Shown here: positions 1 to 64,000 of the stretch, piece by piece
Layout of the letters: the number at the start of each line of letters is the position of its first letter
Position numbering within the stretch: the first letter of the stretch is position 1
Source of the DNA: Egicoccus sp. AB-alg2
GTDB lineage: Bacteria; Actinomycetota; Nitriliruptoria; Nitriliruptorales; Nitriliruptoraceae
DNA length: 64,000 bases
Assembly: GCF_041821065.1 (NCBI RefSeq)
Contig: NZ_JBGUAX010000006.1
Coordinates: 1 to 64,000, forward strand
Reading direction: 5' to 3'
Program-made: the position numbers and the translations under genes
The notes under the pieces: generated by a model
What the model was told of the DNA's origin: nothing
Databases searched by the model: none
Seen by the model: only the letters and a program-made list of their open reading frames with translations

Positions 1-303
1 ACCGCAGTCACGCGGACCGGAGAGGTTACCGCGTCGGGCTGCGATCGGCCAACCGAGCGGTTGGCAGCGTTGCTCGGCGTTGCGAGCAGACCACGGAGTG
101 TAGGCCGCTGCGTCTCGCCGTGCAACTTCGTGCTGTTGTCAGTGCCGCTCGGGCGGGGGCGGAAGCTAGCAACCGTCCCCGGTCCAACCAAACCGGGTGC
201 TGGTGAATCCTGGTGAGGATCCGTGCGGCAGGTCGGCCGCACCACCCGGCGGAGGCGGCATGGTAGCCGGGTCCCCCGGGGGCGCAAATCGGCGGCGCTC
301 ACC
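1..303. other. Non-coding left edge
   Basis: No convincing gene is seen here. A short palindrome (ccaaccg-ag-cggttgg, 49-64) could be an operator for a gene beyond the left edge. A stronger hairpin lies at 223-242 and is listed separately. The rest shows nothing recognisable. Confidence 0.5.
223..242 (-). terminator. Hairpin downstream of the MarR gene
   Basis: A perfect 7-bp stem (gtgcggc/gccgcac) with a 6-base loop lies about 60 bases past the stop of the MarR gene. There is no T-tract, as is usual at high GC. It could equally serve a plus-strand gene beyond the left edge. Confidence 0.4.
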
Positions 304-852
304 TCAGTCCGGAACGCCCCGCACGATCTCGCGCAGACCGTGGGCGATCCGCTCGCGGTCCTCCGGCGGCAACAGGGCAGCGATACGACTCTCTTGGGCG
401 TTGAACGCGGGATAGACCTCCGCGATCAGCTTCTCGCCCTCGCCCGTCAGCGACACGCTCACGAGGCGCCGGTCCTCGTCGTGACGACGCCGAGCCACGA
501 GGCCGCGCCGCTCGAGCGTGTCCAACACCCCGGTCAGCGTGCCCTTGGTGACGTTGGCCTCGGCCGCGAGGTGACGGGCCTCCATCTCACCCCAGATCCA
601 CAGCACCCACAGCGTGACGAACGCCGTCCACGAGAGCTGCGCCGGCGCGAGCACCGACTGCTCCATGTGCCGTCGCACCGCGGAGGCGGCGCGGTAGATG
701 TTGGACACGACCGACAGCGCGGCGAAATCCACCTCGACGTCGCTGGCGGCCAGCCGGTCGACGATGTCGCGCTCGGCCTCGATCAGGTCGTCCAGGCGCG
801 GCGTGGTCGGATCCGTCACGCGGCGGTCGGCGGGTTGCTCGAGGGCCGCCAT
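304..852 (-). CDS. MarR-family transcriptional regulator
   Basis: This 182-residue protein has a MarR winged-helix fold. A helical N-terminal dimerisation arm is followed by a recognition region (AEANVTKGTLTGVLDTLERR, about 98-117) and a basic wing (RRRHDEDRRLVSVSLT). It most likely binds a palindromic operator and responds to a small ligand that I cannot identify. Its start overlaps the stop of the upstream amidotransferase gene by one base, so the two are co-transcribed and may be functionally linked. The ATG start is set by that coupling. Confidence 0.9.
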   Translation of the reverse strand: MAALEQPADRRVTDPTTPRLDDLIEAERDIVDRLAASDVEVDFAALSVVSNIYRAASAVRRHMEQSVLAPAQLSWTAFVTLWVLWIWGEMEARHLAAEANVTKGTLTGVLDTLERRGLVARRRHDEDRRLVSVSLTGEGEKLIAEVYPAFNAQESRIAALLPPEDRERIAHGLREIVRGVPD

Positions 853-1640
853 CAGGCGGAGACCGCGGTCGCCGGCCGGGCCGCGGTCGCCGGCGGGGCG
901 GCGGTCGCCGTCCGGGCCCTATGCGCTTGCACGTCCGCGACGAACGCCTCGAACAGCGGCCGGTCGGCGCCGCCCATCTTCTCCGGGTGCCACTGCACCG
1001 CGAGCAGGGGCCAGTCGCCGTCGGCAGGCTCGACCGCCTCGATGATCCCGTCGGGTGCCACGGCGCTGACCCGCAGCGTCGCGGGCAGGTCCGCGACCGC
1101 CTGGTGGTGGATGGTGTTGACGATCCGCTCCCCCGGCCCGAAGACCGCGGCCAGACGGGTCCCCGCCCGGATGTCGACCGGGTGGCGGGCCGCCAGCACC
1201 GCAGCCGGGTCGTCCGAGATCGGCGGGTGGACGGTGCCGGGCTCGCAGATCTCCTGCCGCAGGGTGCCGCCCTGTGCGACCACGGCGAGCTGCATCCCCC
1301 GGCAGATCGCCAGCGTGGGCAGACGGCGCGCCCGCGCCCGGCGCAGCAGCGCGAGCTCACTGCGGTCCGCGGCGGCGTCCACGTCCTTGCTGCCGAGATC
1401 CGCAGCGCCGTAGCTGGCGGGGTCCACGTCCCCGCCGCCGGCGACGAGCAGGCCGTCGACGGCATCGAGCACCGCGTCGGCTTCCTCGTCGTCGGCGAGG
1501 TGCGGCACGAGCAGTGGGATGCCGCCGGCGTCCCGCACGCTGGTCACGTACTCGTCGGCCAGCGTGTTCAGCAGCGTGCGCTCACCGACGAACGTGGGCA
1601 GTTCGCGGCGCCAGACGGTCAGGGCGATCCGGGGTCGCAC
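852..1640 (-). CDS. Gamma-glutamyl-gamma-aminobutyrate hydrolase family (PuuD-like) amidotransferase
   Basis: This 262-residue class I glutamine amidotransferase-like hydrolase (peptidase C26) is expected to cleave a gamma-glutamyl amide such as gamma-Glu-GABA in polyamine breakdown. The nucleophile Cys113 lies in AICRGMQ, and the His218/Glu220 pair is in VQWHPEK. The early GGGDVDP motif (about 68-74) is typical of PuuD. The GTG start at 1640 has a good GAGAGG ribosome site. The -10 box at 1670-1675 probably drives this gene and the marR-like gene after it. No other polyamine gene is nearby, so the exact substrate is open. Confidence 0.88.
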   Translation of the reverse strand: MRPRIALTVWRRELPTFVGERTLLNTLADEYVTSVRDAGGIPLLVPHLADDEEADAVLDAVDGLLVAGGGDVDPASYGAADLGSKDVDAAADRSELALLRRARARRLPTLAICRGMQLAVVAQGGTLRQEICEPGTVHPPISDDPAAVLAARHPVDIRAGTRLAAVFGPGERIVNTIHHQAVADLPATLRVSAVAPDGIIEAVEPADGDWPLLAVQWHPEKMGGADRPLFEAFVADVQAHRARTATAAPPATAARPATAVSA

Positions 1641-1669
1641 GTCGTGGCCCTCTCAGCGGCTGTCCCCGG

Positions 1670-1675
1670 AGTCTA
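1670..1675 (-). promoter_or_regulatory. -10 box of the amidotransferase-MarR operon
   Basis: TAGACT on the minus strand fits the TANNNT consensus and lies about 30 bases upstream of the GTG start. The -35 region is weak. Confidence 0.4.
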
Positions 1676-1722
1676 ACCATTCGGCCCCGAACGGCAGCCG
1701 GCCGAACGCGTCCGGGGGCGGC

Positions 1723-1750
1723 GCGGCCGCCCCCCATGTGCGGCGGCCGC
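1723..1750 (-). terminator. Hairpin terminator after acs
   Basis: A perfect 9-bp GC stem (gcggccgcc/ggcggccgc) with a 10-base loop sits about 30 bases past the acetyl-CoA synthetase stop and before the amidotransferase promoter. No T-run follows. Confidence 0.55.
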
Positions 1751-1779
1751 TGCCTCGAATGGCCCGCCGGCGAGGACCG

Positions 1780-3693
1780 TCACCGCGCAGCGGCGGCACG
1801 TTCGCTGAGCTCGGTCATCATCTCCGCGTTCGCGAGCGTCGTGGTGTCGCCCAGATCGCGGCCCTCCGCGATGTCGCGCAGCAGACGACGCATGATCTTG
1901 CCCGACCGGGTCTTCGGCAGGTCGGGCGTGAACAGGATCGTCTTGGGCTTGGCGATCGGACCGAGCACCTTGCCGACGTGGGTGCGCAGCGTCTGCTCGA
2001 GATCGGCACCGTCGTCGTGTTCACCGCGCAGGGTCACGAAGGCGGCGATGGCCTGGCCGCTGGTCTCGTCGCTGCGCCCGACGACCGCGGCCTCCGCCAC
2101 CGCCTCGTGCGAGACCAGGGCCGACTCGACCTCGGCGGTGGAGATGCGGTGGCCGGCCACGTTCATGACGTCGTCGACGCGACCGAGGATCCAGATGTCG
2201 CCGTCCTCGTCGATGCGGGCACCGTCCCCGGCGAAGTACCGGCCCGGGAAGCGCGAGAAGTAGGTGTCACGGAAGCGTTGTGGGTCCCCCCACACGCCGC
2301 GCAGCATGCCCGGCCAGGGCTGCCGGATGGTGAGGTAGCCGTCGCCGGGGCCGGGCAGCGGCTGCCCGTGCTCGTCGACCACCTCGACGCCGAACCCGGG
2401 AAGCGGTTGCATGGCACAGCCGGGTTTGGCGGCGTGCACCCCCGGCAGCGGCGTCAGCATCTGCCCGCCGGTCTCCGTCTGCCACCACGTGTCCACGACG
2501 GGGCAGCGGCCGCCGCCCACGACGTCGCGGTACCAGACCCAGGCCGCGGGGTTGATCGGCTCACCGACCGTGCCCAGCAGGCGCAGCGACGAGACGTCGT
2601 GGGCGTCGACGTGTTCACGTCCCCACTTCATGAAGGACCGGATCGCGGTCGGGGCGGTGTAGAGGATGGTGACGCCGTAGCGCTCGACCACCTCCCAGAA
2701 GCGGTCACGGCCGGGATGGTCCGGCGTGCCCTCGAACAGCACCGAGGTGGCGGCGTTGGCGAGCGGGCCGTAGACGATGTAGCTGTGGCCGGTGACCCAG
2801 CCGATGTCGGCCGCACACCAGAACACGTCGGTGTCCGGCCGCAGGTCGAAGGTCCACCGCGTCGTGGCCGCGACGTGCGTGAGGTAGCCGCCGGTCGTGT
2901 GCATCACCCCCTTCGGCTTCGCGGTCGTGCCCGAGGTGTAGAGCAGGAACAGCAACTGCTCGCTGTCGACCGGCACGGCCGGGATGGCGACCGGCTCGGC
3001 CGGGACCGCCTCGTGGTACCAGCGGTCGCGACCGTCCTGCATCCTCACCTCGGCGCCGGTGCGTCGGACCACCAGCACGTGCTCGACGGGGGTGTCACCG
3101 GCCAGCGCCTCGTCGGCGTTGTCCTTCAACGGGACCACGCCACCGCGCCGGAACCCGCCGTCGGCGGTGATCAGCACGCGGCAGCCGGCGTCCTCGATGC
3201 GGTCGCGCAGCGACGTGGCGGAGAAGCCGCCGAAGACGACCGAGTGGGCCGCCCCGAGCCGGGCGCAGGCCAGCATGCTGACCGGCAGCTCGGGGACCAT
3301 CGGCAGGTAGATCGCCACCCGGTCGCCGCGTCGGACGCCGAGGTCGCGCAGCGTCGCCGCGACCCGTTGCACCTCGTCGAGGAGCTGCGCGTAGGTGATG
3401 CTGCGGCGGTCGTCGTTCTCGCCCTCCCAGTGGTAGGCGACCCGGTCGCCGAGGCCGGCCTCGACGTGCCGGTCGAGGCAGTTGTACGCGGCGTTCAGCT
3501 CACCGCCCACGAACCAGCGCGCGTCGGTGAGATCGCCCTCGACGGTGCGCTCGAACGGCGTGGCCCAGTCCAGGGACCTCGCCTGGCGCGCCCAGAACGC
3601 CTCGCGGTCGGCGAGCGCTTCCTCGTGCAGCGACGTGTCGCGGATCTGGGCCCGCGCGGCGAAGTCCGCCGGCGGTGGGTGGACGTCGCTCAT
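1780..3693 (-). CDS. acs: Acetyl-CoA synthetase (AMP-forming)
   Basis: The enzyme activates acetate, and possibly propionate, to the acyl-CoA through an acyl-adenylate. At 637 residues it is close to the usual 640-650. The N-terminal Acs domain (EAFWARQA, WFVGGELNAAYNCLDRH) is followed by the AMP-binding P-loop YTSGTTAKPKG from about residue 252, and the C-terminal motif KTRSGKIMRR carries the adenylation lysine (Lys599), a site of acetylation control in known Acs enzymes. Its start overlaps the symporter stop by four bases (ATGA). It is the third gene of a DUF4212-symporter-acs operon, so uptake and activation of acetate are made together. Confidence 0.97.
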   Translation of the reverse strand: MSDVHPPPADFAARAQIRDTSLHEEALADREAFWARQARSLDWATPFERTVEGDLTDARWFVGGELNAAYNCLDRHVEAGLGDRVAYHWEGENDDRRSITYAQLLDEVQRVAATLRDLGVRRGDRVAIYLPMVPELPVSMLACARLGAAHSVVFGGFSATSLRDRIEDAGCRVLITADGGFRRGGVVPLKDNADEALAGDTPVEHVLVVRRTGAEVRMQDGRDRWYHEAVPAEPVAIPAVPVDSEQLLFLLYTSGTTAKPKGVMHTTGGYLTHVAATTRWTFDLRPDTDVFWCAADIGWVTGHSYIVYGPLANAATSVLFEGTPDHPGRDRFWEVVERYGVTILYTAPTAIRSFMKWGREHVDAHDVSSLRLLGTVGEPINPAAWVWYRDVVGGGRCPVVDTWWQTETGGQMLTPLPGVHAAKPGCAMQPLPGFGVEVVDEHGQPLPGPGDGYLTIRQPWPGMLRGVWGDPQRFRDTYFSRFPGRYFAGDGARIDEDGDIWILGRVDDVMNVAGHRISTAEVESALVSHEAVAEAAVVGRSDETSGQAIAAFVTLRGEHDDGADLEQTLRTHVGKVLGPIAKPKTILFTPDLPKTRSGKIMRRLLRDIAEGRDLGDTTTLANAEMMTELSERAAAAR

Positions 3694-5351
3694 CGCCGGG
3701 CCTCCTCGGTGTCCACCTCGACGCCGGACGGGTAGCGCACCGAGTCGACGAGCTGCTGCAGGTGTGCAGGCGGAGGTGGCGTGGCCTTCGTGACCGCCAC
3801 GGTGACCACGAAGTTGATGACCGCCCCGATCGCGCCGATGCCCTGCGGGCTGATGCCGAACAGCTCGGGCATGTCGAGGTAGAGCACCCCGACCATGTAG
3901 GCGGCCGTCAGCGTCAGACCGGCGGCCATGCCGGCCACCGCGCCTTGGGCGTTGGCGCGTTTCCAGAAGATGCCGAGCACGATGGTCGGGAAGAAGCTCG
4001 CCGCAGCGAGGCCGAAGGCCAGCGCCACCACCTCGGCGACGAAGCCGGGTGGGTTGGCGCCGAAGTAGCCGGCGATGACGACCGCACCGGCCATGGCGAT
4101 GCGTCCGACCAGCAGGCGTTGCTTCTCGGTCGCCTCGGGGCGCAGGCGCCGGTAGTAGAAGTCGTGCGCCACGGAGGACGAGATCACGAGCAGCAGCCCG
4201 GACGCGGTCGACAGCGCGGCCGCGAGTCCGCCGGCCACCACCAGCCCGATCACCGGCGCGGGCAGCCCGGCCACCTCCGGGGTCGCGAGCACCATGATGT
4301 CGTTGTCGATGGTGAGCTCGTTGGTGGCCTCGTCCGGCGTGTACTGGATGATCCCGTCGTCGTTGAGGTCGTCGTGGGCGAGCAGCCCGGTCTCCTCCCA
4401 GCCGTCGAACCAGGCCGGCATCTCCGCACGTGGCTGCTCGGCGACGGTCTCGAGCAGGTTGTACTTGGCGAACACGCCCACGGCCGGCGCGGTCGTGTAG
4501 AGCAGGGCGATGAAGAACAGCGCCCAGAACGCCGACCAGCGGGCGGCTCGCACCGAGCGGGTGGTGTAGAACCGCACGATCACATGGGGCAGCCCGGCCG
4601 TGCCGATCATCAACGAGGCCGTGATCAGGAAGACGTTGAGCTGGCTGTTGTTGGTGAACGGTGAGGAGTACTCGTCGAAACCGAGCTCGCGCTGCATGGC
4701 GTCGAGCTCGGTCATCACCCGGCCGAAGCTGACGTGCGGGATCGGCATGCCCGTCAGCTGCTGGGCGATCGCGAAGGCCGGGATGAGGTAGGCGACGATC
4801 AGCACGGAGTACTGCGCCACCTGCGTCCAGGTGATGCCCTTCATGCCCCCGAGCACTGCGTAGAACAGCACGATCGCCATGCCGACCAGGATGCCGATGG
4901 TGGTGGTGGTCTCCAGGAAGCGGCTGAAGACCACGCCCACACCGCGCATCTGCCCGACGACGTACGTGAACGAGACGAAGATGGCTGCCACGACCGCCAC
5001 GAGCCGCGCCGTGTCCGAGTACCGGTCACCGACGAAGTCCGGGACGGTGTACTTGCCGAACTTGCGCAGGTAGGGCGCCAGCAGCAGGGCGAGCAGCACG
5101 TAGCCGCCCGTCCAGCCCATCAGGTAGACCGACCCGTCGTAGCCGGCGAACGCGATGATGCCGGCCATCGACAGGAAGGACGCGGCCGACATCCAGTCCG
5201 CCGCGACCGCCGCGCCGTTGGCGACCGTCGGCACGCCCTGCCCGGCGACGTAGAAGCCCTTGGTGTCGCGCACCCGGGACCGCCACGCGATCGTGATGTA
5301 GGTCCCGAAGGTCAGGACGACGAAGATCCAGGTCCAGAGGGTCACGCTCAT
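3690..5351 (-). CDS. Sodium:solute symporter (acetate/carboxylate permease, ActP-like)
   Basis: This 553-residue SSS-family membrane transporter has about 13 hydrophobic segments. The N-terminal family signature GFYVAGQGVPTVANGAA then ADWMSAASFLSMAG matches cation/acetate symporters, and GGMKGITWTQ is the conserved inner loop. A hydrophilic insertion around residues 290-350 holds an EF-hand-like acidic stretch (HDDLNDDGIIQYTPDE), which may bind Ca2+. It overlaps the DUF4212 gene upstream and acs downstream by ATGA junctions. Acetate or a related short carboxylate is the likely substrate, inferred from acs. Confidence 0.93.
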   Translation of the reverse strand: MSVTLWTWIFVVLTFGTYITIAWRSRVRDTKGFYVAGQGVPTVANGAAVAADWMSAASFLSMAGIIAFAGYDGSVYLMGWTGGYVLLALLLAPYLRKFGKYTVPDFVGDRYSDTARLVAVVAAIFVSFTYVVGQMRGVGVVFSRFLETTTTIGILVGMAIVLFYAVLGGMKGITWTQVAQYSVLIVAYLIPAFAIAQQLTGMPIPHVSFGRVMTELDAMQRELGFDEYSSPFTNNSQLNVFLITASLMIGTAGLPHVIVRFYTTRSVRAARWSAFWALFFIALLYTTAPAVGVFAKYNLLETVAEQPRAEMPAWFDGWEETGLLAHDDLNDDGIIQYTPDEATNELTIDNDIMVLATPEVAGLPAPVIGLVVAGGLAAALSTASGLLLVISSSVAHDFYYRRLRPEATEKQRLLVGRIAMAGAVVIAGYFGANPPGFVAEVVALAFGLAAASFFPTIVLGIFWKRANAQGAVAGMAAGLTLTAAYMVGVLYLDMPELFGISPQGIGAIGAVINFVVTVAVTKATPPPPAHLQQLVDSVRYPSGVEVDTEEARR

Positions 5352-5629
5352 CGGGCACCCCCGAGCTGCTCACGGTCCTCGGCGACACCGAACTCCTCGT
5401 CGAGCCGGTCCATCCGCCACGCGTAGATCCCGATGAGCACCACGAACACCACGATGGAGCCCTGCTGGGCGAACCAGAAACCCAGCGGGAAGTCGTTGAT
5501 CACGACCCGGTTCAGCGTCTCCACCAGGAGGATGCCGAACACGTACGAGACCACGAACCACACGCTCAAGAGCGTGACCATCAATCGCAGGTTGCGGCGC
5601 CAGTAGGCCCGCTTGTCGGCTTCTGACAC
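5348..5629 (-). CDS. DUF4212 small subunit of sodium:solute symporter
   Basis: This 93-residue protein has two membrane helices (about 14-36 and 49-71). DUF4212 proteins are encoded directly upstream of SSS symporters and are treated as their small subunit. I chose the GTG at 5629 because it has an AGAGG site and gives the family's normal start (SEADKRAYWRRNLRL). A longer reading from 5740 adds a stretch that does not look like protein. It is the first gene of the coupled transport-acs operon. Confidence 0.88.
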   Translation of the reverse strand: MSEADKRAYWRRNLRLMVTLLSVWFVVSYVFGILLVETLNRVVINDFPLGFWFAQQGSIVVFVVLIGIYAWRMDRLDEEFGVAEDREQLGGAR

Positions 5630-5922
5630 GTCGGTTCCTCTCCCGATCGCCGTGCAGCGTCGACGACCGCGCTCCCGGGCGGTCGAACGCGGGCAGCCAA
5701 CGTCGGCACGCGGGAAGCAGACAAGGACGGATGCGCCCACCGGTGGGGACGGTCCCGCGAGCGGCGTCCAGCGCGGCCCGAGCGGTGATCGCGGTCGTCC
5801 GCCACCGCTCGGCGGCCGGAAGCGACCGTTCGTCGGGCCGGCGTCACCGCTGGGGCGGTGCGGACTCGCCCCGGCGAGGAGTTCGTCCTACACCTGGCCC
5901 GTCACCGGTCGAAGGGAGCGAC

Positions 5923-6351
5923 GTGCCGGCGTCCACGCAGGCGCACGAGGAGGTCGGGACCGGCGCACCCGCCGGGCGCCGCTGGCCGCCCGCCGGCCGC
6001 GGGCAGGGGCTGCTGCTGCTCGCGGCCCTGGGGGTGGTCCTGGGCTCGTTCCTGCCCTGGGTGGACACCGTCGCGGGCCGGTTCACCGGGATGCACGGTG
6101 CCGGCGTGTGGACGTTCTACGCCGGTGTCCTCGGGCTCGCCGGCGGGCTCGTGCCGCGGCGGGGACTCGCACGGATCCACGGCGCCGTGCTGGCGCTGGT
6201 CGCGGTCGGGTTGCCACTGTGGCAGACCCTGCACCTCGCCAACGTCTGCGACTGGCGGACCTGCCTGCCGTCGGTCGGGCTCGTCCTGGTGGCCGGCTGC
6301 GGCGTCCTTGCGGGCCGGGCGAGTTGGCTGCTGGGCCGCGCGCCGGGATGA
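5923..6351 (+). CDS. Small polytopic membrane protein of unknown function
   Basis: This 142-residue protein has a polar N-terminal tail of about 25 residues and then four hydrophobic segments (about 28-45, 55-75, 80-98, 110-130). A pair of cysteines (NVCDWRTC) lies between the last two. The GTG start at 5923 follows a GAAGGGAG ribosome site. It is divergent from the DUF4212 operon and just ahead of the second symporter operon. I do not recognise the family. The 293-base gap upstream (5630-5922) is the divergent promoter region, with no clear motif. Confidence 0.7.
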   Translation: MPASTQAHEEVGTGAPAGRRWPPAGRGQGLLLLAALGVVLGSFLPWVDTVAGRFTGMHGAGVWTFYAGVLGLAGGLVPRRGLARIHGAVLALVAVGLPLWQTLHLANVCDWRTCLPSVGLVLVAGCGVLAGRASWLLGRAPG

Positions 6352-6364
6352 GGCGGGGATGACC

Positions 6365-6370
6365 TAGAGT
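6365..6370 (+). promoter_or_regulatory. -10 box for a probable leaderless transcript
   Basis: TAGAGT ends nine bases before the ATG at 6380. Transcription would begin at or next to the start codon, and no ribosome site is present between them. Confidence 0.5.
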
Positions 6371-6379
6371 CGGCGGGCG

Positions 6380-6760
6380 ATGGGAGCCCCCCGTCCGGAC
6401 GCCGAGCCGGACCCCGACGACGCCCTGTCCTTCCCGGTCGAGGGCGTCGCCGACCTGCAGGAGTACGACGCACCCGCCGAGGTCGACGCCGCGTTCGCCA
6501 CCCAGCGACGTATCGCCGGGGCCTACTGCCTGGTGTTCCTCCTCGTGACGTTCGCCATCCCGGTGCTGACGGTGGCCTCGCCGTGGTGGACCCAGGCGCG
6601 GGTCGTCGGCGGCATGAGCCCCAGCTTCCTGATGGCGGGTGTCGGCCTGTACGTCTTCTTCGTCGTGCTCGGGCTCGCGGCCGCGACGCTGGCCGACAGC
6701 AGCGAGGACCGCATGCTCGGGCGCACCGGCGACGGCGACCGTGACGAGGACGGGGCGTGA
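6380..6760 (+). CDS. DUF485-like small membrane protein, symporter partner
   Basis: This 126-residue protein has an acidic N-terminal half and two membrane helices (about 52-72 and 86-106). The layout resembles DUF485/YjcH proteins that precede acetate-type symporters, though similarity is mainly topological. Its TGA overlaps the GTG of the next symporter (GTGA), so the pair is translationally coupled. It is first in the operon 6380-10627. It probably assists the symporter. Confidence 0.7.
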   Translation: MGAPRPDAEPDPDDALSFPVEGVADLQEYDAPAEVDAAFATQRRIAGAYCLVFLLVTFAIPVLTVASPWWTQARVVGGMSPSFLMAGVGLYVFFVVLGLAAATLADSSEDRMLGRTGDGDRDEDGA

Positions 6761-8436
6761 GCGCGCAGACGTTCGCGTTGCTGCTGGTGCTGGCGGCCAT
6801 CGGCATGCTGGTGAGCGTCACGGCGCGGGCCCGAGGCCGGGCGACGACCCTCGACTTCTACCTCGCCGGCCGGCGCGTGGGCACCGTGACGAACGCGTGC
6901 GCGATCTGCGGCGACTACTTCTCGGCCGCGTCGTTCCTCGGCGTCGCGGCCGCGGTGTACGCCAGCGGACTCGACGGCGTCTGGTACGCCGCCGGGTTCG
7001 CGGCCGGGTTCGTGCCCGTGCTGCTGTTCGTCGCCGCCCCGCTGCGCCGCTTCGGACGGATCTCGCTGCCCGACTTCCTGGGCGAGCGGTTCGCGTCCGA
7101 GCGGGTGCGACTGGTCGCCGTCGTGATCGTGCAGCTGGTCGTGCTCGCCTACCTCGTCCCGCAGGCGGTCGGGTCGGGCATCACCTGGGAGTTGCTGGTC
7201 GGCCGGGGGGTCGCCGGTCTGTCCCCGTACGCCACCGGGGTGATCGTGTCGGCCGTCCTGATCGCCGCGCTGGTGGTCATCGGCGGGATGCGCGGCACGA
7301 CCTGGAACCAGGCGCTGCAGTTCCTCCTGCTGCTGACGGTGCTGCTGTGGCTCACGACGCTGGCGCTGTCGGCCGGCTTCTCCTATCCCGGGGCGGTCGA
7401 CGAGGCCTCGGCCACCGCGCTGGAGGTCCCGGCCCCCGACGGCGAAGGGCTGACCACGACCCCCGACCGGCTGCGGCCCGAGCGCGACGCGGTCTTCGGC
7501 TCCCCCGGAGCGCGCTACGGCGGGCTGGGGCAGTTCGCGCTGCTGACCACGCTCGTGCTGGGCACGGCGGGTCTGCCGCACGTCATGAACCGCTACTTCA
7601 CGTCACCGACCGGGCGGTCGACCCGGTTCACGACCGTGTGGGTGCTCGGGCTGGCGGGCGCCTTCTACGCGCTGGCGGTGCTGCTCGGCACGGCGGCCAG
7701 GGTCACGATCGCCGAGCACGCCGGAACCGCGCCCTGGCTGGACGAGCTCACCGTCGACGGCGTGCTGCGGGTGCCGGAGCACGCGCTGCTCGCGCTGGGG
7801 CGCATCCACGCCGGTGTGCCCGGGCTGGGGCTGGTGGCGACGGCCGCCTTCGCCGCCATGATCTCCACGATCGGCGGCCTGCTCCTGGCCGCGGCGGCCT
7901 CGTGGGGCCACGACGTCTACGAGCGCTATGTCAACCCGCGGGCCAGTCAGCGGCAGGCGATCCGGGCCGGGCGCGTCGCGGTCGCGGTCGCCTCCGCGGT
8001 GGCGGCCGGCGTGGCGCTGGCGCTCGAGCCCGCCCGGCTGTCGGCCGACTTCCCTTCGGTGGTGGCGCTGCTGGTGACCTGGGCGTTCGCGCTGGCAGGC
8101 TCGGCGCTGACCCCGGTGCTGCTGCTGGCGATCTGGTGGCGTGGGACCTCGACGCGGGGTGCGGTGGCAGGCATGGTGGCCGGCGCGTGCACGGCGGTCG
8201 TGCTGCTGGCGGCCGGGCTGTCGCGGGGTGGCGGCGCGGACGACCTCGGCTCGCTGCTGCTGGCGCCGACGTTGGTCGCGGCACCCGTCGCGACGCTGGC
8301 GACCGTGGTGCTCTCGCGCGTCGACGGGCAGCCCGCGGGCGTGACCGCCGTGTGGCTGCGCATGCACGGCACGGCCGCGGACCGGCAGGTGGAGCGGTTC
8401 GCGCGGCTGGCCTCGAGGCAGGGGCGCCAGCCGTGA
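6757..8436 (+). CDS. Second sodium:solute symporter (cation/carboxylate type)
   Basis: This 559-residue SSS-family transporter has about 13 membrane segments. Family features are FYLAGRRVGTVTNACAICGDYFSAASFLG near the N-terminus, GGMRGTTWNQALQ in the inner loop, and GTAGLPHVMNRYFT in the middle. It is only distantly like the first symporter (3690-5351) and has no EF-hand-like insert. It overlaps its small partner upstream and the histidine kinase downstream by GTGA junctions. It may carry pyruvate, acetate or another short carboxylate, a guess that rests on the neighbouring acs and two-component genes. Confidence 0.92.
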   Translation: MSAQTFALLLVLAAIGMLVSVTARARGRATTLDFYLAGRRVGTVTNACAICGDYFSAASFLGVAAAVYASGLDGVWYAAGFAAGFVPVLLFVAAPLRRFGRISLPDFLGERFASERVRLVAVVIVQLVVLAYLVPQAVGSGITWELLVGRGVAGLSPYATGVIVSAVLIAALVVIGGMRGTTWNQALQFLLLLTVLLWLTTLALSAGFSYPGAVDEASATALEVPAPDGEGLTTTPDRLRPERDAVFGSPGARYGGLGQFALLTTLVLGTAGLPHVMNRYFTSPTGRSTRFTTVWVLGLAGAFYALAVLLGTAARVTIAEHAGTAPWLDELTVDGVLRVPEHALLALGRIHAGVPGLGLVATAAFAAMISTIGGLLLAAAASWGHDVYERYVNPRASQRQAIRAGRVAVAVASAVAAGVALALEPARLSADFPSVVALLVTWAFALAGSALTPVLLLAIWWRGTSTRGAVAGMVAGACTAVVLLAAGLSRGGGADDLGSLLLAPTLVAAPVATLATVVLSRVDGQPAGVTAVWLRMHGTAADRQVERFARLASRQGRQP

Positions 8437-9755
8437 GCCGCGGGGTCGGGCCGCTGATGGCCGTCACCAGCCTGGCGTGGTTGCTCGTGTGGGCCACCAG
8501 CCAGCTGGTCGTGGACCCGCCCCTGCCGACGGGCACGACCGTCCTGGTCGGCGTCGTGGCGACCAACCTCGCCATCCTGGGCTACCCGTCGGTGCTGCGC
8601 GGGCCTCGGCAGCGGTGGCGACGGCGGTCCGGTGACGACGAGGTCGGCGTCGCCTCCGTGGTGCGGCTGGGCGCCGGCCGCGGTGCGCTGCGGCAGGGTC
8701 TGACGCTGGAGGCGGCGGAGCGCACCGTTGACCTGCTGCGTCCGCTGCTCGGTGGGGACGCGGTGGCGATCACCGATCTGGACCGCATGCTGGCCTTCGC
8801 CGGGCCGGGCGCCGACCACCACACCCCCGGCTCCGAGCTGTGGGCGCCCGAGCGGGAACGGGTCGTGCGCTCCGGACGCTCCGCGGTCGGGACGGACCTC
8901 GGCTGTCCGCAGCCTGGCTGTCCGCTGCGCTCGGCGGTGTTCGCGCCCTTGAAGGTCGGTGACGAGGTCGTCGGGACGGTGACGGTCTACCGGCAGACCG
9001 AGGAGCCGCCGCACGTCGAGCTGGTCGAAGGCGTCGCCGGGGTGCTGAGCTTGCACCTGGAGCTGGCCGAGCTGGAGGCGCGGGCGCGCCTGTCGGCCGA
9101 CACGCAGCTGGAGGTGCTGCGCGCGCAGATCAATCCGCACTTCCTGTTCAACGTCCTCAACACGATCGCGTCGAAGGCGCGGACCGACCCGTCCGAGACC
9201 CGCCAGCTGCTGCTGCGCCTGGCGGACTTCTTCCGCTACGCCATCGACCAGCAGGGGCAGTTCGCCGAGTTCGCGCAGGAGTACTTCTTCGTGCGGACGT
9301 ACGTGACGCTGGAGCAGGCCCGGTTCGGCGACGACCTGCGCGTCGAATACGACGTCGACCCGCAGGTGCTGGGCGTGCGGGTGCCGGTGCTGCTCATCCA
9401 GCCGCTGGTGGAGAACGCCATCAAGCATGGCCTCAGCCGCAAGGTCGGCCGCGGCACCGTGATCCTGCGGGCACGCGTCGACCCGCTGGCCAGTTCGCTC
9501 AACGTCCTGGTGCGCGACGACGGGGTCGGGATGGAGCCCGAGACGCTGCAGCGCATCCGCAGCGGCGATGGTGTTGCGCCCGGGGTGCCGGATTCCGACG
9601 GGCACGCCACGAGCCCGCCGCATCGCGGCGGTGGGGTCGGGCTCGCCAACATCGACCAGCGCCTGGGATTGCTGTTCGGTGACCGCTACGACCTCACGGT
9701 GCGCTCACGTCCGGGCGACGGCACCGACGTGCGACTACGCATACCCCTGCGGTGA
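8433..9755 (+). CDS. LytS/YehU-type sensor histidine kinase with GAF-like domain
   Basis: This 440-residue kinase has two N-terminal membrane helices (about 7-26 and 34-55). A GAF-like domain follows (about 85-205), then the His_kinase domain with the phospho-acceptor His236 in QINPHFLFN, and an ATPase domain with N-box PLVENAIKHG and GVGLANI. The GAF part carries a Cys158-Cys163 pair (GCPQPGC) that could bind metal or form a disulfide. It overlaps the symporter before it and the LytTR regulator after it. Related LytS/LytTR pairs in other bacteria sense pyruvate-like carboxylates and control transporters, so it may govern this symporter operon. Confidence 0.92.
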   Translation: MSRGVGPLMAVTSLAWLLVWATSQLVVDPPLPTGTTVLVGVVATNLAILGYPSVLRGPRQRWRRRSGDDEVGVASVVRLGAGRGALRQGLTLEAAERTVDLLRPLLGGDAVAITDLDRMLAFAGPGADHHTPGSELWAPERERVVRSGRSAVGTDLGCPQPGCPLRSAVFAPLKVGDEVVGTVTVYRQTEEPPHVELVEGVAGVLSLHLELAELEARARLSADTQLEVLRAQINPHFLFNVLNTIASKARTDPSETRQLLLRLADFFRYAIDQQGQFAEFAQEYFFVRTYVTLEQARFGDDLRVEYDVDPQVLGVRVPVLLIQPLVENAIKHGLSRKVGRGTVILRARVDPLASSLNVLVRDDGVGMEPETLQRIRSGDGVAPGVPDSDGHATSPPHRGGGVGLANIDQRLGLLFGDRYDLTVRSRPGDGTDVRLRIPLR

Positions 9756-10627
9756 ACGAGGAGCGGACCGTGGGCGAGCACGACGAGGCGGCGCGACCGG
9801 CGCGGTGCCTGCTCGTCGACGACGAGTCTCCCGCCCGCGACGAGTTGCGGTTCCTGCTGTCCGAGGTGGATGGCGTGGTCGTCGTTGGCGAGGCCGCCAC
9901 CGCCGAGGAGGCGCAGGCGCTGCTGGACTCGATCGAGTACGACGTGCTGTTCCTCGACGTGCGCATGCCCGGGATGGGTGGGCTGGAGCTGGCCAGGGCA
10001 CTGCGGGAGCGGGAGCGCTCCCCCGCCGTGATCTTCACGACCGCCTATCCCGAGCACGCCGTGACGGCCTTCGACCTCGAGGCGGTCGACTACCTGGTGA
10101 AGCCCTTCGACGACGAGCGGCTCCACCGCGCCCTGGAACGTGCCCTGGAGCACCGGTCGGGGACCGCGGCGAACCCGTCGCGACCGTCGCCTGCCCGCGG
10201 AGCGGCGTCCGCGTCGGGTGCCGTGCCGTCGTCGGGTGCGGCGCCGGGGTCGGCGCCGCCGGGGGTGGCCGGAGACCCGCCGGGGCACGGGCGCCACGAG
10301 GTAGCCGCGCGCATCCCGGTGCACAAGGGCGACCGCGTCATCCTCGTCGACGAACGCCAGGTCCTGTACGCGCACGCGCGGCGCGGCTACGCCGAGCTCC
10401 GGACCGGTGATGCGACCTTGCTGGCGTCGTTCACGCTCCAGGACCTCGAGCGGCGGTTGTCGTCGGACTTCTGCCGCACGCACCGCTCCTACCTCGTCAA
10501 CCTGCGCCACGTCCGCGAGGTGTTGCCGATGGTCGGGGGTGCGCTCGAGCTGGTGATGGCCGACCGCTCGCGGGTGCCGGTCTCACGCCGGCAGGCCACC
10601 GACGTCCGCCGCCGCCTCGGCATGTGA
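9752..10627 (+). CDS. LytTR-family response regulator
   Basis: This 291-residue regulator has a receiver domain (about 17-130) with phospho-acceptor Asp69 in LFLDVRMPG and the conserved Lys in VKPFDD. A low-complexity Ala/Pro/Gly linker (about 145-180) leads to a C-terminal LytTR DNA-binding domain (about 188-291; FCRTHRSYLVNL, VPVSRR). The GTG start lies inside the kinase stop (GTGA). It is the cognate partner of the kinase and ends the symporter operon. LytTR proteins bind paired direct repeats. I did not find an obvious pair upstream of 6380. Confidence 0.94.
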   Translation: MNEERTVGEHDEAARPARCLLVDDESPARDELRFLLSEVDGVVVVGEAATAEEAQALLDSIEYDVLFLDVRMPGMGGLELARALRERERSPAVIFTTAYPEHAVTAFDLEAVDYLVKPFDDERLHRALERALEHRSGTAANPSRPSPARGAASASGAVPSSGAAPGSAPPGVAGDPPGHGRHEVAARIPVHKGDRVILVDERQVLYAHARRGYAELRTGDATLLASFTLQDLERRLSSDFCRTHRSYLVNLRHVREVLPMVGGALELVMADRSRVPVSRRQATDVRRRLGM

Positions 10628-10679
10628 CACTCGTCGGCGACGCCCCGGTCGCGGGGTCGGTCCCGGACGGTGGCCCGTC

Positions 10680-11924
10680 TCAGACCAGCAGGCGTGACAC
10701 GGCCTCGTCGAGCAGGAACCAGCCGTCCTCGGTGCATTGCAACCGGCCGCAGGCCGTCGTGATCAGGCCGGCGGCCATCGCGTCCTCGAGCGCGAGCGGG
10801 TCCAGCGGCGGGACGTCGGCGGGATGCAGGCCCTCGCGGACCCGGAGGCCGAGCAGGAGGCGTTCCTCGGCCTGCTCGTCGAGGTCGAGGTCCTCGCTGC
10901 CGGAGATCGGTGACTCCCCTGCTTCGACGGCCGCGAGATACCGCGCCGTCGAGCGGGTCGTCCACCAGCGGCGACCAGCGAGATGCCCGTGGGCACCTAC
11001 GCCGACCGCGAGGTAGTCGCCGTGCCGCCAGTACAGCAGGTTGTGGCGGCTGCGCCGCCCCGAGCCCAACGCCCAGTTCGACACCTCGTAGTGCTCGAAT
11101 CCGCCGGCGCCGAGGACCTCACGGGCGATCGCGAACCGGTCGGCTTGCACGTCGTCGTCAGGAGCCGGCAGCACACCCTTGGCGATCGCGCGCCCGAACG
11201 GGGTGCTGTCGTGGATCGTCAGCGCGTACGCGGAGACATGGTCGGTGCCGGCGGCCAGCACGGTCCGCAACGTGTCACGCCAGTCGTCGTCGGTCTCGCC
11301 GGGCGTCCCGAAGATGAGGTCGAGGTTGATCTCCGCGACGCCGGCGGTGCGGGCCTGGTGGACGGCCTCGACGGGGCGCTGCGCGGTGTGGCCTCGCTCG
11401 AGGGTCGTCAGCACCGACGGGGTGAACGACTGCGCCCCCATGGAGACGCGGGTCACGCCCGCCGTGACCAAGGCACCGAACAGGGCCTCGCTGGCCGTCT
11501 CCGGGTTGCACTCGACGGTGACCTCCGCCGTCGGTGCGACGTCGAGTTCCTCGTGGACGGCTCGTACGAGCCCGGCGAGCAGCTCGGGTGGCAGCAGCGT
11601 CGGGGTGCCACCACCGACGAAGATCGAGGTGACCGTCGGCCAGGCGTCGTCGAGAGGGGCGCGCCGGCTGGCGGGGCCGTGGGCACGGCGTCCGGCCGCG
11701 ACCTGGCGGGCGAGGTCACGACGCACGGCCTGCGTGTACCGCTGGAACAGCGCGTCGGTGTCGTCGCGGCCGCCGACGGCCTCGGTCGCGAAGTCGCAGT
11801 AGCCGCAGCGGTGGTGGCAGAAGGGCACGTGCAGGTAGACCCCGAAGCCGGCGGCCGCGCCGGACTCCACGGGGTCGTCGAGCCAGCGCGTTGGCGTCGA
11901 CGCGACGGTCAGAGGCTGGTGCAC
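10680..11924 (-). CDS. hemW: HemW, heme chaperone / radical SAM protein
   Basis: This 414-residue HemN/HemW family member carries the radical SAM cluster motif CX3CX2C (Cys36, Cys40, Cys43 in PFCHHRCGYCDF). FVGGGTPTLL, ECNPE and MGAQSF follow, then the HemN C-terminal domain. It lacks the extra N-terminal region of true coproporphyrinogen dehydrogenase, so HemW is the better name. HemW binds heme and hands it to partners. The GTG start at 11924 lies two bases after the stop of the DUF1269 gene. hemW often sits just downstream of lepA, but here they are about 4.8 kb apart. Confidence 0.92.
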   Translation of the reverse strand: MHQPLTVASTPTRWLDDPVESGAAAGFGVYLHVPFCHHRCGYCDFATEAVGGRDDTDALFQRYTQAVRRDLARQVAAGRRAHGPASRRAPLDDAWPTVTSIFVGGGTPTLLPPELLAGLVRAVHEELDVAPTAEVTVECNPETASEALFGALVTAGVTRVSMGAQSFTPSVLTTLERGHTAQRPVEAVHQARTAGVAEINLDLIFGTPGETDDDWRDTLRTVLAAGTDHVSAYALTIHDSTPFGRAIAKGVLPAPDDDVQADRFAIAREVLGAGGFEHYEVSNWALGSGRRSRHNLLYWRHGDYLAVGVGAHGHLAGRRWWTTRSTARYLAAVEAGESPISGSEDLDLDEQAEERLLLGLRVREGLHPADVPPLDPLALEDAMAAGLITTACGRLQCTEDGWFLLDEAVSRLLV

Positions 11925-11926
11925 GG

Positions 11927-12541
11927 TCAGTCCCAGGGGTCCACGGGCAGCCGCTCGCGTACCGCGGCCGCCAGTTCCGGGTCGGCGGTGGTGGCCAGCA
12001 GGCGAGCCGGGAAGCGGGTCACCTCGTGCAGGGCCCGGGCGCGGTGGCAGTCGCGCACGAGCAGGAACAGCGCCGACTCGCCGTCGGCGAGCTCCTCGCC
12101 CATCTGCTTCATCTGGTCGTCGTCGATGCCGTAGTCGCGCAGCTTGCCGAACAGGCCGCCGGCGGCGGCGCCGAGCGCGCCACCGATCAGCGGCCCACCC
12201 GGGCCGAGGAACAGCCCGGCGAGGATGCCGAGCCAGGCGCCGCCCATCGCCCCGGTGCGCGGCGTCACGTCCCGGGTCTGGGTGATGCGCACCCGGGTAC
12301 CGACGCGGGTGACGATCGCGGCGTCCTCGAGGTCGAGGTGCTGGCGACCGACCAGGCGCATGGTGGCGAGCAGCGCCTCCTGCGCCCGCAGCGGCCCGTC
12401 GAAGACGAACGCCCACAGGTCGGACTTGCTGTCGGCGCGGGCGGCCTGCGCGAGCGCGTCGAGGGCCCGGACCTCCTCACCGGTGAGCGTGTCGCGCGGG
12501 TCCTGCTCGGCCGGGGGCGGCGGTGGCGGGATCTGGCTCAT
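11927..12541 (-). CDS. DUF1269 membrane protein
   Basis: This 204-residue protein starts at an ATG with a GAGGA site, giving a proline-rich head (SQIPPPPPP). A glycine-rich hydrophobic hairpin (GAMGGAWLGILAGLFLGPGG then GGALGAAAGGLFG, about 108-145) is the DUF1269 hallmark, followed by an acidic stretch (DYGIDDDQMKQMGEEL) and a ferredoxin-like end. The family is widespread and has no assigned role; a membrane-linked stress function is often guessed. It is co-transcribed with hemW (two-base gap). Confidence 0.85.
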   Translation of the reverse strand: MSQIPPPPPPAEQDPRDTLTGEEVRALDALAQAARADSKSDLWAFVFDGPLRAQEALLATMRLVGRQHLDLEDAAIVTRVGTRVRITQTRDVTPRTGAMGGAWLGILAGLFLGPGGPLIGGALGAAAGGLFGKLRDYGIDDDQMKQMGEELADGESALFLLVRDCHRARALHEVTRFPARLLATTADPELAAAVRERLPVDPWD

Positions 12542-12628
12542 CGCGGCGTCCTCGAATTGCGGTGGGCGTCGGCGGGCGGGGGGTGCGGTCGGGGACGCCC
12601 CGATGCTCGGTGCCCGGCGTGCCTGTTG

Positions 12629-12661
12629 CGGACGGGAGGCGTCCGTATCGCGTCGTAGCGT
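12629..12661 (+). promoter_or_regulatory. Inverted-repeat operator with -10 box, copy A
   Basis: CGGAC-N7-GTCCG (12629-12645) is followed after ten bases by TAGCGT (12656-12661), about 50 bases upstream of the DinB start. A motif matching it at 28 of 34 positions, with identical spacing, occurs at 44362-44394. The dyad would overlap the -35 region, so a repressor or activator site is likely. Confidence 0.5.
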
Positions 12662-12713
12662 CCACCCGCACGGTACCCGCCGGTACCACACCCATCCGGG
12701 AGAGGAGCTCGGC

Positions 12714-13274
12714 ATGGAGACGCCCCCGCGGCTGGCGCCGCTGCTGGCGCAGTTCGACACCTCGGTCGAGGCCCTGCGCGAACGGCTGGCCGGCGTCGAC
12801 GACCGCGAGTGGCGCTGGGAGCCGGGACCGAACGCGTGGACGGTGCGACCGTTGGACGGCGGCTGGCGACGCGACCGGGAGGACGAGCGGGATCCGGCCG
12901 GCACGGTGCGCACCATCGCCTGGCTGGCCGGGCACCTCGCGGAGATGGGGCTGCTGCGCGCCGACTACACCGACGGGGACTACGAGCTGACGCCCTACGG
13001 ACTGTGCACGCAGTGGCCCGGCACCGCCGCCGAGGGGGTCGCGTTCCTGTTCGAGGGCCTGGGCCGCTGGCGTGCCACGCTGTCCCGAATGAGTGACGGG
13101 GACCTCGACATGGTCGGCCGCAGCCAGATGCCGTGGGGGCTGGACCCGCAGCTGCCGCTCCTGGACATCGTCTGGTGGGTGAACCGCGAGCTCATCCACC
13201 ATGCTGCGGAGATCGCCTACGTCCGCGACCTGTACGGCCAGCTCGGCCGTACCGACGAGGAGCGCAAGCCATGA
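12714..13274 (+). CDS. DinB/YfiT-family protein
   Basis: This 186-residue four-helix DinB-fold protein has candidate metal-ligand histidines in WLAGHLAEM and NRELIHHAAEIAYVRDLY, plus a tryptophan-rich centre (WRWEPGPNAWTV). In actinobacteria the fold includes mycothiol-dependent transferases and maleylpyruvate isomerase relatives. Thiol-dependent detoxification is therefore plausible but unproven. The ATG at 12714 has a GAGAGGAG site. It overlaps the VOC gene by ATGA, and the operator motif at 12629 lies upstream. Confidence 0.85.
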   Translation: METPPRLAPLLAQFDTSVEALRERLAGVDDREWRWEPGPNAWTVRPLDGGWRRDREDERDPAGTVRTIAWLAGHLAEMGLLRADYTDGDYELTPYGLCTQWPGTAAEGVAFLFEGLGRWRATLSRMSDGDLDMVGRSQMPWGLDPQLPLLDIVWWVNRELIHHAAEIAYVRDLYGQLGRTDEERKP

Positions 13275-13726
13275 GCACCCCGATCGGCTTCCAGATCACC
13301 TTCGACGCGTTGGACCCGCACACGCAGGCGCGGTTCTGGGCGGAGGCGCTCGGCTACGAGCTCGAACTGGGCGACGACTTCATCCGCTCCATGCTCGAGC
13401 GGGGCGTCGCGACGCAGGACGACGTGGTCGAGATCGACGGGCATCTGTTCTGGCGCACGGGCGCGGCGATCCGCCATCCCGCCGACCGTGACGTCGGTCC
13501 CTACGACGATCCGGCGCCGCGACGACTGTTGTTCATGGCCGTGCCGGAAGCGAAGTCCGTGAAGAACCGTGTGCATCTTGACCTCAACGTCGGCCACGAC
13601 CACATCGACGCCGAGGTGCAGCGGCTGACGCAGCTCGGCGCGAAGGCGCTGTACTCGATCGACGAGCCCGGGGCCTTCCACACCACGATGGCCGACCCCG
13701 AAGGCAACGAGTTCTGCGTCCAGTAG
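13271..13726 (+). CDS. VOC-superfamily (glyoxalase-like) protein
   Basis: This 151-residue protein has paired beta-alpha-beta-beta-beta modules: FQITFDALDPHTQARFWAEALGYEL at the start, NRVHLDLNV in the middle and MADPEGNEFCVQ at the end. The ends match the actinobacterial glyoxalase-like type, in which a small molecule is bound or turned over. It is coupled to the DinB gene (ATGA), which fits a shared detoxification or resistance function. The substrate cannot be told from sequence. Confidence 0.87.
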   Translation: MSTPIGFQITFDALDPHTQARFWAEALGYELELGDDFIRSMLERGVATQDDVVEIDGHLFWRTGAAIRHPADRDVGPYDDPAPRRLLFMAVPEAKSVKNRVHLDLNVGHDHIDAEVQRLTQLGAKALYSIDEPGAFHTTMADPEGNEFCVQ

Positions 13727-13788
13727 CGGCGGCCAGCCCGGAGCGACTCCCTCCGCCGCAAGGGAACCTGCCGAACCCGCTGCTTCGA

Positions 13789-13798
13789 CCCCCCCCCC
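13789..13798. repeat. Run of ten cytosines
   Basis: A C10 homopolymer lies in the non-coding gap after the VOC gene. Such a run is prone to slippage, but no gene depends on it here. Confidence 0.6.
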
Positions 13799-13829
13799 GG
13801 AGGAGCGGATCCCGCCGCCCACGTCGGAG

Positions 13830-13955
13830 ACCTCGCCGTACACCTGACCGGGCTGCCCCATCGACGCGAGGTTTCCGTCGCTGACGATGGAAACCTCGCC
13901 GTACACCCGAGCGGGCTGCCCCATCGACGCGCGGTTTCCGTCGCTCACCACGGAA
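13830..13955. repeat. Tandem duplication, 2 x 63 bp, each with a hairpin
   Basis: Two adjacent 63-bp copies (13830-13892 and 13893-13955) both begin acctcgccgtacacc and contain gggctgccccatcgacgcg and ggtttccgtcgct. They differ at a handful of positions. Each holds an inverted repeat built on ggtttcc/ggaaacc. The block fills the gap between two convergent genes. Confidence 0.85.
13868..13897. terminator. Hairpin of repeat copy 1
   Basis: A 13-bp stem with one G-T pair (gaggtttccgtcg/cgatggaaacctc) closes on a four-base loop (ctga). It sits between the ends of the VOC and exported-protein genes, so it may stop transcription from both sides. Confidence 0.55.
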
Positions 13956-13958
13956 ACC
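13933..13958. terminator. Hairpin of repeat copy 2
   Basis: A 9-bp perfect stem (ggtttccgt/acggaaacc) with an eight-base loop. It keeps the stem core of copy 1 although its loop has diverged. Confidence 0.5.
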
Positions 13959-13999
13959 CGGCGCCGTCGAGCCGGGCCCGCGCCGGTGGCCGCGTCGCG

Positions 14000-14902
14000 T
14001 CAGCTGCGGGCGGTGCGGACGGCTTGGATCTGGCGAACCTCGAGCTGCTCCGTGCTGGACGGCCCTTCGATCTCGCCGAGGTCGAACTCGCCGTTGAGCT
14101 CCTCCAGGGGCGAGTCCACCACGAACGAGGCGCCGTACACGATCGAGGCCGAGATCGTGTAGGTCCCGTCCGGGTCGTCGAGGGTCGAGGCGACCGCGTA
14201 CGTGTAGGAGCAGTCCGTCGACTGCTCCTCGAACGACCTCGAGGTGTCGTACACCGCACCGGGACCGTCGCAGACCTGCTCGCCGCCGTCTCCCATCGAC
14301 CACACGACACGGCGCGGTTCGAGCGTCGCGGTCACCGAGATCGCTCCCGCGGAAGCGGTCGCGGAGCGCGGCTCCCATGCCTCAGGGTCGATGGCCAGCC
14401 ACGACGCCAGGCCGGTGATGTGTGGGCTCGGCGCAAGCGGCGCCAGCCGCAACTCCCCCGCCACCGCATCGACGGACCCGACGGCCGTTTGGATCACCTC
14501 ACGCAGCAGAGCCTGCGGCCCGACGCCCTCGTCCTCCCCCGGCACATACCACCGGTAGACGAATCCACCACCGTCGCAGTCGACCAGATACCAGCGCGCC
14601 CCCGAGTCGAAGTAGTCGGTGACGACCTGATCCACATACGGATCCCACGACTCTTCCACCGCCGCATACCGGCACGGATTCGCAACGGTGCTGACCTCCC
14701 GGCCGCGAGCCGGTTGCTGCTGAGCTGGTGCGCTGTCGACGGCGCCGATATCAATGCCCTTGCCGTCTTCGACTTCGACAACACAACTTCGCCCCTGGCT
14801 CATGTCAGAGCAAGGATCACCTGCCGATGCAAAGGCCGCGCTGGCGGTCAACAGGACAAGCGCCGCCGCTGCCAATGCCAGTTGGCTGACTTGCTTCAAC
14901 AT
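14000..14902 (-). CDS. Exported protein of unknown function
   Basis: This 300-residue protein has a clear signal peptide (LALAAAALVLLTASAAFASAG, cleavage near residue 26). The mature part has several cysteines (CSDMSQGRSC, NPCRYAA, VDCDGG, QVCDGPG, TDCSYTY) that could form disulfides. The central block (WLAIDPEAW, TATLEPRRVVWSMGDGGEQVC, CSYTYAVAS) resembles small secreted proteins of Streptomyces and relatives, with a beta-rich PKD-like look. No function is known to me. Its start overlaps the lipoprotein gene upstream by seven bases, so the two form one operon. Base composition here is visibly less GC-rich than around it. Confidence 0.8.
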   Translation of the reverse strand: MLKQVSQLALAAAALVLLTASAAFASAGDPCSDMSQGRSCVVEVEDGKGIDIGAVDSAPAQQQPARGREVSTVANPCRYAAVEESWDPYVDQVVTDYFDSGARWYLVDCDGGGFVYRWYVPGEDEGVGPQALLREVIQTAVGSVDAVAGELRLAPLAPSPHITGLASWLAIDPEAWEPRSATASAGAISVTATLEPRRVVWSMGDGGEQVCDGPGAVYDTSRSFEEQSTDCSYTYAVASTLDDPDGTYTISASIVYGASFVVDSPLEELNGEFDLGEIEGPSSTEQLEVRQIQAVRTARS

Positions 14903-15609
14903 TCGTCAGTACCAGCTGGTGACATCTGCGTTACTCGGAGGCGCGGCTCATCCTCGTCGTCCAGTTGCACGAACTCGATGAGCCGGTCCTGGGCGAAAGT
15001 TCCTTCGGGGGCCCGGTAAGTCATCTCGAGTGAATCTGCCGCATATTGACCCGTGCGCGGACCCGTGGTGAAGCATTCACGCACGACCGCAGCGCCGCCC
15101 TCGAACTGGGTGATCCACACACGGTCTACCGACGTATCCGGGGAGCGCTCTACGACAGCGCGGGATGCAAGCGAATCGATGGTCTCTCGCACCGAGTCGA
15201 GCGCAGTCCCGAAGTGGCTGTCCTGAAGCTCACGATCAGTCGATTCTCCGGTCGCGTACGCGGTGTACTCGACGTCATAAGCATTGGCATAAGCGTCGAG
15301 GATGAGTTGTTCGAGTTCGTCGGGGATGTCGTTGTCGGGGTCGGGGGTGAGTTCGGGGAGGGGGGCGTATAGCGGTTCGTCCTCGCCGATGGCCGGCGCG
15401 TCGTCGGCCGGCTCGTCAACCGGCTCCTCGGTGGCTTCCGGCTCGGGCTCGGCTTCGTTCGCCGGTGAGGTCTCGAGTGGCTCCTCGGCCTCGGCGAGCG
15501 GGGCGTCGAGGCCGTCCTCGTCCGCTGCCCCGCTACAGGCGAGCAGCAGCCCGCAGGTAGCGATGCCCGCCACCCCCGTCCGGCTTCTGGAGCCTGCGCG
15601 CCACCTCAC
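14896..15609 (-). CDS. Putative lipoprotein of unknown function
   Basis: This 237-residue protein has a lipobox-like end to its signal peptide (GLLLACSG, Cys25). An acidic Glu/Pro/Ala-rich linker (about 30-95) typical of cell-surface anchoring follows, then a compact domain (LILDAYANAYDVEYTAYATG, ECFTTGPRTGQY). The N-terminal half has low-complexity DNA. It is first of a two-gene operon with the exported protein at 14000. The pair may act together at the envelope. Confidence 0.75.
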   Translation of the reverse strand: MRWRAGSRSRTGVAGIATCGLLLACSGAADEDGLDAPLAEAEEPLETSPANEAEPEPEATEEPVDEPADDAPAIGEDEPLYAPLPELTPDPDNDIPDELEQLILDAYANAYDVEYTAYATGESTDRELQDSHFGTALDSVRETIDSLASRAVVERSPDTSVDRVWITQFEGGAAVVRECFTTGPRTGQYAADSLEMTYRAPEGTFAQDRLIEFVQLDDEDEPRLRVTQMSPAGTDEC

Positions 15610-16057
15610 CGGCGAACCCCCCGTTCGTACTACGTTCTCATGTGTTTTCGCGCGTTCTCGCTACGCGGCGCCCGACCCTACCCACTCCGACTGGGTGGTG
15701 CTAGCCGTTGTCCACAGGGCGGAAGCGCTCGCGCGGGTGCCGCCGTCCGCGCGACAGGAGTGCGGAACTGGCCGAAGGCGGCGCGTCTTCCCAGGCCGGG
15801 GCAACCGCCGCGAGGCGCCGGTCTCGGGGCCCGCCAACGGTTGTCGACCCGCTGGCATGCGACGCGTGCATCTCGTGGGGCACGTCTTGCGCGTCAGGAG
15901 GCACGTATCCGGGCCCGGTCCCGTTCAGCGGCCCCATCGGCGCGGCGCACGAGACCGGTCGCCGGGCGGCCGGCGCCGGCGGGCCGCGCCAGCGTCCGAC
16001 CGGGCGAGCGCCCGGAGCGCCCCCGCTGTCAGCGGGTCGCGCAGGACACGCCCGGTG
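15610..16057. other. Gap without a recognisable gene
   Basis: About 450 bases lie between two minus-strand genes. Short open frames exist on both strands but lack ribosome sites and protein-like composition. The left part, including gttctcatgtgttttcgcg, is AT-richer than its surroundings and may hold the promoter of the lipoprotein operon. A lone TTGTCCACA (15708-15716) matches a DnaA box but has no partners. Confidence 0.5.
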
Positions 16058-16071
16058 TCAGCGGGTCGCGC
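16027..16071. repeat. Short direct repeat at the 3' end of the FMN-binding protein gene
   Basis: tgtcagcgggtcgcgc occurs at 16027-16042 and again at 16056-16071 (period 29). The second copy contains the stop codon and last codons of the gene at 16058. It looks like a local tandem duplication. Confidence 0.7.
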
Positions 16072-16636
16072 GGGACGGGGCGTCGTCGGAGGCGTCGGCC
16101 AGGGCCGGCAGACCGTCGATCGAGACGGCGTTCTTGCGCCGGCGGTAGGTCTCCAGTTGTTCGTCGGTCTTGTTGTCGACCCACTTCTTCAGGGTGGGCC
16201 GCTCCTCGACGAGCCCCATCCGCGGGATCGAGTAGCCGCACGACGTCGACACCCGGTCGGCCGTCACCTCGATGATCGAGCGGCTACCCCGCATCGGCGG
16301 CAGGACGGCATCGAGCTCGGCGTGTCCCTCATCGCCCTCGAGCAGGACCCGGCCCGTGCCGTGCACGCGGACGAGCTTTGCCGCCCGGTCGAACCCGCAC
16401 CACAGCAGCACGATGCGCCCGTCGTCGCGCAGGTGGGCGATCGACTCGGCAGTCGAGCCGGTCAGGTCGCGGTAGGCCAGCCGATGCGGTCCGAGCACAC
16501 GCAGCGTGTCGTAGCCCTTGGGCGACACGTTGACGTGGCCGCCCGACGACGGCGCCGTGCCGACGAAGAACACCGGCTGCGCCTCGATCCAGGCCGCAAG
16601 CTCGCCGTCGAGCCCCTCGGGAAGGATCTTGCTCAT
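16058..16636 (-). CDS. Pyridoxamine 5'-phosphate oxidase-family protein
   Basis: This 192-residue split-barrel flavin-binding protein begins LDGELAAWIEAQPVFFVGTAPSSGGHVNVSPKGYDTLRVLG, which is typical of the subgroup annotated as PNPOx-family proteins of unknown substrate. The motif LTGSTAESIAHLRDDGRIVLLWCGFD, with a nucleotide/FMN-binding look, follows. A conserved tail (SCGYSIPRMG, RPTLKKWVDNK) supports this subgroup rather than true PdxH. It may use FMN or F420. It stands alone on the minus strand. Confidence 0.88.
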   Translation of the reverse strand: MSKILPEGLDGELAAWIEAQPVFFVGTAPSSGGHVNVSPKGYDTLRVLGPHRLAYRDLTGSTAESIAHLRDDGRIVLLWCGFDRAAKLVRVHGTGRVLLEGDEGHAELDAVLPPMRGSRSIIEVTADRVSTSCGYSIPRMGLVEERPTLKKWVDNKTDEQLETYRRRKNAVSIDGLPALADASDDAPSRATR

Positions 16637-16737
16637 CCGTCACTCCTCGCAGGACCTGCCGACCGCCACGGCCGACGATCCGCGGGCCTCCCGATCACCG
16701 CGGGCAGCCCGATGGCGTCGGCGGCCGCCGGCGGACG

Positions 16738-18597
16738 TCAGTCGCTCTTGCTGCTCCCGCCCCCACCGGTGCGCAGCGCCGACACGAACGCCTCCTGCGG
16801 GATCTCCACGGAGCCGACGTTCTTCATGCGCTTCTTGCCCTCTTTCTGCTTCTCGAGGAGCTTGCGCTTCCGTGACACGTCACCGCCGTAGCACTTCGCG
16901 AGCACGTCCTTGCGCTTGGCCTTGATCGTCTCACGGGCGATGATCTTCGAGCCGATCGCGGCCTGCACGGGCACGTCGAACATCTGCCTCGGGATCAGCT
17001 CCTTGAGCTTCTCCACCATCGCCTTGCCGAACGTGTACGCCTCGTCGCGATGGACGATCGAGCTGAACGCGTCGACCGGCTCGCCGTTGAGCAGCACGTC
17101 GACGCGGACCAGGTTCGATTCCTGGTAGCCCGACGGCTCGTAGTCCAGCGACGCGTACCCGCGCGTGATCGACTTCAGCTGGTCGAAGAAGTCCGTGATG
17201 ATGGACGCGAGCGGCAGCTGGTAGCGCAACTCGACCCGTTCCTCGGTGAGGTAGTCCATCGCCTCCATGTTGCCGCGACGGCCCTCGCACAGCTGCATGA
17301 CCGGCCCGACGTAGCTGGACGGGGTCAGGATCATGACCCGGACCGTCGGCTCGGCGATCGTGGCGATCTGGTTGGGCTCGGGCAGCTCCTGCGGGTTGGA
17401 GACCTCCTGCACGATCGGCGCGCCGGTCTCCGGGTCCGTCTTCTCCAGCGTCACCCGGTAGCGCACCGACGGCGAGGTGGTGACCAGCGGGATGTCGAAC
17501 TCGCGGTCCAGGCGCTCGGTGATGATCTCCAGGTGCAGCAGGCCGAGGAAGCCGCAGCGGAAACCGAACCCCAGCGCCGCCGAGGTCTCCGGCTCGTACG
17601 AGAACGAGGCGTCGTTGAGGCGGAGCTTGTCGAGCGCGTCGCGCAGCAGCGGGAAGTCGTCGGAGTCGATCGGGTACAGCCCGGAGAACACCATCGGCAG
17701 CGGCTCGCGGTAGCCGGGTAGCGGCTGCACGTCGCGAAACTTCTTGCCGGCCAGTGTGATCGTGTCGCCGACCTTCGCCTCGGCCACGTTCTTGATCGCG
17801 GCCGACAGCACGCCGACCTCGCCGACGCCGAGCGCGTCGATCGGCGTCTCCTCGGGTGAGTTGACGGCGAGGTCGTCGATCTCGCCCTCGAACCCGGTCG
17901 CAAGCAGCCGGATCCTGTCGCGCGGCTTCAGCTGCCCGTCGACCACCCGGAAGTAGACGAGCGTGCCGCGATAGGCGTCGTAGAACGAGTCGAAGATCAG
18001 CGCCCGCGGCGGCCCGTCGACGTCGCCGGTCGGCGGCGGCACGCGGTCCACGATCGCGTCCATGACCTCGCGCACGCCCTCGCCGGTCTTGGCCGAGATG
18101 CGCAGCACGTCCTCCGGCTCGCCACCGATGATCGCGGCGATCTCCCGAGCGATCTCGTCCGGCCGGGCGGCCGGCAGGTCGATCTTGTTCATGACCGGGA
18201 TGATCTCCAGGTCCGCCTCGAGCCCGAGGTAGAGGTTCGCGATCGTCTGCGCCTCCATCCCCTGCGCCGCGTCGACCAGGAGCACCGCGCCCTCGCAGGC
18301 GTTGAGGGCCCGCGACACCTCGTAGGAGAAGTCGACGTGCCCGGGCGTGTCGATCAGGTTGAGCAGGTACTCGTCGCCGACGTCGCCCAGCGGCTTGTAC
18401 GGCAGCCGGGCCGCCTGGGCCTTGATCGTGATGCCGCGCTCGCGCTCGATGTCCATCTTGTCGAGGTACTGCGCCCGCATCTTGCGGGGATCGACCAACT
18501 CGGTCAGCTGCAGCATCCGGTCGGCCAGCGTCGACTTGCCGTGGTCGACGTGCGCCACGATGCAGAAGTTGCGGATGCGCTCGATCGGATAGGTCAC
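16738..18597 (-). CDS. lepA: Elongation factor 4 (LepA)
   Basis: This 619-residue translational GTPase moves or remodels stalled ribosomes. The N-terminal G domain shows G1 [10 protein letters not shown]2 RERGITI, G3 DTPGHVDF and G4 NKID. LepA-type domains II, III and V follow, with the family-specific C-terminal domain ([49 protein letters not shown]). The start is GTG at 18597, giving [16 protein letters not shown]; longer readings add random-looking sequence. In many actinobacteria lepA is followed by hemW, but here other genes intervene. Confidence 0.97.
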
Positions 18598-18904
18598 GGC
18601 GGCAGGTGCCTCGAGGTGGAAGTGGCAGCGGTGCGCCACCGCGCGACAGGAGCGCGGTGGACCCGGAGCGTACCGGCGGCACGGCCGCCGGCCGCCCGCC
18701 GTCGCCGTCTGCCGGCACGACGCCCGAACACGGCCGCGGAGGCTCCGCAGACCCCATTCCTGGCGGAGACGGCGAACGCCGCCGGGCCGTCCGACGGTGA
18801 TCCTCCGGCGGCCCGGGAAACGGCCAGCCCGGCGAACGCCGGTGCGCAGCGACGCCGAGGACCCCCCATCATGAAGAACCCCTGAACCCCGAGGAGCGCT
18901 CGAC
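18598..18904. other. Divergent gap between lepA and a small ORF
   Basis: This 307-base gap should hold the lepA promoter and that of the gene at 18905. I see no clear -10/-35 pair and no protein-like frame. Confidence 0.4.
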
Positions 18905-19093
18905 GTGGGACTGATGAAGAAGGCACTGTGGCTGAAGGTCGGCCAGACGGCGTACAACGAGTACAACCGCCGGCGTGGGACGGCGAGCACCGGCCGGCCG
19001 GTGGGCCGGACGACGCACGCGCGCGGCGCCAGCCGCGGCACCGGCGGTGACCTGGCCCGCCTGGCGCAGCAGTTCCTGCGCGGCCGCCGCTGA
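18905..19093 (+). CDS. Small basic protein of unknown function
   Basis: This 62-residue, strongly basic protein begins [22 protein letters not shown] and ends [16 protein letters not shown]. The GTG start follows a clear GAGGAG site at 18891, and a perfect 11-bp hairpin begins seven bases after the stop, so it is very likely a real single-gene transcript. The amphipathic start could bind membrane or nucleic acid. I know no family. Confidence 0.7.
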
Positions 19094-19099
19094 CCTCCG

Positions 19100-19129
19100 G
19101 GGTGCGCGGCTCGCCGACGCCGCGCACCC
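19100..19129 (+). terminator. Strong hairpin terminator
   Basis: An 11-bp perfect stem (gggtgcgcggc/gccgcgcaccc) with an eight-base loop starts seven bases after the stop of the 62-residue gene. No T-tract follows. Confidence 0.65.
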
Positions 19130-19378
19130 GCGCCACGCCCCACACCCACCTCCGAGCGGCACACACCTCCGCCCCGCCAGCGACGCCACCAGCCCGCGGC
19201 CGATTCGCCGGTCCGACGCGGGGGACCGTCCGACCGGTCGGAGCCGCCCGTCGCCGGTCCCGACCCGGTCGTGGATGCCTGTACGAGCGCCGCCCCTCGA
19301 CCCGCGCGGACGCGCCGTCCTGCCCCTACCCCGGTCCTCGTACCCGTGAGACACCCGCGAGCCGCCGTGAGGACCGAC

Positions 19379-20845
19379 ATGACGTTCCTGGACCCCGACC
19401 GCTGGACCGGCCACCGCTTCCTCGGCCGCTGGGAGGCCACCGAGGACGAACGCACCGCCGTCACCGAACCGGCCACCGGTGACACGTTGCTGGAATTGCC
19501 ACTGGCCACCGCCGAGCACCTCGACGAGGCGGTCGCACGCGCGAAGGACGCCCAGGCCGAGTGGGCCGCCCGCCCGTTCCACGAGCGGGCCGAGGTGTTC
19601 GCCACGGCGGCCGCGTTGCTGCAGCAGCACGCGGACGAGTTCCGGCCCTGGTTCGTACGCGAGTGCGGCGGCACCTGGATGAAGGCCGACTTCGAGGTGG
19701 AGCTCGTCACGGGTGAGCTGACCAATGCCACCGCCCTGCTCCACCAGCCGACCGGCCACCTGCTGCCGACCACACAGCCCGACCGGCGCAGCCAGGTACG
19801 GCGCGTGCCACGCGGGATCATCGGCGTCATCTCGCCGTGGAACTTCCCGGGGGTGCTGACGATGCGTTCCGTCGCGCCGGCGCTGGCGCTGGGCAACGCC
19901 GTCGTGCTGAAGCCCGCCACCGACACGCCGGTCACCGGCGCGATGCTGTGGGTCGACCTGCTGACCGCGGCCGGCCTGCCCGAAGGCCTCCTGCACGTCC
20001 TGCCCGGCAGCGGCTCGGAGATCGGAAACGCGATTGTCGAGCACCCGGCGGTCGACATGGTGTCCTTCACCGGCTCCACCGACGTCGGTCGCAAGATCGG
20101 CGAGAAGGCCGGCGCGGCGCTGACGCCGGTCGCCCTCGAACTCGGCGGCGACAACGCGTTCGTCGTGCTCGAGGGCGCCGACGTGGAGACGGCCGCGTCC
20201 GCCGGCGCCTTCGGCAGCTTCTTCCACCAGGGCCACATCTGCATGGCGATCGGCCGCCACCTCGTGCACGAGTCGCTGGCCGAGCGCTACACGGACCTGC
20301 TGGTGCAGAAGGCGGAGGCCCTGAAGGTCGGCAACGCCTTCGAGGACCACGACGTGACGCTGGGACCGATCACCAACGCCTCGCAGCTCGACACGATCGA
20401 CGAGATCGTGCGTGACTCCCTGGACGCAGGTGCACGCCTGCGCACCGGCGGCAAGCGCGAGGACCCGTTCTACCTGCCCACGGTCGTCGACCAGGTGCGA
20501 CCGGAGCACCGCCTGTTCCGGGAGGAGCACTTCGGCCCGGTCGCGGTGATCACGACCTTCGCGGACGACGACGAGGCCGTCGCGCTGGCCAACGACACGG
20601 AGTACGGGTTCGTGGCCGGTGTCCATGCCGGGACGCTCGCCCATGCCCGTGCCGTCGGCGACCGGCTCGACGTCGGCATGGTCCACCTCAACGACCAGCC
20701 CGTGAACGACGAGGCGGTCGCGCCCTTCGGCGGCAACCGCGCCTCGGGGAACGGGGGCCGCTTCGGCGGCTTCGCCGACCTCGAGGAGTTCACCGAGTGG
20801 CAGTGGGTCACGGAGCGCGACGCGCCGATCGCCTACCCGTTCTGA
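19379..20845 (+). CDS. NAD(P)-dependent aldehyde dehydrogenase (benzaldehyde/vanillin type)
   Basis: This 488-residue enzyme oxidises an aldehyde to an acid. The catalytic Cys288 lies in GHICMAIGR and the general base Glu254 in [15 protein letters not shown] and [12 protein letters not shown] are cofactor-site motifs. GHICMAIGR and the ending [16 protein letters not shown] are closest to aromatic aldehyde dehydrogenases. The ATG at 19379 follows a GTGAGGA site. A zinc alcohol dehydrogenase starts 67 bases downstream on the same strand, so the two may oxidise an alcohol stepwise to an acid. Confidence 0.93.
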
Positions 20846-20912
20846 GCCGCGGGCTCCGACGGTCGGGTCTCGACGTGGCAGGCTGCGCCGCTCCCGACCG
20901 AAGGCCGCACCG

Positions 20913-21965
20913 GTGCACGGTCTGCTCCTCCACGCCCCGCACGACGTCCGTCACGCCACGGACTTGCCCGACCCGCGCGTCGAGGCGCCGGGCGACGCGG
21001 TCGTCGCCGTGGCCGCCAGCGGCCTGTGCGGCTCCGACCTGCACCCCTACGAAGGCCGCGAGCCGTTCCGCCCCGACGTCGTGCCCGGCCACGAGGCCGT
21101 CGGCGTGGTCGTCGAGGTGGGCGACGCCGTCCGCGGGTTCGGTCCCGGGGACCGTGTCCTGGTGCCGTTCACGACCTCGTGCGGAACATGCGGGCCGTGC
21201 CGGCGCGGGCTGTCGGCCCGCTGCGTCCACGGCGCACTGTTCGGTTGGGGCGACCCGGACGACCTCACGGTGCCGGCGCTGCACGGCGGGCAGGCGCAGC
21301 ACCTGCGCGTCCCGCACGCCGACGGGACACTCGTGGCGGTCCCCGACGGCCGCGACGACCTCGACGCGGTCCTGCTCGCGGACAACCTCCCCACCGGGTG
21401 GACGGCCGTCGAGCGGCTCGGCGACGTCCGCGGCGCGACCGTCGCCGTCCAGGGCCTCGGTTCGGTCGGGCTGTGCGCGGTGTGGTCGGCGCTCCGCCTC
21501 GGCGCCGACCGGGTCGTCGGCATCGACCCGGTCGCGGCACGCCGGCAGCGGGCGGAGCGGCTGGGCGCCGTCACCGCCGCGCCCGAGGCGGGCCCGGAGC
21601 TCGTGACGGAGGCGACCGGCGAGGGCGTCGCGGGCGTCGTCGAGGCGGCGGGCGTCACCGCCGCCCAGGCCGCCGCGGTGCGGCTCGTGCGACCGGGCGG
21701 CGTGGTGTCGCTGATCTCCGTCCAGACCGAGGAGGCGTTCGGGTTCTCCCCGATCACCCTCTACGACCGCAACCTCACCGTGGTCAGCGGCCGCGCCCCG
21801 GTGCGCTCCGCGCTGGACCGTCTGCTCGCGCACCTGGACGGCGTCGCCCTGCCCACCGACGTGGTGATCACGCATCCGGACGTGCCGCTGGCCGACGGCG
21901 CGGCCACCTACGCCACCTTCGCGGCGCGCGAGGCCGGGTTGGTCAAGGCCGTGTTCCGCCCCTGA
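20913..21965 (+). CDS. Zinc-dependent alcohol dehydrogenase (MDR family)
   Basis: This 350-residue enzyme has catalytic zinc ligands in SGLCGSDLH and GHEAVG, four structural-zinc cysteines in CGTCGPCRRGLSARC, and a Rossmann motif GLGSVG. The start is GTG at 20913. It lies downstream of the aldehyde dehydrogenase. It is a shorter relative of the enzyme at 37927 and shares its GSDLHxYE signature. The substrate is unknown. Confidence 0.92.
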   Translation: MHGLLLHAPHDVRHATDLPDPRVEAPGDAVVAVAASGLCGSDLHPYEGREPFRPDVVPGHEAVGVVVEVGDAVRGFGPGDRVLVPFTTSCGTCGPCRRGLSARCVHGALFGWGDPDDLTVPALHGGQAQHLRVPHADGTLVAVPDGRDDLDAVLLADNLPTGWTAVERLGDVRGATVAVQGLGSVGLCAVWSALRLGADRVVGIDPVAARRQRAERLGAVTAAPEAGPELVTEATGEGVAGVVEAAGVTAAQAAAVRLVRPGGVVSLISVQTEEAFGFSPITLYDRNLTVVSGRAPVRSALDRLLAHLDGVALPTDVVITHPDVPLADGAATYATFAAREAGLVKAVFRP

Positions 21966-21975
21966 GCCGCCACCC

Positions 21976-21995
21976 GGCCGGGCGGACGCCCGGCC
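21976..21995. terminator. Bidirectional hairpin between convergent genes
   Basis: An 8-bp perfect stem (ggccgggc/gcccggcc) with loop ggac lies ten bases after the dehydrogenase stop and 25 bases past the end of the DUF3039 gene on the other strand. Confidence 0.6.
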
Positions 21996-22020
21996 AACGC
22001 GCGGACGCTCCCGACCGGGC

Positions 22021-22287
22021 TCACTCCAGCCCGCGCGACATCGACTCCGCGACGATCTCGCTGCAGGTGGGGCACATCGGGTAGCGCGACGGGTCGCCGT
22101 CCGGGACCCACTTCTTGCCGCACAGGGCCGTCACCGGCTTGCCGGTGCGCCGCGAGCGTTCCAGTTCGCGCTGCCGCACGTAATGGGTGAACCGGTCGTG
22201 GTCGCCGGGCTCGCCGGTCTGCGGACGTTCGCGGACGTCCGGTTCGATCACCGGGGCCTGACGGGTCGGCAGATGTGTGGGGGACAT
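22021..22287 (-). CDS. DUF3039 zinc-ribbon-like protein
   Basis: This 88-residue protein matches DUF3039, an actinobacterial family. RFTHYVRQRELERSRRTGKPVTALCGKKWVP is followed by YPMCPTCSEI, so one Cys plus a CPTC pair could bind zinc. The ATG at 22287 sits seven bases after a TACCGT -10 box, so the message may be leaderless. The function is unknown. Confidence 0.85.
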   Translation of the reverse strand: MSPTHLPTRQAPVIEPDVRERPQTGEPGDHDRFTHYVRQRELERSRRTGKPVTALCGKKWVPDGDPSRYPMCPTCSEIVAESMSRGLE

Positions 22288-22294
22288 GACGGCC

Positions 22295-22300
22295 ACGGTA
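22295..22300 (-). promoter_or_regulatory. -10 box, probable leaderless start of the DUF3039 gene
   Basis: TACCGT on the minus strand, with seven bases between it and the ATG. Confidence 0.5.
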
Positions 22301-22307
22301 CCGAGTG

Positions 22308-22748
22308 TCAGTAGCTTCCGGCGACGTAGTCCTCGAGCTGCCGGGTCTGGTCCCGCAACTCCTCGAAGCGCCACTTGACGACATCGCCGATGGACACGAT
22401 GCCGACCAGCCGGCCGCCGTCGCACACCGGCAGGTGGCGGATGCGGCGCTCGGTCATCTGCTCCATCAGTTCGTCGGTGGTCGAGGCGGGCGTGCAGGTG
22501 TGCACGGGCGAGGTCATCACGTCGGACACCCGCAGGGTCAGGACCTGTCCGCCGACGGCCGCGAGGTGACGCACGACGTCACGCTCGGAGACGATGCCGA
22601 CCACCTCGCCATCGGCGCCGACGACCACCAGCGCGCCGATGCCGTACTCGCGCAGCGCGGCCGTGACGTCGGCGACGGTGTCGTCCGGCCTGGCGGTCTG
22701 GACGTCGTTGCCCTTGCGCTCGAGGATCGTGGCGATCGACACACTCAT
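22308..22748 (-). CDS. Twin CBS-domain protein
   Basis: This 146-residue protein consists of two CBS domains (about 10-62 and 77-128), which together bind an adenine nucleotide. GALVVVGADGEVVGIVSERDVVR and HLPVCDGGRLVGIVSIGDVVK are the two hinge regions. A C-terminal helix (FEELRDQTRQLEDYV) follows. It probably reports cell energy state to a partner that is not evident here. It is near the DUF3039 gene on the same strand, but that gene has its own -10 box. Confidence 0.93.
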   Translation of the reverse strand: MSVSIATILERKGNDVQTARPDDTVADVTAALREYGIGALVVVGADGEVVGIVSERDVVRHLAAVGGQVLTLRVSDVMTSPVHTCTPASTTDELMEQMTERRIRHLPVCDGGRLVGIVSIGDVVKWRFEELRDQTRQLEDYVAGSY

Positions 22749-22942
22749 GTGGGGTGCTCCCTCCCTGCGGCCTGCGGCTCCCACGGTGAGTCTGACACGT
22801 CGCCGGGCCGTTCGGAAGGGGGCGCGTCGCGGGTGGTCTGCGGCCGATCGACGGGGCCGGCGCCGGACACCGCCGCTCCCCGGTCGTGATGCTCGTCGGT
22901 GCCGTGCTGCCCGCGGCACCATCCCCGGCGAGGAGGACAGCC

Positions 22943-23158
22943 GTGAGCGAATCCGACGCACCCGACCTGGAGATCGTCGAGCACGAGGACGGGTGGGCCA
23001 TCCGACGCGGCGACGAGATCCTGTCGACGCACGAGTCGCGTGCGGGCGCCGAGGCCGACCGCTTCCGCCTGGCCGCTGCCGACGCCGGCGACGCCGGGGA
23101 GGCGGACGGCGTGCTCACGGACGAGCAGGGCGCACAGCCCGGCAACGAGGGCGCCTGA
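22943..23158 (+). CDS. Small DUF2188-like acidic protein
   Basis: This 71-residue protein contains LEIVEHEDGWAIRRGDEILSTHESRAGAEADRF, which resembles the DUF2188 fold (a beta hairpin, then a helix that reads as query-sequence bookkeeping). An acidic tail follows. The GTG at 22943 has an excellent GAGGAGG site. The function is unknown. Confidence 0.75.
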   Translation: MSESDAPDLEIVEHEDGWAIRRGDEILSTHESRAGAEADRFRLAAADAGDAGEADGVLTDEQGAQPGNEGA

Positions 23159-23262
23159 GCCTCTCCCCTGGCCGCGGGAAACCGACCGCCACCGCACCGC
23201 GGGAACCGACCCGGGCCCACCGACGTCAGACCGGCGACCCACCCCCCGACCAAGGAACTGTT

Positions 23263-23721
23263 GTGGGAAGCCGACTCCGCCGTCTCGTGCCGCTCGCCGG
23301 GCTGTTGCTGGCCCCGACGGCCTGCGGCGCACCGACCGACACAGCCTCCGACGTGCCCGCCGGAGCCCCGGACACCGATGCTGGTGGCGCCGCCGCAGGC
23401 GCCTGCCTGGAGGGCACCGAGGACTGCGTCGACGCCGACCTCGATGGCGGCGACCTCGAGCAGCCCCTTCCCGAGGGCGACTTCGACCTCGAGATGGCAC
23501 GCCGTGACGCCGAGTCCCTGCTCGGGGCCACCGAGCAGGACCTCGAGATCTGGGGCGACGTCCGCGTCGGCCGCAAGGGCGACGAGGAGTACGGCATGAC
23601 GATGGACCTCATGCCGGGCCGCAAGACGGTCGAGCTCGACGAGGACGAGGACGGCGTCCACCGGGTCACGCGCGTCACGCTGGAGCTGCCCGACGGCGAG
23701 ACCGAGACGTTCGGCGACTGA
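23263..23721 (+). CDS. Putative lipoprotein, possibly peptidase-inhibitor I78-like
   Basis: This 152-residue protein has a signal peptide ending LLLAPTACG (Cys21, a weak lipobox) and a low-complexity linker. The C-terminal domain has ARRDAESLLGATEQDLE, then VGRKGDEEYGMTMDLMPGRKTVELDEDEDGVHRVTRV. The order Leu-Gly helix, Arg strand, TMD, R-x-TVELD resembles the I78 peptidase-inhibitor fold, but this is only pattern likeness. The GTG at 23263 has an AAGGA site, and a strong hairpin follows the gene. Confidence 0.7.
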   Translation: MGSRLRRLVPLAGLLLAPTACGAPTDTASDVPAGAPDTDAGGAAAGACLEGTEDCVDADLDGGDLEQPLPEGDFDLEMARRDAESLLGATEQDLEIWGDVRVGRKGDEEYGMTMDLMPGRKTVELDEDEDGVHRVTRVTLELPDGETETFGD

Positions 23722-23737
23722 CGCCGCTTCCCCTGGC

Positions 23738-23767
23738 GGTGGCCGTCGCCGGTGTGCGACGGCCACC
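23738..23767 (+). terminator. Hairpin terminator after the lipoprotein gene
   Basis: An 11-bp perfect stem (ggtggccgtcg/cgacggccacc) with an eight-base loop starts 16 bases after the stop. Confidence 0.65.
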
Positions 23768-23810
23768 GTCGGCGTGTCACCATCCGCTCCCCCGACGACG
23801 AGGAGTGGCA

Positions 23811-24590
23811 GTGACGTGGGACCCCCGAGGCAAGGTCGCCGTGGTGACCGGGGCCTCCAGCGGCATCGGTGAGGCGACGACGCGGCGACTGGCGGCGGCC
23901 GGCATGACCGTCTACGCGGTCGCCCGCCGCACCGACCGGCTGGAGGAACTGGCCGGCGCCCACCCCACGGTCGTGCCGCACACCGCCGACGTGACCGACC
24001 AGGATGCCGTGGACGCGCTGGCGGCCCGCGTCCGTGAGGAGCACGGCGCCTGCCATGCGCTGATCAACAACGCCGGGGTCGGCGGCGGGGCGTTCGGCGG
24101 CCGCGACGACCTCGACGACGCGCTGCGGACGCTGGACATCAACGTCGGCGGCGTGGTGCGGTGCACGGCGGCCTTCGCCGACCTGCTCGAGGCCGGCGCC
24201 CCCTCCCGCGTGGTCAACATGGCCTCCGTCGCCGGCAAGCTCGGCATCGGACCGGCGGCGTACGCGGCCAGCAAGTTCGCGGTGGTCGGCTTCAGCGAGG
24301 CACTGTCGCTGTCCTGGGCGAGCCGGGGCATCACCGTGTGCCAGCTGAACCCCGGCTTCATCGAGACGGAAGGGTTCCCGCAGACCCAGGTCAAGCGCAC
24401 CCCGATGGCGCGGCTCGTCGGCCGACCCGAGGCGGTCGCCGACGCCGTCGTCGACGTGCTGGCCAACGGCCGCACCGAACGCACCGTGCCGACCTTCTAC
24501 CGCGCGTTCGTCGCCCTGCGTCACCTCGCGCCGCCGCTGTACTTCGCGGCGGCCAAGCGCCTGGACCGCGCCGGCGGGACCCGCGACTGA
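23811..24590 (+). CDS. Short-chain dehydrogenase/reductase
   Basis: This 259-residue classical SDR has the cofactor motif TGASSGIG (about 14-21), NNAGV, and a catalytic Ser-Tyr-Lys set in NMASVAGKLGIGPAAYAASKFAV. An Arg-Arg after strand two (ARRTDRL) suggests NADP(H). The GTG start has a GAGGAG site. The C-terminal RHLAPPLYFAAAKRLDR is hydrophobic, so it may associate with membrane. The substrate is unknown. Confidence 0.93.
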   Translation: MTWDPRGKVAVVTGASSGIGEATTRRLAAAGMTVYAVARRTDRLEELAGAHPTVVPHTADVTDQDAVDALAARVREEHGACHALINNAGVGGGAFGGRDDLDDALRTLDINVGGVVRCTAAFADLLEAGAPSRVVNMASVAGKLGIGPAAYAASKFAVVGFSEALSLSWASRGITVCQLNPGFIETEGFPQTQVKRTPMARLVGRPEAVADAVVDVLANGRTERTVPTFYRAFVALRHLAPPLYFAAAKRLDRAGGTRD

Positions 24591-24756
24591 CCGCGCTGGC
24601 GGGACATCCCGACCGACCGCGCCCGGGGGACACGCGACCGGCCGCGAGCGACCAGGTGGCCGGGCCGCACCCTGGCCGTCCGCCCGCCTGCGTGGGCTGC
24701 GAAGCGTGCGCGCGCAGAGGACGATGGCGGCCGGGAACACAGCCAAGGAGGCCCGC

Positions 24757-25551
24757 ATGCAGCTGCACGACCTCTCGGAGAAGCTCACCACCGGCATCGA
24801 CGAGCTCCGTGACCGGACCGCGGAGGCCGTGGGAGGTGACGGCGGTTCGTTGTTCCGCGAGCTCGGCCGCTTGAGCAAGCAGATCCACAGCACCGAGAAG
24901 CACCTCAGCAACAAGATCGACGAGCACGGCGAGGAGCAGACCGACGTCCTCGTCGACCTGCTCGGCACCGGCAAGCGCACGACCTGGCCCCGGCGCCTGT
25001 TCTGGATCGCCTTCGGCGTCGCCGCCGGCTACGGCATCGCCTACCTGGCCGACCCCGATCGTGGCGCCGCCCGCCGGCAGCAGCTGACCCAGCAACTGCA
25101 GTCGCGCGCCGACGAGCTGCGCGGTCAGGTCACCGCCCAGACCGAGCAGTTCCGTGACACCGCGGCCGATCGCGCCACGGAGATGCGCGACCAGTTCAGC
25201 GAGCAGGCTTCGCAGGCGATCGACACCGCGGCGCAGCGGGCCGACGAGCTGCGCGGCCAGGCCGAGCAGACCATGGAGCGGGCCCAGGGCGCCGTGATCG
25301 AGGGCACGAGGGACGTCATGCCCGACCGCCCGACGTCCGACCCGAAGCTCCTCGAAGACCGGATCCGCAGCCAGGTGTTCGGCTACCGCGACGACGTCCA
25401 GGACGTGGTCGTGAAGGTCGACGCGCCCGGCCAGGTCGCCCTCAAGGGCACCGTGCCCACGCCGCAGAACGAGCGTGAGCTGCTCGCGGCCGTCGCGCAG
25501 GTCGACGGGGTCATGGACGTGCGCTCCGAGCTGACCGTCCGCAGCATCTGA
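24757..25551 (+). CDS. BON-domain protein with YtxH-like coiled-coil region
   Basis: This 264-residue protein has a helical N-terminal part, one membrane segment (RRLFWIAFGVAAGYGIAYLA, about 86-104), then a long Gln/Glu/Arg-rich coiled coil (about 110-180). It ends in a BON domain (LLEDRIRSQVF, VKVDAPGQVALKGTVPTPQNERELLAAVAQVDGVMDVRSEL). BON domains bind phospholipid. It is probably an envelope or stress protein. The ATG at 24757 has an AAGGAGG site. Confidence 0.88.
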   Translation: MQLHDLSEKLTTGIDELRDRTAEAVGGDGGSLFRELGRLSKQIHSTEKHLSNKIDEHGEEQTDVLVDLLGTGKRTTWPRRLFWIAFGVAAGYGIAYLADPDRGAARRQQLTQQLQSRADELRGQVTAQTEQFRDTAADRATEMRDQFSEQASQAIDTAAQRADELRGQAEQTMERAQGAVIEGTRDVMPDRPTSDPKLLEDRIRSQVFGYRDDVQDVVVKVDAPGQVALKGTVPTPQNERELLAAVAQVDGVMDVRSELTVRSI

Positions 25552-25555
25552 ACCG

Positions 25556-25582
25556 ACGCGTCGGCGGCGGAAGCCGACGCGT
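25556..25582 (+). terminator. Hairpin terminator after the BON gene
   Basis: A 10-bp perfect stem (acgcgtcggc/gccgacgcgt) with a seven-base loop starts five bases after the stop. Confidence 0.65.
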
Positions 25583-25702
25583 TCGTCGCTGAACCGACAC
25601 CTTCGCCGGGTCGGCCACCAGGCCGGCCCGGCGACGTGTTTCCCGTCCACCCCGTCGGCAGCCGGGTCGACCGTTGCGGCTTCAAGAATTCGACAGGTGC
25701 CG

Positions 25703-25708
25703 TAGGGT
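25703..25708 (+). promoter_or_regulatory. -10 box of the MFS exporter gene
   Basis: TAGGGT lies 33 bases upstream of the ATG at 25742. The -35 match (ttcaag, 25681) is weak. Confidence 0.4.
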
Positions 25709-25741
25709 GGGTCACCTTCCCGCTCGCTCCCGAGATCTCCC

Positions 25742-26995
25742 ATGACCCGCCCCGACCTCGGCCGGGTCGAGTTCACCGCCCTGCTCGCCATGTCCATGGC
25801 CCTGGCGGCGCTCGGCCTCGACCTGATGCTGCCCGCTTTCACCGCGATGCGCGCCGACCTCGGTCTTCCGGCCGACTCCACCGCGCTGGCCGGGGTCGTG
25901 ACGGCCTACCTCCTCGGCCTCGCCGCCGGACAGCTGCTGTACGGCCCGCTGGCCGACCGGTTCGGCCGTCGACCGACGCTGTTCGTCGGCTTCGGCATCT
26001 ACGCGCTGGGGGCCCTGCTGTCGACGCTCTCCCCCGGCCTGTCGCTGTTGCTGGCCGGCCGCTTCGTCTGGGGGCTGGGCGCGGCGGGACCGCGGGTCGT
26101 CACCCTGGCGGTCGTCCGTGACCGGTTCGAGGGCGAGCAGATGGCCCGCGCCATGTCGTTCATCATGGCCGTGTTCATCATCGTGCCGGTGATCGCGCCG
26201 ACGCTCGGGGCGGCCGTCATCCAGGTGGCCTCGTGGCGGGTGCTGTTCGTGCTGTGCCTCCTGGCGGCGGTCGTCATGACCGTCTGGGCGCGGCGACTGC
26301 CGGAGACGCTGCCGCCGCAGCACCGCCTCGAGCTGAGTCTCGGCCGGATCGTCGCGACGGCGAGGCTGGTCGTCACCAACCGTCAGACCGCCGGGTACAC
26401 GATCGCGCTGACGTCGCTGTACGGGGTCTTCACGTCCTACCTGGCCAGTTCGGAGATCATCTTCGGCAGCACCTTCGGCCGTCCCGACGCGTTCCCGATC
26501 ATCTTCGGTGGGGTGGCGGCGACCATGGGGCTGGCGATGCTCGGCAACACCCGCCTGGTCAGCCGGCTGGGCACCCGCCGCACCTCGCACCTGGTGCTGC
26601 TCGCCTACGTCGGGGTCGCCGCCGTGCTGGTGCTGTTGGCCGTCCTGACCGAGGGCCGCCCGCCCCTCGCGCTGTTCCTGCCCGTGCTGGCCGCCATCCT
26701 GGTCGGGCACGCCCTGCTCATTCCCAACTTCAACACCATCGCGATGGCGCCGATGGCCGCCCACGCCGGCACGGCCGCCTCGGTCATCGGTGCCGTGCAA
26801 CTGGCGGTGGGGGCCGGCCTCGGCGCGCTGCTCGACCGCCGCTTCGACGGCACGATCCTGCCGCTGTCCTGGGGCTTCCTCGGCTACGGCGTGCTGGCCC
26901 TCGTCGTCGTGCTGGTCGTCGAACGTGGGGTGCTGTTCCGCCCGATGATGGACCCGGTCAGTCGTCGCCGTCCCGGACCCGCCCGCGAGGCGTGA
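25742..26995 (+). CDS. MFS drug-resistance transporter, Bcr/CflA type
   Basis: This 417-residue, 12-helix major-facilitator exporter has motif A in the first cytoplasmic loop (GQLLYGPLADRFGRRPT) and a start typical of the Bcr/CflA group (ALLAMSMALAALGLDLMLPAFTAM). Such proteins use the proton gradient to expel drugs such as bicyclomycin or chloramphenicol analogues. It has its own -10 box and a free-standing position. The substrate is unknown. Confidence 0.92.
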   Translation: MTRPDLGRVEFTALLAMSMALAALGLDLMLPAFTAMRADLGLPADSTALAGVVTAYLLGLAAGQLLYGPLADRFGRRPTLFVGFGIYALGALLSTLSPGLSLLLAGRFVWGLGAAGPRVVTLAVVRDRFEGEQMARAMSFIMAVFIIVPVIAPTLGAAVIQVASWRVLFVLCLLAAVVMTVWARRLPETLPPQHRLELSLGRIVATARLVVTNRQTAGYTIALTSLYGVFTSYLASSEIIFGSTFGRPDAFPIIFGGVAATMGLAMLGNTRLVSRLGTRRTSHLVLLAYVGVAAVLVLLAVLTEGRPPLALFLPVLAAILVGHALLIPNFNTIAMAPMAAHAGTAASVIGAVQLAVGAGLGALLDRRFDGTILPLSWGFLGYGVLALVVVLVVERGVLFRPMMDPVSRRRPGPAREA

Positions 26996-27160
26996 CGGCC
27001 CGCCCGCGGGTCGCGGAACCCGCCCGTCCGTGCCGACGTCCCAGCAGAGCGCGACGGCGCCCTCGCGCAAGTCCGCCGGCGGGTGAGGGCACTGGCCGCC
27101 CGGCGGGAGGCACGTCGCGCGGCCCAGGGCGCATGATTCGACGTCAGCCAAGGAGGCCCC

Positions 27161-28471
27161 ATGGTCGAGACGCCCACGGTCGCCACGACCACGGTGGAGA
27201 CCACACGCACGACCAGACGGGACCTCGTCACGTTCCTGGTCCTGTTCGTGGTGCTCTGCGGGGTGTACGGCGCGACCGTCAACCAGGGCCCGGCACAGGT
27301 CAACGACACCCGCGCGGCCAGCATCGCCTCCTGGTCCCTCGGCACCCAGGGTTCGGCCGCGCTGCCCTCGACCTGGCCGCCGAACACGACCTACTGGGGC
27401 GTCGAGGGCCGCGACGGCGCGGTCTTCGTCAACCGCTTCCCGGGGGTCGCCTACTGGGCGGCGCCGGCCTACGCGCTGGCCGACCTGGTCGACGGCGACC
27501 CGCCGCCGGCCCATCCCTACCTCGTCGACCTCGCCCCGGCGGCGCTGACCGCGGCGGTGACCGCCGCGCTCGCCGTCGCCGTGGTGTTCCTGCTGCTGCG
27601 GACGGTGGCGCCCTGGCCGGCCGCCCTGGGCAGCACCGTCGTGTTCGCCGTCGGCACCTCGATGTGGTCCGTGGCCGCCGATGCGCTGTGGCCGCACGGT
27701 CCTGGGGTGCTGGCATTGGCGGGGATGCTGCTGAGCTGGCGACGCGAACGGCCGGTGCTGGCGGCCGTCTGCGCCGCCGTGGCGATGCTGGTGCGCCCGC
27801 ACCTCGTCGTCGCCGTCGGGATCGTCGCGCTCTACGCCTTCTGGCGCGAGCGGCGCCGCGACGGTGTCGCGATGGCGCTCGGCGCGGGCGTCGGGCTCGG
27901 CCTCGTCGCCGCGTACTCGTACTGGGCCTTCGGCACACCGCTGCCGATCGCCGGGTACAACGCCGGGTCGCACCTCGACGGGCTGGTCGTCAACTCGACC
28001 TGGCAGACCGCCAGCCAACTCGGCCTGGCCTTCGGGGCGCCCACCCGCGGGCTGCTCACCCTGTCGCCGGTGATCGTGCCGGCCCTGGTCGCCGTGGTGG
28101 TGTTCCGGCGGCGCGTGCCCGGCTGGACGCTCGCCGGCGTCGTCGCCGGTCTGCTGTACCTGTTCGTCCAGGTCCGGGCGGTCGGCCACCGCGGCGGCAA
28201 CGACTTCTTCGCCTACCGCGTGTCGCTCGAACCGCTGCTGTTCTGGCTGCCGGCGCTGGCGGTGGCAGCCCACGAAGCGATCCGGCGCAGCCGGACCTTC
28301 GCGACCGTGCTGACGCTCACGGCCGTGGTGTCGGTGGGTATCCACTGGTACGGCGCAGTCAACGGCGCGTTCCGCGACGACGTCGTAGAGAAGTGGGATC
28401 GCCTCGACGCGGACGTGCAGCGGGAGTTCGCCAACCGGCGCCTCGGCGACGTCGACCTGCGCAAGAACTGA
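27161..28471 (+). CDS. Polytopic membrane protein, possible GT-C glycosyltransferase
   Basis: This 436-residue protein has about 10 membrane helices. After the first helix, a periplasmic loop carries VNDTRAASIASWSLGTQG, with an acidic residue where GT-C mannosyl- and arabinosyl-transferases keep their catalytic Asp. A polyprenyl-phosphate-sugar substrate is therefore a fair guess only. The ATG follows an ideal AAGGAGG site. It stands alone, with no cell-wall cluster nearby. Confidence 0.75.
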   Translation: MVETPTVATTTVETTRTTRRDLVTFLVLFVVLCGVYGATVNQGPAQVNDTRAASIASWSLGTQGSAALPSTWPPNTTYWGVEGRDGAVFVNRFPGVAYWAAPAYALADLVDGDPPPAHPYLVDLAPAALTAAVTAALAVAVVFLLLRTVAPWPAALGSTVVFAVGTSMWSVAADALWPHGPGVLALAGMLLSWRRERPVLAAVCAAVAMLVRPHLVVAVGIVALYAFWRERRRDGVAMALGAGVGLGLVAAYSYWAFGTPLPIAGYNAGSHLDGLVVNSTWQTASQLGLAFGAPTRGLLTLSPVIVPALVAVVVFRRRVPGWTLAGVVAGLLYLFVQVRAVGHRGGNDFFAYRVSLEPLLFWLPALAVAAHEAIRRSRTFATVLTLTAVVSVGIHWYGAVNGAFRDDVVEKWDRLDADVQREFANRRLGDVDLRKN

Positions 28472-28541
28472 ACTGCCGCGGACCCGCCGGCGCACGGCCC
28501 CGCCGGTTGCGCCGACGCGCCGGTCATGCCGGTCACGCCGG

Positions 28542-29429
28542 TCATGTCAGGGCGAACCCGCGCCGGAACGGCACGATGACGCGCTCCTCGACGAAGCCGT
28601 TGCGTTGGTAGACGCGGCGGGCGGCGGCGTTGCCGGCACGGACGGTCAGGCTCGACGCCAGGCAGCCCAGCCCGTGGCGCATCTCGTGGCAGGCCGCCGC
28701 CACCAGCGCCGCACCGAGCCCGCGCCCACGCGCCGACGCGTCGACGCCGAGGAAGTCGAGGTAGCCGCTGCCGTCGTCCTCGTGGCGCTCGACCGCCGCG
28801 TAGGCGATGGCACGGCCGTCGTCCAGGACCACCAGCAGGCGGTTGTCGTCCACGCCGTCCACGAGGCGACGACCCGGGGTGTGGGTGCCGGGGAACAACC
28901 GGTCGTGCAACGCGGCCACCTCGGCGCGCTGGGCGTCGGTGAGGTCGTCGCGCGCCGCGACCGGGACCGTCACCGGTGGCAGGCCGTCGTCCAGGTCGCG
29001 CACCAGGACCGCGGACGGCTCCTCGGCCACGAAGCCGTGCCGCGTGGCGAAGTCGGCCAGCCAGGCATGCCGCTCGTCGCCGCAGGTCTCCTCCTGCGTG
29101 ACGGTGGCGGGCAGCAGCCGTCGGGCCCCGTCGAGCAGCGCGTCGCCCACCTCGCGCCAGTCCGCGTCCGGTGCGACGAACGGCCCGTGCCACCAGCAGC
29201 GCGGCGGGTCCTCGTCCCATTCCGCGGCGAGCGCGCCGACGACGCGGCCGCGGACCCGGGCGACGACGAGCCCGCCCGTGCCCAGCGGCTCGAGGCCCCG
29301 CAGCTGGACGGCGATCGCCTCTGGCTCGACCGAGAGGTAGCCGATGTGGTGGGCGGGATCGGTCTGCCGCGCCGCCACGAAGGCGGCCACGGCCGTCAGG
29401 TCCTCCGGCGCCACCTCGAGGTCCACCAC
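28542..29429 (-). CDS. GNAT acetyltransferase with two tandem GNAT modules
   Basis: This 295-residue protein has a degenerate N-terminal GNAT half (LVVARVRGRVVGALAAEW then AWLADFATRHGFV). The C-terminal half is complete, with the acetyl-CoA loop DASARGRGLGAALV and the end VRAGNAAARRVYQRNGFVEE. The first half probably has a structural or substrate-binding role. The substrate is unknown. The gap downstream (28472-28541) has a triplicated gccggtca-type repeat. Confidence 0.88.
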   Translation of the reverse strand: MVDLEVAPEDLTAVAAFVAARQTDPAHHIGYLSVEPEAIAVQLRGLEPLGTGGLVVARVRGRVVGALAAEWDEDPPRCWWHGPFVAPDADWREVGDALLDGARRLLPATVTQEETCGDERHAWLADFATRHGFVAEEPSAVLVRDLDDGLPPVTVPVAARDDLTDAQRAEVAALHDRLFPGTHTPGRRLVDGVDDNRLLVVLDDGRAIAYAAVERHEDDGSGYLDFLGVDASARGRGLGAALVAAACHEMRHGLGCLASSLTVRAGNAAARRVYQRNGFVEERVIVPFRRGFALT

Positions 29430-29510
29430 GGCCGTCCCTTCGCACGAACGGCGGCAGGCTAGCCCTGGGCGGCCCGCCTACCCTCGGCGCCGCCGACGAA
29501 GGAGTCCGAC

Positions 29511-30008
29511 GTGCGCGTGGTGGTCACGGCGGACACGCACCTTCGCCGGGACTGGCCCAACCGGCGGCTGCCACGTCCGGCCGAGGACTGGCTGGCGCGG
29601 GCCGACGTGATCCTGCACGCCGGCGACATCACCCAGGCCGAGCACCTCGAGCAACTCGCCCGGTTCGCGCCCGTCCACGCCGTGCTCGGCAACAACGACC
29701 GGGAACTGGTCGGTGCGCTGCCGGAGACCCTGGAGCTCACGCTCGCCGGCGTGCGCGTCGCGATGATCCACGACAGCGGCGCCACCCGCGGCCGGGCGCG
29801 CCGCCTGCGGGAGCGTTTCCCCGACGCGGACGTGGTGGTGTTCGGACACAGCCACATCCCCGTGGACGAGGCCGGCGAGGCGGGCCAGCGCCTGTTCAAC
29901 CCCGGTTCGCCGACCGAGCGCCGCCGCATGCCCCACCGCACGATCGGGGTGCTCGACCTCGACGCCGGTCGCATCGTCGACCGGCGGATCGAGGTGGTGG
30001 ATCCCTGA
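29511..30008 (+). CDS. YfcE-type metallophosphoesterase
   Basis: This 165-residue calcineurin-like phosphodiesterase keeps the metal motifs in order: DTH, GD (LHAGDI), GNND, HD (MIHDSG) and GHSH. Members hydrolyse phosphodiesters such as cyclic nucleotides or synthetic substrates with Mn2+. The GTG start has an AAGGAG site. It may be co-transcribed with the small gene that follows. Confidence 0.94.
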   Translation: MRVVVTADTHLRRDWPNRRLPRPAEDWLARADVILHAGDITQAEHLEQLARFAPVHAVLGNNDRELVGALPETLELTLAGVRVAMIHDSGATRGRARRLRERFPDADVVVFGHSHIPVDEAGEAGQRLFNPGSPTERRRMPHRTIGVLDLDAGRIVDRRIEVVDP

Positions 30009-30093
30009 ACCCCAATCACGTCGCCACGCACCGTCCGGCGCCGCGTCCGACGCCGCGTTCGACGCCGGCCGGTTCGCCGGTCAGACTGCGGGC

Positions 30094-30300
30094 ATGACCG
30101 ACGAGCGCAGCATCCCCACCGTCCAGGCCGAGTTGGAGACGGTCCGTCGCCACCTGCACGAGGCGCCGCCGCACCACGGCAGCGGCACGCGCGCGGCGCT
30201 GGAGGAACGCCTGCGAGGGCTCCAGGCCGAACTCGCCCGGCTGCGACGCGCCCGGCGACCGGACGGACCCGTCAGCGGGCCGCCGGCAGACAGAGGATGA
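30094..30300 (+). CDS. Small helical protein of unknown function
   Basis: This 68-residue, charged, probably all-helical protein (VQAELETVRRHLHE, ALEERLRGLQAELARLRRARR) has a heptad-like coiled coil. Its 3' end overlaps the 3' end of the histidine kinase on the other strand by 29 bases. There is no clear ribosome site. A CAGACT sequence just upstream could be the -10 of a leaderless message. Confidence 0.5.
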   Translation: MTDERSIPTVQAELETVRRHLHEAPPHHGSGTRAALEERLRGLQAELARLRRARRPDGPVSGPPADRG

Positions 30301-31120
30301 ACGTGGCGCCCTCGCCCGGCACGCTGTCTGCCGTGAGCGCCCCGCCGTGCGCCTCGGCCAGTGCCCGGCTGATGTAGAGCCCGAGCCCGGCGCCGTTGGC
30401 GGTCGGGCCACGTTCGAACTTGTCGAACACCCGTTCCAGCTCGTCCGGGGTCAACCCGGGCCCACGGTCGACGACCCGTACCTCGACGGTGTCCTGGTCG
30501 GTCTCGCGCAGCTCGATCGTGGGAGCCGACTTCGCGTACTTGAAGGCGTTGGCGACGAGGTTGGTGAGGATCTGCTCGACCCGCATGGGATCGGCCGCGG
30601 CGGGGGGCAGCTCGGCCGGCGCGCGGACCTCGATCGCCCCGTCGTCTGCGAACAGGTCGACGACGCGCTTGACGACGGTGCCGACGTCCATCGCGGTCAC
30701 CTCGAGCACCAACCCACGGTCGGCCTCGAGTCGCGCAAGATCGAGGAACTGGCGCACGAACCGTTGCAGTCGCTCGATCGCCTGCTCCATCAGCGGCAGG
30801 GTCGCGGCCACGTCGGCCTGCGAGTGCGAGTTGCGCAGGACCGTCACGGCCCCGAGCAGGACCGCCATCGGCGTCTGCATGTCATGGCTGAGGTAGGCCA
30901 GGAACTCCTGCTTGGCCTCCATGCCGGCGACCCGTCGCAGCGCCTCCTCGCGTTCGCGCTGGCGGTACTCGAGATCGTCGAGCAGCACGTTGACGGCGTT
31001 GCCGATCATGCCCATGGGGTCGTCCAGCGCCCGCTCGTCGACGTCGACGCGCACGCGCGTGTCGCCCAGGCACGCCAGGGAGATCACGTCGAGGAGCTGT
31101 TCGAGGTCCGGGACCCTCAC
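30272..31120 (-). CDS. Sensor histidine kinase without membrane domain
   Basis: This 282-residue soluble kinase has an N-terminal helical region, a coiled coil (LEYRQREREEALRRVAGMEAKQEF), and the H-box AYLSHDMQTPMAVLLG with the phospho-acceptor His. N-box NLVANAFKYA, GPGLTPDE and GAGLGLYIS follow. The GTG start lies inside the stop of the SpoIIAA-like gene (GTGA). No response regulator is adjacent, so its partner is elsewhere. It may receive its signal from the coupled upstream protein. Confidence 0.93.
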   Translation of the reverse strand: MRVPDLEQLLDVISLACLGDTRVRVDVDERALDDPMGMIGNAVNVLLDDLEYRQREREEALRRVAGMEAKQEFLAYLSHDMQTPMAVLLGAVTVLRNSHSQADVAATLPLMEQAIERLQRFVRQFLDLARLEADRGLVLEVTAMDVGTVVKRVVDLFADDGAIEVRAPAELPPAAADPMRVEQILTNLVANAFKYAKSAPTIELRETDQDTVEVRVVDRGPGLTPDELERVFDKFERGPTANGAGLGLYISRALAEAHGGALTADSVPGEGATFILCLPAAR

Positions 31121-31611
31121 CGAGTCACACGCTGTGCGGCCAGCCACGCGCGGGCGTCGGCCTCGTGCTCGAAGGGCTTGCCGGTGACGCCGGTGCCCTT
31201 CAGGAACATGACGATGAGCAGCTGGATCCGGGGGTTGGCGTTGAACCAAGACATGGTCGCGGCGTCGCGATGCTTGCGGAAGTGCTCGCCCCAGATCGCA
31301 CGCCACGACGCGTCGACATCCACCAGCTCCGAGCAGTCGACGAGGAAGTCGTAGGGCGCGGGCGGCTCCCCGACCCACTCCACGAGCCGGGCACTGAGCG
31401 TCTCGGCCTCGTAGCGGCCACCCTCGCCAGCCTCGACGAATCGCAGGGTCGCGAACCGCTCGGCCGCGTCCCACTCGAGCTCGGCAGGACCGGCACCGGC
31501 CACTTCGATCGCCAAGAGCCCCTCGTCTCCGGTCGTGGCGCCCCCAGGTCGGTCAGCCGCCGCGGCGACGAGCGTACCCCTGCCCAACCGTGCGCGAACG
31601 TCCCCCGGCAT
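31117..31611 (-). CDS. SpoIIAA/STAS-like protein coupled to the kinase
   Basis: This 164-residue protein, from LLAIEVAGAGPAELEWDAAERFATLRFVEAG onwards, shows the mixed beta-alpha layout of the SpoIIAA-like domain. It ends VMFLKGTGVTGKPFEHEADARAWLA, a common end of that family. The 30-residue head is uncertain; I took ATG at 31611, which has a GAGGTGG site. It overlaps the kinase start, so the pair probably act together, one sensing or binding a ligand for the other. Confidence 0.7.
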   Translation of the reverse strand: MPGDVRARLGRGTLVAAAADRPGGATTGDEGLLAIEVAGAGPAELEWDAAERFATLRFVEAGEGGRYEAETLSARLVEWVGEPPAPYDFLVDCSELVDVDASWRAIWGEHFRKHRDAATMSWFNANPRIQLLIVMFLKGTGVTGKPFEHEADARAWLAAQRVTR

Positions 31612-31759
31612 GACGCGACGTGGACCACCTCGCAACCGGAGCGCACCCGACGCGCGGTCGGCGGTCGGGCACTTCGCCGCCCGCCGACGCAGCCGACCCA
31701 TGCAAACGGACAAGCCGGGCGAACTCCCGGCCGAACCTCGCGTCGAACATCGGGACAGC

Positions 31760-33415
31760 ATGCTGCGCATCCACCGTCGTCACACCCTGGTCGTGCTCAC
31801 GGCCGTCGTCGCCACCACCGTGGTCCCGGTCGCCCCCTCCTTCGCCACGGAGGTGGCGCCGCCGGCGACGGTCACCGCCCACATGGAGGACCTCCCCGAG
31901 GCCGCGCTGCCCGGCGCGGAGGATGGAACCGGCGTCGTGGAGGCGGACGTGCCCTTCTCCATGATCGGCTTCACGCTGCCGGACGGCGTCGACGAGGTGC
32001 GCGTCCGGACCCGTGGCCTGGACGGGACGTGGAGCGACTGGGAGACGCTGGGGCGCGAGGTCGTCGGCCTCGACGGGCCCGATCCCGGCACGGCCGAGGC
32101 CCGCACCGCCGCCACCGACGCCACCGAGCCGCTGTGGGTCGGCGACGCCGACGCGTTCGAGGCCCGTCTCGACGGTGAGGTCGCCGACCTCGGCGCCAGC
32201 CTCATCGACACCGAGGGCCTCTCGGAAGGCGTCGTCACGAAGGTCGTGCGCCACCTGCGACCCCAGGCCGTCCCCGTGGTCGCCGAGGCCGCCTCGCGGC
32301 CGGCCATCATCAGCCGCGCCGGCTGGGGCGCCAACGAGGCGCTGCGGACCCGCTCGGCGAGCTACGCCACGCCACGGTTCGCGGTGATCCACCACACCGC
32401 CGGCTCGAACACCTACACCAAGGCGCAGTCGGCCTCGGTGGTCCGCGGCATCTACAGCTACCACGCGCAGACGCTGAAGTGGGGCGACATCGGCTACAAC
32501 GTCCTGGTCGACCGCTACGGCCAGATCTTCGAGGGGCGCGCCGGCGGCCTGGAGCGCGGGGTCGTGGGCGCGCACGCCGCGAACTTCAACACCGGCTCGT
32601 TCGGCGTGTCGGTGATGGGCAACTTCGAGACCGCCGACCTTCCGACCGCGGCGTTCGAGGCCGTCGCCAAGGTCGTCGCCTGGAAGTACCGGATCCACGG
32701 GATCGACGCCCGCGCGGGCCGCACCGTCACCCACAACGGCCGGACCATCAACGTGCTGGCCGCGCATCGCGACGTCGGCTCGACCGCCTGCCCCGGCCGC
32801 TACTTCTTCGCCAGGATGGGCAACCTGCGCAACCGCGTGGCGGCCCTCGCCGCCACCTCGAGCAGCCCCGCGCCCGCACCCACCAAGCCGGCCACCCGGT
32901 TCGCCGACGTTCCCGCGTCGCACGCCCACTTCCGGACGATCGAGGAGATCGCCAGGCGTCGGATCACCACCGGCTGCACCGCCCGCGACTACTGCCCGTC
33001 GCGGACGCTCACCCGGGGCCAGATGGCGACTTTCCTGTACCGGGCGTTCGACCTGCCCGACGCCGCCGGACGCCCGTTCCGCGACGTCGCCGGCCATCCC
33101 CACGAGCGCGCCATCGCCGCGGTCGCCGAGGCGGGCATCGCCCGCGGCTGCGCCCGGGGCCGCTTCTGCCCGGACGCGCCCGTGACCCGGGCGCAGATGG
33201 CCACGTTCCTGCAGCGCGCGCTGGCGCTGCCCGACGCCCGCTCGCCGTTCACCGACACGCGCCGCAATCCGCACGAAGCCGCGATCGGCGCGGTCGCCCG
33301 CGCCGGGATCGCCAAGGGCTACGGCGACACCTACCGCCCGGGCGAGGACGTCACGCGCGCCGCGATGGCGACCTTCCTGTCGCGGGCCCTCGCGCACCGG
33401 GAGCGAACTGGCTGA
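31760..33415 (+). CDS. Secreted N-acetylmuramoyl-L-alanine amidase (PGRP type) with three SLH repeats
   Basis: This 551-residue exported protein has a signal peptide (TLVVLTAVVATTVVPVAPSFA) and a spacer domain. The PGRP/amidase-2 domain (about 180-360) carries probable zinc ligands in AVIHHTAGS, AAHRD and TACPG. Three S-layer-homology-like repeats (from FADVPASHAHFRTIEEIA, FRDVAGHPHERAIAAVAEAG and FTDTRRNPHEAAIGAVARAG) form the C-terminus. It should cut peptide from cell-wall glycan while held on the cell surface. An earlier ATG (31700) gives a longer head; I chose 31760 for its signal peptide. Confidence 0.9.
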   Translation: MLRIHRRHTLVVLTAVVATTVVPVAPSFATEVAPPATVTAHMEDLPEAALPGAEDGTGVVEADVPFSMIGFTLPDGVDEVRVRTRGLDGTWSDWETLGREVVGLDGPDPGTAEARTAATDATEPLWVGDADAFEARLDGEVADLGASLIDTEGLSEGVVTKVVRHLRPQAVPVVAEAASRPAIISRAGWGANEALRTRSASYATPRFAVIHHTAGSNTYTKAQSASVVRGIYSYHAQTLKWGDIGYNVLVDRYGQIFEGRAGGLERGVVGAHAANFNTGSFGVSVMGNFETADLPTAAFEAVAKVVAWKYRIHGIDARAGRTVTHNGRTINVLAAHRDVGSTACPGRYFFARMGNLRNRVAALAATSSSPAPAPTKPATRFADVPASHAHFRTIEEIARRRITTGCTARDYCPSRTLTRGQMATFLYRAFDLPDAAGRPFRDVAGHPHERAIAAVAEAGIARGCARGRFCPDAPVTRAQMATFLQRALALPDARSPFTDTRRNPHEAAIGAVARAGIAKGYGDTYRPGEDVTRAAMATFLSRALAHRERTG

Positions 33416-33511
33416 CCGAACGGGCGGGCCACGGGCAGGTTTCGCGGCGCCGGCCGGGCAACGCTCGCGGTCAACCCGCACACGCCGAACTCCGAACACG
33501 AGGGAGAACCC

Positions 33512-33757
33512 GTGACCCAGGCGACCTTCCGCCCATCGGCCGCCGTCGACGGCCCGCCCGGCTACCGCGAGCGCTCCGGCCAACTCGTCACCATCGTCGA
33601 GGAGGTCCCGGCCGAGCACGACCCCGACGCCGGTGACGACGACGTCGCGACGCTGTACCGCGTCCGGTTCGACGACGGCGTGGAGACCGAGGCGTTCGAG
33701 GACGAACTCGACATGACCGACGACGCCGAGGCCTCCACGGGCTCGACGGCTCTCTGA
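33512..33757 (+). CDS. Small acidic beta-rich protein of unknown function
   Basis: This 81-residue, very acidic protein contains RSGQLVTIVEEVPAEHD and TLYRVRFDDGVETEAFEDEL, a small-barrel (SH3-like) look. A disordered Asp/Glu/Thr tail follows. The GTG start has a GAGGGA site and an inverted-repeat terminator follows, so it is likely real. No family is known to me. Confidence 0.65.
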   Translation: MTQATFRPSAAVDGPPGYRERSGQLVTIVEEVPAEHDPDAGDDDVATLYRVRFDDGVETEAFEDELDMTDDAEASTGSTAL

Positions 33758-33785
33758 AGCCCGATCGCCTCGCCGACACGGGCTG

Positions 33786-33813
33786 GTGGTGGGCCGCGAC
33801 CGTGGCCCACCAC
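33786..33813. terminator. Bidirectional hairpin
   Basis: A 10-bp perfect stem (gtggtgggcc/ggcccaccac) with an eight-base loop lies between the ends of the 81-residue gene and the GGDEF/EAL gene. Confidence 0.65.
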
Positions 33814-33820
33814 GGCCTTC

Positions 33821-35965
33821 TCAGCGCGGCGGCGGCGCCGCCAGCGGGGCGCCGAGCAGCGCGTCCAGCGCCGCGGCGCCCAGTGGCCGTGCGAACCGGT
33901 AGCCCTGCCCGACCCGGCAGCCCAGGCGCCGCAGCTGGCGCCACTGCTCGTCGGACTCGATGCCTTCCGCGACCACGGTCAGGCCCAGGGAGCGCGCCAG
34001 CTGGATGACGGCGCGCGGCACGGCCTGGTCGCGCTCCTCGCCGCTGAGGCGCCGGACGAAGGACCGGTCGATCTTGAGCAGGTCGATGGACAGTTCGCCG
34101 AGATAGGCCAACGACGAGTAGCCGGTCCCGAAGTCGTCGATCGCGATCCGCACGCCCAACCGCTTGAGGTCGCGCACGACCTCCCAGCTGCGCAGCCCCA
34201 TCATGGCCTGCTCGGTGACCTCGAGCACCAGCCGGTCCGGGGCGACGCCGGTCGTCACGAGCGCGGCCTCGACCTCCCCGACCAGCCGGTGCTCGAGCTG
34301 CACGGGTGAGACGTTGACCGACACCGACAGCGGGCGGCCGTCGTGCTGGCGGTGCTCGGCCAGCCACGCGCACGCCTCGCGCAGCACCCACAGCCCGATG
34401 CGGCCGATGGCGCCGGTCTCCTCGGCCAGCGGCACGAAGTCGGCCGGGGGAACGAGCCCCACCTGCGGGTGTCGCCAGCGCAACAGGGCCTCGGCACCGA
34501 TCGGCTCGGCCGTGGTGAGGTCGACCACCGGCTGGTACTCGACCACCAGCTGACCGCGTTCGAGCGCGTCCCCGAGGGCGCTGCGCAGCTCCAGCCGGCG
34601 CAGCGCGTCGCGGTGCAGCTGAGGCTCGTACGTGGCCACGCGTGCCTTGCCACGGTGCTTGGCTCGGTACATGGCCAGGTCGGCGTTGCGGAGCACCGTC
34701 TCCGTGGTGTCCGCGTCGTCGAGGTAGGCGACACCGACGCTGGCCGGGGCGACGACCGGGCGGCCCCGCAGCTGGTGGGGGCGCTCCAGCGCCGTGCGCA
34801 GGCGCTCGGCGACCTGGACGGCGGCGTCCGGGTCGTCGAGGTCGGCGAGCAGGACCCCGAACTCGTCGCCGCCGAGCCGTCCCGCCGTGTCGCCGGGGCG
34901 CACGCAGCCCTGGATGCGGCCGGCGACGGAACACAGCAGGTCGTCGCCGGCGGCGTGGCCGAGGCTGTCGTTGACGGTCTTGAAGTCGTCGAGGTCGACG
35001 AACAGCACGGCGCCGCGGCGGTGCCCCGACGCGCGCTCGCGCATGCGCGCGTCGACGCGAGCGCGGAACACCTCGCGGTTGACCAGCAGCGTCAGCGGGT
35101 CGTGGAACGCCAGCCGCTCCAGCCGCGCCTCCAGTTGCTTCTCCCGGGTGGCGTCGACCATGACGCCCCGGAAGACGCGCCGGCCGGCGGCGTCGCGTTC
35201 GACGCTGGACTCGTCGCGGACCCAGATCTCGCGGCCGTCGGCGCGGCGCATGCGGTAGTGCAGGGCGACCACGCGGTCGTCGTCCAGCCCTTCGGCCCGG
35301 CGGGCGTCGGCCGCCAACACGCGTGTGCGGTCCTCGGGCGAGAGCCGGCTCAGCCACAACCCCGGGTGCGAGAGCCACGCCTCGGTGGTGTAACCGAGCA
35401 GGGTCTCGATCTGCGGGCTGACGAAGGTCCACGGCTCGCCGGGCAGCAACCCGGCCTCGTAGACCACCGCCGGGACCTGCTCGACCAGGGTGCGGTAGGT
35501 CTGCTCGGCGTGCTCGAGCTGGGCCTGCAGCTCGAGCTGTTCGGTGACGTTCTCCACCATGCCGATGGCGAGGTCGGGACGGCCCCGGGCGTCGCGCAGC
35601 AGGGAGACGGTGAGGCGGCCCCAGACGACCCGACCGTCGCGATGGAGGAACCGCTTGTCCATGTCGAAGCGGTCGAGCTCGCCCGCGGCCATCCGGGCGA
35701 ACAGTTCCCGATTGCGCGGCACGTCCTCGGGGTGCGTGAACGTCTCGAAGTGCGTGCCCGCGAACTCGTCCTCGGTGTAGCCCAGCATGTCCCGCAGGGC
35801 GTCGTTGGTGAGAATCGTGTGGCCCGCGAAATCGACCAGGCCGATCCCGACCGGGGCGAGGCGGAAGATCGTACGCAGCTGCGCGTCGATACCGCGTAGG
35901 CGGTCGACGGCGACGGCGCGCGCGGCCCGGGTGGCGTCGAGGAGGGGGCCCGGAGGTGACGTCAT
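33821..35965 (-). CDS. PAS-PAS-GGDEF-EAL cyclic-di-GMP protein
   Basis: This 714-residue soluble protein has two PAS domains (about 30-150 and 160-275; TNDALRDMLGYTEDEF, ETLLGYTTEAW). A GGDEF domain with intact GRLGGDEFG follows, then an EAL domain with GAEALLRW, EVTEQAM, DDFGTGYSS, KIDRSFV and AEGIE. Both catalytic signatures look intact, so it could make or break c-di-GMP. No membrane segment is visible, so its signal is probably internal. The start taken is ATG at 35965; an ATG 13 codons upstream is possible. Confidence 0.94.
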   Translation of the reverse strand: MTSPPGPLLDATRAARAVAVDRLRGIDAQLRTIFRLAPVGIGLVDFAGHTILTNDALRDMLGYTEDEFAGTHFETFTHPEDVPRNRELFARMAAGELDRFDMDKRFLHRDGRVVWGRLTVSLLRDARGRPDLAIGMVENVTEQLELQAQLEHAEQTYRTLVEQVPAVVYEAGLLPGEPWTFVSPQIETLLGYTTEAWLSHPGLWLSRLSPEDRTRVLAADARRAEGLDDDRVVALHYRMRRADGREIWVRDESSVERDAAGRRVFRGVMVDATREKQLEARLERLAFHDPLTLLVNREVFRARVDARMRERASGHRRGAVLFVDLDDFKTVNDSLGHAAGDDLLCSVAGRIQGCVRPGDTAGRLGGDEFGVLLADLDDPDAAVQVAERLRTALERPHQLRGRPVVAPASVGVAYLDDADTTETVLRNADLAMYRAKHRGKARVATYEPQLHRDALRRLELRSALGDALERGQLVVEYQPVVDLTTAEPIGAEALLRWRHPQVGLVPPADFVPLAEETGAIGRIGLWVLREACAWLAEHRQHDGRPLSVSVNVSPVQLEHRLVGEVEAALVTTGVAPDRLVLEVTEQAMMGLRSWEVVRDLKRLGVRIAIDDFGTGYSSLAYLGELSIDLLKIDRSFVRRLSGEERDQAVPRAVIQLARSLGLTVVAEGIESDEQWRQLRRLGCRVGQGYRFARPLGAAALDALLGAPLAAPPPR

Positions 35966-36047
35966 CGTGGGTCCGGCGGTCGGCGACGGACATGGCGGTT
36001 GCATGCGCGTCGACCCGTCGGCAGCCGCCCCGACCACTTGAGCGGTG

Positions 36048-37745
36048 TCAGCGACGGTCGGCACCGAAGCGCGCGACGAAGCGCTGCTCGGCTTCCTCGT
36101 CCCCGATGAGGACCAGATCGGCGTGTGGTGGCAACGGCTCGCCGGGATCGGGATTGGGCTCGAGATGGTCACCGCGGGCGATCGCGACGACCTGGCAGCC
36201 GGTCCGTCCGCCGATCTGGCACTGGGACAGCGACTCGCCCTGGAGCTTCGCGGGCATCGGCACCCGGAAGATCTCCAGACCCTCGGCGACGACGAGGCGC
36301 CGGTTGCGGCCCATCGCGTTCCACAGCGCCGTGGCGCCGATGCTGGCGTACGACAGCACGGCGTCGGCGCCGGCGCGGTGCAGGCTGCTCACGTTGCGGT
36401 CGCGGGTGGCGCGGGAGATCACCTGGATGTCGGGCCGCAGCCGCCGCAGGTACAAGGTCAGGTAGACGTTGACGTCGTCCTCGTGCGTGGTGATCAGCAC
36501 CGCGGCGGCGTCGGGCAGCCCGGCCTCCTCGAGCACCTCCAGGGCCGCGGCGTCGCCGTGCACCGTCCGGAACTGGGGGCGGATGCGCTCGTGCAGCTGC
36601 TCGACGATGGTCGCTTCCACGCCGGTCTCGCCCAGCGTGCGCGCGGCGGCGCGCCCCACCCGGCCACCGCCGAGGATCAGCACCGGCCGCTCCAGGATGC
36701 CGGGGCCGCCGAACTCCCGGTCGTAGGCGGCCAGCTGCCGTTCGCTGCCGGCGAGGATCAGCACGGTGCGCTCGCCGAGCACGGTGTCGGGTCCTGCCGG
36801 TTCGAACCGCCCGTCCTGCCAGACGCCGACGACGTTGACCTGCACGCGCTGCCGCAGCGCCGCCTCGCGGACCGTGGTCCCGACCAGCGGTGTGCGGTCG
36901 ACGCCGGCCTCCGCGATGCGCAGGTCGCCGAACTCGCCGATGACGTGCGTCTTGGTGTCGATGCCGACCACGCGGCGGGCCATCGCACGGCCGAGCAGTT
37001 CGCCGAGCTGGACCACCTCGTCGCAGCCGGCGAGCTGGAGCACGTCCACCGACGCCGCCCGACTCGCCAGGGCGGCGATCGGCACGTCGTCGTGGATCTC
37101 GCGCACGGTGAACGCGATGTTGGTGTTGGTCTCGTCGCCGAGGGTGAGCGCCACGAGCGCGGCCTGCTCGACCCGGGCGGCGCGGTAGGTCGCCGGGTCG
37201 TCGCGCGGGCCGACCATCACCTTGTAGCCGCGGTCGTACAGGCGCAGCGCCTCCTTCAACTCGTCGACGATCAGGACGTACGGCAGCTTCGCGGCCCTGG
37301 CCCGGTCGATGAGCGCGTCGCTGATGGGATCCTGGCCGCAGACGACGACGTGGTCGCGCACGTCCGGGTCGACGCGGCGCGGTGCGCGGCCGTACTCGCG
37401 CTGGTTCATCCACGGCGTGAACACGAACTGGATGAACAGGAACGGCAACAGGACGAGGATGAACACCGAGCCGGTCAGCAGCACGACGATGGAGAACAGC
37501 CGCCCGAGATCGGACTCGAACACGATGTCGCCGAACCCCAGGGTCGACATCGTCACGAACGTCCAGTACAGCGACGTCGTCCACGTGAACTGGCGGCCCT
37601 CCAACTCCATGAGCTCGTGGAAGATCACCGTGTAGATGCCGACCATCACGAAGAAGCCCACGACCAGCAACACGGCGAACCGCACGTTCCAACGCCGTAG
37701 CGGAGCGGACAGGGTCGCGAACAGCAGCCCCAACGACTTCAGCAC
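36048..37745 (-). CDS. Potassium channel with two RCK (TrkA-N/TrkA-C) modules
   Basis: This 565-residue protein has two membrane helices around a pore with selectivity filter TLGFGD. Two RCK units follow: the first has a degraded nucleotide site (VVVCGQDPISDALI) and a TrkA-C domain, and the second a full GGGRVG site (LILGGGRVGRAAA). This fits a Ca2+- or nucleotide-gated K+ channel, as in MthK or GsuK-like channels. I chose GTG at 37745 for its GGAGAG site; GTG at 37778 is an alternative. Confidence 0.9.
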   Translation of the reverse strand: MLKSLGLLFATLSAPLRRWNVRFAVLLVVGFFVMVGIYTVIFHELMELEGRQFTWTTSLYWTFVTMSTLGFGDIVFESDLGRLFSIVVLLTGSVFILVLLPFLFIQFVFTPWMNQREYGRAPRRVDPDVRDHVVVCGQDPISDALIDRARAAKLPYVLIVDELKEALRLYDRGYKVMVGPRDDPATYRAARVEQAALVALTLGDETNTNIAFTVREIHDDVPIAALASRAASVDVLQLAGCDEVVQLGELLGRAMARRVVGIDTKTHVIGEFGDLRIAEAGVDRTPLVGTTVREAALRQRVQVNVVGVWQDGRFEPAGPDTVLGERTVLILAGSERQLAAYDREFGGPGILERPVLILGGGRVGRAAARTLGETGVEATIVEQLHERIRPQFRTVHGDAAALEVLEEAGLPDAAAVLITTHEDDVNVYLTLYLRRLRPDIQVISRATRDRNVSSLHRAGADAVLSYASIGATALWNAMGRNRRLVVAEGLEIFRVPMPAKLQGESLSQCQIGGRTGCQVVAIARGDHLEPNPDPGEPLPPHADLVLIGDEEAEQRFVARFGADRR

Positions 37746-37926
37746 CGTTGCTCTCCCCGGGAGCGGTCGGTCGGTCACGGCTCGTGCGACGAGGGACTTC
37801 GTCCAGCCCGACTCCGCGAGGCCGGACCCTACCGTCGCGATAGCGGTGGGCGAGCAGGCCGTCCGAGCTCTCGCCCTCGACCCGACCACGACATGGCGCG
37901 TGCCGCAGCGCCGGAGGACGACATCC

Positions 37927-39108
37927 ATGAAGGCCGTCACCTGGCAGGGCAAGCGCGACGTGCGGGTCGAGGACGTGCCCGACCCGACCATCCAGGAGCC
38001 CACCGACGCGATCATCCGCGTCACGTCCTCGGGCATCTGCGGCTCCGACCTGCATCTGTACGAGGTGCTGGCGCCGTTCCTCGAGGAGGGCGACGTCCTC
38101 GGTCACGAGCCGATGGGCATCGTCGAGGCCGTCGGCAGTGAGGTCACCGACCTGCGCCCCGGCGACCGCATCGTCGTCCCGTTCCAGATCTCCTGCGGTC
38201 ACTGCTTCATGTGCGAGCAGAACCTGCAGACGCAGTGCGAGACGACGCAGGTCCGCGAGCAGGGCATGGGCGCGGCGCTGTTCGGCTACACCAAGCTGTA
38301 CGGCCAGGTCCCGGGTGGACAGGCGGAGTACCTGCGCGTGCCCCAGGCCCAGTACACCCACATCAAGGTGCCGGAAGGACCGTCGGACGACCGCTTCGTG
38401 TACCTCTCCGACGTCGCCCCGACCGCCTGGCAGGCCGTGGCCTACGCGGACGTCCCCGAGGGCGGCACGGTGGCCGTGGTGGGCTTGGGTCCGATCGGTG
38501 ACATGTGCTGCCGCATCGCGCTGCGGCAGGGCGCCCGCGTCATCGGGATCGACCTCGTCCCGGACCGCCTCGAGCGGATGCGGCGCCTCGGCGTGGAGAC
38601 CATCGGCCTCGGCGAGCACGACGACGTCGTGGAGGCGGTCAAGGACCTGACCGGTGGCCGCGGTCCGGACAGCGTCATCGAGGCCGTCGGGATGGAGGCC
38701 CACGGGTCCCCCGCCAGCAAGCTGGCGCAGACGATGGCGTCGTTCCTGCCCGACGCGGTGGCCGCGCCGATGATGGAGAAGGCGGGCGTCGACCGGCTCG
38801 AGGCCTTCTACCTCGCCATCGACATGGTGCGCCGGGGCGGGACGATCTCGCTCATCGGCGTCTACGGCGGGCAGGCCGACCCGCTGCCGATGTTGACGAT
38901 GTTCGACAAGCAGATCCAGTTGCGCATGGGCCAGGCGAACGTCAAGCGGTGGATGGACGACCTGCTGCCGCTCGCGCTCGACGACGACGACCCGCTGGGC
39001 CTGGAGACCTTCGCCACCCATCACCTGCCGCTGGAGGAGGCGCCCCGCGGCTACGAGATCTTCCAGAAGAAGGAGGACGACGCGTTCAAGGTGCTCCTCA
39101 AGCCCTGA
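37927..39108 (+). CDS. Zinc-dependent alcohol/formaldehyde-type dehydrogenase
   Basis: This 393-residue MDR enzyme is of the class often annotated as glutathione-independent or threonine-type. It has zinc ligands in SGICGSDLHLYE and GHEPMG, four structural cysteines in CGHCFMCEQNLQTQC, and the Rossmann motif GLGPIG. The region ASFLPDAVAAPMMEKAGVDRLEAFYLAIDMVRRGGTIS is an insertion typical of the larger subgroup. It has its own upstream gap (37746-37926), shared divergently with the channel. A WYL regulator follows at 39190. Confidence 0.92.
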   Translation: MKAVTWQGKRDVRVEDVPDPTIQEPTDAIIRVTSSGICGSDLHLYEVLAPFLEEGDVLGHEPMGIVEAVGSEVTDLRPGDRIVVPFQISCGHCFMCEQNLQTQCETTQVREQGMGAALFGYTKLYGQVPGGQAEYLRVPQAQYTHIKVPEGPSDDRFVYLSDVAPTAWQAVAYADVPEGGTVAVVGLGPIGDMCCRIALRQGARVIGIDLVPDRLERMRRLGVETIGLGEHDDVVEAVKDLTGGRGPDSVIEAVGMEAHGSPASKLAQTMASFLPDAVAAPMMEKAGVDRLEAFYLAIDMVRRGGTISLIGVYGGQADPLPMLTMFDKQIQLRMGQANVKRWMDDLLPLALDDDDPLGLETFATHHLPLEEAPRGYEIFQKKEDDAFKVLLKP

Positions 39109-39189
39109 CCCGCGCGCGTTCCATCACGTCGGAGCGGTGTCGTCGCCATGCGGACGACACCGGTCCGCGTTTCCTGCCAGAGTGTGCGC

Positions 39190-40146
39190 ATGGAGACCGC
39201 GACCCGCCTGCTGCGCCTGCTGGCGCTCCTGCACACCCGCCCCAGCTGGACGGCCCCCGAGCTGGCCGAGCGGTTGGGTGTCACGACCCGGACCGTGCGC
39301 CGCGACATCGCGCGCCTGCGCCGACTCGACCATCCCGTCCAGGCTTCGCCCGGCCCGCACGGTGGCTACCAACTCGGCCGCGGCCCGGAGCTGCCGCCAC
39401 TGATCCTGGACGACCGCGAAGCGCTGGCGGCCGTCGTGGGGCTGCGCTTCGCCACCGCCGGGACGGGCGTCGGCTTGGCCGAGGCGGCCGTGTCCGCGCT
39501 GGCGAAGCTGGAGCGCGTGCTGCCGGAGCACCTCGCCGAGCGTCTGAAGGACGTGCAGGCGGCCACGGTGTCGGTCGCCACCGGACCTGGCGTGGCGACC
39601 GACCCGGACTGCCTGGTCGTGCTGGCACAGGCCTGCCGCCGCCGCGAGCGCATCCGGCTGATGTACCGCGACCGCGAGGGCACCCGCAGCCTGCGCCACC
39701 TCGAACCGCTGCGGCTGGTCCACGCCCACTGGCGCTGGTACCTCGTCGCGTTCGACCTCGACCGCGACGACTGGCGAACGTTCCGCGTCGACCGCGCCAA
39801 CGCGCCGATGGCGACCGGGGTGCGCAGCCTCGACCGCGACGCCCCCGATCCGGTCGAGCTGGTGCGGGCCGCGGTGACGGTGTCGCCCTACGAGGTGCAG
39901 GCCACCGTGCGTCTGCACCTGCCCCTGGCCGAGGCCGAGCACACCTGCGCCGCGCGCTACGGGCTGCTGGAGGCCGACGGCGACACCACGCTGCTGCGCA
40001 CGGGCGCGAACGACGCCGCCTGGCTGGCCGGGTACCTGGCAGGGCTGCCCTGCCGCGTCGAGGTGCTGGAGCCCGACCAGGTCCGCGCGGCGTTCCGGGC
40101 CCACGTCGAACGGCTGGTCGGGGCCGGCGGGCCGGTCCCGGCCTGA
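39190..40146 (+). CDS. WYL-domain transcriptional regulator
   Basis: This 318-residue regulator has an N-terminal winged HTH (ELAERLGVTTRTVRRDIARLRRL) and a WYL domain with the name-giving motif in WRWYLVAFDL. A C-terminal WCX dimerisation region (ATVRLHLPLAEAEHT) completes it. WYL domains are thought to sense nucleic-acid or small ligands. It follows the dehydrogenase on the same strand and may control it. The ATG at 39190 has no strong ribosome site. Confidence 0.92.
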   Translation: METATRLLRLLALLHTRPSWTAPELAERLGVTTRTVRRDIARLRRLDHPVQASPGPHGGYQLGRGPELPPLILDDREALAAVVGLRFATAGTGVGLAEAAVSALAKLERVLPEHLAERLKDVQAATVSVATGPGVATDPDCLVVLAQACRRRERIRLMYRDREGTRSLRHLEPLRLVHAHWRWYLVAFDLDRDDWRTFRVDRANAPMATGVRSLDRDAPDPVELVRAAVTVSPYEVQATVRLHLPLAEAEHTCAARYGLLEADGDTTLLRTGANDAAWLAGYLAGLPCRVEVLEPDQVRAAFRAHVERLVGAGGPVPA

Positions 40147-40171
40147 CGGGTGAGGCGCCGGTCGCCGTCCT

Positions 40172-40534
40172 TCAGCGTTCCGCGCGCGCCTCGCAGCCGG
40201 CGCAGCGCCGCACGGCGGGGCGGGCCAGCAGGCGTTCCAGCGGGATCGCCTGGCCGCAGTCCGCGCAGCGCCCGTAGTCGCCCAGCTCGAGCCGGGCGCG
40301 CGCGTCGTCGAGCTCGGCCAGCCGCGACCGGGCCGCGGCCAGCAGCGACGCGACCTGCTGACGTTCGAACGCGATGGTGGCACCCTCGGGGTCGTGCTCG
40401 TCGTCGGGACTGTCGGCGGTGGCGTCCTGCAGGGCGGTGAGGTCGCGCTCCAACGCGACGATGCGACCGCGGGTGCGCTGCGCCTCGAAGTCGAGCGCCG
40501 CCTCGACGGCGTGCGGACGGTCCTCGACGCTCAT
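40172..40534 (-). CDS. DksA/TraR-type zinc-finger protein
   Basis: This 120-residue protein has an N-terminal coiled coil (EAQRTRGRIVALERDLTALQ). DDEHDPEGATIAFERQ contains the acidic tip seen in DksA-like RNA-polymerase-binding proteins, and a C4 zinc finger (CADCGQ, RCAGC) follows. It should act at the RNA polymerase secondary channel. Its start overlaps the stop of the next gene upstream (ATGA). Confidence 0.9.
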   Translation of the reverse strand: MSVEDRPHAVEAALDFEAQRTRGRIVALERDLTALQDATADSPDDEHDPEGATIAFERQQVASLLAAARSRLAELDDARARLELGDYGRCADCGQAIPLERLLARPAVRRCAGCEARAER

Positions 40535-40839
40535 GGCGCCTCCGGGTCGAGCCCCGCGGCACGCAGGGTGCGCCGGACGTGGTCGGGCGACGCGCCGTCG
40601 CCCGTGGGCGGGAAATCGCAGGCTGCCAACCCTTCGGCCAGAACCGTCGCGAGCCGGAGCGGCTCGGTGACCGGCACCGGCGCGACCCACAGCAGCAGCC
40701 GGGCGTCCGGTTCGGCGGGGTCGGCCAGCTCGAAGCGTCGGGCGGCGGCGTCCCAGGTGACGACCGGGTCCCGGCCGCGGTCGAACCACACGTCGGCGGT
40801 CTCCCGCAACGCGGGCGCGGCCACCTCGCGCTCCCCCAC
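40531..40839 (-). CDS. Small conserved-looking protein of unknown function
   Basis: This 102-residue protein (ADVWFDRGRDPVVTWDAAARRFELADP, LLLWVAPVPVTEPLRLATVLAEGL, DHVRRTLRAAGLDPE) has a mixed beta/alpha composition. The GTG start has a modest ribosome site. It is translationally coupled to the dksA-like gene (ATGA), which supports it being real. No family is known to me. Confidence 0.65.
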   Translation of the reverse strand: MGEREVAAPALRETADVWFDRGRDPVVTWDAAARRFELADPAEPDARLLLWVAPVPVTEPLRLATVLAEGLAACDFPPTGDGASPDHVRRTLRAAGLDPEAP

Positions 40840-40872
40840 GCCCGTCCCTCCCGTCGCCGCGCGCAGGGTAGG

Positions 40873-43416
40873 TCACTCGGTCGCGATCGCGTCCAGGACG
40901 TCCAACCTGGCCGCCCGGCGCGCGGGCCGCAGCGCCGCGACCACCCCGACGACGGCGCCGAGCGCCACCACCAACGCGAGCTGCCCGACCGGCGCCGCGA
41001 ACGTGCCGAAGCCCTCGTCCACCGCGATCGCGCGGATGAACACCCAGCCGAGGAAGGTGCCCAACACCAGACCGGTTGCGGTCCCGAACAGCGCGACGAT
41101 CACCGACTCCCAGCGCACCATCGCCCGCAGCTGACGGCGGGTCTGCCCGAGCGCGCGGAGCAGTCCGATCTCCCGCGTGCGCTCGTGCACGGACAGCGAC
41201 AGCGTGTTGGTGATGCCCATCAGCGCGATGACGATGGCCAGGGCCAGCAGCACGTAGACGATGCCGAGCAGCTGGTCCACGTCGCCGACGGCCCGTTCCG
41301 TGAACGCCTCGCGGTCGAGGACGTCGGGACTGCCGTGCCGGGCGGCGACCGCCTCCACGGCGGCCTGTCCCTGCGCGACCGACACGCCGTCGGCGACGTC
41401 GACCAGCGCCGAGACGTAGGCCAGCTGGACCGCGTGCGGCGCGTAGGCGTCGAACGGCACGATCAGCGTGCCGACCGCGTCGGCCGCCTGCGACTCGAAG
41501 ACCGCGCCGATCCGTTGCGAGAGGACCGTGCCGTCGACCAGCGCCACCTCGACGATGTCGCCGAGGGCCCATCCCTCCTCCTCGGCGGTCGCGCGCGACA
41601 CGGCGATGCCGTCGTCGGGCAGGTCGTAGAGCGAACCCTCGACGACGTCGAGCCCCAGCATCCCGTCGAGGGCGGCGGGGTCGACGACCGAGAAGACGCG
41701 TTCGCGGCCGTCGACCAGCCCGGCCCCCAGCGCGAGCCCGAGGGCCCGGTCGACCTCGGGCAGCTCGCGCACCTCGGCGACCAGGTCGGGGCTGAGCCCC
41801 GCGCCGCTGAACCCGCGCGACTGGACCACCAGGTCACCGCCGAAGCCGCCGCTGATCGCGTCGTCGATCGTGGCCTTCACCGATCCGGCCACGACGGTGA
41901 ACAGGGTCACGATGCCGACCCCGACCATCAGCGCCGAGGACGTGCTGGCGGTGCGTCGCGGGTTGCGGACGGCGTTGCGTCGTGCGAGCGCGCCGGTGAC
42001 GCCGCGCAGGCGCTGGACGGGTCCGGCGACCAGCGCCGTCATGGGCCGGGCGGTGACCGGCCCGAGCAGGAACACCCCGATCGACACCGCGACGGCGGCC
42101 ACCGCCGCCCGCCGCAACGCGCCCGCGTCGGCGGTCAGGGCCAGTGCGACGAACACCCCGCCGGTGACCACCAGGGCCAGCCCGATGCCCAGCCGTACGC
42201 GGGACTGGTCGCTGCGGTCGACCGACACCTCGCGCAGGGCGGCCAGTGGCGCCACCCGTGACGCCCGCACCGCCGGCAGCAGGCTCGCCAGCAGCGTCAC
42301 GCCGACGCCGACCGCGAACGCGCCGACCAGCGCGCGGCCACCCACCACCAGGCCGGTGCCCTCGACGGGGAACCCGAACTGCGCGAGCAGGCCGAGCAGG
42401 CCGGCGGCCAGCGCGATGCCGAGCCCCAGCCCGAGGACCGACGCCACCAGGCCGGTCAGCACCGCCTCGAGCAGCACGGAGGCCAGCACCTGCCGCCGCG
42501 ACGCCCCGAGTGCCCGCAACAGCGCCGACTCGCGCAGACGCTGGGCGACGGTGATGGAGAACGTGTTGTAGATGCTGAACGTGGCCACCAGCAGCGCGAT
42601 GGCGGCGAAGACCAGCAGGAAGGCCTCGAAGAAGTTCAGGAAGTCGCGGCCGAGGTCGTCCAGGGCCTCCTCGGTGTAGACGGTGCCGGTGACGGCCTCG
42701 GTGCCGTCCGGCAGGAGAGCGGCCGCGCGATCGGCCAACTCCTGCTCCGACACGCCGGACCCGGCGGCGAGCAGGATCCGGGTGACGCGGTCGTCACGGC
42801 CGAGCAGCAGCCGCTGAGCCTCCTCGGTCGTGAAGGCGGTGACGGTGACCCCGGCCGCCGAGCCGCCGCGCGGCGCGAGCAGCCCGACGACCTCGACGTC
42901 GATCGGCGCGGGGGTCCGCACGATCGTGGTGTCGCCGACGGCGAGGTCGCCGACCTCGGCGGTGTCGACGTCGAGGACCACCTCGCCCGGTCCGGCGGGT
43001 GCGCGGCCCTCGACCAGGTCGTAGGGCGCCAGCGTGGCGTCTTCGATCCAGTTGACGCCCAGCGTCGGGGGGCCCTCGCCACCGATGGAGGCGCCGTCGG
43101 CGCCGACGACCTGCGCCAGCGCCTCGATCTCCGGGGCGACCGAGCCGACACCGTCCACCCCGGCCAACTCGTCGACGAGGGCGGCGTCGACCAGTCCGCG
43201 CTGACGGGTCACGTCGTCGCCGCCGGTGCCCTCCGCGCGCACGACCGTGTCGATGCCGGCGTTCACGTCCGTGAAGACGGTCCGGAAGCTGCCCCGGATG
43301 GTGTCGCTGAGCACGAGCGTGCCCACGAGGAAGGCCGTGCCGAGCACCACGGCGAGCGCGGTGCCGAACAGCCGGCGGCGATGCTGCCAGGCGGTGGCGA
43401 GGGTGATCCGCAACAT
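40873..43416 (-). CDS. ABC transporter permease with two FtsX modules
   Basis: This 847-residue protein has an N-terminal helix (FGTALAVVLGTAFLVGTLVLS) and a large outer domain. Three helices follow (about 265-380), then a second helix, outer domain and three-helix set ending at the C-terminus. Both FtsX modules carry the typical segment (ESALLRALGASRRQVL, REIGLLRALGQTRRQLR). It works with the ATPase at 43421, its partner four bases upstream. MacB/LolCDE-type mechanotransmission, rather than simple transport, is likely. The substrate is unknown. Confidence 0.93.
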   Translation of the reverse strand: MLRITLATAWQHRRRLFGTALAVVLGTAFLVGTLVLSDTIRGSFRTVFTDVNAGIDTVVRAEGTGGDDVTRQRGLVDAALVDELAGVDGVGSVAPEIEALAQVVGADGASIGGEGPPTLGVNWIEDATLAPYDLVEGRAPAGPGEVVLDVDTAEVGDLAVGDTTIVRTPAPIDVEVVGLLAPRGGSAAGVTVTAFTTEEAQRLLLGRDDRVTRILLAAGSGVSEQELADRAAALLPDGTEAVTGTVYTEEALDDLGRDFLNFFEAFLLVFAAIALLVATFSIYNTFSITVAQRLRESALLRALGASRRQVLASVLLEAVLTGLVASVLGLGLGIALAAGLLGLLAQFGFPVEGTGLVVGGRALVGAFAVGVGVTLLASLLPAVRASRVAPLAALREVSVDRSDQSRVRLGIGLALVVTGGVFVALALTADAGALRRAAVAAVAVSIGVFLLGPVTARPMTALVAGPVQRLRGVTGALARRNAVRNPRRTASTSSALMVGVGIVTLFTVVAGSVKATIDDAISGGFGGDLVVQSRGFSGAGLSPDLVAEVRELPEVDRALGLALGAGLVDGRERVFSVVDPAALDGMLGLDVVEGSLYDLPDDGIAVSRATAEEEGWALGDIVEVALVDGTVLSQRIGAVFESQAADAVGTLIVPFDAYAPHAVQLAYVSALVDVADGVSVAQGQAAVEAVAARHGSPDVLDREAFTERAVGDVDQLLGIVYVLLALAIVIALMGITNTLSLSVHERTREIGLLRALGQTRRQLRAMVRWESVIVALFGTATGLVLGTFLGWVFIRAIAVDEGFGTFAAPVGQLALVVALGAVVGVVAALRPARRAARLDVLDAIATE

Positions 43417-43420
43417 GGCG

Positions 43421-44206
43421 TCAGGCCTCGAGGTGCTTCATGCGGTCGAGGACCTTCTCCCCGTCCGGGTCCTCGAGGCGGTCGACGAGGCGGCCGTCGG
43501 CGAGGAAGAGCACCTCGTCGGCGTAGCCGGCCGCGGTCGGGTCGTGGGTGACCATGACGACGGTCTGCCCGAAGTCGTCGACGGCCCGTCGAAGGAAGCC
43601 CAGCACCTCGGCGCCCGAGCGTGAGTCGAGGTTGCCGGTGGGCTCGTCGGCGAAGACGACCGCGGGGCGGCTGACCAGGGCCCGGGCGACGGCCACGCGC
43701 TGCTGTTGCCCGCCGGACAGCTCCGAGGGGCGGTGGCCGAGCCGATCCCCCAGCCCGATGACGTCGATCACGGTTGCGAACCAGTCGGGGTCGGGATCGG
43801 CGCCGACGAGCGCCAGCGGCAGCGTGATGTTCTCCCGCGCGGTCAGGGTCGGCAGCAGGTTGTAGGCCTGGAAGACGAACCCGATGCGTTCGCGGCGCAG
43901 CACCGTCAGCTGCGGGTCGCTGAGGGTGCCCAGCGAGACGTCACCGATCCAGGCCTCGCCGGAGGTGAGCGTGTCCAGCCCGGCCAGGCAGTGCATCAGC
44001 GTGGACTTGCCGGACCCGGACGGCCCCATGACGGCCGTGAAGCGGCGGGCGGGAACGTCGACGCTCAAGCCGTCGAGGGCGCGGACGGCGGTGTCGCCGC
44101 GGCCGTACACCTTGACGGCGTCGACGGCGCGGGCCGCCGGGCGTGCGGCCCCGGCAGCGGCGGCGGGCGCGAGCGCCCCGGTCGTGGAGGAGGGAGGGGT
44201 GTCCAT
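43421..44206 (-). CDS. ABC transporter ATPase, MacB/LolD type
   Basis: This 261-residue ATPase has Walker A GPSGSGKST, Q-loop FVFQAYNLLPTLTARENI, signature ELSGGQQQRVAVARAL, Walker B VVFADEPTGNLD and H-loop VTHDP. The N-terminal 25 residues are Ala/Pro-rich. It energises the FtsX permease downstream. A TAGCGT -10 box ends eight bases before the ATG, so the transcript may be leaderless. Confidence 0.95.
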   Translation of the reverse strand: MDTPPSSTTGALAPAAAAGAARPAARAVDAVKVYGRGDTAVRALDGLSVDVPARRFTAVMGPSGSGKSTLMHCLAGLDTLTSGEAWIGDVSLGTLSDPQLTVLRRERIGFVFQAYNLLPTLTARENITLPLALVGADPDPDWFATVIDVIGLGDRLGHRPSELSGGQQQRVAVARALVSRPAVVFADEPTGNLDSRSGAEVLGFLRRAVDDFGQTVVMVTHDPTAAGYADEVLFLADGRLVDRLEDPDGEKVLDRMKHLEA

Positions 44207-44214
44207 GGCGCCTC

Positions 44215-44220
44215 ACGCTA
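44215..44220 (-). promoter_or_regulatory. -10 box of the MacB-like operon
   Basis: TAGCGT on the minus strand with eight bases to the ATG: a probable leaderless start. Confidence 0.5.
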
Positions 44221-44361
44221 CGCGGCCCGGGAACCGGCGGGCATCGGGTACCACCCTGAGCCGGCCCCCGGGCTTCGTCGCCGGACCCGGGGACGGCCTG
44301 GGGGATCGCGTCCGCACGGCCGGGAACCTGGTCGCGCGACCTTGCAGGCGGCTGGCTCATC

Positions 44362-44394
44362 CGGACAGCGGGCGTCCGCTTCGGGTCGTAGCGT
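44362..44394 (+). promoter_or_regulatory. Inverted-repeat operator with -10 box, copy B
   Basis: CGGAC-N7-GTCCG (44362-44378) and TAGCGT (44389-44394) with the same ten-base spacing as copy A at 12629. It lies in the 400-base divergent gap (44207-44606), upstream of the second promoter at 44531. No gene starts between the two promoters, so it may be an extra promoter of the exporter genes. The gap also contains a twice-repeated gagttcgggg. Confidence 0.45.
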
Positions 44395-44530
44395 CGGCTC
44401 CGGTCGAAGCGCCGCGACCACGACCTCGCCCCCCTCGCCCGGGATCGGCGAGTTCGGGGACGAAGTCGTCGGGGACCGATGAGTTCGGGGGATCTCCCGT
44501 GTCAGTACGGCGTACCGCTCCCGGCGACCC

Positions 44531-44561
44531 TTGACCTCGAGCCTCCTCGAGGTCGTAGCGT
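44531..44561 (+). promoter_or_regulatory. MerR/SoxR-type promoter of the exporter operon
   Basis: TTGACC (44531-44536) and TAGCGT (44556-44561) are separated by 19 bp. A perfect inverted repeat gacctcgag-N4-ctcgaggtc (44533-44554) overlaps the -35 box and fills the spacer. The over-long spacer with a centred dyad is the hallmark of MerR-family promoters, and the half-site resembles the SoxR box. Start of transcription should fall near 44568, about 40 bases before the ATG. Confidence 0.75.
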
Positions 44562-44606
44562 CGGGCGCCGCACAGCTGGTGTGTCGTCGTGAGAGGACGA
44601 GAACCG

Positions 44607-45656
44607 ATGAACGAGGTGATCCGGGCCACCGGCCTGGTCAAGCGCTACAAGGAGGTCACGGCCCTCGACGGGCTCGACCTCGTCGTCCCCGAGGGCACCG
44701 TGCTCGGGCTGCTGGGCCCGAACGGCGCCGGCAAGACGACGGCCGTGCGCATCCTGACGACGCTGCTGGTCCCCGACGAGGGACACGTCGAGGTGGCCGG
44801 GATCGACGCGTTGCACGACCCGGAGGCCGTCCGCAAGCGGATCGGTCTGTCGGGACAGTACGCCGCCGTCGACGAACAGCTGACGGGGTTCGAGAACCTC
44901 GACATGATCGGCCGGCTGTACAAGCTCGGACGGCCTCGCGCACGCCAGCGGGCCGGCGAACTGCTCGAGCGCTTCCGGCTCGCCGACGCCGGCAACCGCC
45001 CGGTGAAGACCTACTCGGGCGGTATGCGCCGACGGTTGGACCTCGCCGGCGCACTCGTCGCCGAGCCGGCCGTGCTGTTCCTCGACGAGCCGACGACCGG
45101 GCTCGACCCGCGCAGCCGGTCCGACATGTGGGACGTCATCCGGGAACTGGTCGGGCGCGGCACCACGCTGCTGCTCACGACCCAGTACCTCGAGGAGGCG
45201 GACCTGCTCGCGGACGACATCGTGGTGATCGATCGTGGACAGGCCATCGCGCGTGGGACCGCTGACCAGCTCAAGGCCCAGGTGGGCGGGGAGCGCGTCG
45301 AGGTGGTGGTGACCCACGAGGGCGATCTGGCCGCGGCCGAGGCGATCCTCGACGAGGTGGCCGTCGGCGTGGTGCAGGTCGAGTCGCACACGCGGCTGCT
45401 GACCGCCCCGGTCACCGGCGGCGCCGACGACCTGATGCGGACGCTGCGCAGCCTCGACGCCCGCGGGGTGAAGATCAGCGACGTCGGGCTGCGGCGACCC
45501 ACCCTCGACGACGTCTTCCTCACCCTCACCGGCCACACCGCCGAGGAGGTCGAGTCCGACACCGGCGACGGATCGTCCGCGCCACCGGCCGACGCGGCCG
45601 CCGCCAGCCCACTGGTCACCGCGAGCGACGACACCTCGCAGGAGCACGCCCGATGA
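44607..45656 (+). CDS. ABC transporter ATPase, DrrA/daunorubicin-resistance type
   Basis: This 349-residue ATPase has Walker A GPNGAGKTT, signature YSGGMRRRLDLAGAL, Walker B VLFLDEPTTGLD and H-loop TTQYLEEAD. The DrrA-type C-terminal region is DDVFLTLTGH, with a low-complexity tail. It powers the DrrB-like permease downstream (overlap ATGA) to expel a hydrophobic or redox-active drug. The ATG at 44607 has a GAGAGGA site; the GTG at 44589 is less likely. It is driven by the MerR/SoxR-type promoter at 44531. Confidence 0.95.
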   Translation: MNEVIRATGLVKRYKEVTALDGLDLVVPEGTVLGLLGPNGAGKTTAVRILTTLLVPDEGHVEVAGIDALHDPEAVRKRIGLSGQYAAVDEQLTGFENLDMIGRLYKLGRPRARQRAGELLERFRLADAGNRPVKTYSGGMRRRLDLAGALVAEPAVLFLDEPTTGLDPRSRSDMWDVIRELVGRGTTLLLTTQYLEEADLLADDIVVIDRGQAIARGTADQLKAQVGGERVEVVVTHEGDLAAAEAILDEVAVGVVQVESHTRLLTAPVTGGADDLMRTLRSLDARGVKISDVGLRRPTLDDVFLTLTGHTAEEVESDTGDGSSAPPADAAAASPLVTASDDTSQEHAR

Positions 45657-46456
45657 GCAGCCTGACCTACGCCCTCGCCGACGGCGCCGTCGTCGCCAAG
45701 CGCAACCTCATCAAGATCAAGCGCGTGCCCGAGGTGCTCGTGTTCGTGCTGATCTCGCCGATCATGTTCGTGCTGCTGTTCGCCTACGTGTTCGGCGAGT
45801 CGATCCAGATCCCGGGGGTCGACTACAAGGAGTACCTGATCGCCGGGATCTTCGCGCAGACGGTGGTGTTCGGCGCCACGTTCACCGGCGCCGGGCTGGC
45901 CGAGGACATGCAGAAGGGCATCATCGACCGGTTCCGGTCCCTGCCGATGTCCCGGTCGGCCGTGCTGGTCGGACGCACCGGCTCCGACATCGCCTACAAC
46001 GTGCTGTCGATCGTCATCATGTCGCTGACCGGGCTGATCGTGGGGTGGCGGATCCGGGGCTCGGTGCTCGATGCCCTGGCCGCGTACCTGCTGCTGCTGG
46101 TGTTCGCCTACGCGATCTCGTGGATCATGGCCTTCGTGGGACTGCTCGTCCCCAGCGTGGAGGTCATCAACAACGCCTCGTTCATCGTGATCTTCCCGCT
46201 CACGTTCATCGCCAACACGTTCGTGCTGAGCGATGCGCTGCCCGGACCGCTGCAGACGATCGCCGAATGGAACCCGGTGTCCAGCGTCACGCACGCCGCC
46301 CGGGTCCTGTTCGGCAACATCGACCCGTCGATGCCGGTCCCGGACGTGTGGTCCTTCCGGCACCCGGTCGCCTACACGCTGCTGTGGGTGGTCATCATCC
46401 TGGCGGTGTTCGTGCCATTGAGCGTGCGCCAGTACAAGCGCTCCACCACGAAGTGA
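45653..46456 (+). CDS. ABC-2 type permease, DrrB-like
   Basis: This 267-residue membrane protein has six helices. The ABC-2 signature lies in EDMQKGIIDRFRSLPMSRSAVLVGRT, and the family-typical end is EWNPVSSVTHAARVLFGN. It forms the membrane part of the exporter with the DrrA-like ATPase. The operon ends seven bases before the convergent end of the quinone-reductase gene. Confidence 0.94.
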   Translation: MSSLTYALADGAVVAKRNLIKIKRVPEVLVFVLISPIMFVLLFAYVFGESIQIPGVDYKEYLIAGIFAQTVVFGATFTGAGLAEDMQKGIIDRFRSLPMSRSAVLVGRTGSDIAYNVLSIVIMSLTGLIVGWRIRGSVLDALAAYLLLLVFAYAISWIMAFVGLLVPSVEVINNASFIVIFPLTFIANTFVLSDALPGPLQTIAEWNPVSSVTHAARVLFGNIDPSMPVPDVWSFRHPVAYTLLWVVIILAVFVPLSVRQYKRSTTK

Positions 46457-46463
46457 CGAGCGG

Positions 46464-47498
46464 TCAGGTCCCGGTCAGCGCGGGGTTGTGCGCGGCCGGG
46501 ACCTGCTCGTCGGCCGGCGGCGGGCCTGGCGGGGTGCCGTCACCGAACGGCCGGCCGCCGAGTTCCTCGCGGAAGTGCGGGCTGGCCCAGTTCGCCAGAT
46601 CCGGGCCTCTGGGCACCACGCCGGTCGGGTTGATGTCGGTGTGCACCTCGTAGTAGTGGCGCTTGATGTCCACGAAGTCGATCGTGTCGCCGAAACCGGG
46701 CGTCTGGAACAGGTCGCGGGCGTAGGCCCACAGCACCGGCATCTCGGTCAGCTTCGACCGGTTGCACTTGAAGTGCCCGTGGTAGACCGGGTCGAAACGC
46801 ACCAGCGTCGTGAACAGCCGGACGTCGGCCTCCGTGATCGTGTCGCCCACGAGGTAGCGCTGGGTGGCGAGACGGTTCTCCAGCCAGTCGAGGCGGGCGA
46901 ACAACCGGTCGTAGGCCTGGCCGTAGGAGCCCTGGGTGCCGGCGAAGCCGGCCCGGTACACGCCGTTGTTGACGTCGCGGTAGACCAGCTCGCTCACCTC
47001 GTCGATCTGGTCGCGCAGGTGGTCGGGGTACAGCTCGGGCGCGCCGGGACGGTGGAATTCGCGCCACTCGGTCGACAGGTCGAGCGTGATCTGTGCGAAG
47101 TCGTTGGTCACGACCGCGCCGGAGGGGATGTCGACGATGGCGGGCACGGTGATGCCGCGCTCGTAGCCGGGCACGGCCGCTTCGTAGGCCTCCTCGAGCC
47201 GCTCGATGCCGAGCACCGGGTCGACGCCGCCGGGGTCGAGGTCGAATCGCCAGCTGCGCTGGTCGTGCGTCGGGCCCGCGACGCCCATGGACAGCACGTC
47301 CTCGAGGCCCAGCAGCCGCCGCACGATGATGGCGCGGTTGGCCCACGGGCAGGCGCGGCTGACGACGAGCCGGTAGCGGCCGGCCTCGACCGGCCATCCC
47401 TCCCGGCCGTCGGCGGTGATACGTGTCGCGAGGTAGCGCGTGTCGCGCTCGTAGCGCTCCTCGACGTAGGTGCCCTGCGATGTGGTGTGATCGGTCAT
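46464..47498 (-). CDS. Glutathionyl/mycothiolyl-hydroquinone reductase (GST Xi-like)
   Basis: This 344-residue GST-superfamily enzyme has catalytic Cys50 in SRACPWANR, the mark of hydroquinone reductases (YqjG/PcpF type). AIVDIPSGAVVTNDFAQI and RYLVGDTITEADVRLFTTLVRFD follow. The thiol used in an actinobacterium may be mycothiol. It reduces thiol-conjugated quinones back to hydroquinones. It lies next to the SoxR-type exporter operon, which fits redox-cycling chemistry, but has its own -10 box. Confidence 0.93.
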   Translation of the reverse strand: MTDHTTSQGTYVEERYERDTRYLATRITADGREGWPVEAGRYRLVVSRACPWANRAIIVRRLLGLEDVLSMGVAGPTHDQRSWRFDLDPGGVDPVLGIERLEEAYEAAVPGYERGITVPAIVDIPSGAVVTNDFAQITLDLSTEWREFHRPGAPELYPDHLRDQIDEVSELVYRDVNNGVYRAGFAGTQGSYGQAYDRLFARLDWLENRLATQRYLVGDTITEADVRLFTTLVRFDPVYHGHFKCNRSKLTEMPVLWAYARDLFQTPGFGDTIDFVDIKRHYYEVHTDINPTGVVPRGPDLANWASPHFREELGGRPFGDGTPPGPPPADEQVPAAHNPALTGT

Positions 47499-47505
47499 GT
47501 GGCCG

Positions 47506-47541
47506 ACGCTACCGGCCTCCGTGGGCCGTTCCGCCTAGCGT
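47506..47541. promoter_or_regulatory. Two divergent -10 boxes
   Basis: TAGCGT on the minus strand (47506-47511) ends seven bases before the ATG of the reductase gene, so that transcript may be leaderless. TAGCGT on the plus strand (47536-47541) lies 30 bases before the ATG at 47572. The two promoters overlap back to back, so one regulator could act on both. Confidence 0.5.
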
Positions 47542-47571
47542 CTCCGGCCGATCGACGAGGGAAATCGAGGA

Positions 47572-49080
47572 ATGACCGACCCATCCGTACCGCTCGACGG
47601 GGTGCAGTTCCCCCTGGTGGACGGGCGACGTAGCACGACGGCGACGGGCCGTTCGGTGTTCTCGGCCGCCGCGGCGGCGGTCGACCCGGATCTCGGACGA
47701 CGGATCACCGACGCGCGCGACTGGCACACCGGCTACGCACAGCTGCTGCGCGAGCTGGTCGCGGCCGACCTCACCACCCCGACCGCGGAGCCGGAGGCCG
47801 TGCCACGAACTGGCCTGCAGGCCACGTACGAGACGTTCCGTTACCACCGCGGCGAGGCCTCGGTTCCGGTGGCGGAGGCGGCGGCGCTGCCGACACGGGT
47901 CGAGCTGGAGACGGTCACCGCGCGAGGCCGCCAGGCGCCCGCGCGCGAGCTGGAGATCCCCTACCGCGGCCGGCTGCTGCGCGGTGACGACCTGCGCCGG
48001 CAGCTCGAGAGCTGGACGACGGCGGGCGTGGTCGAGCCGTCCCTGGCCGAGGCCGTGCGCCGCGTCGTCGACGAGCCCGCGTGGCTGGACCTGTCCGACC
48101 TGACCGTGGTGGTGCTCGGCGCCGCCTCGGAGATGGGGCCGCTCGGGCAGCTGCTGCGCTGGAACGCGACCGTGGTCCCCGTCGACCTGCCCCGCCCGCG
48201 GGTCTGGGACCGGGTGCTCGGCGCGCTCCGCGACGGGGCCGGCCGGGCGCACGTCCCGGTGCGCCACCGGGTCGATCCCGAGGACCACGCCGCCCTGGCC
48301 GTGGTGGCGGGTGCGGACCTCGACACCGAGCTTCCCGAGGTGGCCGCGTGGCTGGCCGGGTTCGACGGCGTCGACGCGGTCGGCACGTACGTCTACGCCG
48401 ACGGTGCCGACAACGTACGGGTGTCGCTGGCCGCGGACGTGCTCGCCACCGGCCTGCTGGCCCGCCGGCCGCAGGCCCTACTGGCCGGCTTGTTGACGCC
48501 GACCGACGTCTACGCTGCCCCGCTCGAGGCGGTCGAGGCCGCTCGCGAGCGCCTGGCCGGGGGCCGTGCCGACCGGCTGGCCCGCGCGGCGACCCGCGGC
48601 CGTGGGTTCCGCCCGCAGTACGAGGAGACGATGACGACGCCGGGCGGCGCGCAGTTCGGGCTCGCCGACTGCCAGGTGCTGCAGCAGGGACCGAACTACG
48701 CGCTGGCCAAGCGGTTGGCGCGCTGGCGCTTCCGGGTGGCACGCGCCGACGGGTTCGCCGTCTCCGCCAACGTCGCACCGGCCACCAGCACGCGCTCGGT
48801 CACCAGCAACCGGCTGCTGGCGGCCGCCTATGCGGGCGCGCACCACTTCGGTGTCGAGGTGTTCCGGCCGGAGACCAGCAACGCGTTGATGGCGGCGCTG
48901 CTGGTGCGCGACCTGCGCGACCCGGCCGCGGCCGGGCGGCCCGAGCGCGAACTGCCCCACCCGCAGGCGCTGTTCGCGGACACCGCCGCCCACGGTGGGC
49001 TGTGGCGGCTGCCCTGGGCGCCCCGTTCGGTATTGCCGCTCGCGGCCGTGCTGGGACTGCCAGCGAGTCTGCGTCGCTGA
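47572..49080 (+). CDS. Large conserved-looking enzyme of unknown function with a Rossmann-like motif
   Basis: This 502-residue protein is soluble apart from a hydrophobic end. A central segment VVVLGAASEMGPLGQLLRWNATVVPVDLPRPRVW (about 178-211) looks like the nucleotide-binding loop of a Rossmann fold. Other strong blocks are RGFRPQYEETMTTPGGAQFGLADCQVLQQGPNYALAKRLARWRF (about 343-386) and NVAPATSTRSVTSNRLLAAAYAGAHHFGVEVFRPETSNALMAALLVRDL. I do not recognise the family and will not name an activity. It is divergent from the quinone reductase. Confidence 0.8.
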   Translation: MTDPSVPLDGVQFPLVDGRRSTTATGRSVFSAAAAAVDPDLGRRITDARDWHTGYAQLLRELVAADLTTPTAEPEAVPRTGLQATYETFRYHRGEASVPVAEAAALPTRVELETVTARGRQAPARELEIPYRGRLLRGDDLRRQLESWTTAGVVEPSLAEAVRRVVDEPAWLDLSDLTVVVLGAASEMGPLGQLLRWNATVVPVDLPRPRVWDRVLGALRDGAGRAHVPVRHRVDPEDHAALAVVAGADLDTELPEVAAWLAGFDGVDAVGTYVYADGADNVRVSLAADVLATGLLARRPQALLAGLLTPTDVYAAPLEAVEAARERLAGGRADRLARAATRGRGFRPQYEETMTTPGGAQFGLADCQVLQQGPNYALAKRLARWRFRVARADGFAVSANVAPATSTRSVTSNRLLAAAYAGAHHFGVEVFRPETSNALMAALLVRDLRDPAAAGRPERELPHPQALFADTAAHGGLWRLPWAPRSVLPLAAVLGLPASLRR

Positions 49081-49131
49081 GGCACCGCCTCGGCGGCGCG
49101 GCCGGCGCGACGGCACGGCCGGCGCCCTGGG

Positions 49132-50607
49132 TCACAACGCCTCGGTCCGGCGTGGCAGGAGCAGGCGCGCCGCGACGAAGGTCACCACGGTGATGATGGC
49201 CAGGGCCACGAACAGCGACGGGTGGGTCGGCTGCAGCAGCAGCATCAGGTCCTGCAGGCCGAGGAACCCGTGCGTGGCCGGGAGCGCGTAGCTGAGCCAG
49301 CGCATCGGGAACATGATGCGATCCAGCGGCATGAACATGCCGCAGAAGAAGATCGTCGCGAGCAGCAGCAGCATGGAGAACTGCACGGCCTGCGAGTCGG
49401 TCCGTGACACCGCCGCGACGAGGAACCCGATGCCGATCGACGCCACCAGGGTCATCGCCAGCAACCCGATGAACGTCAGCCAGTGCACGGGCAGCGGCAC
49501 CCCGAAGACGGTGACGATCAACGCCGTCAGCCCGGTGGCCGCGATTGCGCCCAGCAGCAGGAACGCCAGCGTCTTGCCGGCCAGCCGCTCGCCCATGGTG
49601 GCGGGCGAGACGTGCAGCACCTCCAGCGTCCCGGCCCGCCGCTCGCGCACGAGGGCCAGGGCCGCGAACGTGACGCCGAGGTGCTGCAGCATCAGCGCCA
49701 GCACCCCCGGCGCGAAGTAGGTGTCCAGCGCAATCGCGACGGGTGTCTGCGCCTCGATCTGCATCGCGAACGGGCGGACGGCCACCTCGGCGTCGATGCC
49801 CTGCACCTGCGCGACGACCTGGTCGATCTCGTCCAGCGTGGCACCGGCCTGGTCGAGCTGGCCGACCCCGTCGATCTGCGCGAGCTTTTCGAGTTGGTCC
49901 GCGGCGGTGCGCAGCTGGGCCGGCAGGTCCTGCGGGCCGCCGAGCACGGTCACGACCCCGAGCAGTGCGCCATCCGTCTCCAGCAGGTCGGCCATCTGCT
50001 CCATCTGCGGGGCGAGCCGGGCAGCGGTCGCCTGCGCCGCCTGCAGGTCCTGGTCGTCGACGTTGGCGCGCAGTTGGGCGAGCTGGTCACGGGCGAACGC
50101 GATCTCCTCGTCCACGTCCGCGGTGCGCTGCTGCGCCACGACCAGCACCTCCTCGAGGACCTGGTCGTTGATCTGCGACACCGCGATGTCGGACGCGACG
50201 GCGATCTGCTCGTAGGTGACCGGGTCGAGGCTGCGGTGGTGGATCTCGATGACGGCCCGCTCGCTGGCCTCCAGCGCCGCCATGGCGTTCTCCGGCAGCA
50301 CGATGACGAGGTCCACCTCGCCGTCGCGCAGCGCCGCGAGTCCCTGTTCGGGATCGTCGCTGGTGCCCTGGTAGTCGATGCTGGCCGGCTGCTCGGTGCG
50401 AATGAACTCGTCGACCTGGGCGGTCAGTTCGTCCTCCGCTCCGACCACCAGGGTGCTCAGCGGCGGCAGGTCGTCGCTGTAACCGATGCCGAACAGGAAC
50501 AGGACCAGGAACGGCCCGAGGATCAGCAGCAGCAGCAGGCGCGGCTGGCGCAGCGTGGAGACCGTCTCTCCACGCGCGAACGCGCCGACGCGGACCGGAC
50601 TACGCAT
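49132..50607 (-). CDS. ABC-2 type permease (YhgE/Pip or DrrB-like, with large outer domain)
   Basis: This 491-residue protein has one N-terminal helix (LLLLLILGPFLVLFLFGIGY) and a large outer domain with a coiled coil (about 160-260). Five or six C-terminal helices follow, with the ABC-2 segment VRERRAGTLEVLHVSPATMGERLAGK. It pairs with the ATPase at 50600, whose gene overlaps it by eight bases. The substrate is unknown. Confidence 0.9.
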   Translation of the reverse strand: MRSPVRVGAFARGETVSTLRQPRLLLLLILGPFLVLFLFGIGYSDDLPPLSTLVVGAEDELTAQVDEFIRTEQPASIDYQGTSDDPEQGLAALRDGEVDLVIVLPENAMAALEASERAVIEIHHRSLDPVTYEQIAVASDIAVSQINDQVLEEVLVVAQQRTADVDEEIAFARDQLAQLRANVDDQDLQAAQATAARLAPQMEQMADLLETDGALLGVVTVLGGPQDLPAQLRTAADQLEKLAQIDGVGQLDQAGATLDEIDQVVAQVQGIDAEVAVRPFAMQIEAQTPVAIALDTYFAPGVLALMLQHLGVTFAALALVRERRAGTLEVLHVSPATMGERLAGKTLAFLLLGAIAATGLTALIVTVFGVPLPVHWLTFIGLLAMTLVASIGIGFLVAAVSRTDSQAVQFSMLLLLATIFFCGMFMPLDRIMFPMRWLSYALPATHGFLGLQDLMLLLQPTHPSLFVALAIITVVTFVAARLLLPRRTEAL

Positions 50608-51448
50608 CGTCGTTGCCCTCCGTGCCGGCGCGGTAACGCTCCAGGATCGTGACGAACACGTCGTCGAAGGTCGCCTCGTCGGGCACCCGGTCGCCGTAGG
50701 CGGCCGTCCGCAAGCCCTCCGGGGTGTTCACGATCACGACGCGGCCGTCGACGAGGAAGGCCACGAGGTCACAGTCGGCCGCCTCCTCCACGTACTGGGT
50801 CGTCACGAAGATGGTCGTGCCGCCGTCGCGCAGCGTCTGCAGGCGGTCCCAGATCCGGCGCCGCAGCAGCGGGTCGACCCCGGCGGTCGGCTCGTCGAGG
50901 ATGAGCAGTTGCGGGCGGTGGACGAGCGCGGCCGCCAGCCCCAGGCGGCGCTGTTCACCGCCGGACGCCTTCGACAGCCGCACCTTCTGCCGGTCCCCCA
51001 GGTCGAGGAAGTCCAGCGTCTCGCCGATACGGCGACGGGCCTCGCGGGCCTGCTTGCCGGGCAGGAACCGTGACCGCGGCGGCAGCCCGTACAGCGAGGC
51101 CATGAGGTGCAGGTTGTGCCGCATCGAGAGCTCGGGGTAGAAGGCGGCCGACTGCGGCAGGTAGCCGACCTTGCGGCGCATGTCCGAGTCGAAGCCGCTC
51201 GGGTCGGCGCCGAGGACCCGGATCTCCCCGCGGTCGGGGGTGTCCATCCCCAGCATCAGCTTCACGGTCGTCGACTTGCCCGACCCGCTGGGCCCGATCA
51301 GCCCGAAGATGGTCCCCTCGGGGACGATCATGGACAACCCCTGGACGCCCACGTCACCCGTGAACGTCCGCCACACGTCCTCGGCCTGGACGACCGCCGA
51401 GCGCTCGGCAGCCAGCCCGCGGGTCTGTGACAGGGCGTCGGTGCTCAT
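50600..51448 (-). CDS. ABC transporter ATPase for the adjacent permease
   Basis: This 282-residue ATPase has Walker A GPSGSGKST, signature LSKASGGEQRRLGLAAALV, Walker B LLILDEPTAGVD and H-loop TTQYVEEAADC. It has no DrrA tail. The ATG at 51448 has a GAAAGGG site. It is the first gene of a two-gene operon with the permease. The gap upstream to recQ (51449-51563) is short and shows no clear promoter. Confidence 0.94.
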   Translation of the reverse strand: MSTDALSQTRGLAAERSAVVQAEDVWRTFTGDVGVQGLSMIVPEGTIFGLIGPSGSGKSTTVKLMLGMDTPDRGEIRVLGADPSGFDSDMRRKVGYLPQSAAFYPELSMRHNLHLMASLYGLPPRSRFLPGKQAREARRRIGETLDFLDLGDRQKVRLSKASGGEQRRLGLAAALVHRPQLLILDEPTAGVDPLLRRRIWDRLQTLRDGGTTIFVTTQYVEEAADCDLVAFLVDGRVVIVNTPEGLRTAAYGDRVPDEATFDDVFVTILERYRAGTEGNDDA

Positions 51449-51563
51449 CGTGGCCCTTTCGTCCGGTCGGGACGGTGGTCCCCGTCCGACCGGGCTGGAG
51501 CCTAGGACGCGCTGAGAAGGCGCCTCTCTGGCCCAAAGGCCGCCCAGCGGACGGCCACCGCCC

Positions 51564-53210
51564 TCACTCCGTGACCAGCAACTCGTGCTCGAGCACGTGG
51601 GTGACGCTGAGCGTCCGGTAGCCACCGGCGTCGAACAGCACGACGACCTTGTCGTCCTCGTAGCGCGTCACCGTGCCCGACCCCCACTTCGGGTGGCGCA
51701 CACGTGACTCGAGCGGGAACGGCACGTCCCGCGGGTGCGGGTCGCGGACACCGGCGCTGCAGCGGTCGCAGTGCCCGCACAGGTCGTCGAGGTGCTCGCC
51801 GTAGTAGTTGAGGAGGAACCGCCCGCGGCAACCGTCGGTCTCCACGTACGCGCGCATCATCTCCAGCCGCGACTCCTCGTAGCGCTGCTGGGCCTGGTCC
51901 CGCTCGAGGGCGGCGTCGACCGCCGCGCGGGGACTCGGGGCGTCGTCGAGCTGTTCCACGCGACCGTCGTGGTGCAGGTGGAGGAAGCCGGCCTCTTCCA
52001 GCCGCGTCAGGCCGACGGTCAGCTCCGTGCGCGACAGCTGCAGCCGTTCCTCCAGGTCGACCGAGTCCACGTAGCCCTCGGCGGCGGCGACACCGACGGC
52101 CAGGTCCTCCAGCCGCTCGCCGTCGATCCCGCCGCCGGCGGCGAAGAACCGGCGCAGCCCCAGGTCTGCCTCGCGGAAGAACAGCACCGCCCGGGCCGGC
52201 TCGCCGTCGCGTCCGGCCCGCCCCACCTCCTGGTAGTAGCTGTCCAGCGACTCCGGGACCTGCGCGTGGTGGACGTACCGGACGTTGGGCTTGTCGATGC
52301 CCATCCCGAACGCCGGGGTCGCCACGACGACGTCCAGCTCGTCGTCGAGGAAGGCGCGATGGCTCGCGTCGCGCTCGTCGCGCCGCATGGCGCCGTGGTA
52401 GTGGTGGGCGCGCAGGCCGGCGACGCGCAGGTCCTCGGCGTAGCGCTCCGCCTCCCGCCGGGTCGCGACGTACAGGATGCCGGGCGCCTCGGAGGCCACC
52501 ACCTCGGCGACGACGGCCCGGCGCTGGACGTCCTCGTCGTGGACGCGCCGGACCTCGAGGTGGATGTTCGGGCGGTCGAAGCCGCGTACGACCAGCTCGG
52601 GATCACGTAGCCCGAGCCGCTCGACGATCTCCTCGCGGACCGGCGGTGCGGCCGTCGCCGTGAGCGCCAGCACCGTGGGGTGCCCGAGCTCCGCGATGGC
52701 GCTGCCCAGCCGCAGGTAGTCGGGGCGGAAGTCGTGCCCCCATTCGCTGACGCAGTGCGCCTCGTCGACGACGAAGAGCCGCACCCCGGTGTCGCGCAGC
52801 CGGTCGACCGTGTCCGCGTTGGCCAGCTGCTCGGGCGCGAGGAAGACGAACTCGACCTCGCCGGCGGCCAGCCGGTCGAAGACCTCCTGCCGCTCCCCCG
52901 CCCGCAGCGTCGAGTTGAGCGCCACCGCCTCCCCCAGCCGGTCGTGCTCCGCGATGGACTGGACCTGGTCGGCCTGCAGGGCGATCAGCGGCGAGACGAC
53001 CACGGTGGGCCCGTCGATCAGCTCACCAGCGAGCTGGTAGATGGCCGACTTGCCCGAACCGGTCGGTAGCACGACGAGCGTGTCCCGGCCGCCCACGACG
53101 GCCTGCACCGCCTCCTTCTGACCCGGGCGAAGGCGGTCGTGCTCGAGCAGGTCCTTGGCGGCGAGGCGAATCACGCCGGTGCGGGTGGGGTCCGCCGACG
53201 GTGCGGGCAC
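51564..53210 (-). CDS. recQ: RecQ-family DNA helicase
   Basis: This 548-residue 3'-5' helicase has Walker A LPTGSGKSAIYQL, DEAH motif VVDEAHCVSEWGHDFRPDY, ALTATA and QEVGRAGRDGE. A zinc-binding region has four cysteines (GCRGRFLLNYYGEHLDDLCGHCDRC). Instead of HRDC, a small C-terminal beta domain follows (SRVRHPKWGSGTVTRYEDDKVVVLFDAGG), which is common in actinobacterial RecQ. I chose GTG at 53210 for its GGAGA site. Confidence 0.95.
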   Translation of the reverse strand: MPAPSADPTRTGVIRLAAKDLLEHDRLRPGQKEAVQAVVGGRDTLVVLPTGSGKSAIYQLAGELIDGPTVVVSPLIALQADQVQSIAEHDRLGEAVALNSTLRAGERQEVFDRLAAGEVEFVFLAPEQLANADTVDRLRDTGVRLFVVDEAHCVSEWGHDFRPDYLRLGSAIAELGHPTVLALTATAAPPVREEIVERLGLRDPELVVRGFDRPNIHLEVRRVHDEDVQRRAVVAEVVASEAPGILYVATRREAERYAEDLRVAGLRAHHYHGAMRRDERDASHRAFLDDELDVVVATPAFGMGIDKPNVRYVHHAQVPESLDSYYQEVGRAGRDGEPARAVLFFREADLGLRRFFAAGGGIDGERLEDLAVGVAAAEGYVDSVDLEERLQLSRTELTVGLTRLEEAGFLHLHHDGRVEQLDDAPSPRAAVDAALERDQAQQRYEESRLEMMRAYVETDGCRGRFLLNYYGEHLDDLCGHCDRCSAGVRDPHPRDVPFPLESRVRHPKWGSGTVTRYEDDKVVVLFDAGGYRTLSVTHVLEHELLVTE

Positions 53211-53409
53211 GGAGGTCTCCAGAGGTGTCCCCGGCGGCCCCGGATGGGCGGCCGGTCGTGCACGATGCCGTGCCCCCCGCCGGCCGGGCCGCACCGCCAC
53301 CGGCGAAGGACGACCGGCCGCGCCGGGGCGGGCTGTGGGCTGTCGCCCGCCAGCAGGGCTACCGTTCGGGCACGCGACCGCCGTGCGGAGCGGCCCAGGG
53401 AGGCGACAG

Positions 53410-54099
53410 ATGAACCGTCGAGCGAGTCTGCCGGGTGTCGATGCCCTGTTCGGCACCTCGGACCCCGGCCTGAAACCACCGGCGGCCGCCAATGCGGAAA
53501 CCGCGCCGGAACCCCCGTCACGGCCGCTCCTGACGACCGATCTGCCGGAATCCGACGGCGTCCGAGGGGCGCGCGAACGCCTCGCCGGCCAGGTCGAGGC
53601 CCCGGATGCCGCGGTCGCCGCGCTGCTGCGGTGGGCCGCTGTCACCTGCGGTGCACGCACCGCCGTCGAAGTCGGCGCGGCGGGCGGCATCTCCGGTCTG
53701 ACGCTGCTCGAGGCCCTGCCCGAGCGCGGGGTGCTCACCTCGATCGAGCCCGACGGCCACGCCCACGGCCTGGCGATGGCCGCCTACCGCGACGTCGGGG
53801 CGGGCTCGCGGGTGCGCTCGATCAACGGTGAGCCGGCCACGGTGCTGCCACGCCTCACCGACGGCGGCTACGACCTGCTGCTCTGGCAGGTGCCCGTGGA
53901 CGACCCGCACGCCGTGCTGGGCCACGCACGGCGGCTGCTGCGGCCGGGTGGGATCCTGCTCGCCCGTGGGCTCGTCGCCGACGAGGTGGGGCCGGCGCCC
54001 GCCCAGCGGTTCCTGGCGGACCTGGTGGACGACATCCGATTCCGGGCGACGGTGCTCCCGGTGGACGGCGGCGTCGCGCTGGCGACACGCCAGGCCTGA
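53410..54099 (+). CDS. O-methyltransferase (Rv1220c-like) with altered metal site
   Basis: This 229-residue class I SAM-dependent methyltransferase has the SAM motif AVEVGAAGGISGLTLL and acidic SIEPDG. Where catechol-type enzymes have the metal-ligand Asp pair (FIDAD), this has LLLWQVPVDD, so metal-dependent catechol chemistry is doubtful. The first 45 residues are low-complexity and probably disordered. The ATG has a GGGAGG site. It is divergent from recQ; a TACCGT -10 box lies near 53361. Confidence 0.85.
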   Translation: MNRRASLPGVDALFGTSDPGLKPPAAANAETAPEPPSRPLLTTDLPESDGVRGARERLAGQVEAPDAAVAALLRWAAVTCGARTAVEVGAAGGISGLTLLEALPERGVLTSIEPDGHAHGLAMAAYRDVGAGSRVRSINGEPATVLPRLTDGGYDLLLWQVPVDDPHAVLGHARRLLRPGGILLARGLVADEVGPAPAQRFLADLVDDIRFRATVLPVDGGVALATRQA

Positions 54100-54138
54100 G
54101 CGCTCCGGGGGATTCCGACCGGCGCGGGCGAGCGGACG

Positions 54139-54528
54139 TCAGCCGTCGCGGTCGTCGCGCCGCCGGAGACGCTCGTCGAGCCGGCGCAGGAACTCCGGGT
54201 CGTCGTCGGGACCCCGCGGCGCCGACCGGGGCCCCGAGGCGCCGTCAGTCGGAGCGGGGCCGGACGGCCGCGGCCCACGGGGTCCCCGGCCCGGCCCGGG
54301 ATCCCGACCTGGTGAGGCGGCCGGCCCGCCGCCGGGCGACGCGCCGGAGCGCGACGGACGGCCGGCGTACAGCCACAGCAGCCCGCCGAGACCGATGACC
54401 AGCGCCACCAGGAGCGCCCACACGACCTTCGGCAGATTGCGGATCTCCCGCTCGTCGGTCAGGACGACGTCGAGCAGGCAGTAGAACGTGAACGCGAACA
54501 GCGCCAGGGTGACGAGGCCGAACCACAT
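54139..54528 (-). CDS. PLDc_N-type membrane protein
   Basis: This 129-residue protein has two membrane helices (about 4-24 and 36-54) with the PLD-nuclease N-terminal pattern (CLLDVVLTDEREIRNLPKVVWALLVALV). A long Pro/Gly/Arg disordered tail and a short charged helix (DPEFLRRLDERLRRR) follow. No phospholipase domain follows, as is usual for such stand-alone PLDc_N proteins. It is probably a small envelope protein. It stands next to the FMN reductase gene. Confidence 0.87.
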   Translation of the reverse strand: MWFGLVTLALFAFTFYCLLDVVLTDEREIRNLPKVVWALLVALVIGLGGLLWLYAGRPSRSGASPGGGPAASPGRDPGPGRGPRGPRPSGPAPTDGASGPRSAPRGPDDDPEFLRRLDERLRRRDDRDG

Positions 54529-54589
54529 GCCCGCGTTCCTTCCGCCGTCGTCGTCTCGATGGTACGACCCGGCGCGTCGCGTGTGGAGT

Positions 54590-55183
54590 TCAGATCCATC
54601 CCAATGGCGGGTAGGGGTCGTGGCGGCGCACCTGACGCAGATTCCGGGCCCACCAGGCCAGCACGGTCAGGAATCGGTCCGCCGCGGGGGCGACGCCGGG
54701 TTCCCGAGGGCGCCCCTGGGCGTCGAACGCGTCGGCGCCATGGAAACTGACGGTCTCCCGCACGACGACGGCATGCAACTCCGCGAGCACCAACCGCAGC
54801 TGCTCGGTCGCCCGCAGGCCGCCGGACACGCCGCCGTAGCTGACCACGCCGACCGGCTTGGCGAACCACTCCCGGCGCAGCGCGTCGATCGCCGTCTTCA
54901 GCGGCCCGGGGAAGCTGTGGTTGTACTCGGGCACCACCAGCACGACGGCATCGGCGCCGTCGACGAGTTTGCGGAAACGGTCGGGATCGGCCCCGATGTC
55001 GGCCAGGTCCATCAGCTCCGCGGCGAACCCGTCCCACGCGCCGAGCTGCCCCAGGAACCAGTCGGCGATGCGTGGCCCGGTGCGGCCCCGGGGCGTGCTG
55101 GCGAGCACGACGGCGAGGTCGAGCGGTGCCTCGCGTGCGTCGACGAGGGTGGGGGCGGTCGACCGGTCGACGGAAGACGGCAT
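54590..55183 (-). CDS. NADPH-dependent FMN reductase
   Basis: This 197-residue flavodoxin-like reductase has an N-terminal strand (DLAVVLASTPRGRTGPRIADW). The FMN-phosphate and ring contacts lie in VPEYNHSFPGPLKTAIDAL and SYGGVSGG. It reduces FMN or quinones with NADPH. I chose ATG at 55183 for its GAGGAG site; an in-frame ATG at 55210 is possible. It is driven by the MerR/SoxR-type promoter at 55238. Confidence 0.93.
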   Translation of the reverse strand: MPSSVDRSTAPTLVDAREAPLDLAVVLASTPRGRTGPRIADWFLGQLGAWDGFAAELMDLADIGADPDRFRKLVDGADAVVLVVPEYNHSFPGPLKTAIDALRREWFAKPVGVVSYGGVSGGLRATEQLRLVLAELHAVVVRETVSFHGADAFDAQGRPREPGVAPAADRFLTVLAWWARNLRQVRRHDPYPPLGWI

Positions 55184-55237
55184 GCGGACTCCTCGGTGCG
55201 GCGGGGGCATGGGGTTCGGTCCCGGCGCACGCAGGGG

Positions 55238-55268
55238 ACGGTAGGACCTCGACGTAGGTCGAGGTCAA
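55238..55268 (-). promoter_or_regulatory. MerR/SoxR-type promoter of the FMN reductase gene
   Basis: On the minus strand TTGACC (55263-55268) and TACCGT (55238-55243) are 19 bp apart. A perfect 9-4-9 inverted repeat gacctcgac-N4-gtcgaggtc (55245-55266) overlaps the -35 box and fills the spacer. It has the same layout as the promoter at 44531. It lies entirely between the surE stop and the reductase start, so it serves only that gene. Confidence 0.75.
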
Positions 55269-55286
55269 GTTCCGCGCCGTTGGAGG

Positions 55287-56129
55287 TCAGCCGGCCGACA
55301 GTTTGACGACCTCGGCTGCGTCGACGTCGGGTGCGGGCCCGTGCTCGACCGACGTCAGGGCGGTCAGCGTCACCCACCCGTCGAGGCACAGGGCGGTGTC
55401 GCAGTCCGGGTCCAGGCCGGAGCTGCGGTCGGTCACCTCCATGGTCAACGCTTCGCCCTGCACGTCGGCGGAGGCGAGGTTGAAGTAGCCGAACCGGTCC
55501 AGGCGAGCCCAGCGCGCGCCGCGCAGCCGGTCGTGGGGAAGACCCGGCACGTTGACGTTCAGCACCGAGGGGGCCGGGGCCGTCAGCAGCCACGCGGTGG
55601 CCTGCACGGCGACCTCGACGGCCGTCGCCCACGGCCACTCGTCGACGCGGTCGACGTCGAGGCTGACGGCCAGGCCGCTGCCCCCGAACGTGGCGGCGGT
55701 CAGGGCGCCGCCGACCGTGCCGGAATGGACCACGGAGTGGCCGGTGTTCATGCCCGCGTTGACGCCGGAGACCACGAGTTCGGGGGCCGGCCCGAACGCG
55801 CCCAGCGACGCCGCCATCACGGCCAGCCCGGGCGGTCCGTCGAGGGCGTAGGCCTCCACCCCGTCGACGTCCCGTCGTCGCAGCCCGACCCCGACGTCCG
55901 GGTCGTAGCGGCCGATGCCGGTGCCGGTCCCGCTGAGGTCGCTGGACGGCGCGGCAACCAGCACGTCACCGAAGCGCTCGGCCAGTGCGACGGCGAGCAG
56001 CCGCAGACCGGGCGAGTCGATCCCGTCGTCGTTGGTGACCAGGATGCGGCCCGCACGCCGCTCGACGACGGTCGCGTCCACCTCGATGCTGCCCTCGCGG
56101 TGGTGGCGCGAGGTCGGTTCGTCGCTCAT
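55287..56129 (-). CDS. surE: SurE 5'/3'-nucleotidase
   Basis: This 280-residue phosphatase has the metal motif ILVTNDDGIDSPGL and conserved SGVNAGMNTG. SurE removes phosphate from nucleoside monophosphates and some polyphosphates. It overlaps the PfkB kinase gene by four bases (ATGA), so these opposed phosphatase and kinase genes share an operon. Confidence 0.94.
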   Translation of the reverse strand: MSDEPTSRHHREGSIEVDATVVERRAGRILVTNDDGIDSPGLRLLAVALAERFGDVLVAAPSSDLSGTGTGIGRYDPDVGVGLRRRDVDGVEAYALDGPPGLAVMAASLGAFGPAPELVVSGVNAGMNTGHSVVHSGTVGGALTAATFGGSGLAVSLDVDRVDEWPWATAVEVAVQATAWLLTAPAPSVLNVNVPGLPHDRLRGARWARLDRFGYFNLASADVQGEALTMEVTDRSSGLDPDCDTALCLDGWVTLTALTSVEHGPAPDVDAAEVVKLSAG

Positions 56130-57073
56130 GACGTCTCCTCCAGGCGCTGCACGTCGACGCGGGTGAGCAGTTCGTCGATGAGGCCGGGACTCGCCCCGCC
56201 GCTGCCCCGGCGGGTGATGTTCGCGGCGCCGGCCGCCCAGGCGCGGGCGAGCATGGGCTCGACGTCGAGGCCCGAGGCGACCCCGGCCGCGAACACCGCC
56301 GTCATGGAGTCGCCGGAGCCCTGCGAGTCGACCTTCTCCAACTCCGGGCCGCTGACGCGGTACACGGCGTCCCCGAACCTGGCCACCACGGGCCGGTCCG
56401 AGCGCGACAGCACGACCGCCTCGACCCCGCGCCGCTGCAGGTCGCGCGTCACCGCCAGGGCACCCTCCTCGCTGCGATCGCCCTGCTCCAGCAGGCCATC
56501 ACCGGCGAGGTCGCCGTCGCTGACCTTCAGCAGCCGGAGCGGGCCGTGATCCAGGAACTCGGCCAGCTCCACGTCGTGGAAGTCCCCGACGACGGCCACC
56601 TCGTAGCGGGCGAGGTCCGCCGCCAGCCGGCCGTAGAAGTCGGTCGGGAGCGACCGGGCGTCCGGGAACTGCCCGGTCACCACGCACGTCCCCGCCGCCA
56701 GGGCCGTCTCCAGCGTGCGGTTGTACAGCTCGTCGACCTCGTGGCGGGTCAGCACCGGCGGGCGGCTGCGCGCCAGCGTCTGCCGCTCGTCACGGTCGCG
56801 GCGGTCGGCGACCTCGACCGGCGACGCCGCCGAGGTGTCGACCGCCTGCAGTTCGATGCCCCAGTCGGTGGTCAGGCCGCAGAACGCGCGGCCGCTCTCA
56901 CCACCGACCGGGGCGCAGACGACGGGCTGCTGGCCGAGCTGCCGGAGCATCCGCGCGATCCAGATGCCCTGCCCGCCGGCGTGCAGGTGCACGTCGTCCT
57001 CGCCGAGCGCGTCCTGCTCGATGGTGACCGTCACCCACACCGACGGCGCGAAGACCGCGATCGTCTCGGCCAT
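56126..57073 (-). CDS. PfkB-family sugar or nucleoside kinase
   Basis: This 315-residue PfkB kinase has GGQGIWIARMLRQLGQ near the N-terminus (the substrate-lid GG) and the anion-hole/catalytic motif QGSGDSMTAVFAAGVASG, whose Asp is the base. It is closest in outline to 1-phosphofructokinase/tagatose-6-phosphate kinases. The substrate is unknown. It is three bases downstream of an SDR gene and overlaps surE, so it is a middle gene of a three-gene operon. Confidence 0.9.
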   Translation of the reverse strand: MAETIAVFAPSVWVTVTIEQDALGEDDVHLHAGGQGIWIARMLRQLGQQPVVCAPVGGESGRAFCGLTTDWGIELQAVDTSAASPVEVADRRDRDERQTLARSRPPVLTRHEVDELYNRTLETALAAGTCVVTGQFPDARSLPTDFYGRLAADLARYEVAVVGDFHDVELAEFLDHGPLRLLKVSDGDLAGDGLLEQGDRSEEGALAVTRDLQRRGVEAVVLSRSDRPVVARFGDAVYRVSGPELEKVDSQGSGDSMTAVFAAGVASGLDVEPMLARAWAAGAANITRRGSGGASPGLIDELLTRVDVQRLEETS

Positions 57074-57076
57074 GGG

Positions 57077-57919
57077 TCAGATGATCGGCTTGCCGCCGGT
57101 GACCGGCAGGTTCGCCCCCGAGATGTAGCTGGCCTCGTCGGAGGCGAGCAGCACGTACGCAGGTGCCAGCTCGGCGGGCTGGCCGACGCGGCCCAACGGT
57201 GTGTCGGACCCGAAGCCCTCCACCATCTCCTCCGGCAGGGTCGCCGGGATCAACGGGGTCCAGATCGGTCCCGGCGCCACGCAGTTCACGCGGACGCCTC
57301 GGGGTCCGAGCATCTTCGCGAGGTTGCCGGTGAAGCTCAGGATGGCCGCCTTGGTCGCCGCGTACGGCAGCAGGTGTGGAGACGGCTGGTCCTCCTGGAT
57401 GGAGGCCGTGTTGATGATCGACGCCCCCGTCTCGAGGTGGGGCACGGCGGCCTTGCACAGGTGGAACATCGCCGTGATGTTGACCTGGAAGGTGCGGTCC
57501 CACTCCTCGTCGGGGATCTCCGTGATGTCGTCCCGAGCCATCTGGAACGCGGCGTTGTTGACCAGCACGTCCAGTCGGCCGAACTCGTCGACCGCGCGCT
57601 GCACGACGGATCGGCAGACCTGCGGGTCGGCGAGGTCGCCGGCGACGAGCACCGCCTGCTGACCTGCCTCCTCGACCAGGCGTGCCGTCTCCTTGGCGTC
57701 GTCGTGCTCGTCGAGGTAGCTGATCAGCACGTCGGCGCCCTCACGGGCGAAGGCGATCGCCACGGCGCGCCCGATCCCGCTGTCGGCGCCGGTGATGATC
57801 GTCTTCTTGTCCTGCAAGCGGCCGCTGCCCTCATAGGACGACTCCCCGTGGTCCGCGAGCGGACGCAGCTGGTCCTCGCGGCCCGGGTAGGGCTGCGACT
57901 GGGCGGGCGGGTTGCTCAT
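57077..57919 (-). CDS. SDR oxidoreductase, general-stress YhdF/YgfF-like
   Basis: This 280-residue SDR has a polar head (PYPGREDQLRPLADHGESSYEGSGRLQDK) that is typical of the general-stress subgroup. It has the cofactor motif TGADSGIG, NNAAFQ, and the catalytic Ser-Tyr-Lys (NTASIQEDQPSPHLLPYAATKAA). I chose ATG at 57919 because a GGAAGAG site lies at the right distance, rather than the ATG two codons upstream. It is first in the SDR-pfkB-surE operon. Confidence 0.93.
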   Translation of the reverse strand: MSNPPAQSQPYPGREDQLRPLADHGESSYEGSGRLQDKKTIITGADSGIGRAVAIAFAREGADVLISYLDEHDDAKETARLVEEAGQQAVLVAGDLADPQVCRSVVQRAVDEFGRLDVLVNNAAFQMARDDITEIPDEEWDRTFQVNITAMFHLCKAAVPHLETGASIINTASIQEDQPSPHLLPYAATKAAILSFTGNLAKMLGPRGVRVNCVAPGPIWTPLIPATLPEEMVEGFGSDTPLGRVGQPAELAPAYVLLASDEASYISGANLPVTGGKPII

Positions 57920-58281
57920 GCGCATCTCTTCCGTCGGGTCGTTGCGGGCCGGCTGGTGCGGTCCCGCAAGAGCCTGCGGCCGGATCCGGCGCGGTGGACC
58001 GGCCCGCCCCCACCCCGCTCTCACCGACCTGGTGGTGCTCGACTGGACATCCCGGGCTCGCCGGCGGCCGACACGTCCGGGTCGGGCTGGACGCTTGGCC
58101 GGTCCGGCGGCCCGCCGCCGACAAAGCGTCCAGCGTGGCGCCCGAGTCCCCGGCCGCCCGCCATCCCCGCTGCTACCAACCCGTGCGCGTGGGAGCGTGT
58201 GGGGCCGACCGGGGCTCCATGGGAGTGCGGCCGTGATCCGGCCGCCGCGTCCTCCTGCGCCCGGAGAGAGAGGCGACGCGC
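57920..58281. other. Divergent gap upstream of the M14 peptidase
   Basis: This 362-base gap separates the SDR operon and the peptidase. It holds the large inverted repeat at 58086-58134 and no protein-like frame. Promoters for both sides should lie here; TACCAA near 58175 is a weak -10 candidate for the peptidase. Confidence 0.5.
58086..58134. repeat. Perfect 11-bp inverted repeat with a 27-base GC-rich loop
   Basis: gctggacgctt and aagcgtccagc are exact reverse complements. The loop itself can fold (cggcgg/ccgccg). It lies about 150 bases upstream of the peptidase start, so it is an operator or leader-RNA element rather than a terminator. Confidence 0.6.
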
Positions 58282-61221
58282 ATGGCGCGCATGCGGTGGA
58301 GAAGGTCCGTGGTCGGCCTGGCCGGAGCCGGCCTGGTGGCGACGCTGTTGGTGCCGACGATGGCGGGAGCGCAGGACCCCGACGAGGGGTTCGTCGCCGG
58401 CGAGACCGAGGTCGAGTACCCCGAGATCGTCGAGGTGGTCGTCCCCGACCGGGAGACCCTGAGCGAACTGGGGTCGCTCGGGTTCGACGTCGGCGAGGAC
58501 GTCCACGACGTGGAGGGCGGGGTCGAGGCCCACGTCATCGTGACCAAGGAGCAGCGCAAGCAACTGCAGGCGATGAGGAGGGTCACGATCGGCGAGACGC
58601 TGATCACCCAGACCGAGGCCGAGGGGCTGCAGGCCGAGTACGCAGCGATGACCGCCGCGCAGGAGGTGGCGCTCGCCGAGGCCGAGGACGAGGGCGACGA
58701 GCTGCGCATCCAGCGGGCGCAGTGGTACGAGGACCCGAGCCAGGGCCGCTTCCTGGAGATCGAGGTCTGGTCGGAGGCGGGACGCGCGTCGTCGCAGGTG
58801 CAGATCAACGTCACGTTCGACGCCGGCGAGGGCACGCAGATCGGCGCGCCGGGCACCCAGAGCTTCAACCTGTCGCGGTTCGTCGACGCCGGGCAGTACA
58901 TGTTCCACCGGGCCAACTCGCCGGTGCTGATCACCACGGCGAACCCGCCGACGCGCATGCGCGTGGAGAGCCGCCTCGCGGGCGAGGTGATCGGTAGCCG
59001 CGAGGTCGCCGTCCGCCAGGTGATGACCGGAACCGACCGCAAGGGCCCCGGCGCCCCGGTCGACAGCAGCGACACCTACCAGTCCAGCTTCATCGACAAG
59101 TACCTCGACGCCACGGAGAGCCAGGCGCGCATCGAGGCGCTCGCCGCCGAGTTCCCCCACCTGACCGAGATCATCGAACTGCCCCACAAGAGCAACGGTT
59201 ACCGCCGCCCCGCGATGGCGCTGCTCGACCCCGCCGGCAACCGGGTCTCCGTGACCACCGGTCCCGCGGCGGGCGACTACACCTATGCCGCGGCCAGCTA
59301 CGGGCCGGCGGTGCCGGCAGCGGGCGTGCCCGCGGCCGCGACCGGCTTCGCCGTGGCGAACGCGCCCGTGTCCACCACCTTCCCCGACTCGCTGCCGACC
59401 GAAGGCTGTGGCGACTTCGTCGGCTTCCCGGCCGGCGCCATCGCCCTGGTCGACCGCGGCAACTGCACGTTCGCGGAGAAGACCCTGAACGCCCAGAACG
59501 CCGGCGCGGTCGCGGTCGTCATCGTGAACAACGTGGTGGGAGCGCCGACGGCACCGGGTGGGACGGCACTTCCCGGCACGGCGATCTCCACGGTGATGAT
59601 CTCGCAGGCCGACGGCAACCTGATCAAGGACCACCTGGCCGCCTCGACCGGCCGGATCATCCCGGGGGTCGCGGTCAACAACAACGCCCGCGTCACCCTC
59701 GACACGATCGCCTACGGACACGAGGGCGGTAACGACCTCACCATCCAGGCGGTCGACCCGGGGGCGCCGAACTCGCCGCTGAGCGTGTCGGTCTCCGGAA
59801 ACCACATCCAGATCAGCCTGGCGACCAACGCCGCCGGCGCGCGCACGTCGACGGCCGTCCAGGTCCGCGACGCCATCAACGCGCACCCGGAGGCGAGCCA
59901 GCTCGTCCGGGCGTACCGCTACCGCAACAACGCGGGCACGGCGGTGGTGGCACCGACGCCACGCATCCAGTTCGACGACTACCTCCTCGCGCCCGACTCC
60001 GTGTCGCGCGAGCCGTTCACGGTCAAGGTGCTGCGCATCGGACGTCACCGCGACGGCTCCCGCACGGGCGTGTTCGCCTACTCGCAGGAGCACGCCCGTG
60101 AATGGGCGACGCCGCTGGTGGCGGTGGAGACCGCCGAGCGGCTGCTGCGCAACTACGAGAACGACGACAACACGCGTCGGATGGTGAACGACCTGGACAT
60201 CTTCATCGTCCCGTCGATCAACCCGGACGGCACCCACTACTCCATGCACGACTTCGCCCTGCAGCGGCGCACGATGGTCCGCTACTGCGGCGAGGGTCAG
60301 AACAACGACCTGCTCGCCCGCAACACCTGGGGCGTCGACCTCAACCGCAACTTCACGGTCGGCAGCCTCTTCGACGGGTACGCCGGCGCGTCGACCAGCT
60401 GCACGAGCGACACCTTCGCGGGTCCCTCGGAGCTGTCGGAGCCCGAGTCGAAGAACGAGGTGTGGCTGACCGAGCAGTTCCCGAACATCAAGTTCTCGAT
60501 GAACATCCACAGCCACGGCGGCTACTTCATGTGGGCGCCGGGTGCGTACATCTCCAGCGGCCGCGTCTCCCTGCCGCGACCGAGCTACGGCACCGAGCGC
60601 TTCTTCTACGAGGCGTCGGACCACATCCTCAACCGCATCAAGGAGCACCGCGGGACCGTGATCTGGGACTCGCGGGTCGGCCCGATCAGCGACGTGCTGT
60701 ACAGCGCGGCCGGCAACTCCGGTGACGAGCACTTCTACAACCGCGGCATCTTCGCATGGTCGTTCGAGGTCGGCGCGTCGCGGCGCAACGCCGCGAACAC
60801 CGGATGGGTGACCATCGGCAACGGCTTCACGCCGCCGTTCGCCGAGGGCTACGAACAGACCATGGAGTTCTCCAACGGACTGATCGGCATGCTCGAGGTG
60901 GCCCGGATGTACGCCCGTGACACCGTGCCGCCGAAGTCGCAGCTCACGCCCGGTGGCACGACCTTCCCCGGCCCGACGAAGTTCACCTTCCAGGTCGACG
61001 AGCCCGCCGACGTGTACTACACGCTCGACGGCAGCCGCCCGACCTACGACTCGCCCAAGCTCGAGTACCAGGGCCCGCGCCAGTCCGAGGCGTCGATCAC
61101 CATCGACTCCTCCACGACCGTGCGCTGGTTCTCGGTGGACGTGCGCGGGAACGTCGAGGGCAACTACAAGCCCGACGGCAACGGCCAGAACTTCCGCCAG
61201 GTCAAGATCACGATCCGGTGA
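58282..61221 (+). CDS. Secreted M14 zinc carboxypeptidase with inserted PA domain
   Basis: This 979-residue protein has a signal peptide (SVVGLAGAGLVATLLVPTMAGA). The M14 fold begins near residue 270 (FIDKYLDATESQARIEALAAEFPHLTEI) and is interrupted by a protease-associated domain (about 345-475; GAIALVDRGNCTFAEKTLNAQNAGAVAVVIVNN) and a further beta-rich block (about 480-560). It resumes with zinc ligands His604/Glu607 (EHAREW) and His743 or His745 (IHSHGG), with catalytic Glu829 (SFEVGA). A chitobiase-like C-terminal domain (VYYTLDGSRPTYDS) ends it. It should degrade peptides outside the cell. Confidence 0.93.
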   Translation: MARMRWRRSVVGLAGAGLVATLLVPTMAGAQDPDEGFVAGETEVEYPEIVEVVVPDRETLSELGSLGFDVGEDVHDVEGGVEAHVIVTKEQRKQLQAMRRVTIGETLITQTEAEGLQAEYAAMTAAQEVALAEAEDEGDELRIQRAQWYEDPSQGRFLEIEVWSEAGRASSQVQINVTFDAGEGTQIGAPGTQSFNLSRFVDAGQYMFHRANSPVLITTANPPTRMRVESRLAGEVIGSREVAVRQVMTGTDRKGPGAPVDSSDTYQSSFIDKYLDATESQARIEALAAEFPHLTEIIELPHKSNGYRRPAMALLDPAGNRVSVTTGPAAGDYTYAAASYGPAVPAAGVPAAATGFAVANAPVSTTFPDSLPTEGCGDFVGFPAGAIALVDRGNCTFAEKTLNAQNAGAVAVVIVNNVVGAPTAPGGTALPGTAISTVMISQADGNLIKDHLAASTGRIIPGVAVNNNARVTLDTIAYGHEGGNDLTIQAVDPGAPNSPLSVSVSGNHIQISLATNAAGARTSTAVQVRDAINAHPEASQLVRAYRYRNNAGTAVVAPTPRIQFDDYLLAPDSVSREPFTVKVLRIGRHRDGSRTGVFAYSQEHAREWATPLVAVETAERLLRNYENDDNTRRMVNDLDIFIVPSINPDGTHYSMHDFALQRRTMVRYCGEGQNNDLLARNTWGVDLNRNFTVGSLFDGYAGASTSCTSDTFAGPSELSEPESKNEVWLTEQFPNIKFSMNIHSHGGYFMWAPGAYISSGRVSLPRPSYGTERFFYEASDHILNRIKEHRGTVIWDSRVGPISDVLYSAAGNSGDEHFYNRGIFAWSFEVGASRRNAANTGWVTIGNGFTPPFAEGYEQTMEFSNGLIGMLEVARMYARDTVPPKSQLTPGGTTFPGPTKFTFQVDEPADVYYTLDGSRPTYDSPKLEYQGPRQSEASITIDSSTTVRWFSVDVRGNVEGNYKPDGNGQNFRQVKITIR

Positions 61222-61244
61222 CCGCCGGCGTGGCTAGAACCGGG

Positions 61245-61272
61245 GCGGCGCCGACCGCGAGGTCGGCGCCGC
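61245..61272 (+). terminator. Strong hairpin terminator after the peptidase gene
   Basis: A 12-bp perfect stem (gcggcgccgacc/ggtcggcgccgc) with a GCGA tetraloop starts 23 bases after the stop. Confidence 0.75.
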
Positions 61273-61375
61273 TCCGCGGCCGGTCGCCCCACCCGGGTGC
61301 GCGTCCCGCCCAGGGACTTCCGTCCCGCCGCTGATTCAGTGAGACTTCAGCGGGGCGGGGGAGGGAGGACCGCCG

Positions 61376-61945
61376 GTGGGCGCCACAGGAGTGCAGTACG
61401 ACCTCGTCGAGGTACCTGCGCCCGGGCGACCGCCGCCTCCCGCGAGCGTGCCGGTCGAACTGGACGCCACCGACCGGCGGATCCTGGGGCTGTTGTGCGA
61501 GGACGGGCGGATGTCGGTCCGCGGCGTCGCCGAGCGGGCCGGCGTCTCGCGTGCGGCCGCCTACGCACGCATCGAGCGCTTGCGCACCAGCGGGGTCATC
61601 ACCGGGTTCTCGGCACGGCTCGACCCCGGCCGCCTCGGCTTGCAGGTGACCGCGCACATCGTGGTGACCCTCGACCAGCATCGCTGGAGCGGCGCGTTGG
61701 GCGTGTTCCGCGCCATGCCCGAGGTGGCCTACTGCGCGTTGCTGGCCGCCGAGCACGACGCCCTGTTGATCGTGCGAGCCCCGAACGTCGCCACGGTTCG
61801 CGACGTCGTCCTGCAGCGTCTGCAGCGCATGCCGGAGGTGCGCCGGACCCGGACGCTGTTGGTGCTCGACGAGCTGGCCGGGACGGACGCCGACCTGCTG
61901 GCGGCGTCGACACCGCCGGTGGCGTCGCCCGCGCGCGTGTGCTGA
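61376..61945 (+). CDS. Lrp/AsnC-family regulator
   Basis: This 189-residue protein has an HTH (RRILGLLCEDGRMSVRGVAERAGVSRAAAYARIERL, about 34-70). The ligand/assembly RAM domain follows (AHIVVTLDQHRW, VAYCALLAAEHDALLIVRAPN). The first 25 residues are Pro-rich. The GTG start has a GGGAGG site. It stands between the peptidase and a convergent yigZ-like gene. Confidence 0.92.
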   Translation: MGATGVQYDLVEVPAPGRPPPPASVPVELDATDRRILGLLCEDGRMSVRGVAERAGVSRAAAYARIERLRTSGVITGFSARLDPGRLGLQVTAHIVVTLDQHRWSGALGVFRAMPEVAYCALLAAEHDALLIVRAPNVATVRDVVLQRLQRMPEVRRTRTLLVLDELAGTDADLLAASTPPVASPARVC

Positions 61946-61958
61946 CCGCGCGGGGCGG

Positions 61959-62618
61959 TCACGGCTCGACCGGCAGCCGGCGAACCTCGGTACCGAGGTC
62001 CTCGAGGTCGTACGGGATGCCGAGCTCGGCCAGCAGCTGGTGCAGCGCGTCACGGTGTTCGGGCAGCGTGGCGACCTCGAAGACGGCACCGGTGGGGCCG
62101 TAGACCCCCGCGGCGACGTCCGCGCCGCCGGTGAGGTCGGCCCAGGTGCGCAGCCGGTGTTCCAGGCGGCCGGCGGCTTCGTGACCGACCCGGAGGGCGA
62201 CGCGCTCCATGCGCCGCCGCCGTACGCGGCTGGCCGCAGCGACGGCATCGCCCACCGCACCGCCGTAGGCGCGGGTGAGGCCGCCGGTGCCGAGCAGCGT
62301 GCCGCCGAACCAGCGGCTCACGACCGCGACGACGTCCGTGAGTCGGGCCCCGCGCAGGACGGCCAGCATCGGCGCGCCGGCGGTACCGGACGGCTCCGCG
62401 TCGTCGCTGGAGCGTTGACGGCCGCCGTCGTCGCCGACCACCAGCGCCGTGCAGTGGTGACGGGCGTCGTGGAACTCGCGGCGGACCTCGGCGATCACCG
62501 CCTCGGCGTCTTCGAGGTCGGCCACGGGCACGAGGTCGGCGACGAACCGGGACGCCTTGACGACCGACTCGGTGCGGACCGCGTTCGCGATGGTGTCGAG
62601 GGGATCGCCCTCAGGCAC
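61959..62618 (-). CDS. YigZ/IMPACT-family protein
   Basis: This 219-residue protein has KASRFVADLVPVADLEDAEAVIAEVRREFHDARHHCTALVVG and DDAEPSGTAGAPMLAVLRG, both marks of the UPF0029/IMPACT N-terminal domain. A second ferredoxin-like domain follows (VYGPTGAVFEVATLPEHRDALHQLLAEL). Homologues are linked to translation control. The GTG at 62618 overlaps the stop of the DUF2277 gene by eight bases, so the two are coupled. Confidence 0.92.
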   Translation of the reverse strand: MPEGDPLDTIANAVRTESVVKASRFVADLVPVADLEDAEAVIAEVRREFHDARHHCTALVVGDDGGRQRSSDDAEPSGTAGAPMLAVLRGARLTDVVAVVSRWFGGTLLGTGGLTRAYGGAVGDAVAAASRVRRRRMERVALRVGHEAAGRLEHRLRTWADLTGGADVAAGVYGPTGAVFEVATLPEHRDALHQLLAELGIPYDLEDLGTEVRRLPVEP

Positions 62619-62856
62619 GAAGCCGGCGCTGGACGGGTTGTGCGGGCTTGGAACCCGGCGCGAGGACGAGGTCGTCGAGCAGCCGGCGCGTCGCCGAGGC
62701 GATCTCGGTGACGGCGGCGTCGAAGGCCTCCTGATTGGTGGCCGAGGGGACGCGATACCCGCTGATCTTGCGGACGTACTGCAGGGCGGCGTCGCGAACC
62801 TCGACGTCGGTGGCGGGCGGCTCGGCGCCGCGCAGTTGCTGGATGCTTCGGCACAT
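62611..62856 (-). CDS. DUF2277 protein
   Basis: This 81-residue protein starts at the ATG that gives the family head MCRSIQQLRGAEPPATD. ALQYVRKISGYRVPSATNQEAFDAAV follows. DUF2277 is small, helical and unassigned. It is coupled to the yigZ-like gene. Confidence 0.88.
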   Translation of the reverse strand: MCRSIQQLRGAEPPATDVEVRDAALQYVRKISGYRVPSATNQEAFDAAVTEIASATRRLLDDLVLAPGSKPAQPVQRRLRA

Positions 62857-62906
62857 GTCGCCGAGCATACGCCGAGCTGGTCCGACCGTCGCGGCGGGCA
62901 CACCGC

Positions 62907-63263
62907 TCAGCGGGAGGCGCGCGCCTCGTCGCGGTGGAAGCTGCGGTGGAAGCCCTCGCGCACGCCCTCGATGGCTCCGCTGGTGATGCCGCGCGCCTTC
63001 TCCTTGGCGAAGCCGGTGGTGAAGTCGGTGATGTCGGCGTCGTATTCCTCGGCCTGACCGCGCAGGTCGAGCCGGTTGGTGGCCTCGGCGAAGTGGAGGT
63101 AGGTGTCGACGCTGGCCACCACGACCCGCACGTCGACGGTCAGCAGCTCGATGCCGATGAGCGAGACGCGGACGTAGGCGTCGATGACGAGGCCCTTGTC
63201 GAGGATGATGTCGATGACCTCGGCGAGAGTTCCGGAGGCGGGGCGGCGGGCGACGGTCGTCAT
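62907..63263 (-). CDS. Gas-vesicle structural protein GvpA-like, isolated
   Basis: This 118-residue protein has the GvpA/GvpJ core [50 protein letters not shown] (about 12-61). A charged tail of about 55 residues is unlike the short tail of classic GvpA but similar to the longer actinobacterial GvpA/J forms. The shell needs many other gvp genes, and none is in this window. The ATG at 63263 has an AGGA site. Its role without the rest is unclear. Confidence 0.87.
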
Positions 63264-63392
63264 CGGTGTGGTCCTGGCTTCGGGGCAGACGCTGAGGTTC
63301 ACCTGAAGCCGGGAGGGTGGAGCACGGACGCGGACGACCGAAGGGCGGGGGTCGAGCCGCAGATGGTCGCTGCGCTCGCGGTATCGCGCGAT

Positions 63393-63824
63393 TCAGGCGC
63401 GTTCCTGGTGACCGGCCCGTCGGCGGATGGCGCGCGCGCCGCGCAGCCCCGCGTACCCCACGGCCGTGCCGGCGGCCGCGGCGATCACCAACAGCGTCGC
63501 GGACAGCGCGGGCCGCGCGCCGCTGACGGCAGCGCGCGCGGGGGCGGCCGCACGGCCCCGCATCCCGGGTCGCTCCACCGTCTCCAGCAGGCGGTCCAAC
63601 AACTCCGGCGGCGCCACCGGTGGCGTCGCGTCCGCGGTGGCTTCGCCCAGCGCCTGCAGTCCCACCGCCACCTCCTGCTGTCGACGCAGGGCAGCTGCGC
63701 AGGCCTCACATCGGGCGACGTGGCGGCCCACGAGCCGGCGTCGCCAGCGCGGCAGCGTGCCGTCGACGAAGTCGGGCAGGTGGGTCTGCACCTCGCGGCA
63801 GATCCGGCTCGTCGGTTCAGACAC
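63393..63824 (-). CDS. Anti-sigma factor (zf-HC2, ZAS) with one membrane helix
   Basis: This 143-residue protein has a zinc-binding anti-sigma domain with the HxxxCxxC motif HVARCEACAAAL. A linker and one C-terminal membrane helix (LSATLLVIAAAAGTAVGYAG) follow. It should hold the ECF sigma factor encoded just upstream, whose gene overlaps it by eight bases. GTG start. Confidence 0.9.
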   Translation of the reverse strand: MSEPTSRICREVQTHLPDFVDGTLPRWRRRLVGRHVARCEACAAALRRQQEVAVGLQALGEATADATPPVAPPELLDRLLETVERPGMRGRAAAPARAAVSGARPALSATLLVIAAAAGTAVGYAGLRGARAIRRRAGHQERA

Positions 63825-64000
63825 GGTCGACCTCGTGGAGCAGGGCCCGCAGGCGGGCGTGCGCCCGGTGCAGGCGGACCTTCACGGCACTCTCGCTGAG
63901 GCCCAGCAGCCCGGCGGCTTCCTTGGTCGACAGCCCGTGCACGTCGCGCAGGACGACGACGTCGCGGGCAGCCGGCGGCAACCGTTCGATGGCGGCCGCG
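63817..64000 (-). CDS. ECF sigma factor, C-terminal end (partial)
   Basis: The last 60 or so residues of a sigma-70-family factor, cut by the right edge of the window. Region 4 is present: AAIERLPPAARDVVVLRDV, then HTH LSTKEAAGLLGLSESAVKVRLHRAHARLRALL. It overlaps the anti-sigma gene by eight bases, the usual sigma/anti-sigma pairing. Confidence 0.92.
   Translation of the reverse strand, partial: AAAIERLPPAARDVVVLRDVHGLSTKEAAGLLGLSESAVKVRLHRAHARLRALLHEVDRV

Follow-up and report, generated by a model that had tools for sequence, protein, structure and literature searches.

A predicted SoxR-type promoter in front of a DrrAB-type exporter in Egicoccus sp. AB-alg2 and the small redox regulon it may belong to

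The closest described relatives of the locus analyzed here are the SoxR-soxS system of E. coli and the SoxR regulon of S. coelicolor. The canonical SoxR box is CCTCAAG-N4-CTTGAGG. SoxR targets in S. coelicolor include an ABC transporter, a flavoprotein reductase, and other redox enzymes (ecaA-D, SCO2478, SCO0320ext; PMC4146615, excerpted text). As inducers of this SoxR, the excerpted text of PMC5288332 names actinorhodin, plumbagin, benzoquinone, pyocyanin, and phenazine methosulfate, with paraquat being inactive. SoxR belongs to the MerR family, whose long-spacer promoters become active only once the regulator has distorted the DNA (PMC9909328, in the parts accessible). The locus resembles the E. 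coli system in having a SoxR homologue and a MerR-type promoter logic, but its predicted targets appear to be direct. It also resembles the S. coelicolor regulon, in which one soxR gene likewise serves a few direct targets, namely an ABC exporter and flavin- or NAD(P)H-dependent redox enzymes behind SoxR-box promoters (PMC4146615, same excerpt). In contrast to that regulon, the exporters are of the DrrAB type, with a separate ATPase and ABC-2 permease, the half-site is CCTCGAG, and the predicted targets additionally include an oxidase, a short-chain dehydrogenase (SDR), and a DUF6506 protein. A SoxR-driven exporter is already known; what is described here is a different exporter family and a known system in a new bacterial lineage.

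The window, that is, the whole 64,000-nucleotide stretch analyzed, lies on the contig designated C6. The features around the exporter are as follows:

44477..44507, forward strand: predicted SigG-type (ECF sigma) promoter, CGATGA-N18-GTC-NN-TA, a full match to the published consensus
44531..44536, forward strand: -35 element TTGACC of the predicted SoxR-type promoter, the same hexamer at 6 of 6 genome sites
44533..44554, no strand assigned: predicted SoxR-box-like operator, exact 9-4-9 inverted repeat GACCTCGAG-CCTC-CTCGAGGTC
44556..44561, forward strand: -10 element TAGCGT of the same promoter, 19 bp from the -35 element, with TA at this spacing at 6 of 6 sites
44607..45656, forward strand: drrA, ABC ATPase of a DrrAB-type exporter, 349 aa, TIGR01188 345.7 bits
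45653..46456, forward strand: drrB, ABC-2 permease, 267 aa, overlapping the drrA stop, PF01061 94.8 bits

A preliminary description of this DNA had reported TTGACC and TAGCGT separated by 19 bp and a perfect 9-4-9 dyad at 44533-44554, and these coordinates are exact. The spacer occupies 44537-44555, and the dyad is a palindrome within this region that overlaps the -35 box. The same description called the dyad centered in a long spacer; the 19-bp spacer and the dyad stand, whereas the centering is approximate, the dyad being centered at 44543.5 and the spacer at 44546. The promoter points toward drrA, whose ATG (44607) follows TAGCGT by 45 bp. A promoter and terminator scan of 44150-44700, which admits spacers of 16-18 bp only, found nothing. 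Each half-site differs by one base from CCTCAAG, and both forms occur in SoxR-bearing genomes under one pattern. Taken with the evidence below, SoxR very probably uses the site as its operator, within a promoter of the MerR type; SoxR binding, redox switching, and the substrate of the pump are predicted from sequence. The drrAB pump is probably made when the cell meets redox-active, quinone- or phenazine-like compounds.

The exporter had been described as DrrAB-like, a label that fits its two genes unequally. The ATPase is DrrA by the curated cut-off (TIGR01188, 345.7 vs. 312.45 bits), whereas the permease falls below both DrrB cut-offs (TIGR00025, 68.7 vs. 146.9 bits; TIGR01247, 62.1 vs. 223.05 bits) and is an ABC-2 permease that is DrrB-like only. 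Convergent with the exporter lies a gene for a glutathionyl-hydroquinone-reductase-like GST (46464-47498, reverse strand), which matches the solved structures 4uss and 3r3e. This gene was considered as a SoxR target and rejected, as its upstream region holds no box by eye and none was placed there by the genome search. It nevertheless adds a quinone-detoxification theme beside the exporter, without a SoxR box.

The GC content is 0.726; this high value and the relatives that carry the box suggest an actinobacterium. Exact 9-4-9 dyads number 5 in the real 64-kb window and 1.2 per simulated window. A perfect dyad by itself is therefore ordinary at this GC content, which would favor a palindrome arisen by chance and without function; the promoter as a whole, however, stands out. 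In none of 30 simulated windows does either the dyad core (ACCTCNAN6TNGAGGT) or the frame (TTGAC-N20-TANNNT) occur; the real window has two of each, at coinciding positions, 44531 (forward strand) and 55268 (reverse strand). A search of the genome for TTGACCTCNANNNNNNTNGAGGTNNTA (TTGACCTCNAN6TNGAGGTNNTA) with up to three mismatches returned eight matches, of which six are exact and two carry three mismatches, while the reversed pattern returned none. Six near-identical, promoter-shaped copies against zero in the reversed control leave a chance palindrome with a negligible probability. The exact 22-mer of the drrA dyad occurs once in the genome. When the dyad was set to 24 instead of 22 bases, no exact match appeared among the matches listed, and 400 were found at two or fewer mismatches.

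All six sites combine the box with a fixed 19-bp spacer, and their consensus is TTGACCTCGA.C....TCGAGGTC.TA..GT, so the genome-wide search proposed in the preliminary description gave a positive result. This geometry also bears on whether a simple repressor of the TetR or a similar type uses the dyad as its operator, with the promoter spacing a coincidence. TetR repressors often control DrrAB operons, which lends this explanation some general plausibility. However, 6 of 6 sites have TTGACC and TA around the dyad at 19-bp spacing, and none of 30 simulated windows does, which makes a simple repressor highly improbable.

Each of the six boxes precedes an open reading frame (ORF), and together these encode two exporters, three redox enzymes, and one DUF6506 protein:

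C6 44531, forward strand: drrAB of the window
C2 546985: DrrA-type ATPase of a second DrrAB exporter, with a permease-like ORF behind it
C3 296210, reverse strand: FAD_binding_4/BBE oxidase (berberine-type flavin oxidase)
C6 55268-55238, reverse strand: second predicted SoxR-type promoter in the window, TTGACC-19-TACCGT, dyad GACCTCGAC-N4-GTCGAGGTC
C6 54590..55183, reverse strand: NADPH-dependent FMN reductase-type flavoprotein, 197 aa, PF03358 103.3 bits, behind the 55268 site
C6 64980: SDR, its site 980 bases past the window end
C6 256983 (L033), reverse strand: DUF6506 protein, 105 aa

The two DrrA-type ATPases behind SoxR boxes share 51% identity. For three of the six targets, an exact-pattern box also occurs in a relative, namely for the SDR in the sister species G042 (72% identity), for the FMN reductase in G044 (44%), and for the oxidase in G046 (59%). 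In relatives with a box before an ABC exporter, such as G232 (L083), the exporter is of another type, a fused PF00664-PF00005 half-transporter. For this lineage, literature searches gave no study, and the six sites amount to a complete, testable predicted SoxR regulon. SoxR control of a DrrAB exporter was likewise not found described in the open-access literature, as judged by its listings. Two of the downstream genes are worth noting in themselves. A QueA-like (Queuosine_synth) ORF beyond the window end (C6, L032 2265-3026) overlaps the SDR stop, and the SDR of G042 has a similar ORF behind it; an enzyme of the tRNA-modification type is an odd member of a predicted SoxR operon. The position of the DUF6506 protein directly behind a SoxR-type promoter offers a functional clue for the DUF6506 family.

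The genome encodes about a dozen MerR-type proteins, with 11 MerR_1 matches and 11 PF00376 matches, one of which is absent from the first list. Only one of them is SoxR, on contig C8 at about 50.2 kb; it scores 211 bits against the TIGR01950 cut-off of 116.9, carries the Fe-S cysteines CxxCxCx5C as CIGCGCLSLETC, and has E. coli SoxR (2zhg, E 2.4e-43) as its best solved relative. The soxR gene with a [2Fe-2S] cysteine motif that the preliminary description told its readers to look for is thus present in one copy. A seventh dyad core, with 0 mismatches, lies upstream of soxR itself (L006 1412-1433), without the TTGACC/TA frame and ending 49 bases before the soxR ATG. The region holding it is common to soxR and a divergent zinc-type dehydrogenase (quinone oxidoreductase-like) gene. 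Because this dyad overlaps TAATGT, a possible -10 box, the arrangement suggests autorepression of soxR. The same core precedes soxR in G042 with 1 mismatch.

With so many MerR-type genes, another member of the family (TipA-like, a MerR-VOC fusion, or an uncharacterized one) could own the six sites, leaving SoxR to other targets. A precedent exists among the relatives: in G007, a box with 1 mismatch adjoins a different MerR gene, so MerR proteins other than SoxR can own such boxes. Of the MerR loci of this genome that were read, L002-L012, however, only soxR has the box core, and the upstream dyads of the TipA-like (L007) and MerR-VOC (L004) genes differ by eye. The latter two dyads, of the CCTGACG type, lie in long-spacer promoter-like sequences of their own that end in TAGCGT or TAGGGT, which suggests autoregulation.

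The distribution of the box across genomes also points to SoxR. In a phylum sample of 396 genomes, searched with the exact box pattern and with SoxR counted when over its cut-off, SoxR is present in 21 of 21 box genomes and in 61 of the 375 others (Fisher 4.5e-16, a value that overstates the association, since the genomes are related, with 8 genera among the 21, and kinship is uncorrected). The link is weaker in the class sample of 66 genomes, 24 of which have a close SoxR; with up to one mismatch allowed in the box pattern, SoxR occurs in 6 of 8 box genomes and 18 of 58 others (p 0.023). The exceptions are G007 and G004, which has an exact box and no SoxR match in a genome that is 74% complete and belongs to the genus of the SoxR-bearing G005. 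In three relatives (G044, G300, G353), the box directly adjoins soxR, and in G044 it lies between soxR and a divergent relative of the window's FMN reductase, common to both. With the co-occurrence in 21 of 21 genomes set against it, ownership of the sites by another MerR protein is unlikely, and the SoxR interpretation of the preliminary description is supported by the six sites, the single SoxR with its cysteine motif, and this co-occurrence.

If SoxR owns the sites, its dimer, made from the single gene on another contig, would sit on the dyad. As long as the [2Fe-2S] cluster is reduced, the 19-bp spacer would hold the -35 and -10 elements out of phase and transcription would be low. A redox-active compound would oxidize the cluster, whereupon SoxR would distort the DNA, RNA polymerase could engage both boxes, and drrAB would be made; the pump may then export the inducing compound. 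The same switch would drive the second DrrAB pump, the FMN reductase, the berberine-type oxidase, the SDR with the QueA-like ORF, and the DUF6506 protein. Because paraquat is inactive on S. coelicolor SoxR (PMC5288332, excerpted text), quinones and phenazines are better probes of this response than the paraquat suggested in the preliminary description.

How the box came to stand before drrA was examined in 30 drrA loci, this one included, with the orthologue starts anchored by tblastn before the box scan; 61 of 66 class genomes had a drrA match. A box is present only in this genome (0 mismatches) and in G046 (2 mismatches, 273 bp upstream), whereas the remaining upstream regions have at least six mismatches at the fixed positions. 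SoxR is encoded in 12 of the genomes behind these loci, so that 2 of 12 have the box at drrA; the sister species G042 has soxR and no box there. The best reading of this distribution is that SoxR control was added to the pump in this lineage specifically, wiring a DrrAB-type exporter to SoxR.

A different signal may be older at this gene. The GTC of the SigG-type element lies 27 bp before TTGACC, and the element matches the M. tuberculosis SigG promoter, CGATGA(N18)GTCNNTA (PMC3776920, in excerpt), exactly; the preliminary description had overlooked this additional promoter. The commonest 8-mer in the drrA upstream regions is CGATGAGT (8 of 30), and an element related to the SigG type precedes 8 of the 30 orthologues, that of this genome among them. 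In 16 of 35 motif-holding loci, GTC stands at one fixed offset, which 8 of 8 GATGAGT sites upstream of drrA share; no other offset has more than five. On informal inspection, many of the other 19 loci resemble coding sequence. The genome holds six copies of ACCGATGAGTT. Each of the two SoxR-type DrrAB promoters has one of these copies upstream, at distances of 70 and 56 bp from TTGACC. Both pumps have the order SigG-type then SoxR-type, 27 and 41 bp apart. A literature text search with the 11-base element returned, among the matches listed, only unrelated primers or sequences.

Elsewhere in the class, the element precedes genes for glyoxalase/3-dmu-9_3-mt (VOC) proteins, a RibD_C protein, and BNR-repeat proteins. 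The two most induced SigG targets of M. tuberculosis are glyoxalase-like, and mitomycin C induces one of them, Rv0887c, by a route that depends on SigG (PMC3776920, accessible portions). The resemblance thus extends to genes of the type of Rv0887c and Rv0911, while the tandem arrangement with a SoxR promoter before an exporter differs from the mycobacterial case. On the basis of these motifs, two promoters in tandem, one for an ECF sigma factor and one for SoxR, probably serve drrAB. Whether the exporter integrates two alarms, the SigG-type promoter being the older one in this family of exporters in the class and the SoxR promoter a later gain, is an evenly balanced question. Were that so, actinobacteria would long have answered DNA-damaging redox drugs, for example quinones, with a SigG regulon of VOC proteins, a RibD-type reductase, a BNR-repeat protein, and DrrAB pumps. 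A real SigG-type promoter in tandem would connect drug export with a mycobacterial sigma factor that is poorly understood, and would give this factor a wider, checkable regulon. In G046, the order of the two elements is reversed, with a degenerate SoxR-like box (L098 1225-1255) first, the SigG-type element (1303-1330) second, and drrA behind them.

What the first reader, a model, noticed from the sequence alone, without database searches (positions are those of the whole stretch)
55238..55268. Second SoxR/MerR-type promoter drives an FMN reductase 11 kb away
The minus strand has TTGACC-N19-TACCGT with perfect dyad gacctcgac/gtcgaggtc, the same layout and outer half-site as at 44531. It sits exactly in the 103-base gap between the surE stop and the reductase start. 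Streptomyces SoxR regulons also contain a flavin reductase. Two such boxes in 64 kb, each in front of a gene class expected for SoxR, argue strongly for a regulon.
Basis: partly seen in the sequence, partly recalled or inferred. Interest (0 to 1): 0.72.

Follow-up and report, generated by a model that had tools for sequence, protein, structure and literature searches.

The report
SoxR-controlled promoter of a flavin reductase
A short mirror-image DNA switch in front of a flavin-reductase gene is very probably one of six identical switches by which the redox sensor SoxR turns on detoxifying enzymes and exporters in this actinobacterium, a known kind of circuit in a lineage where I found no description of it.

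Summary
The box is real and as described: minus strand TTGACC-N19-TACCGT, perfect 9-4-9 dyad (55245-55266), in the 103-base gap between surE and a PF03358 reductase. It is no chance match: the genome holds exactly six perfect TTGACCTCGA-N6-TCGAGGTC sites (about 2e-4 expected). All have a 19-bp spacer and a TA[CG][CG]GT -10, and each precedes a redox enzyme, a DrrA-type exporter or a DUF6506 gene. Two are in the window; a third lies 980 bp past its end. One clear SoxR (TIGR01950, 211 bits, CX2CXCX5C) is encoded on another contig. Comparative tests favour SoxR. Of 48 other genomes carrying the box, 46 encode SoxR (phylum background 90/396). In two relatives the homologous reductase is divergently adjacent to soxR, in one with the exact box between. 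The SDR target occurs in 12 of 14 soxR+ and 0 of 21 soxR- genomes of the family, usually divergent from soxR. The two other MerR-type regulators with recognisable boxes use different half-sites. The SoxR-regulon interpretation is supported computationally; no experiment was done. New member of a known kind (Streptomyces SoxR regulons also contain a flavoprotein reductase). A side lead, SoxR operator switching within this class, is more interesting than the finding.

The parts
55245..55266 (-). SoxR-type operator: perfect dyad GACCTCGAC-N4-GTCGAGGTC
   Evidence: arms 55245-55253 / 55258-55266, 100%; one of exactly six perfect copies in the genome
55263..55268 (-). -35 element TTGACC
   Evidence: sequence; same register in all six boxes
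55238..55243 (-). -10 element TACCGT, 19 bp from the -35; all six boxes have TA[CG][CG]GT
54590..55183 (-). target gene: flavodoxin-like NAD(P)H-dependent FMN/quinone reductase (PF03358), probable start ATG 55183 (the longer ORF starts at 55210)
   Evidence: Pfam 103 bits; PDB relatives Ylr011w, chromate reductase, YieF, azoreductase
55287..56129 (-). surE homologue (PF01975), upstream neighbour transcribed in the same direction; not itself behind a box
44531..44561 (+). second box in the window: TTGACC-N19-TAGCGT with dyad GACCTCGAG-N4-CTCGAGGTC (44533-44554)
44607..45656 (+). target gene: DrrA-type ABC exporter ATPase (TIGR01188, 345.7 bits, over cut-off)
45653..46456 (+). DrrB-type ABC-2 permease, translationally coupled to the ATPase
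   Evidence: PF01061

Best explanation
The 55238-55268 element is a SoxR-activated promoter of the MerR class. A SoxR dimer (gene at G000:C8:50221-50643, unlinked) sits on the GACCTCGA/TCGAGGTC dyad between a -35 and a -10 box that are 19 bp apart, too far for RNA polymerase. When redox-active compounds oxidise its [2Fe-2S] cluster, SoxR untwists the spacer and starts transcription about 7 nt past the -10, giving a leader of about 45-50 nt before the reductase ATG at 55183. The reductase then presumably reduces quinone-like or other redox-cycling compounds. The same switch drives five other transcription units (two DrrA-type exporters, an SDR, a berberine-bridge-like FAD oxidase and a DUF6506 protein), so the cell answers redox-active compounds by modifying and exporting them directly, without SoxS. 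Shown here: the sites, their promoter geometry, the presence of SoxR, co-occurrence, and synteny in relatives. Inferred: binding, redox activation, transcription start and substrate.
For: Six perfect boxes and no intermediate set: next best matches have broken half-sites. All six lie before genes with 19-bp spacing and TA[CG][CG]GT. A single SoxR with CIGCGCLSLETC (TIGR01950 211 bits), closest solved structure E. coli SoxR 2ZHG, E 2e-43, with the matching LHFYE recognition helix. Register is identical to the SoxR site CCTCAAGTTAACTTGAGG (PMC4411124; the E. coli promoter sequence is found once in 5350 of 5426 genomes), with A changed to G in each half. 46 of 48 genomes carrying the exact box have SoxR against 90 of 396 in the phylum, Fisher 3e-24. 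In the class, 5 of 6 genomes with TTGACCTCRA-N6-TYGAGGT have SoxR, and the two soxR-less congeners have no box. The reductase homologue is divergent from soxR in G044, with TTGACCTCAAGTTACCTTGAGGTCCTA between them, and in G038. The box is conserved before homologues: SDR in G042 (72%), FAD oxidase in G046 (59%), DrrA in G046 (75%, 17 of 19 positions). The SDR occurs in 12/14 soxR+ and 0/21 soxR- family genomes, p 1e-7, and is divergent from soxR in eight. Reductase homologues in two Streptomyces records, Actinokineospora, Nocardia puris, Nocardioides and Lysobacter carry 18/19-match boxes.
Against: No binding or expression data. The DrrA orthologues of G042, G044, G038, G055, G059 and G060 (all soxR+) lack a box, so regulon membership drifts. 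Most reductase homologues in Nocardia and Rhodococcus checked lack a box. Two Rathayibacter genomes have the exact box before a non-SoxR MerR gene and lack SoxR, so the box is not unique to SoxR. G004 has a box but no SoxR found (74% complete).
Confidence: 0.88

Rival explanations
1. The six boxes form a MerR-type regulon, but of another MerR-family activator in the genome, such as the TipA-like protein (C1:488947) or the MerR protein with a C-terminal glyoxalase-like region (C4:217855).
For: Eleven MerR_1 matches are encoded. Elsewhere the exact box precedes a non-SoxR MerR gene (Rathayibacter L125, L130).
Against: Those two regulators have their own promoter dyads upstream with other half-sites: TTGCACCTGACGTTACGTCAGGTCGTA (TipA-like) and TTGCTCCTGACGCGGCGTGAGGTCATA. 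The boxes follow soxR between genomes, and homologous targets lie beside soxR, not beside other MerR genes.
Confidence: 0.07
2. The dyad is a chance or structural feature (for example a GC-rich inverted repeat or terminator) and has no regulator.
For: Perfect 9-4-9 dyads of any sequence occur five times in the window; the -10 is far from the usual consensus and no ordinary sigma-70 promoter is found.
Against: Six identical copies against about 2e-4 expected, all upstream of genes with fixed spacing, conserved before homologues in other genera; no run of T as in a terminator.
Confidence: 0.02
3. It is a SoxR site, but the physiological role is not response to redox-active compounds; SoxR here senses another signal (for example nitric oxide) or the reductase acts on something else.
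For: SoxR signals and SoxR-target substrates differ between bacteria; the reductase's substrate was not tested, and its NCBIfam matches (SsuE, CE1759) are far below cut-off.
Against: Target classes (flavoprotein reductase, oxidoreductases, ABC exporter) match the Streptomyces coelicolor regulon, which answers the redox-active antibiotic actinorhodin (PMC4146615).
Confidence: 0.1

Closest known systems
Streptomyces coelicolor SoxR regulon (six direct targets: SCO0320ext, SCO1178, SCO1909, SCO2478, SCO4266, SCO7008; PMC4146615)
   Same: SoxR without SoxS controlling several scattered genes directly; includes a flavoprotein reductase (SCO2478), oxidoreductases and an ABC transporter; site between -35 and -10; six units in both.
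   Different: Here the operator is CCTCGA rather than CCTCAA, the exporters are DrrA-type rather than the SCO7008 type, and a berberine-bridge-like oxidase and a DUF6506 protein are included. Orthology of our reductase to SCO2478 is inferred from boxed Streptomyces homologues (50-53% identity), not tested directly.
Escherichia coli SoxR-soxS
   Same: Same operator register, CCTC..GAGG, 19-bp spacer; SoxR with CX2CXCX5C and LHFYE helix.
   Different: No single SoxS relay indicated; targets carry the boxes themselves; A to G change in each half-site.
Stenotrophomonas maltophilia SoxR-mfsA (PMC4411124)
   Same: soxR divergent from a target with one site between; TTGACC -35 and 19-bp spacer. G044 and G038 show the same head-to-head plan with the reductase.
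   Different: In the window's genome soxR has been separated from its targets; the target is a reductase, not an MFS pump.

Membership tests
SoxR-regulated promoter | Dyad of the CCTC[AG]A / T[TC]GAGG type between -35 and -10 | tested here: met
   A to G in both halves relative to E. coli
SoxR-regulated promoter | 19-bp spacer with TTGAC-type -35 and a -10 | tested here: met
   TTGACC-N19-TACCGT; same in all six boxes. The -10 is weak by consensus
SoxR-regulated promoter | A SoxR protein (HTH plus CX2CXCX5C cluster motif) in the same genome | tested here: met
   C8:50221-50643, TIGR01950 211 bits against cut-off 116.9; CIGCGCLSLETC
SoxR-regulated promoter | Site conserved before homologues in soxR+ relatives and absent without soxR | tested here: met
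   SDR, FAD oxidase, DrrA and reductase; absent in soxR-less G040 (DrrA) and G052 (reductase). Not universal: several soxR+ genomes lack it before DrrA
SoxR-regulated promoter | SoxR binds the site and is needed for induction | not testable with these tools
   needs EMSA and a soxR mutant
NADPH-dependent FMN reductase family (PF03358) | Pfam profile match and the PEYNxSxPxxLK motif | tested here: met
   PF03358 103 bits; PEYNHSFPGPLKTAID in the sequence
SsuE or CE1759-type FMN reductase | NCBIfam cut-off | tested here: not met
   22.5 and 22.8 bits against cut-offs 164 and 176

The most novel reading that the evidence does not exclude
SoxR has switched operators within this class of actinobacteria. 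SoxR orthologues with arginine at E. coli position 29 mostly face a TTGACTTGAAGT-N2-ACTTCAA operator, while in the window's genome and its soxR+ congener SoxR has histidine there, and the orthologous SDR promoter carries TTGACCTCRA-N6-TYGAGGTC instead. Protein and all its scattered sites would have changed together.
Probability: 0.45. Interest if true: 0.55.

Novelty: new member of a known kind. Interest (0 to 1): 0.33.

Why it matters
It shows a direct, SoxS-free SoxR regulon in an actinobacterial class outside Streptomyces, for which I found no paper, and it predicts six targets that can be tested, including a DUF6506 protein of unknown function now tied to redox stress. It also shows that three SoxR units lie within 21 kb. 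The operator-switch lead, if true, would offer a natural series for studying how a MerR-family sensor and its scattered sites change specificity together.

Tried and rejected
A loose pattern with 2 mismatches gave about 80 noise hits, so only perfect sites were counted as boxes; weaker true sites may be missed. A single-residue rule (His or Arg at position 29 decides the operator) was rejected as stated: G044, G046 and G003 have Arg with ACC-type boxes. Autoregulation of soxR in this genome: only a degenerate dyad GCGACCTCCAGTAATGTCGAGGTTCCG without -35/-10 lies about 90 bp upstream; not counted as a box. Exact-box co-occurrence within the class alone is only weakly significant (p 0.02); the strength comes from synteny and the 48-genome test. 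That test is biased towards large genomes with many regulators, so its p-value overstates the case. The 56 box loci from the genome-contig scan were surveyed only mechanically for downstream genes.

Full report
What is there. The minus strand at 55268-55238 reads TTGACC-TCGACCTACGTCGAGGTCC-TACCGT, and the central 22 bases are a perfect dyad. The reductase matches PF03358 with 103 bits and has chromate, azo and quinone reductases as its solved relatives.

Is it more than chance? In the whole genome (4.84 Mb, 29 contigs; the window is C6:1-64000) there are exactly six perfect TTGACCTCGA-N6-TCGAGGTC sites where 5e-5 to 2e-4 are expected. All six have a -10 of the form TA[CG][CG]GT at 19 bp and a gene start downstream. 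The six units are: DrrA-type ABC ATPase at C2:546985; berberine-bridge-like FAD oxidase at C3:296210 (assigned from its sequence, no profile run); DrrA/DrrB exporter at window 44531; reductase at window 55268; SDR oxidoreductase at C6:64980, 980 bp beyond the window; DUF6506 protein (PF20116) at C6:256983.

Which regulator? The genome encodes one SoxR at C8:50221-50643 with the cluster motif CIGCGCLSLETC (TIGR01950 211 bits against a cut-off of 116.9), closest by sequence to E. coli SoxR 2ZHG. The box has the same register as the published E. coli SoxR box CCTCAAGTTAACTTGAGG and the S. maltophilia mfsA promoter TTGACC-N19 (PMC4411124), with one base changed in each half. Eleven MerR_1 matches exist; the two with a recognisable promoter dyad of their own have CCTGACG-type half-sites, which argues against them.

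Co-occurrence. In 66 genomes of the class, 24 have SoxR over the cut-off, and the pattern TTGACCTCRA-N6-TYGAGGT occurs in six genomes, five of them with SoxR; the two soxR-less congeners have none and the soxR+ congener has one (p 0.02). A scan of 84,980 species for the exact box with its -10 gave 56 stretches, nearly all in actinobacteria. Of 48 of those genomes, 46 encode SoxR, against 90 of 396 in a sample of the phylum (p 3e-24, overstated by genome-size bias). The two exceptions are Rathayibacter, where the box precedes another MerR gene.

Synteny and footprints. The reductase homologue stands divergently next to soxR in G044, with TTGACCTCAAGTTACCTTGAGGTCCTA between the two genes, and in G038, with a weaker TTGACTTCACGTCAACTTTAACTCCTA. 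G054 (soxR+) has TTGACTTGAAGTTGGGTTCAACTCATA before its reductase, resembling the operator beside its own soxR; G052 (no soxR) has nothing. The SDR target is present in 12 of 14 soxR+ and none of 21 soxR- genomes of the family (p 1e-7) and is divergent from soxR in G036, G037, G045, G054, G055, G056 and G059, and at a longer distance in G060; the operator lies between them in all but G060. Box conservation before homologues: SDR in G042, FAD oxidase and DrrA in G046. DrrA orthologues in several other soxR+ genomes lack a box, so membership in the regulon changes over time.

Wider comparison. Of 39 reductase homologues examined, those in Kitasatospora papulosa and Streptomyces griseomycini, Actinokineospora, Nocardia puris, Nocardioides and Lysobacter antibioticus have 18-of-19 boxes at the promoter, while the rest score at background. 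In S. coelicolor the SoxR regulon has six genes, among them the flavoprotein reductase SCO2478 and the ABC transporter SCO7008, and boxes before SCO2478 homologues are reported in all seven Streptomyces species tabulated (PMC4146615).

Mechanism. By homology to known SoxR promoters, reduced SoxR holds the overlong promoter inactive and oxidised SoxR untwists the 19-bp spacer so that RNA polymerase can use both elements. Start of transcription, binding and inducers are inferred. The most likely role of the reductase is two-electron reduction of quinone-like compounds so that they do not redox-cycle, alongside export by the DrrA-type pumps and oxidation/reduction by the SDR and FAD enzymes; this is inference from family membership.

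Side lead. Nearly all soxR genes of this class have a MerR-type operator directly upstream on the opposite strand. Most are of the type TTGACTTGAAGT-N2-ACTTCAA and belong to SoxR proteins with LR[FY]YE in the recognition helix, whereas the window's genome and its soxR+ congener have LHFYE and CCTCRA sites, though their SoxR groups in the tree with the class's Arg-type proteins (supports 100/99 for the wider group). The orthologous SDR promoter has changed type. Arg at this place does not by itself set the operator, since G044, G046 and G003 are exceptions.

Taxonomy. G450, labelled same phylum, has the same contig, coordinates and score for its SoxR match as G099, which is the genome of locus L148, Patulibacter minatonensis, so the phylum is Actinomycetota; the class was not named.

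Verdict. Observation confirmed, interpretation supported and extended from two boxes to six; ordinary in kind, hence a modest interest score.

Noticed in passing
G000:C6:64980-65010 (980 bp beyond window end), G000:C6:256983-256953, C2:546985-547015, C3:296210-296180: Four further perfect SoxR boxes outside the window, before an SDR, a DUF6506 gene, a second DrrA-type ABC ATPase and a berberine-bridge-like FAD oxidase. Three boxes lie within 21 kb on C6 although soxR is on C8.
   Followed up: yes
L049-L071 upstream of soxR; L225-L233 upstream of SDR: Two operator types for SoxR orthologues within one class (TTGACTTGAAGT-N2-ACTTCAA against TTGACCTCRA-N6-TYGAGGT), with His or Arg at E. coli position 29 partly following the type.
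   Followed up: partly
L005 (G000:C8) about 90 bp before soxR: Degenerate dyad GCGACCTCCAGTAATGTCGAGGTTCCG with neither -35 nor -10, possibly the remnant of a divergent promoter, since relatives have soxR divergent from the SDR.
   Followed up: partly
L125 1-8000 and L130 1-8000 (Rathayibacter): The exact box stands 37 nt before a MerR-family gene that is not SoxR, in genomes without SoxR; another regulator has taken or kept this operator.
   Followed up: no
L003 (G000:C4) and L006 (G000:C1): A MerR protein with a glyoxalase-like C-terminal region and a TipA-like regulator each have their own promoter dyad (CCTGACG half-sites) upstream, looking autoregulated.
   Followed up: no
window 40873-44206: A FtsX-like permease and its ATPase (MacB/LolD-like by sequence) are encoded on the minus strand next to the DrrAB exporter, starting 324 bases before the 44531 box.
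   Followed up: no
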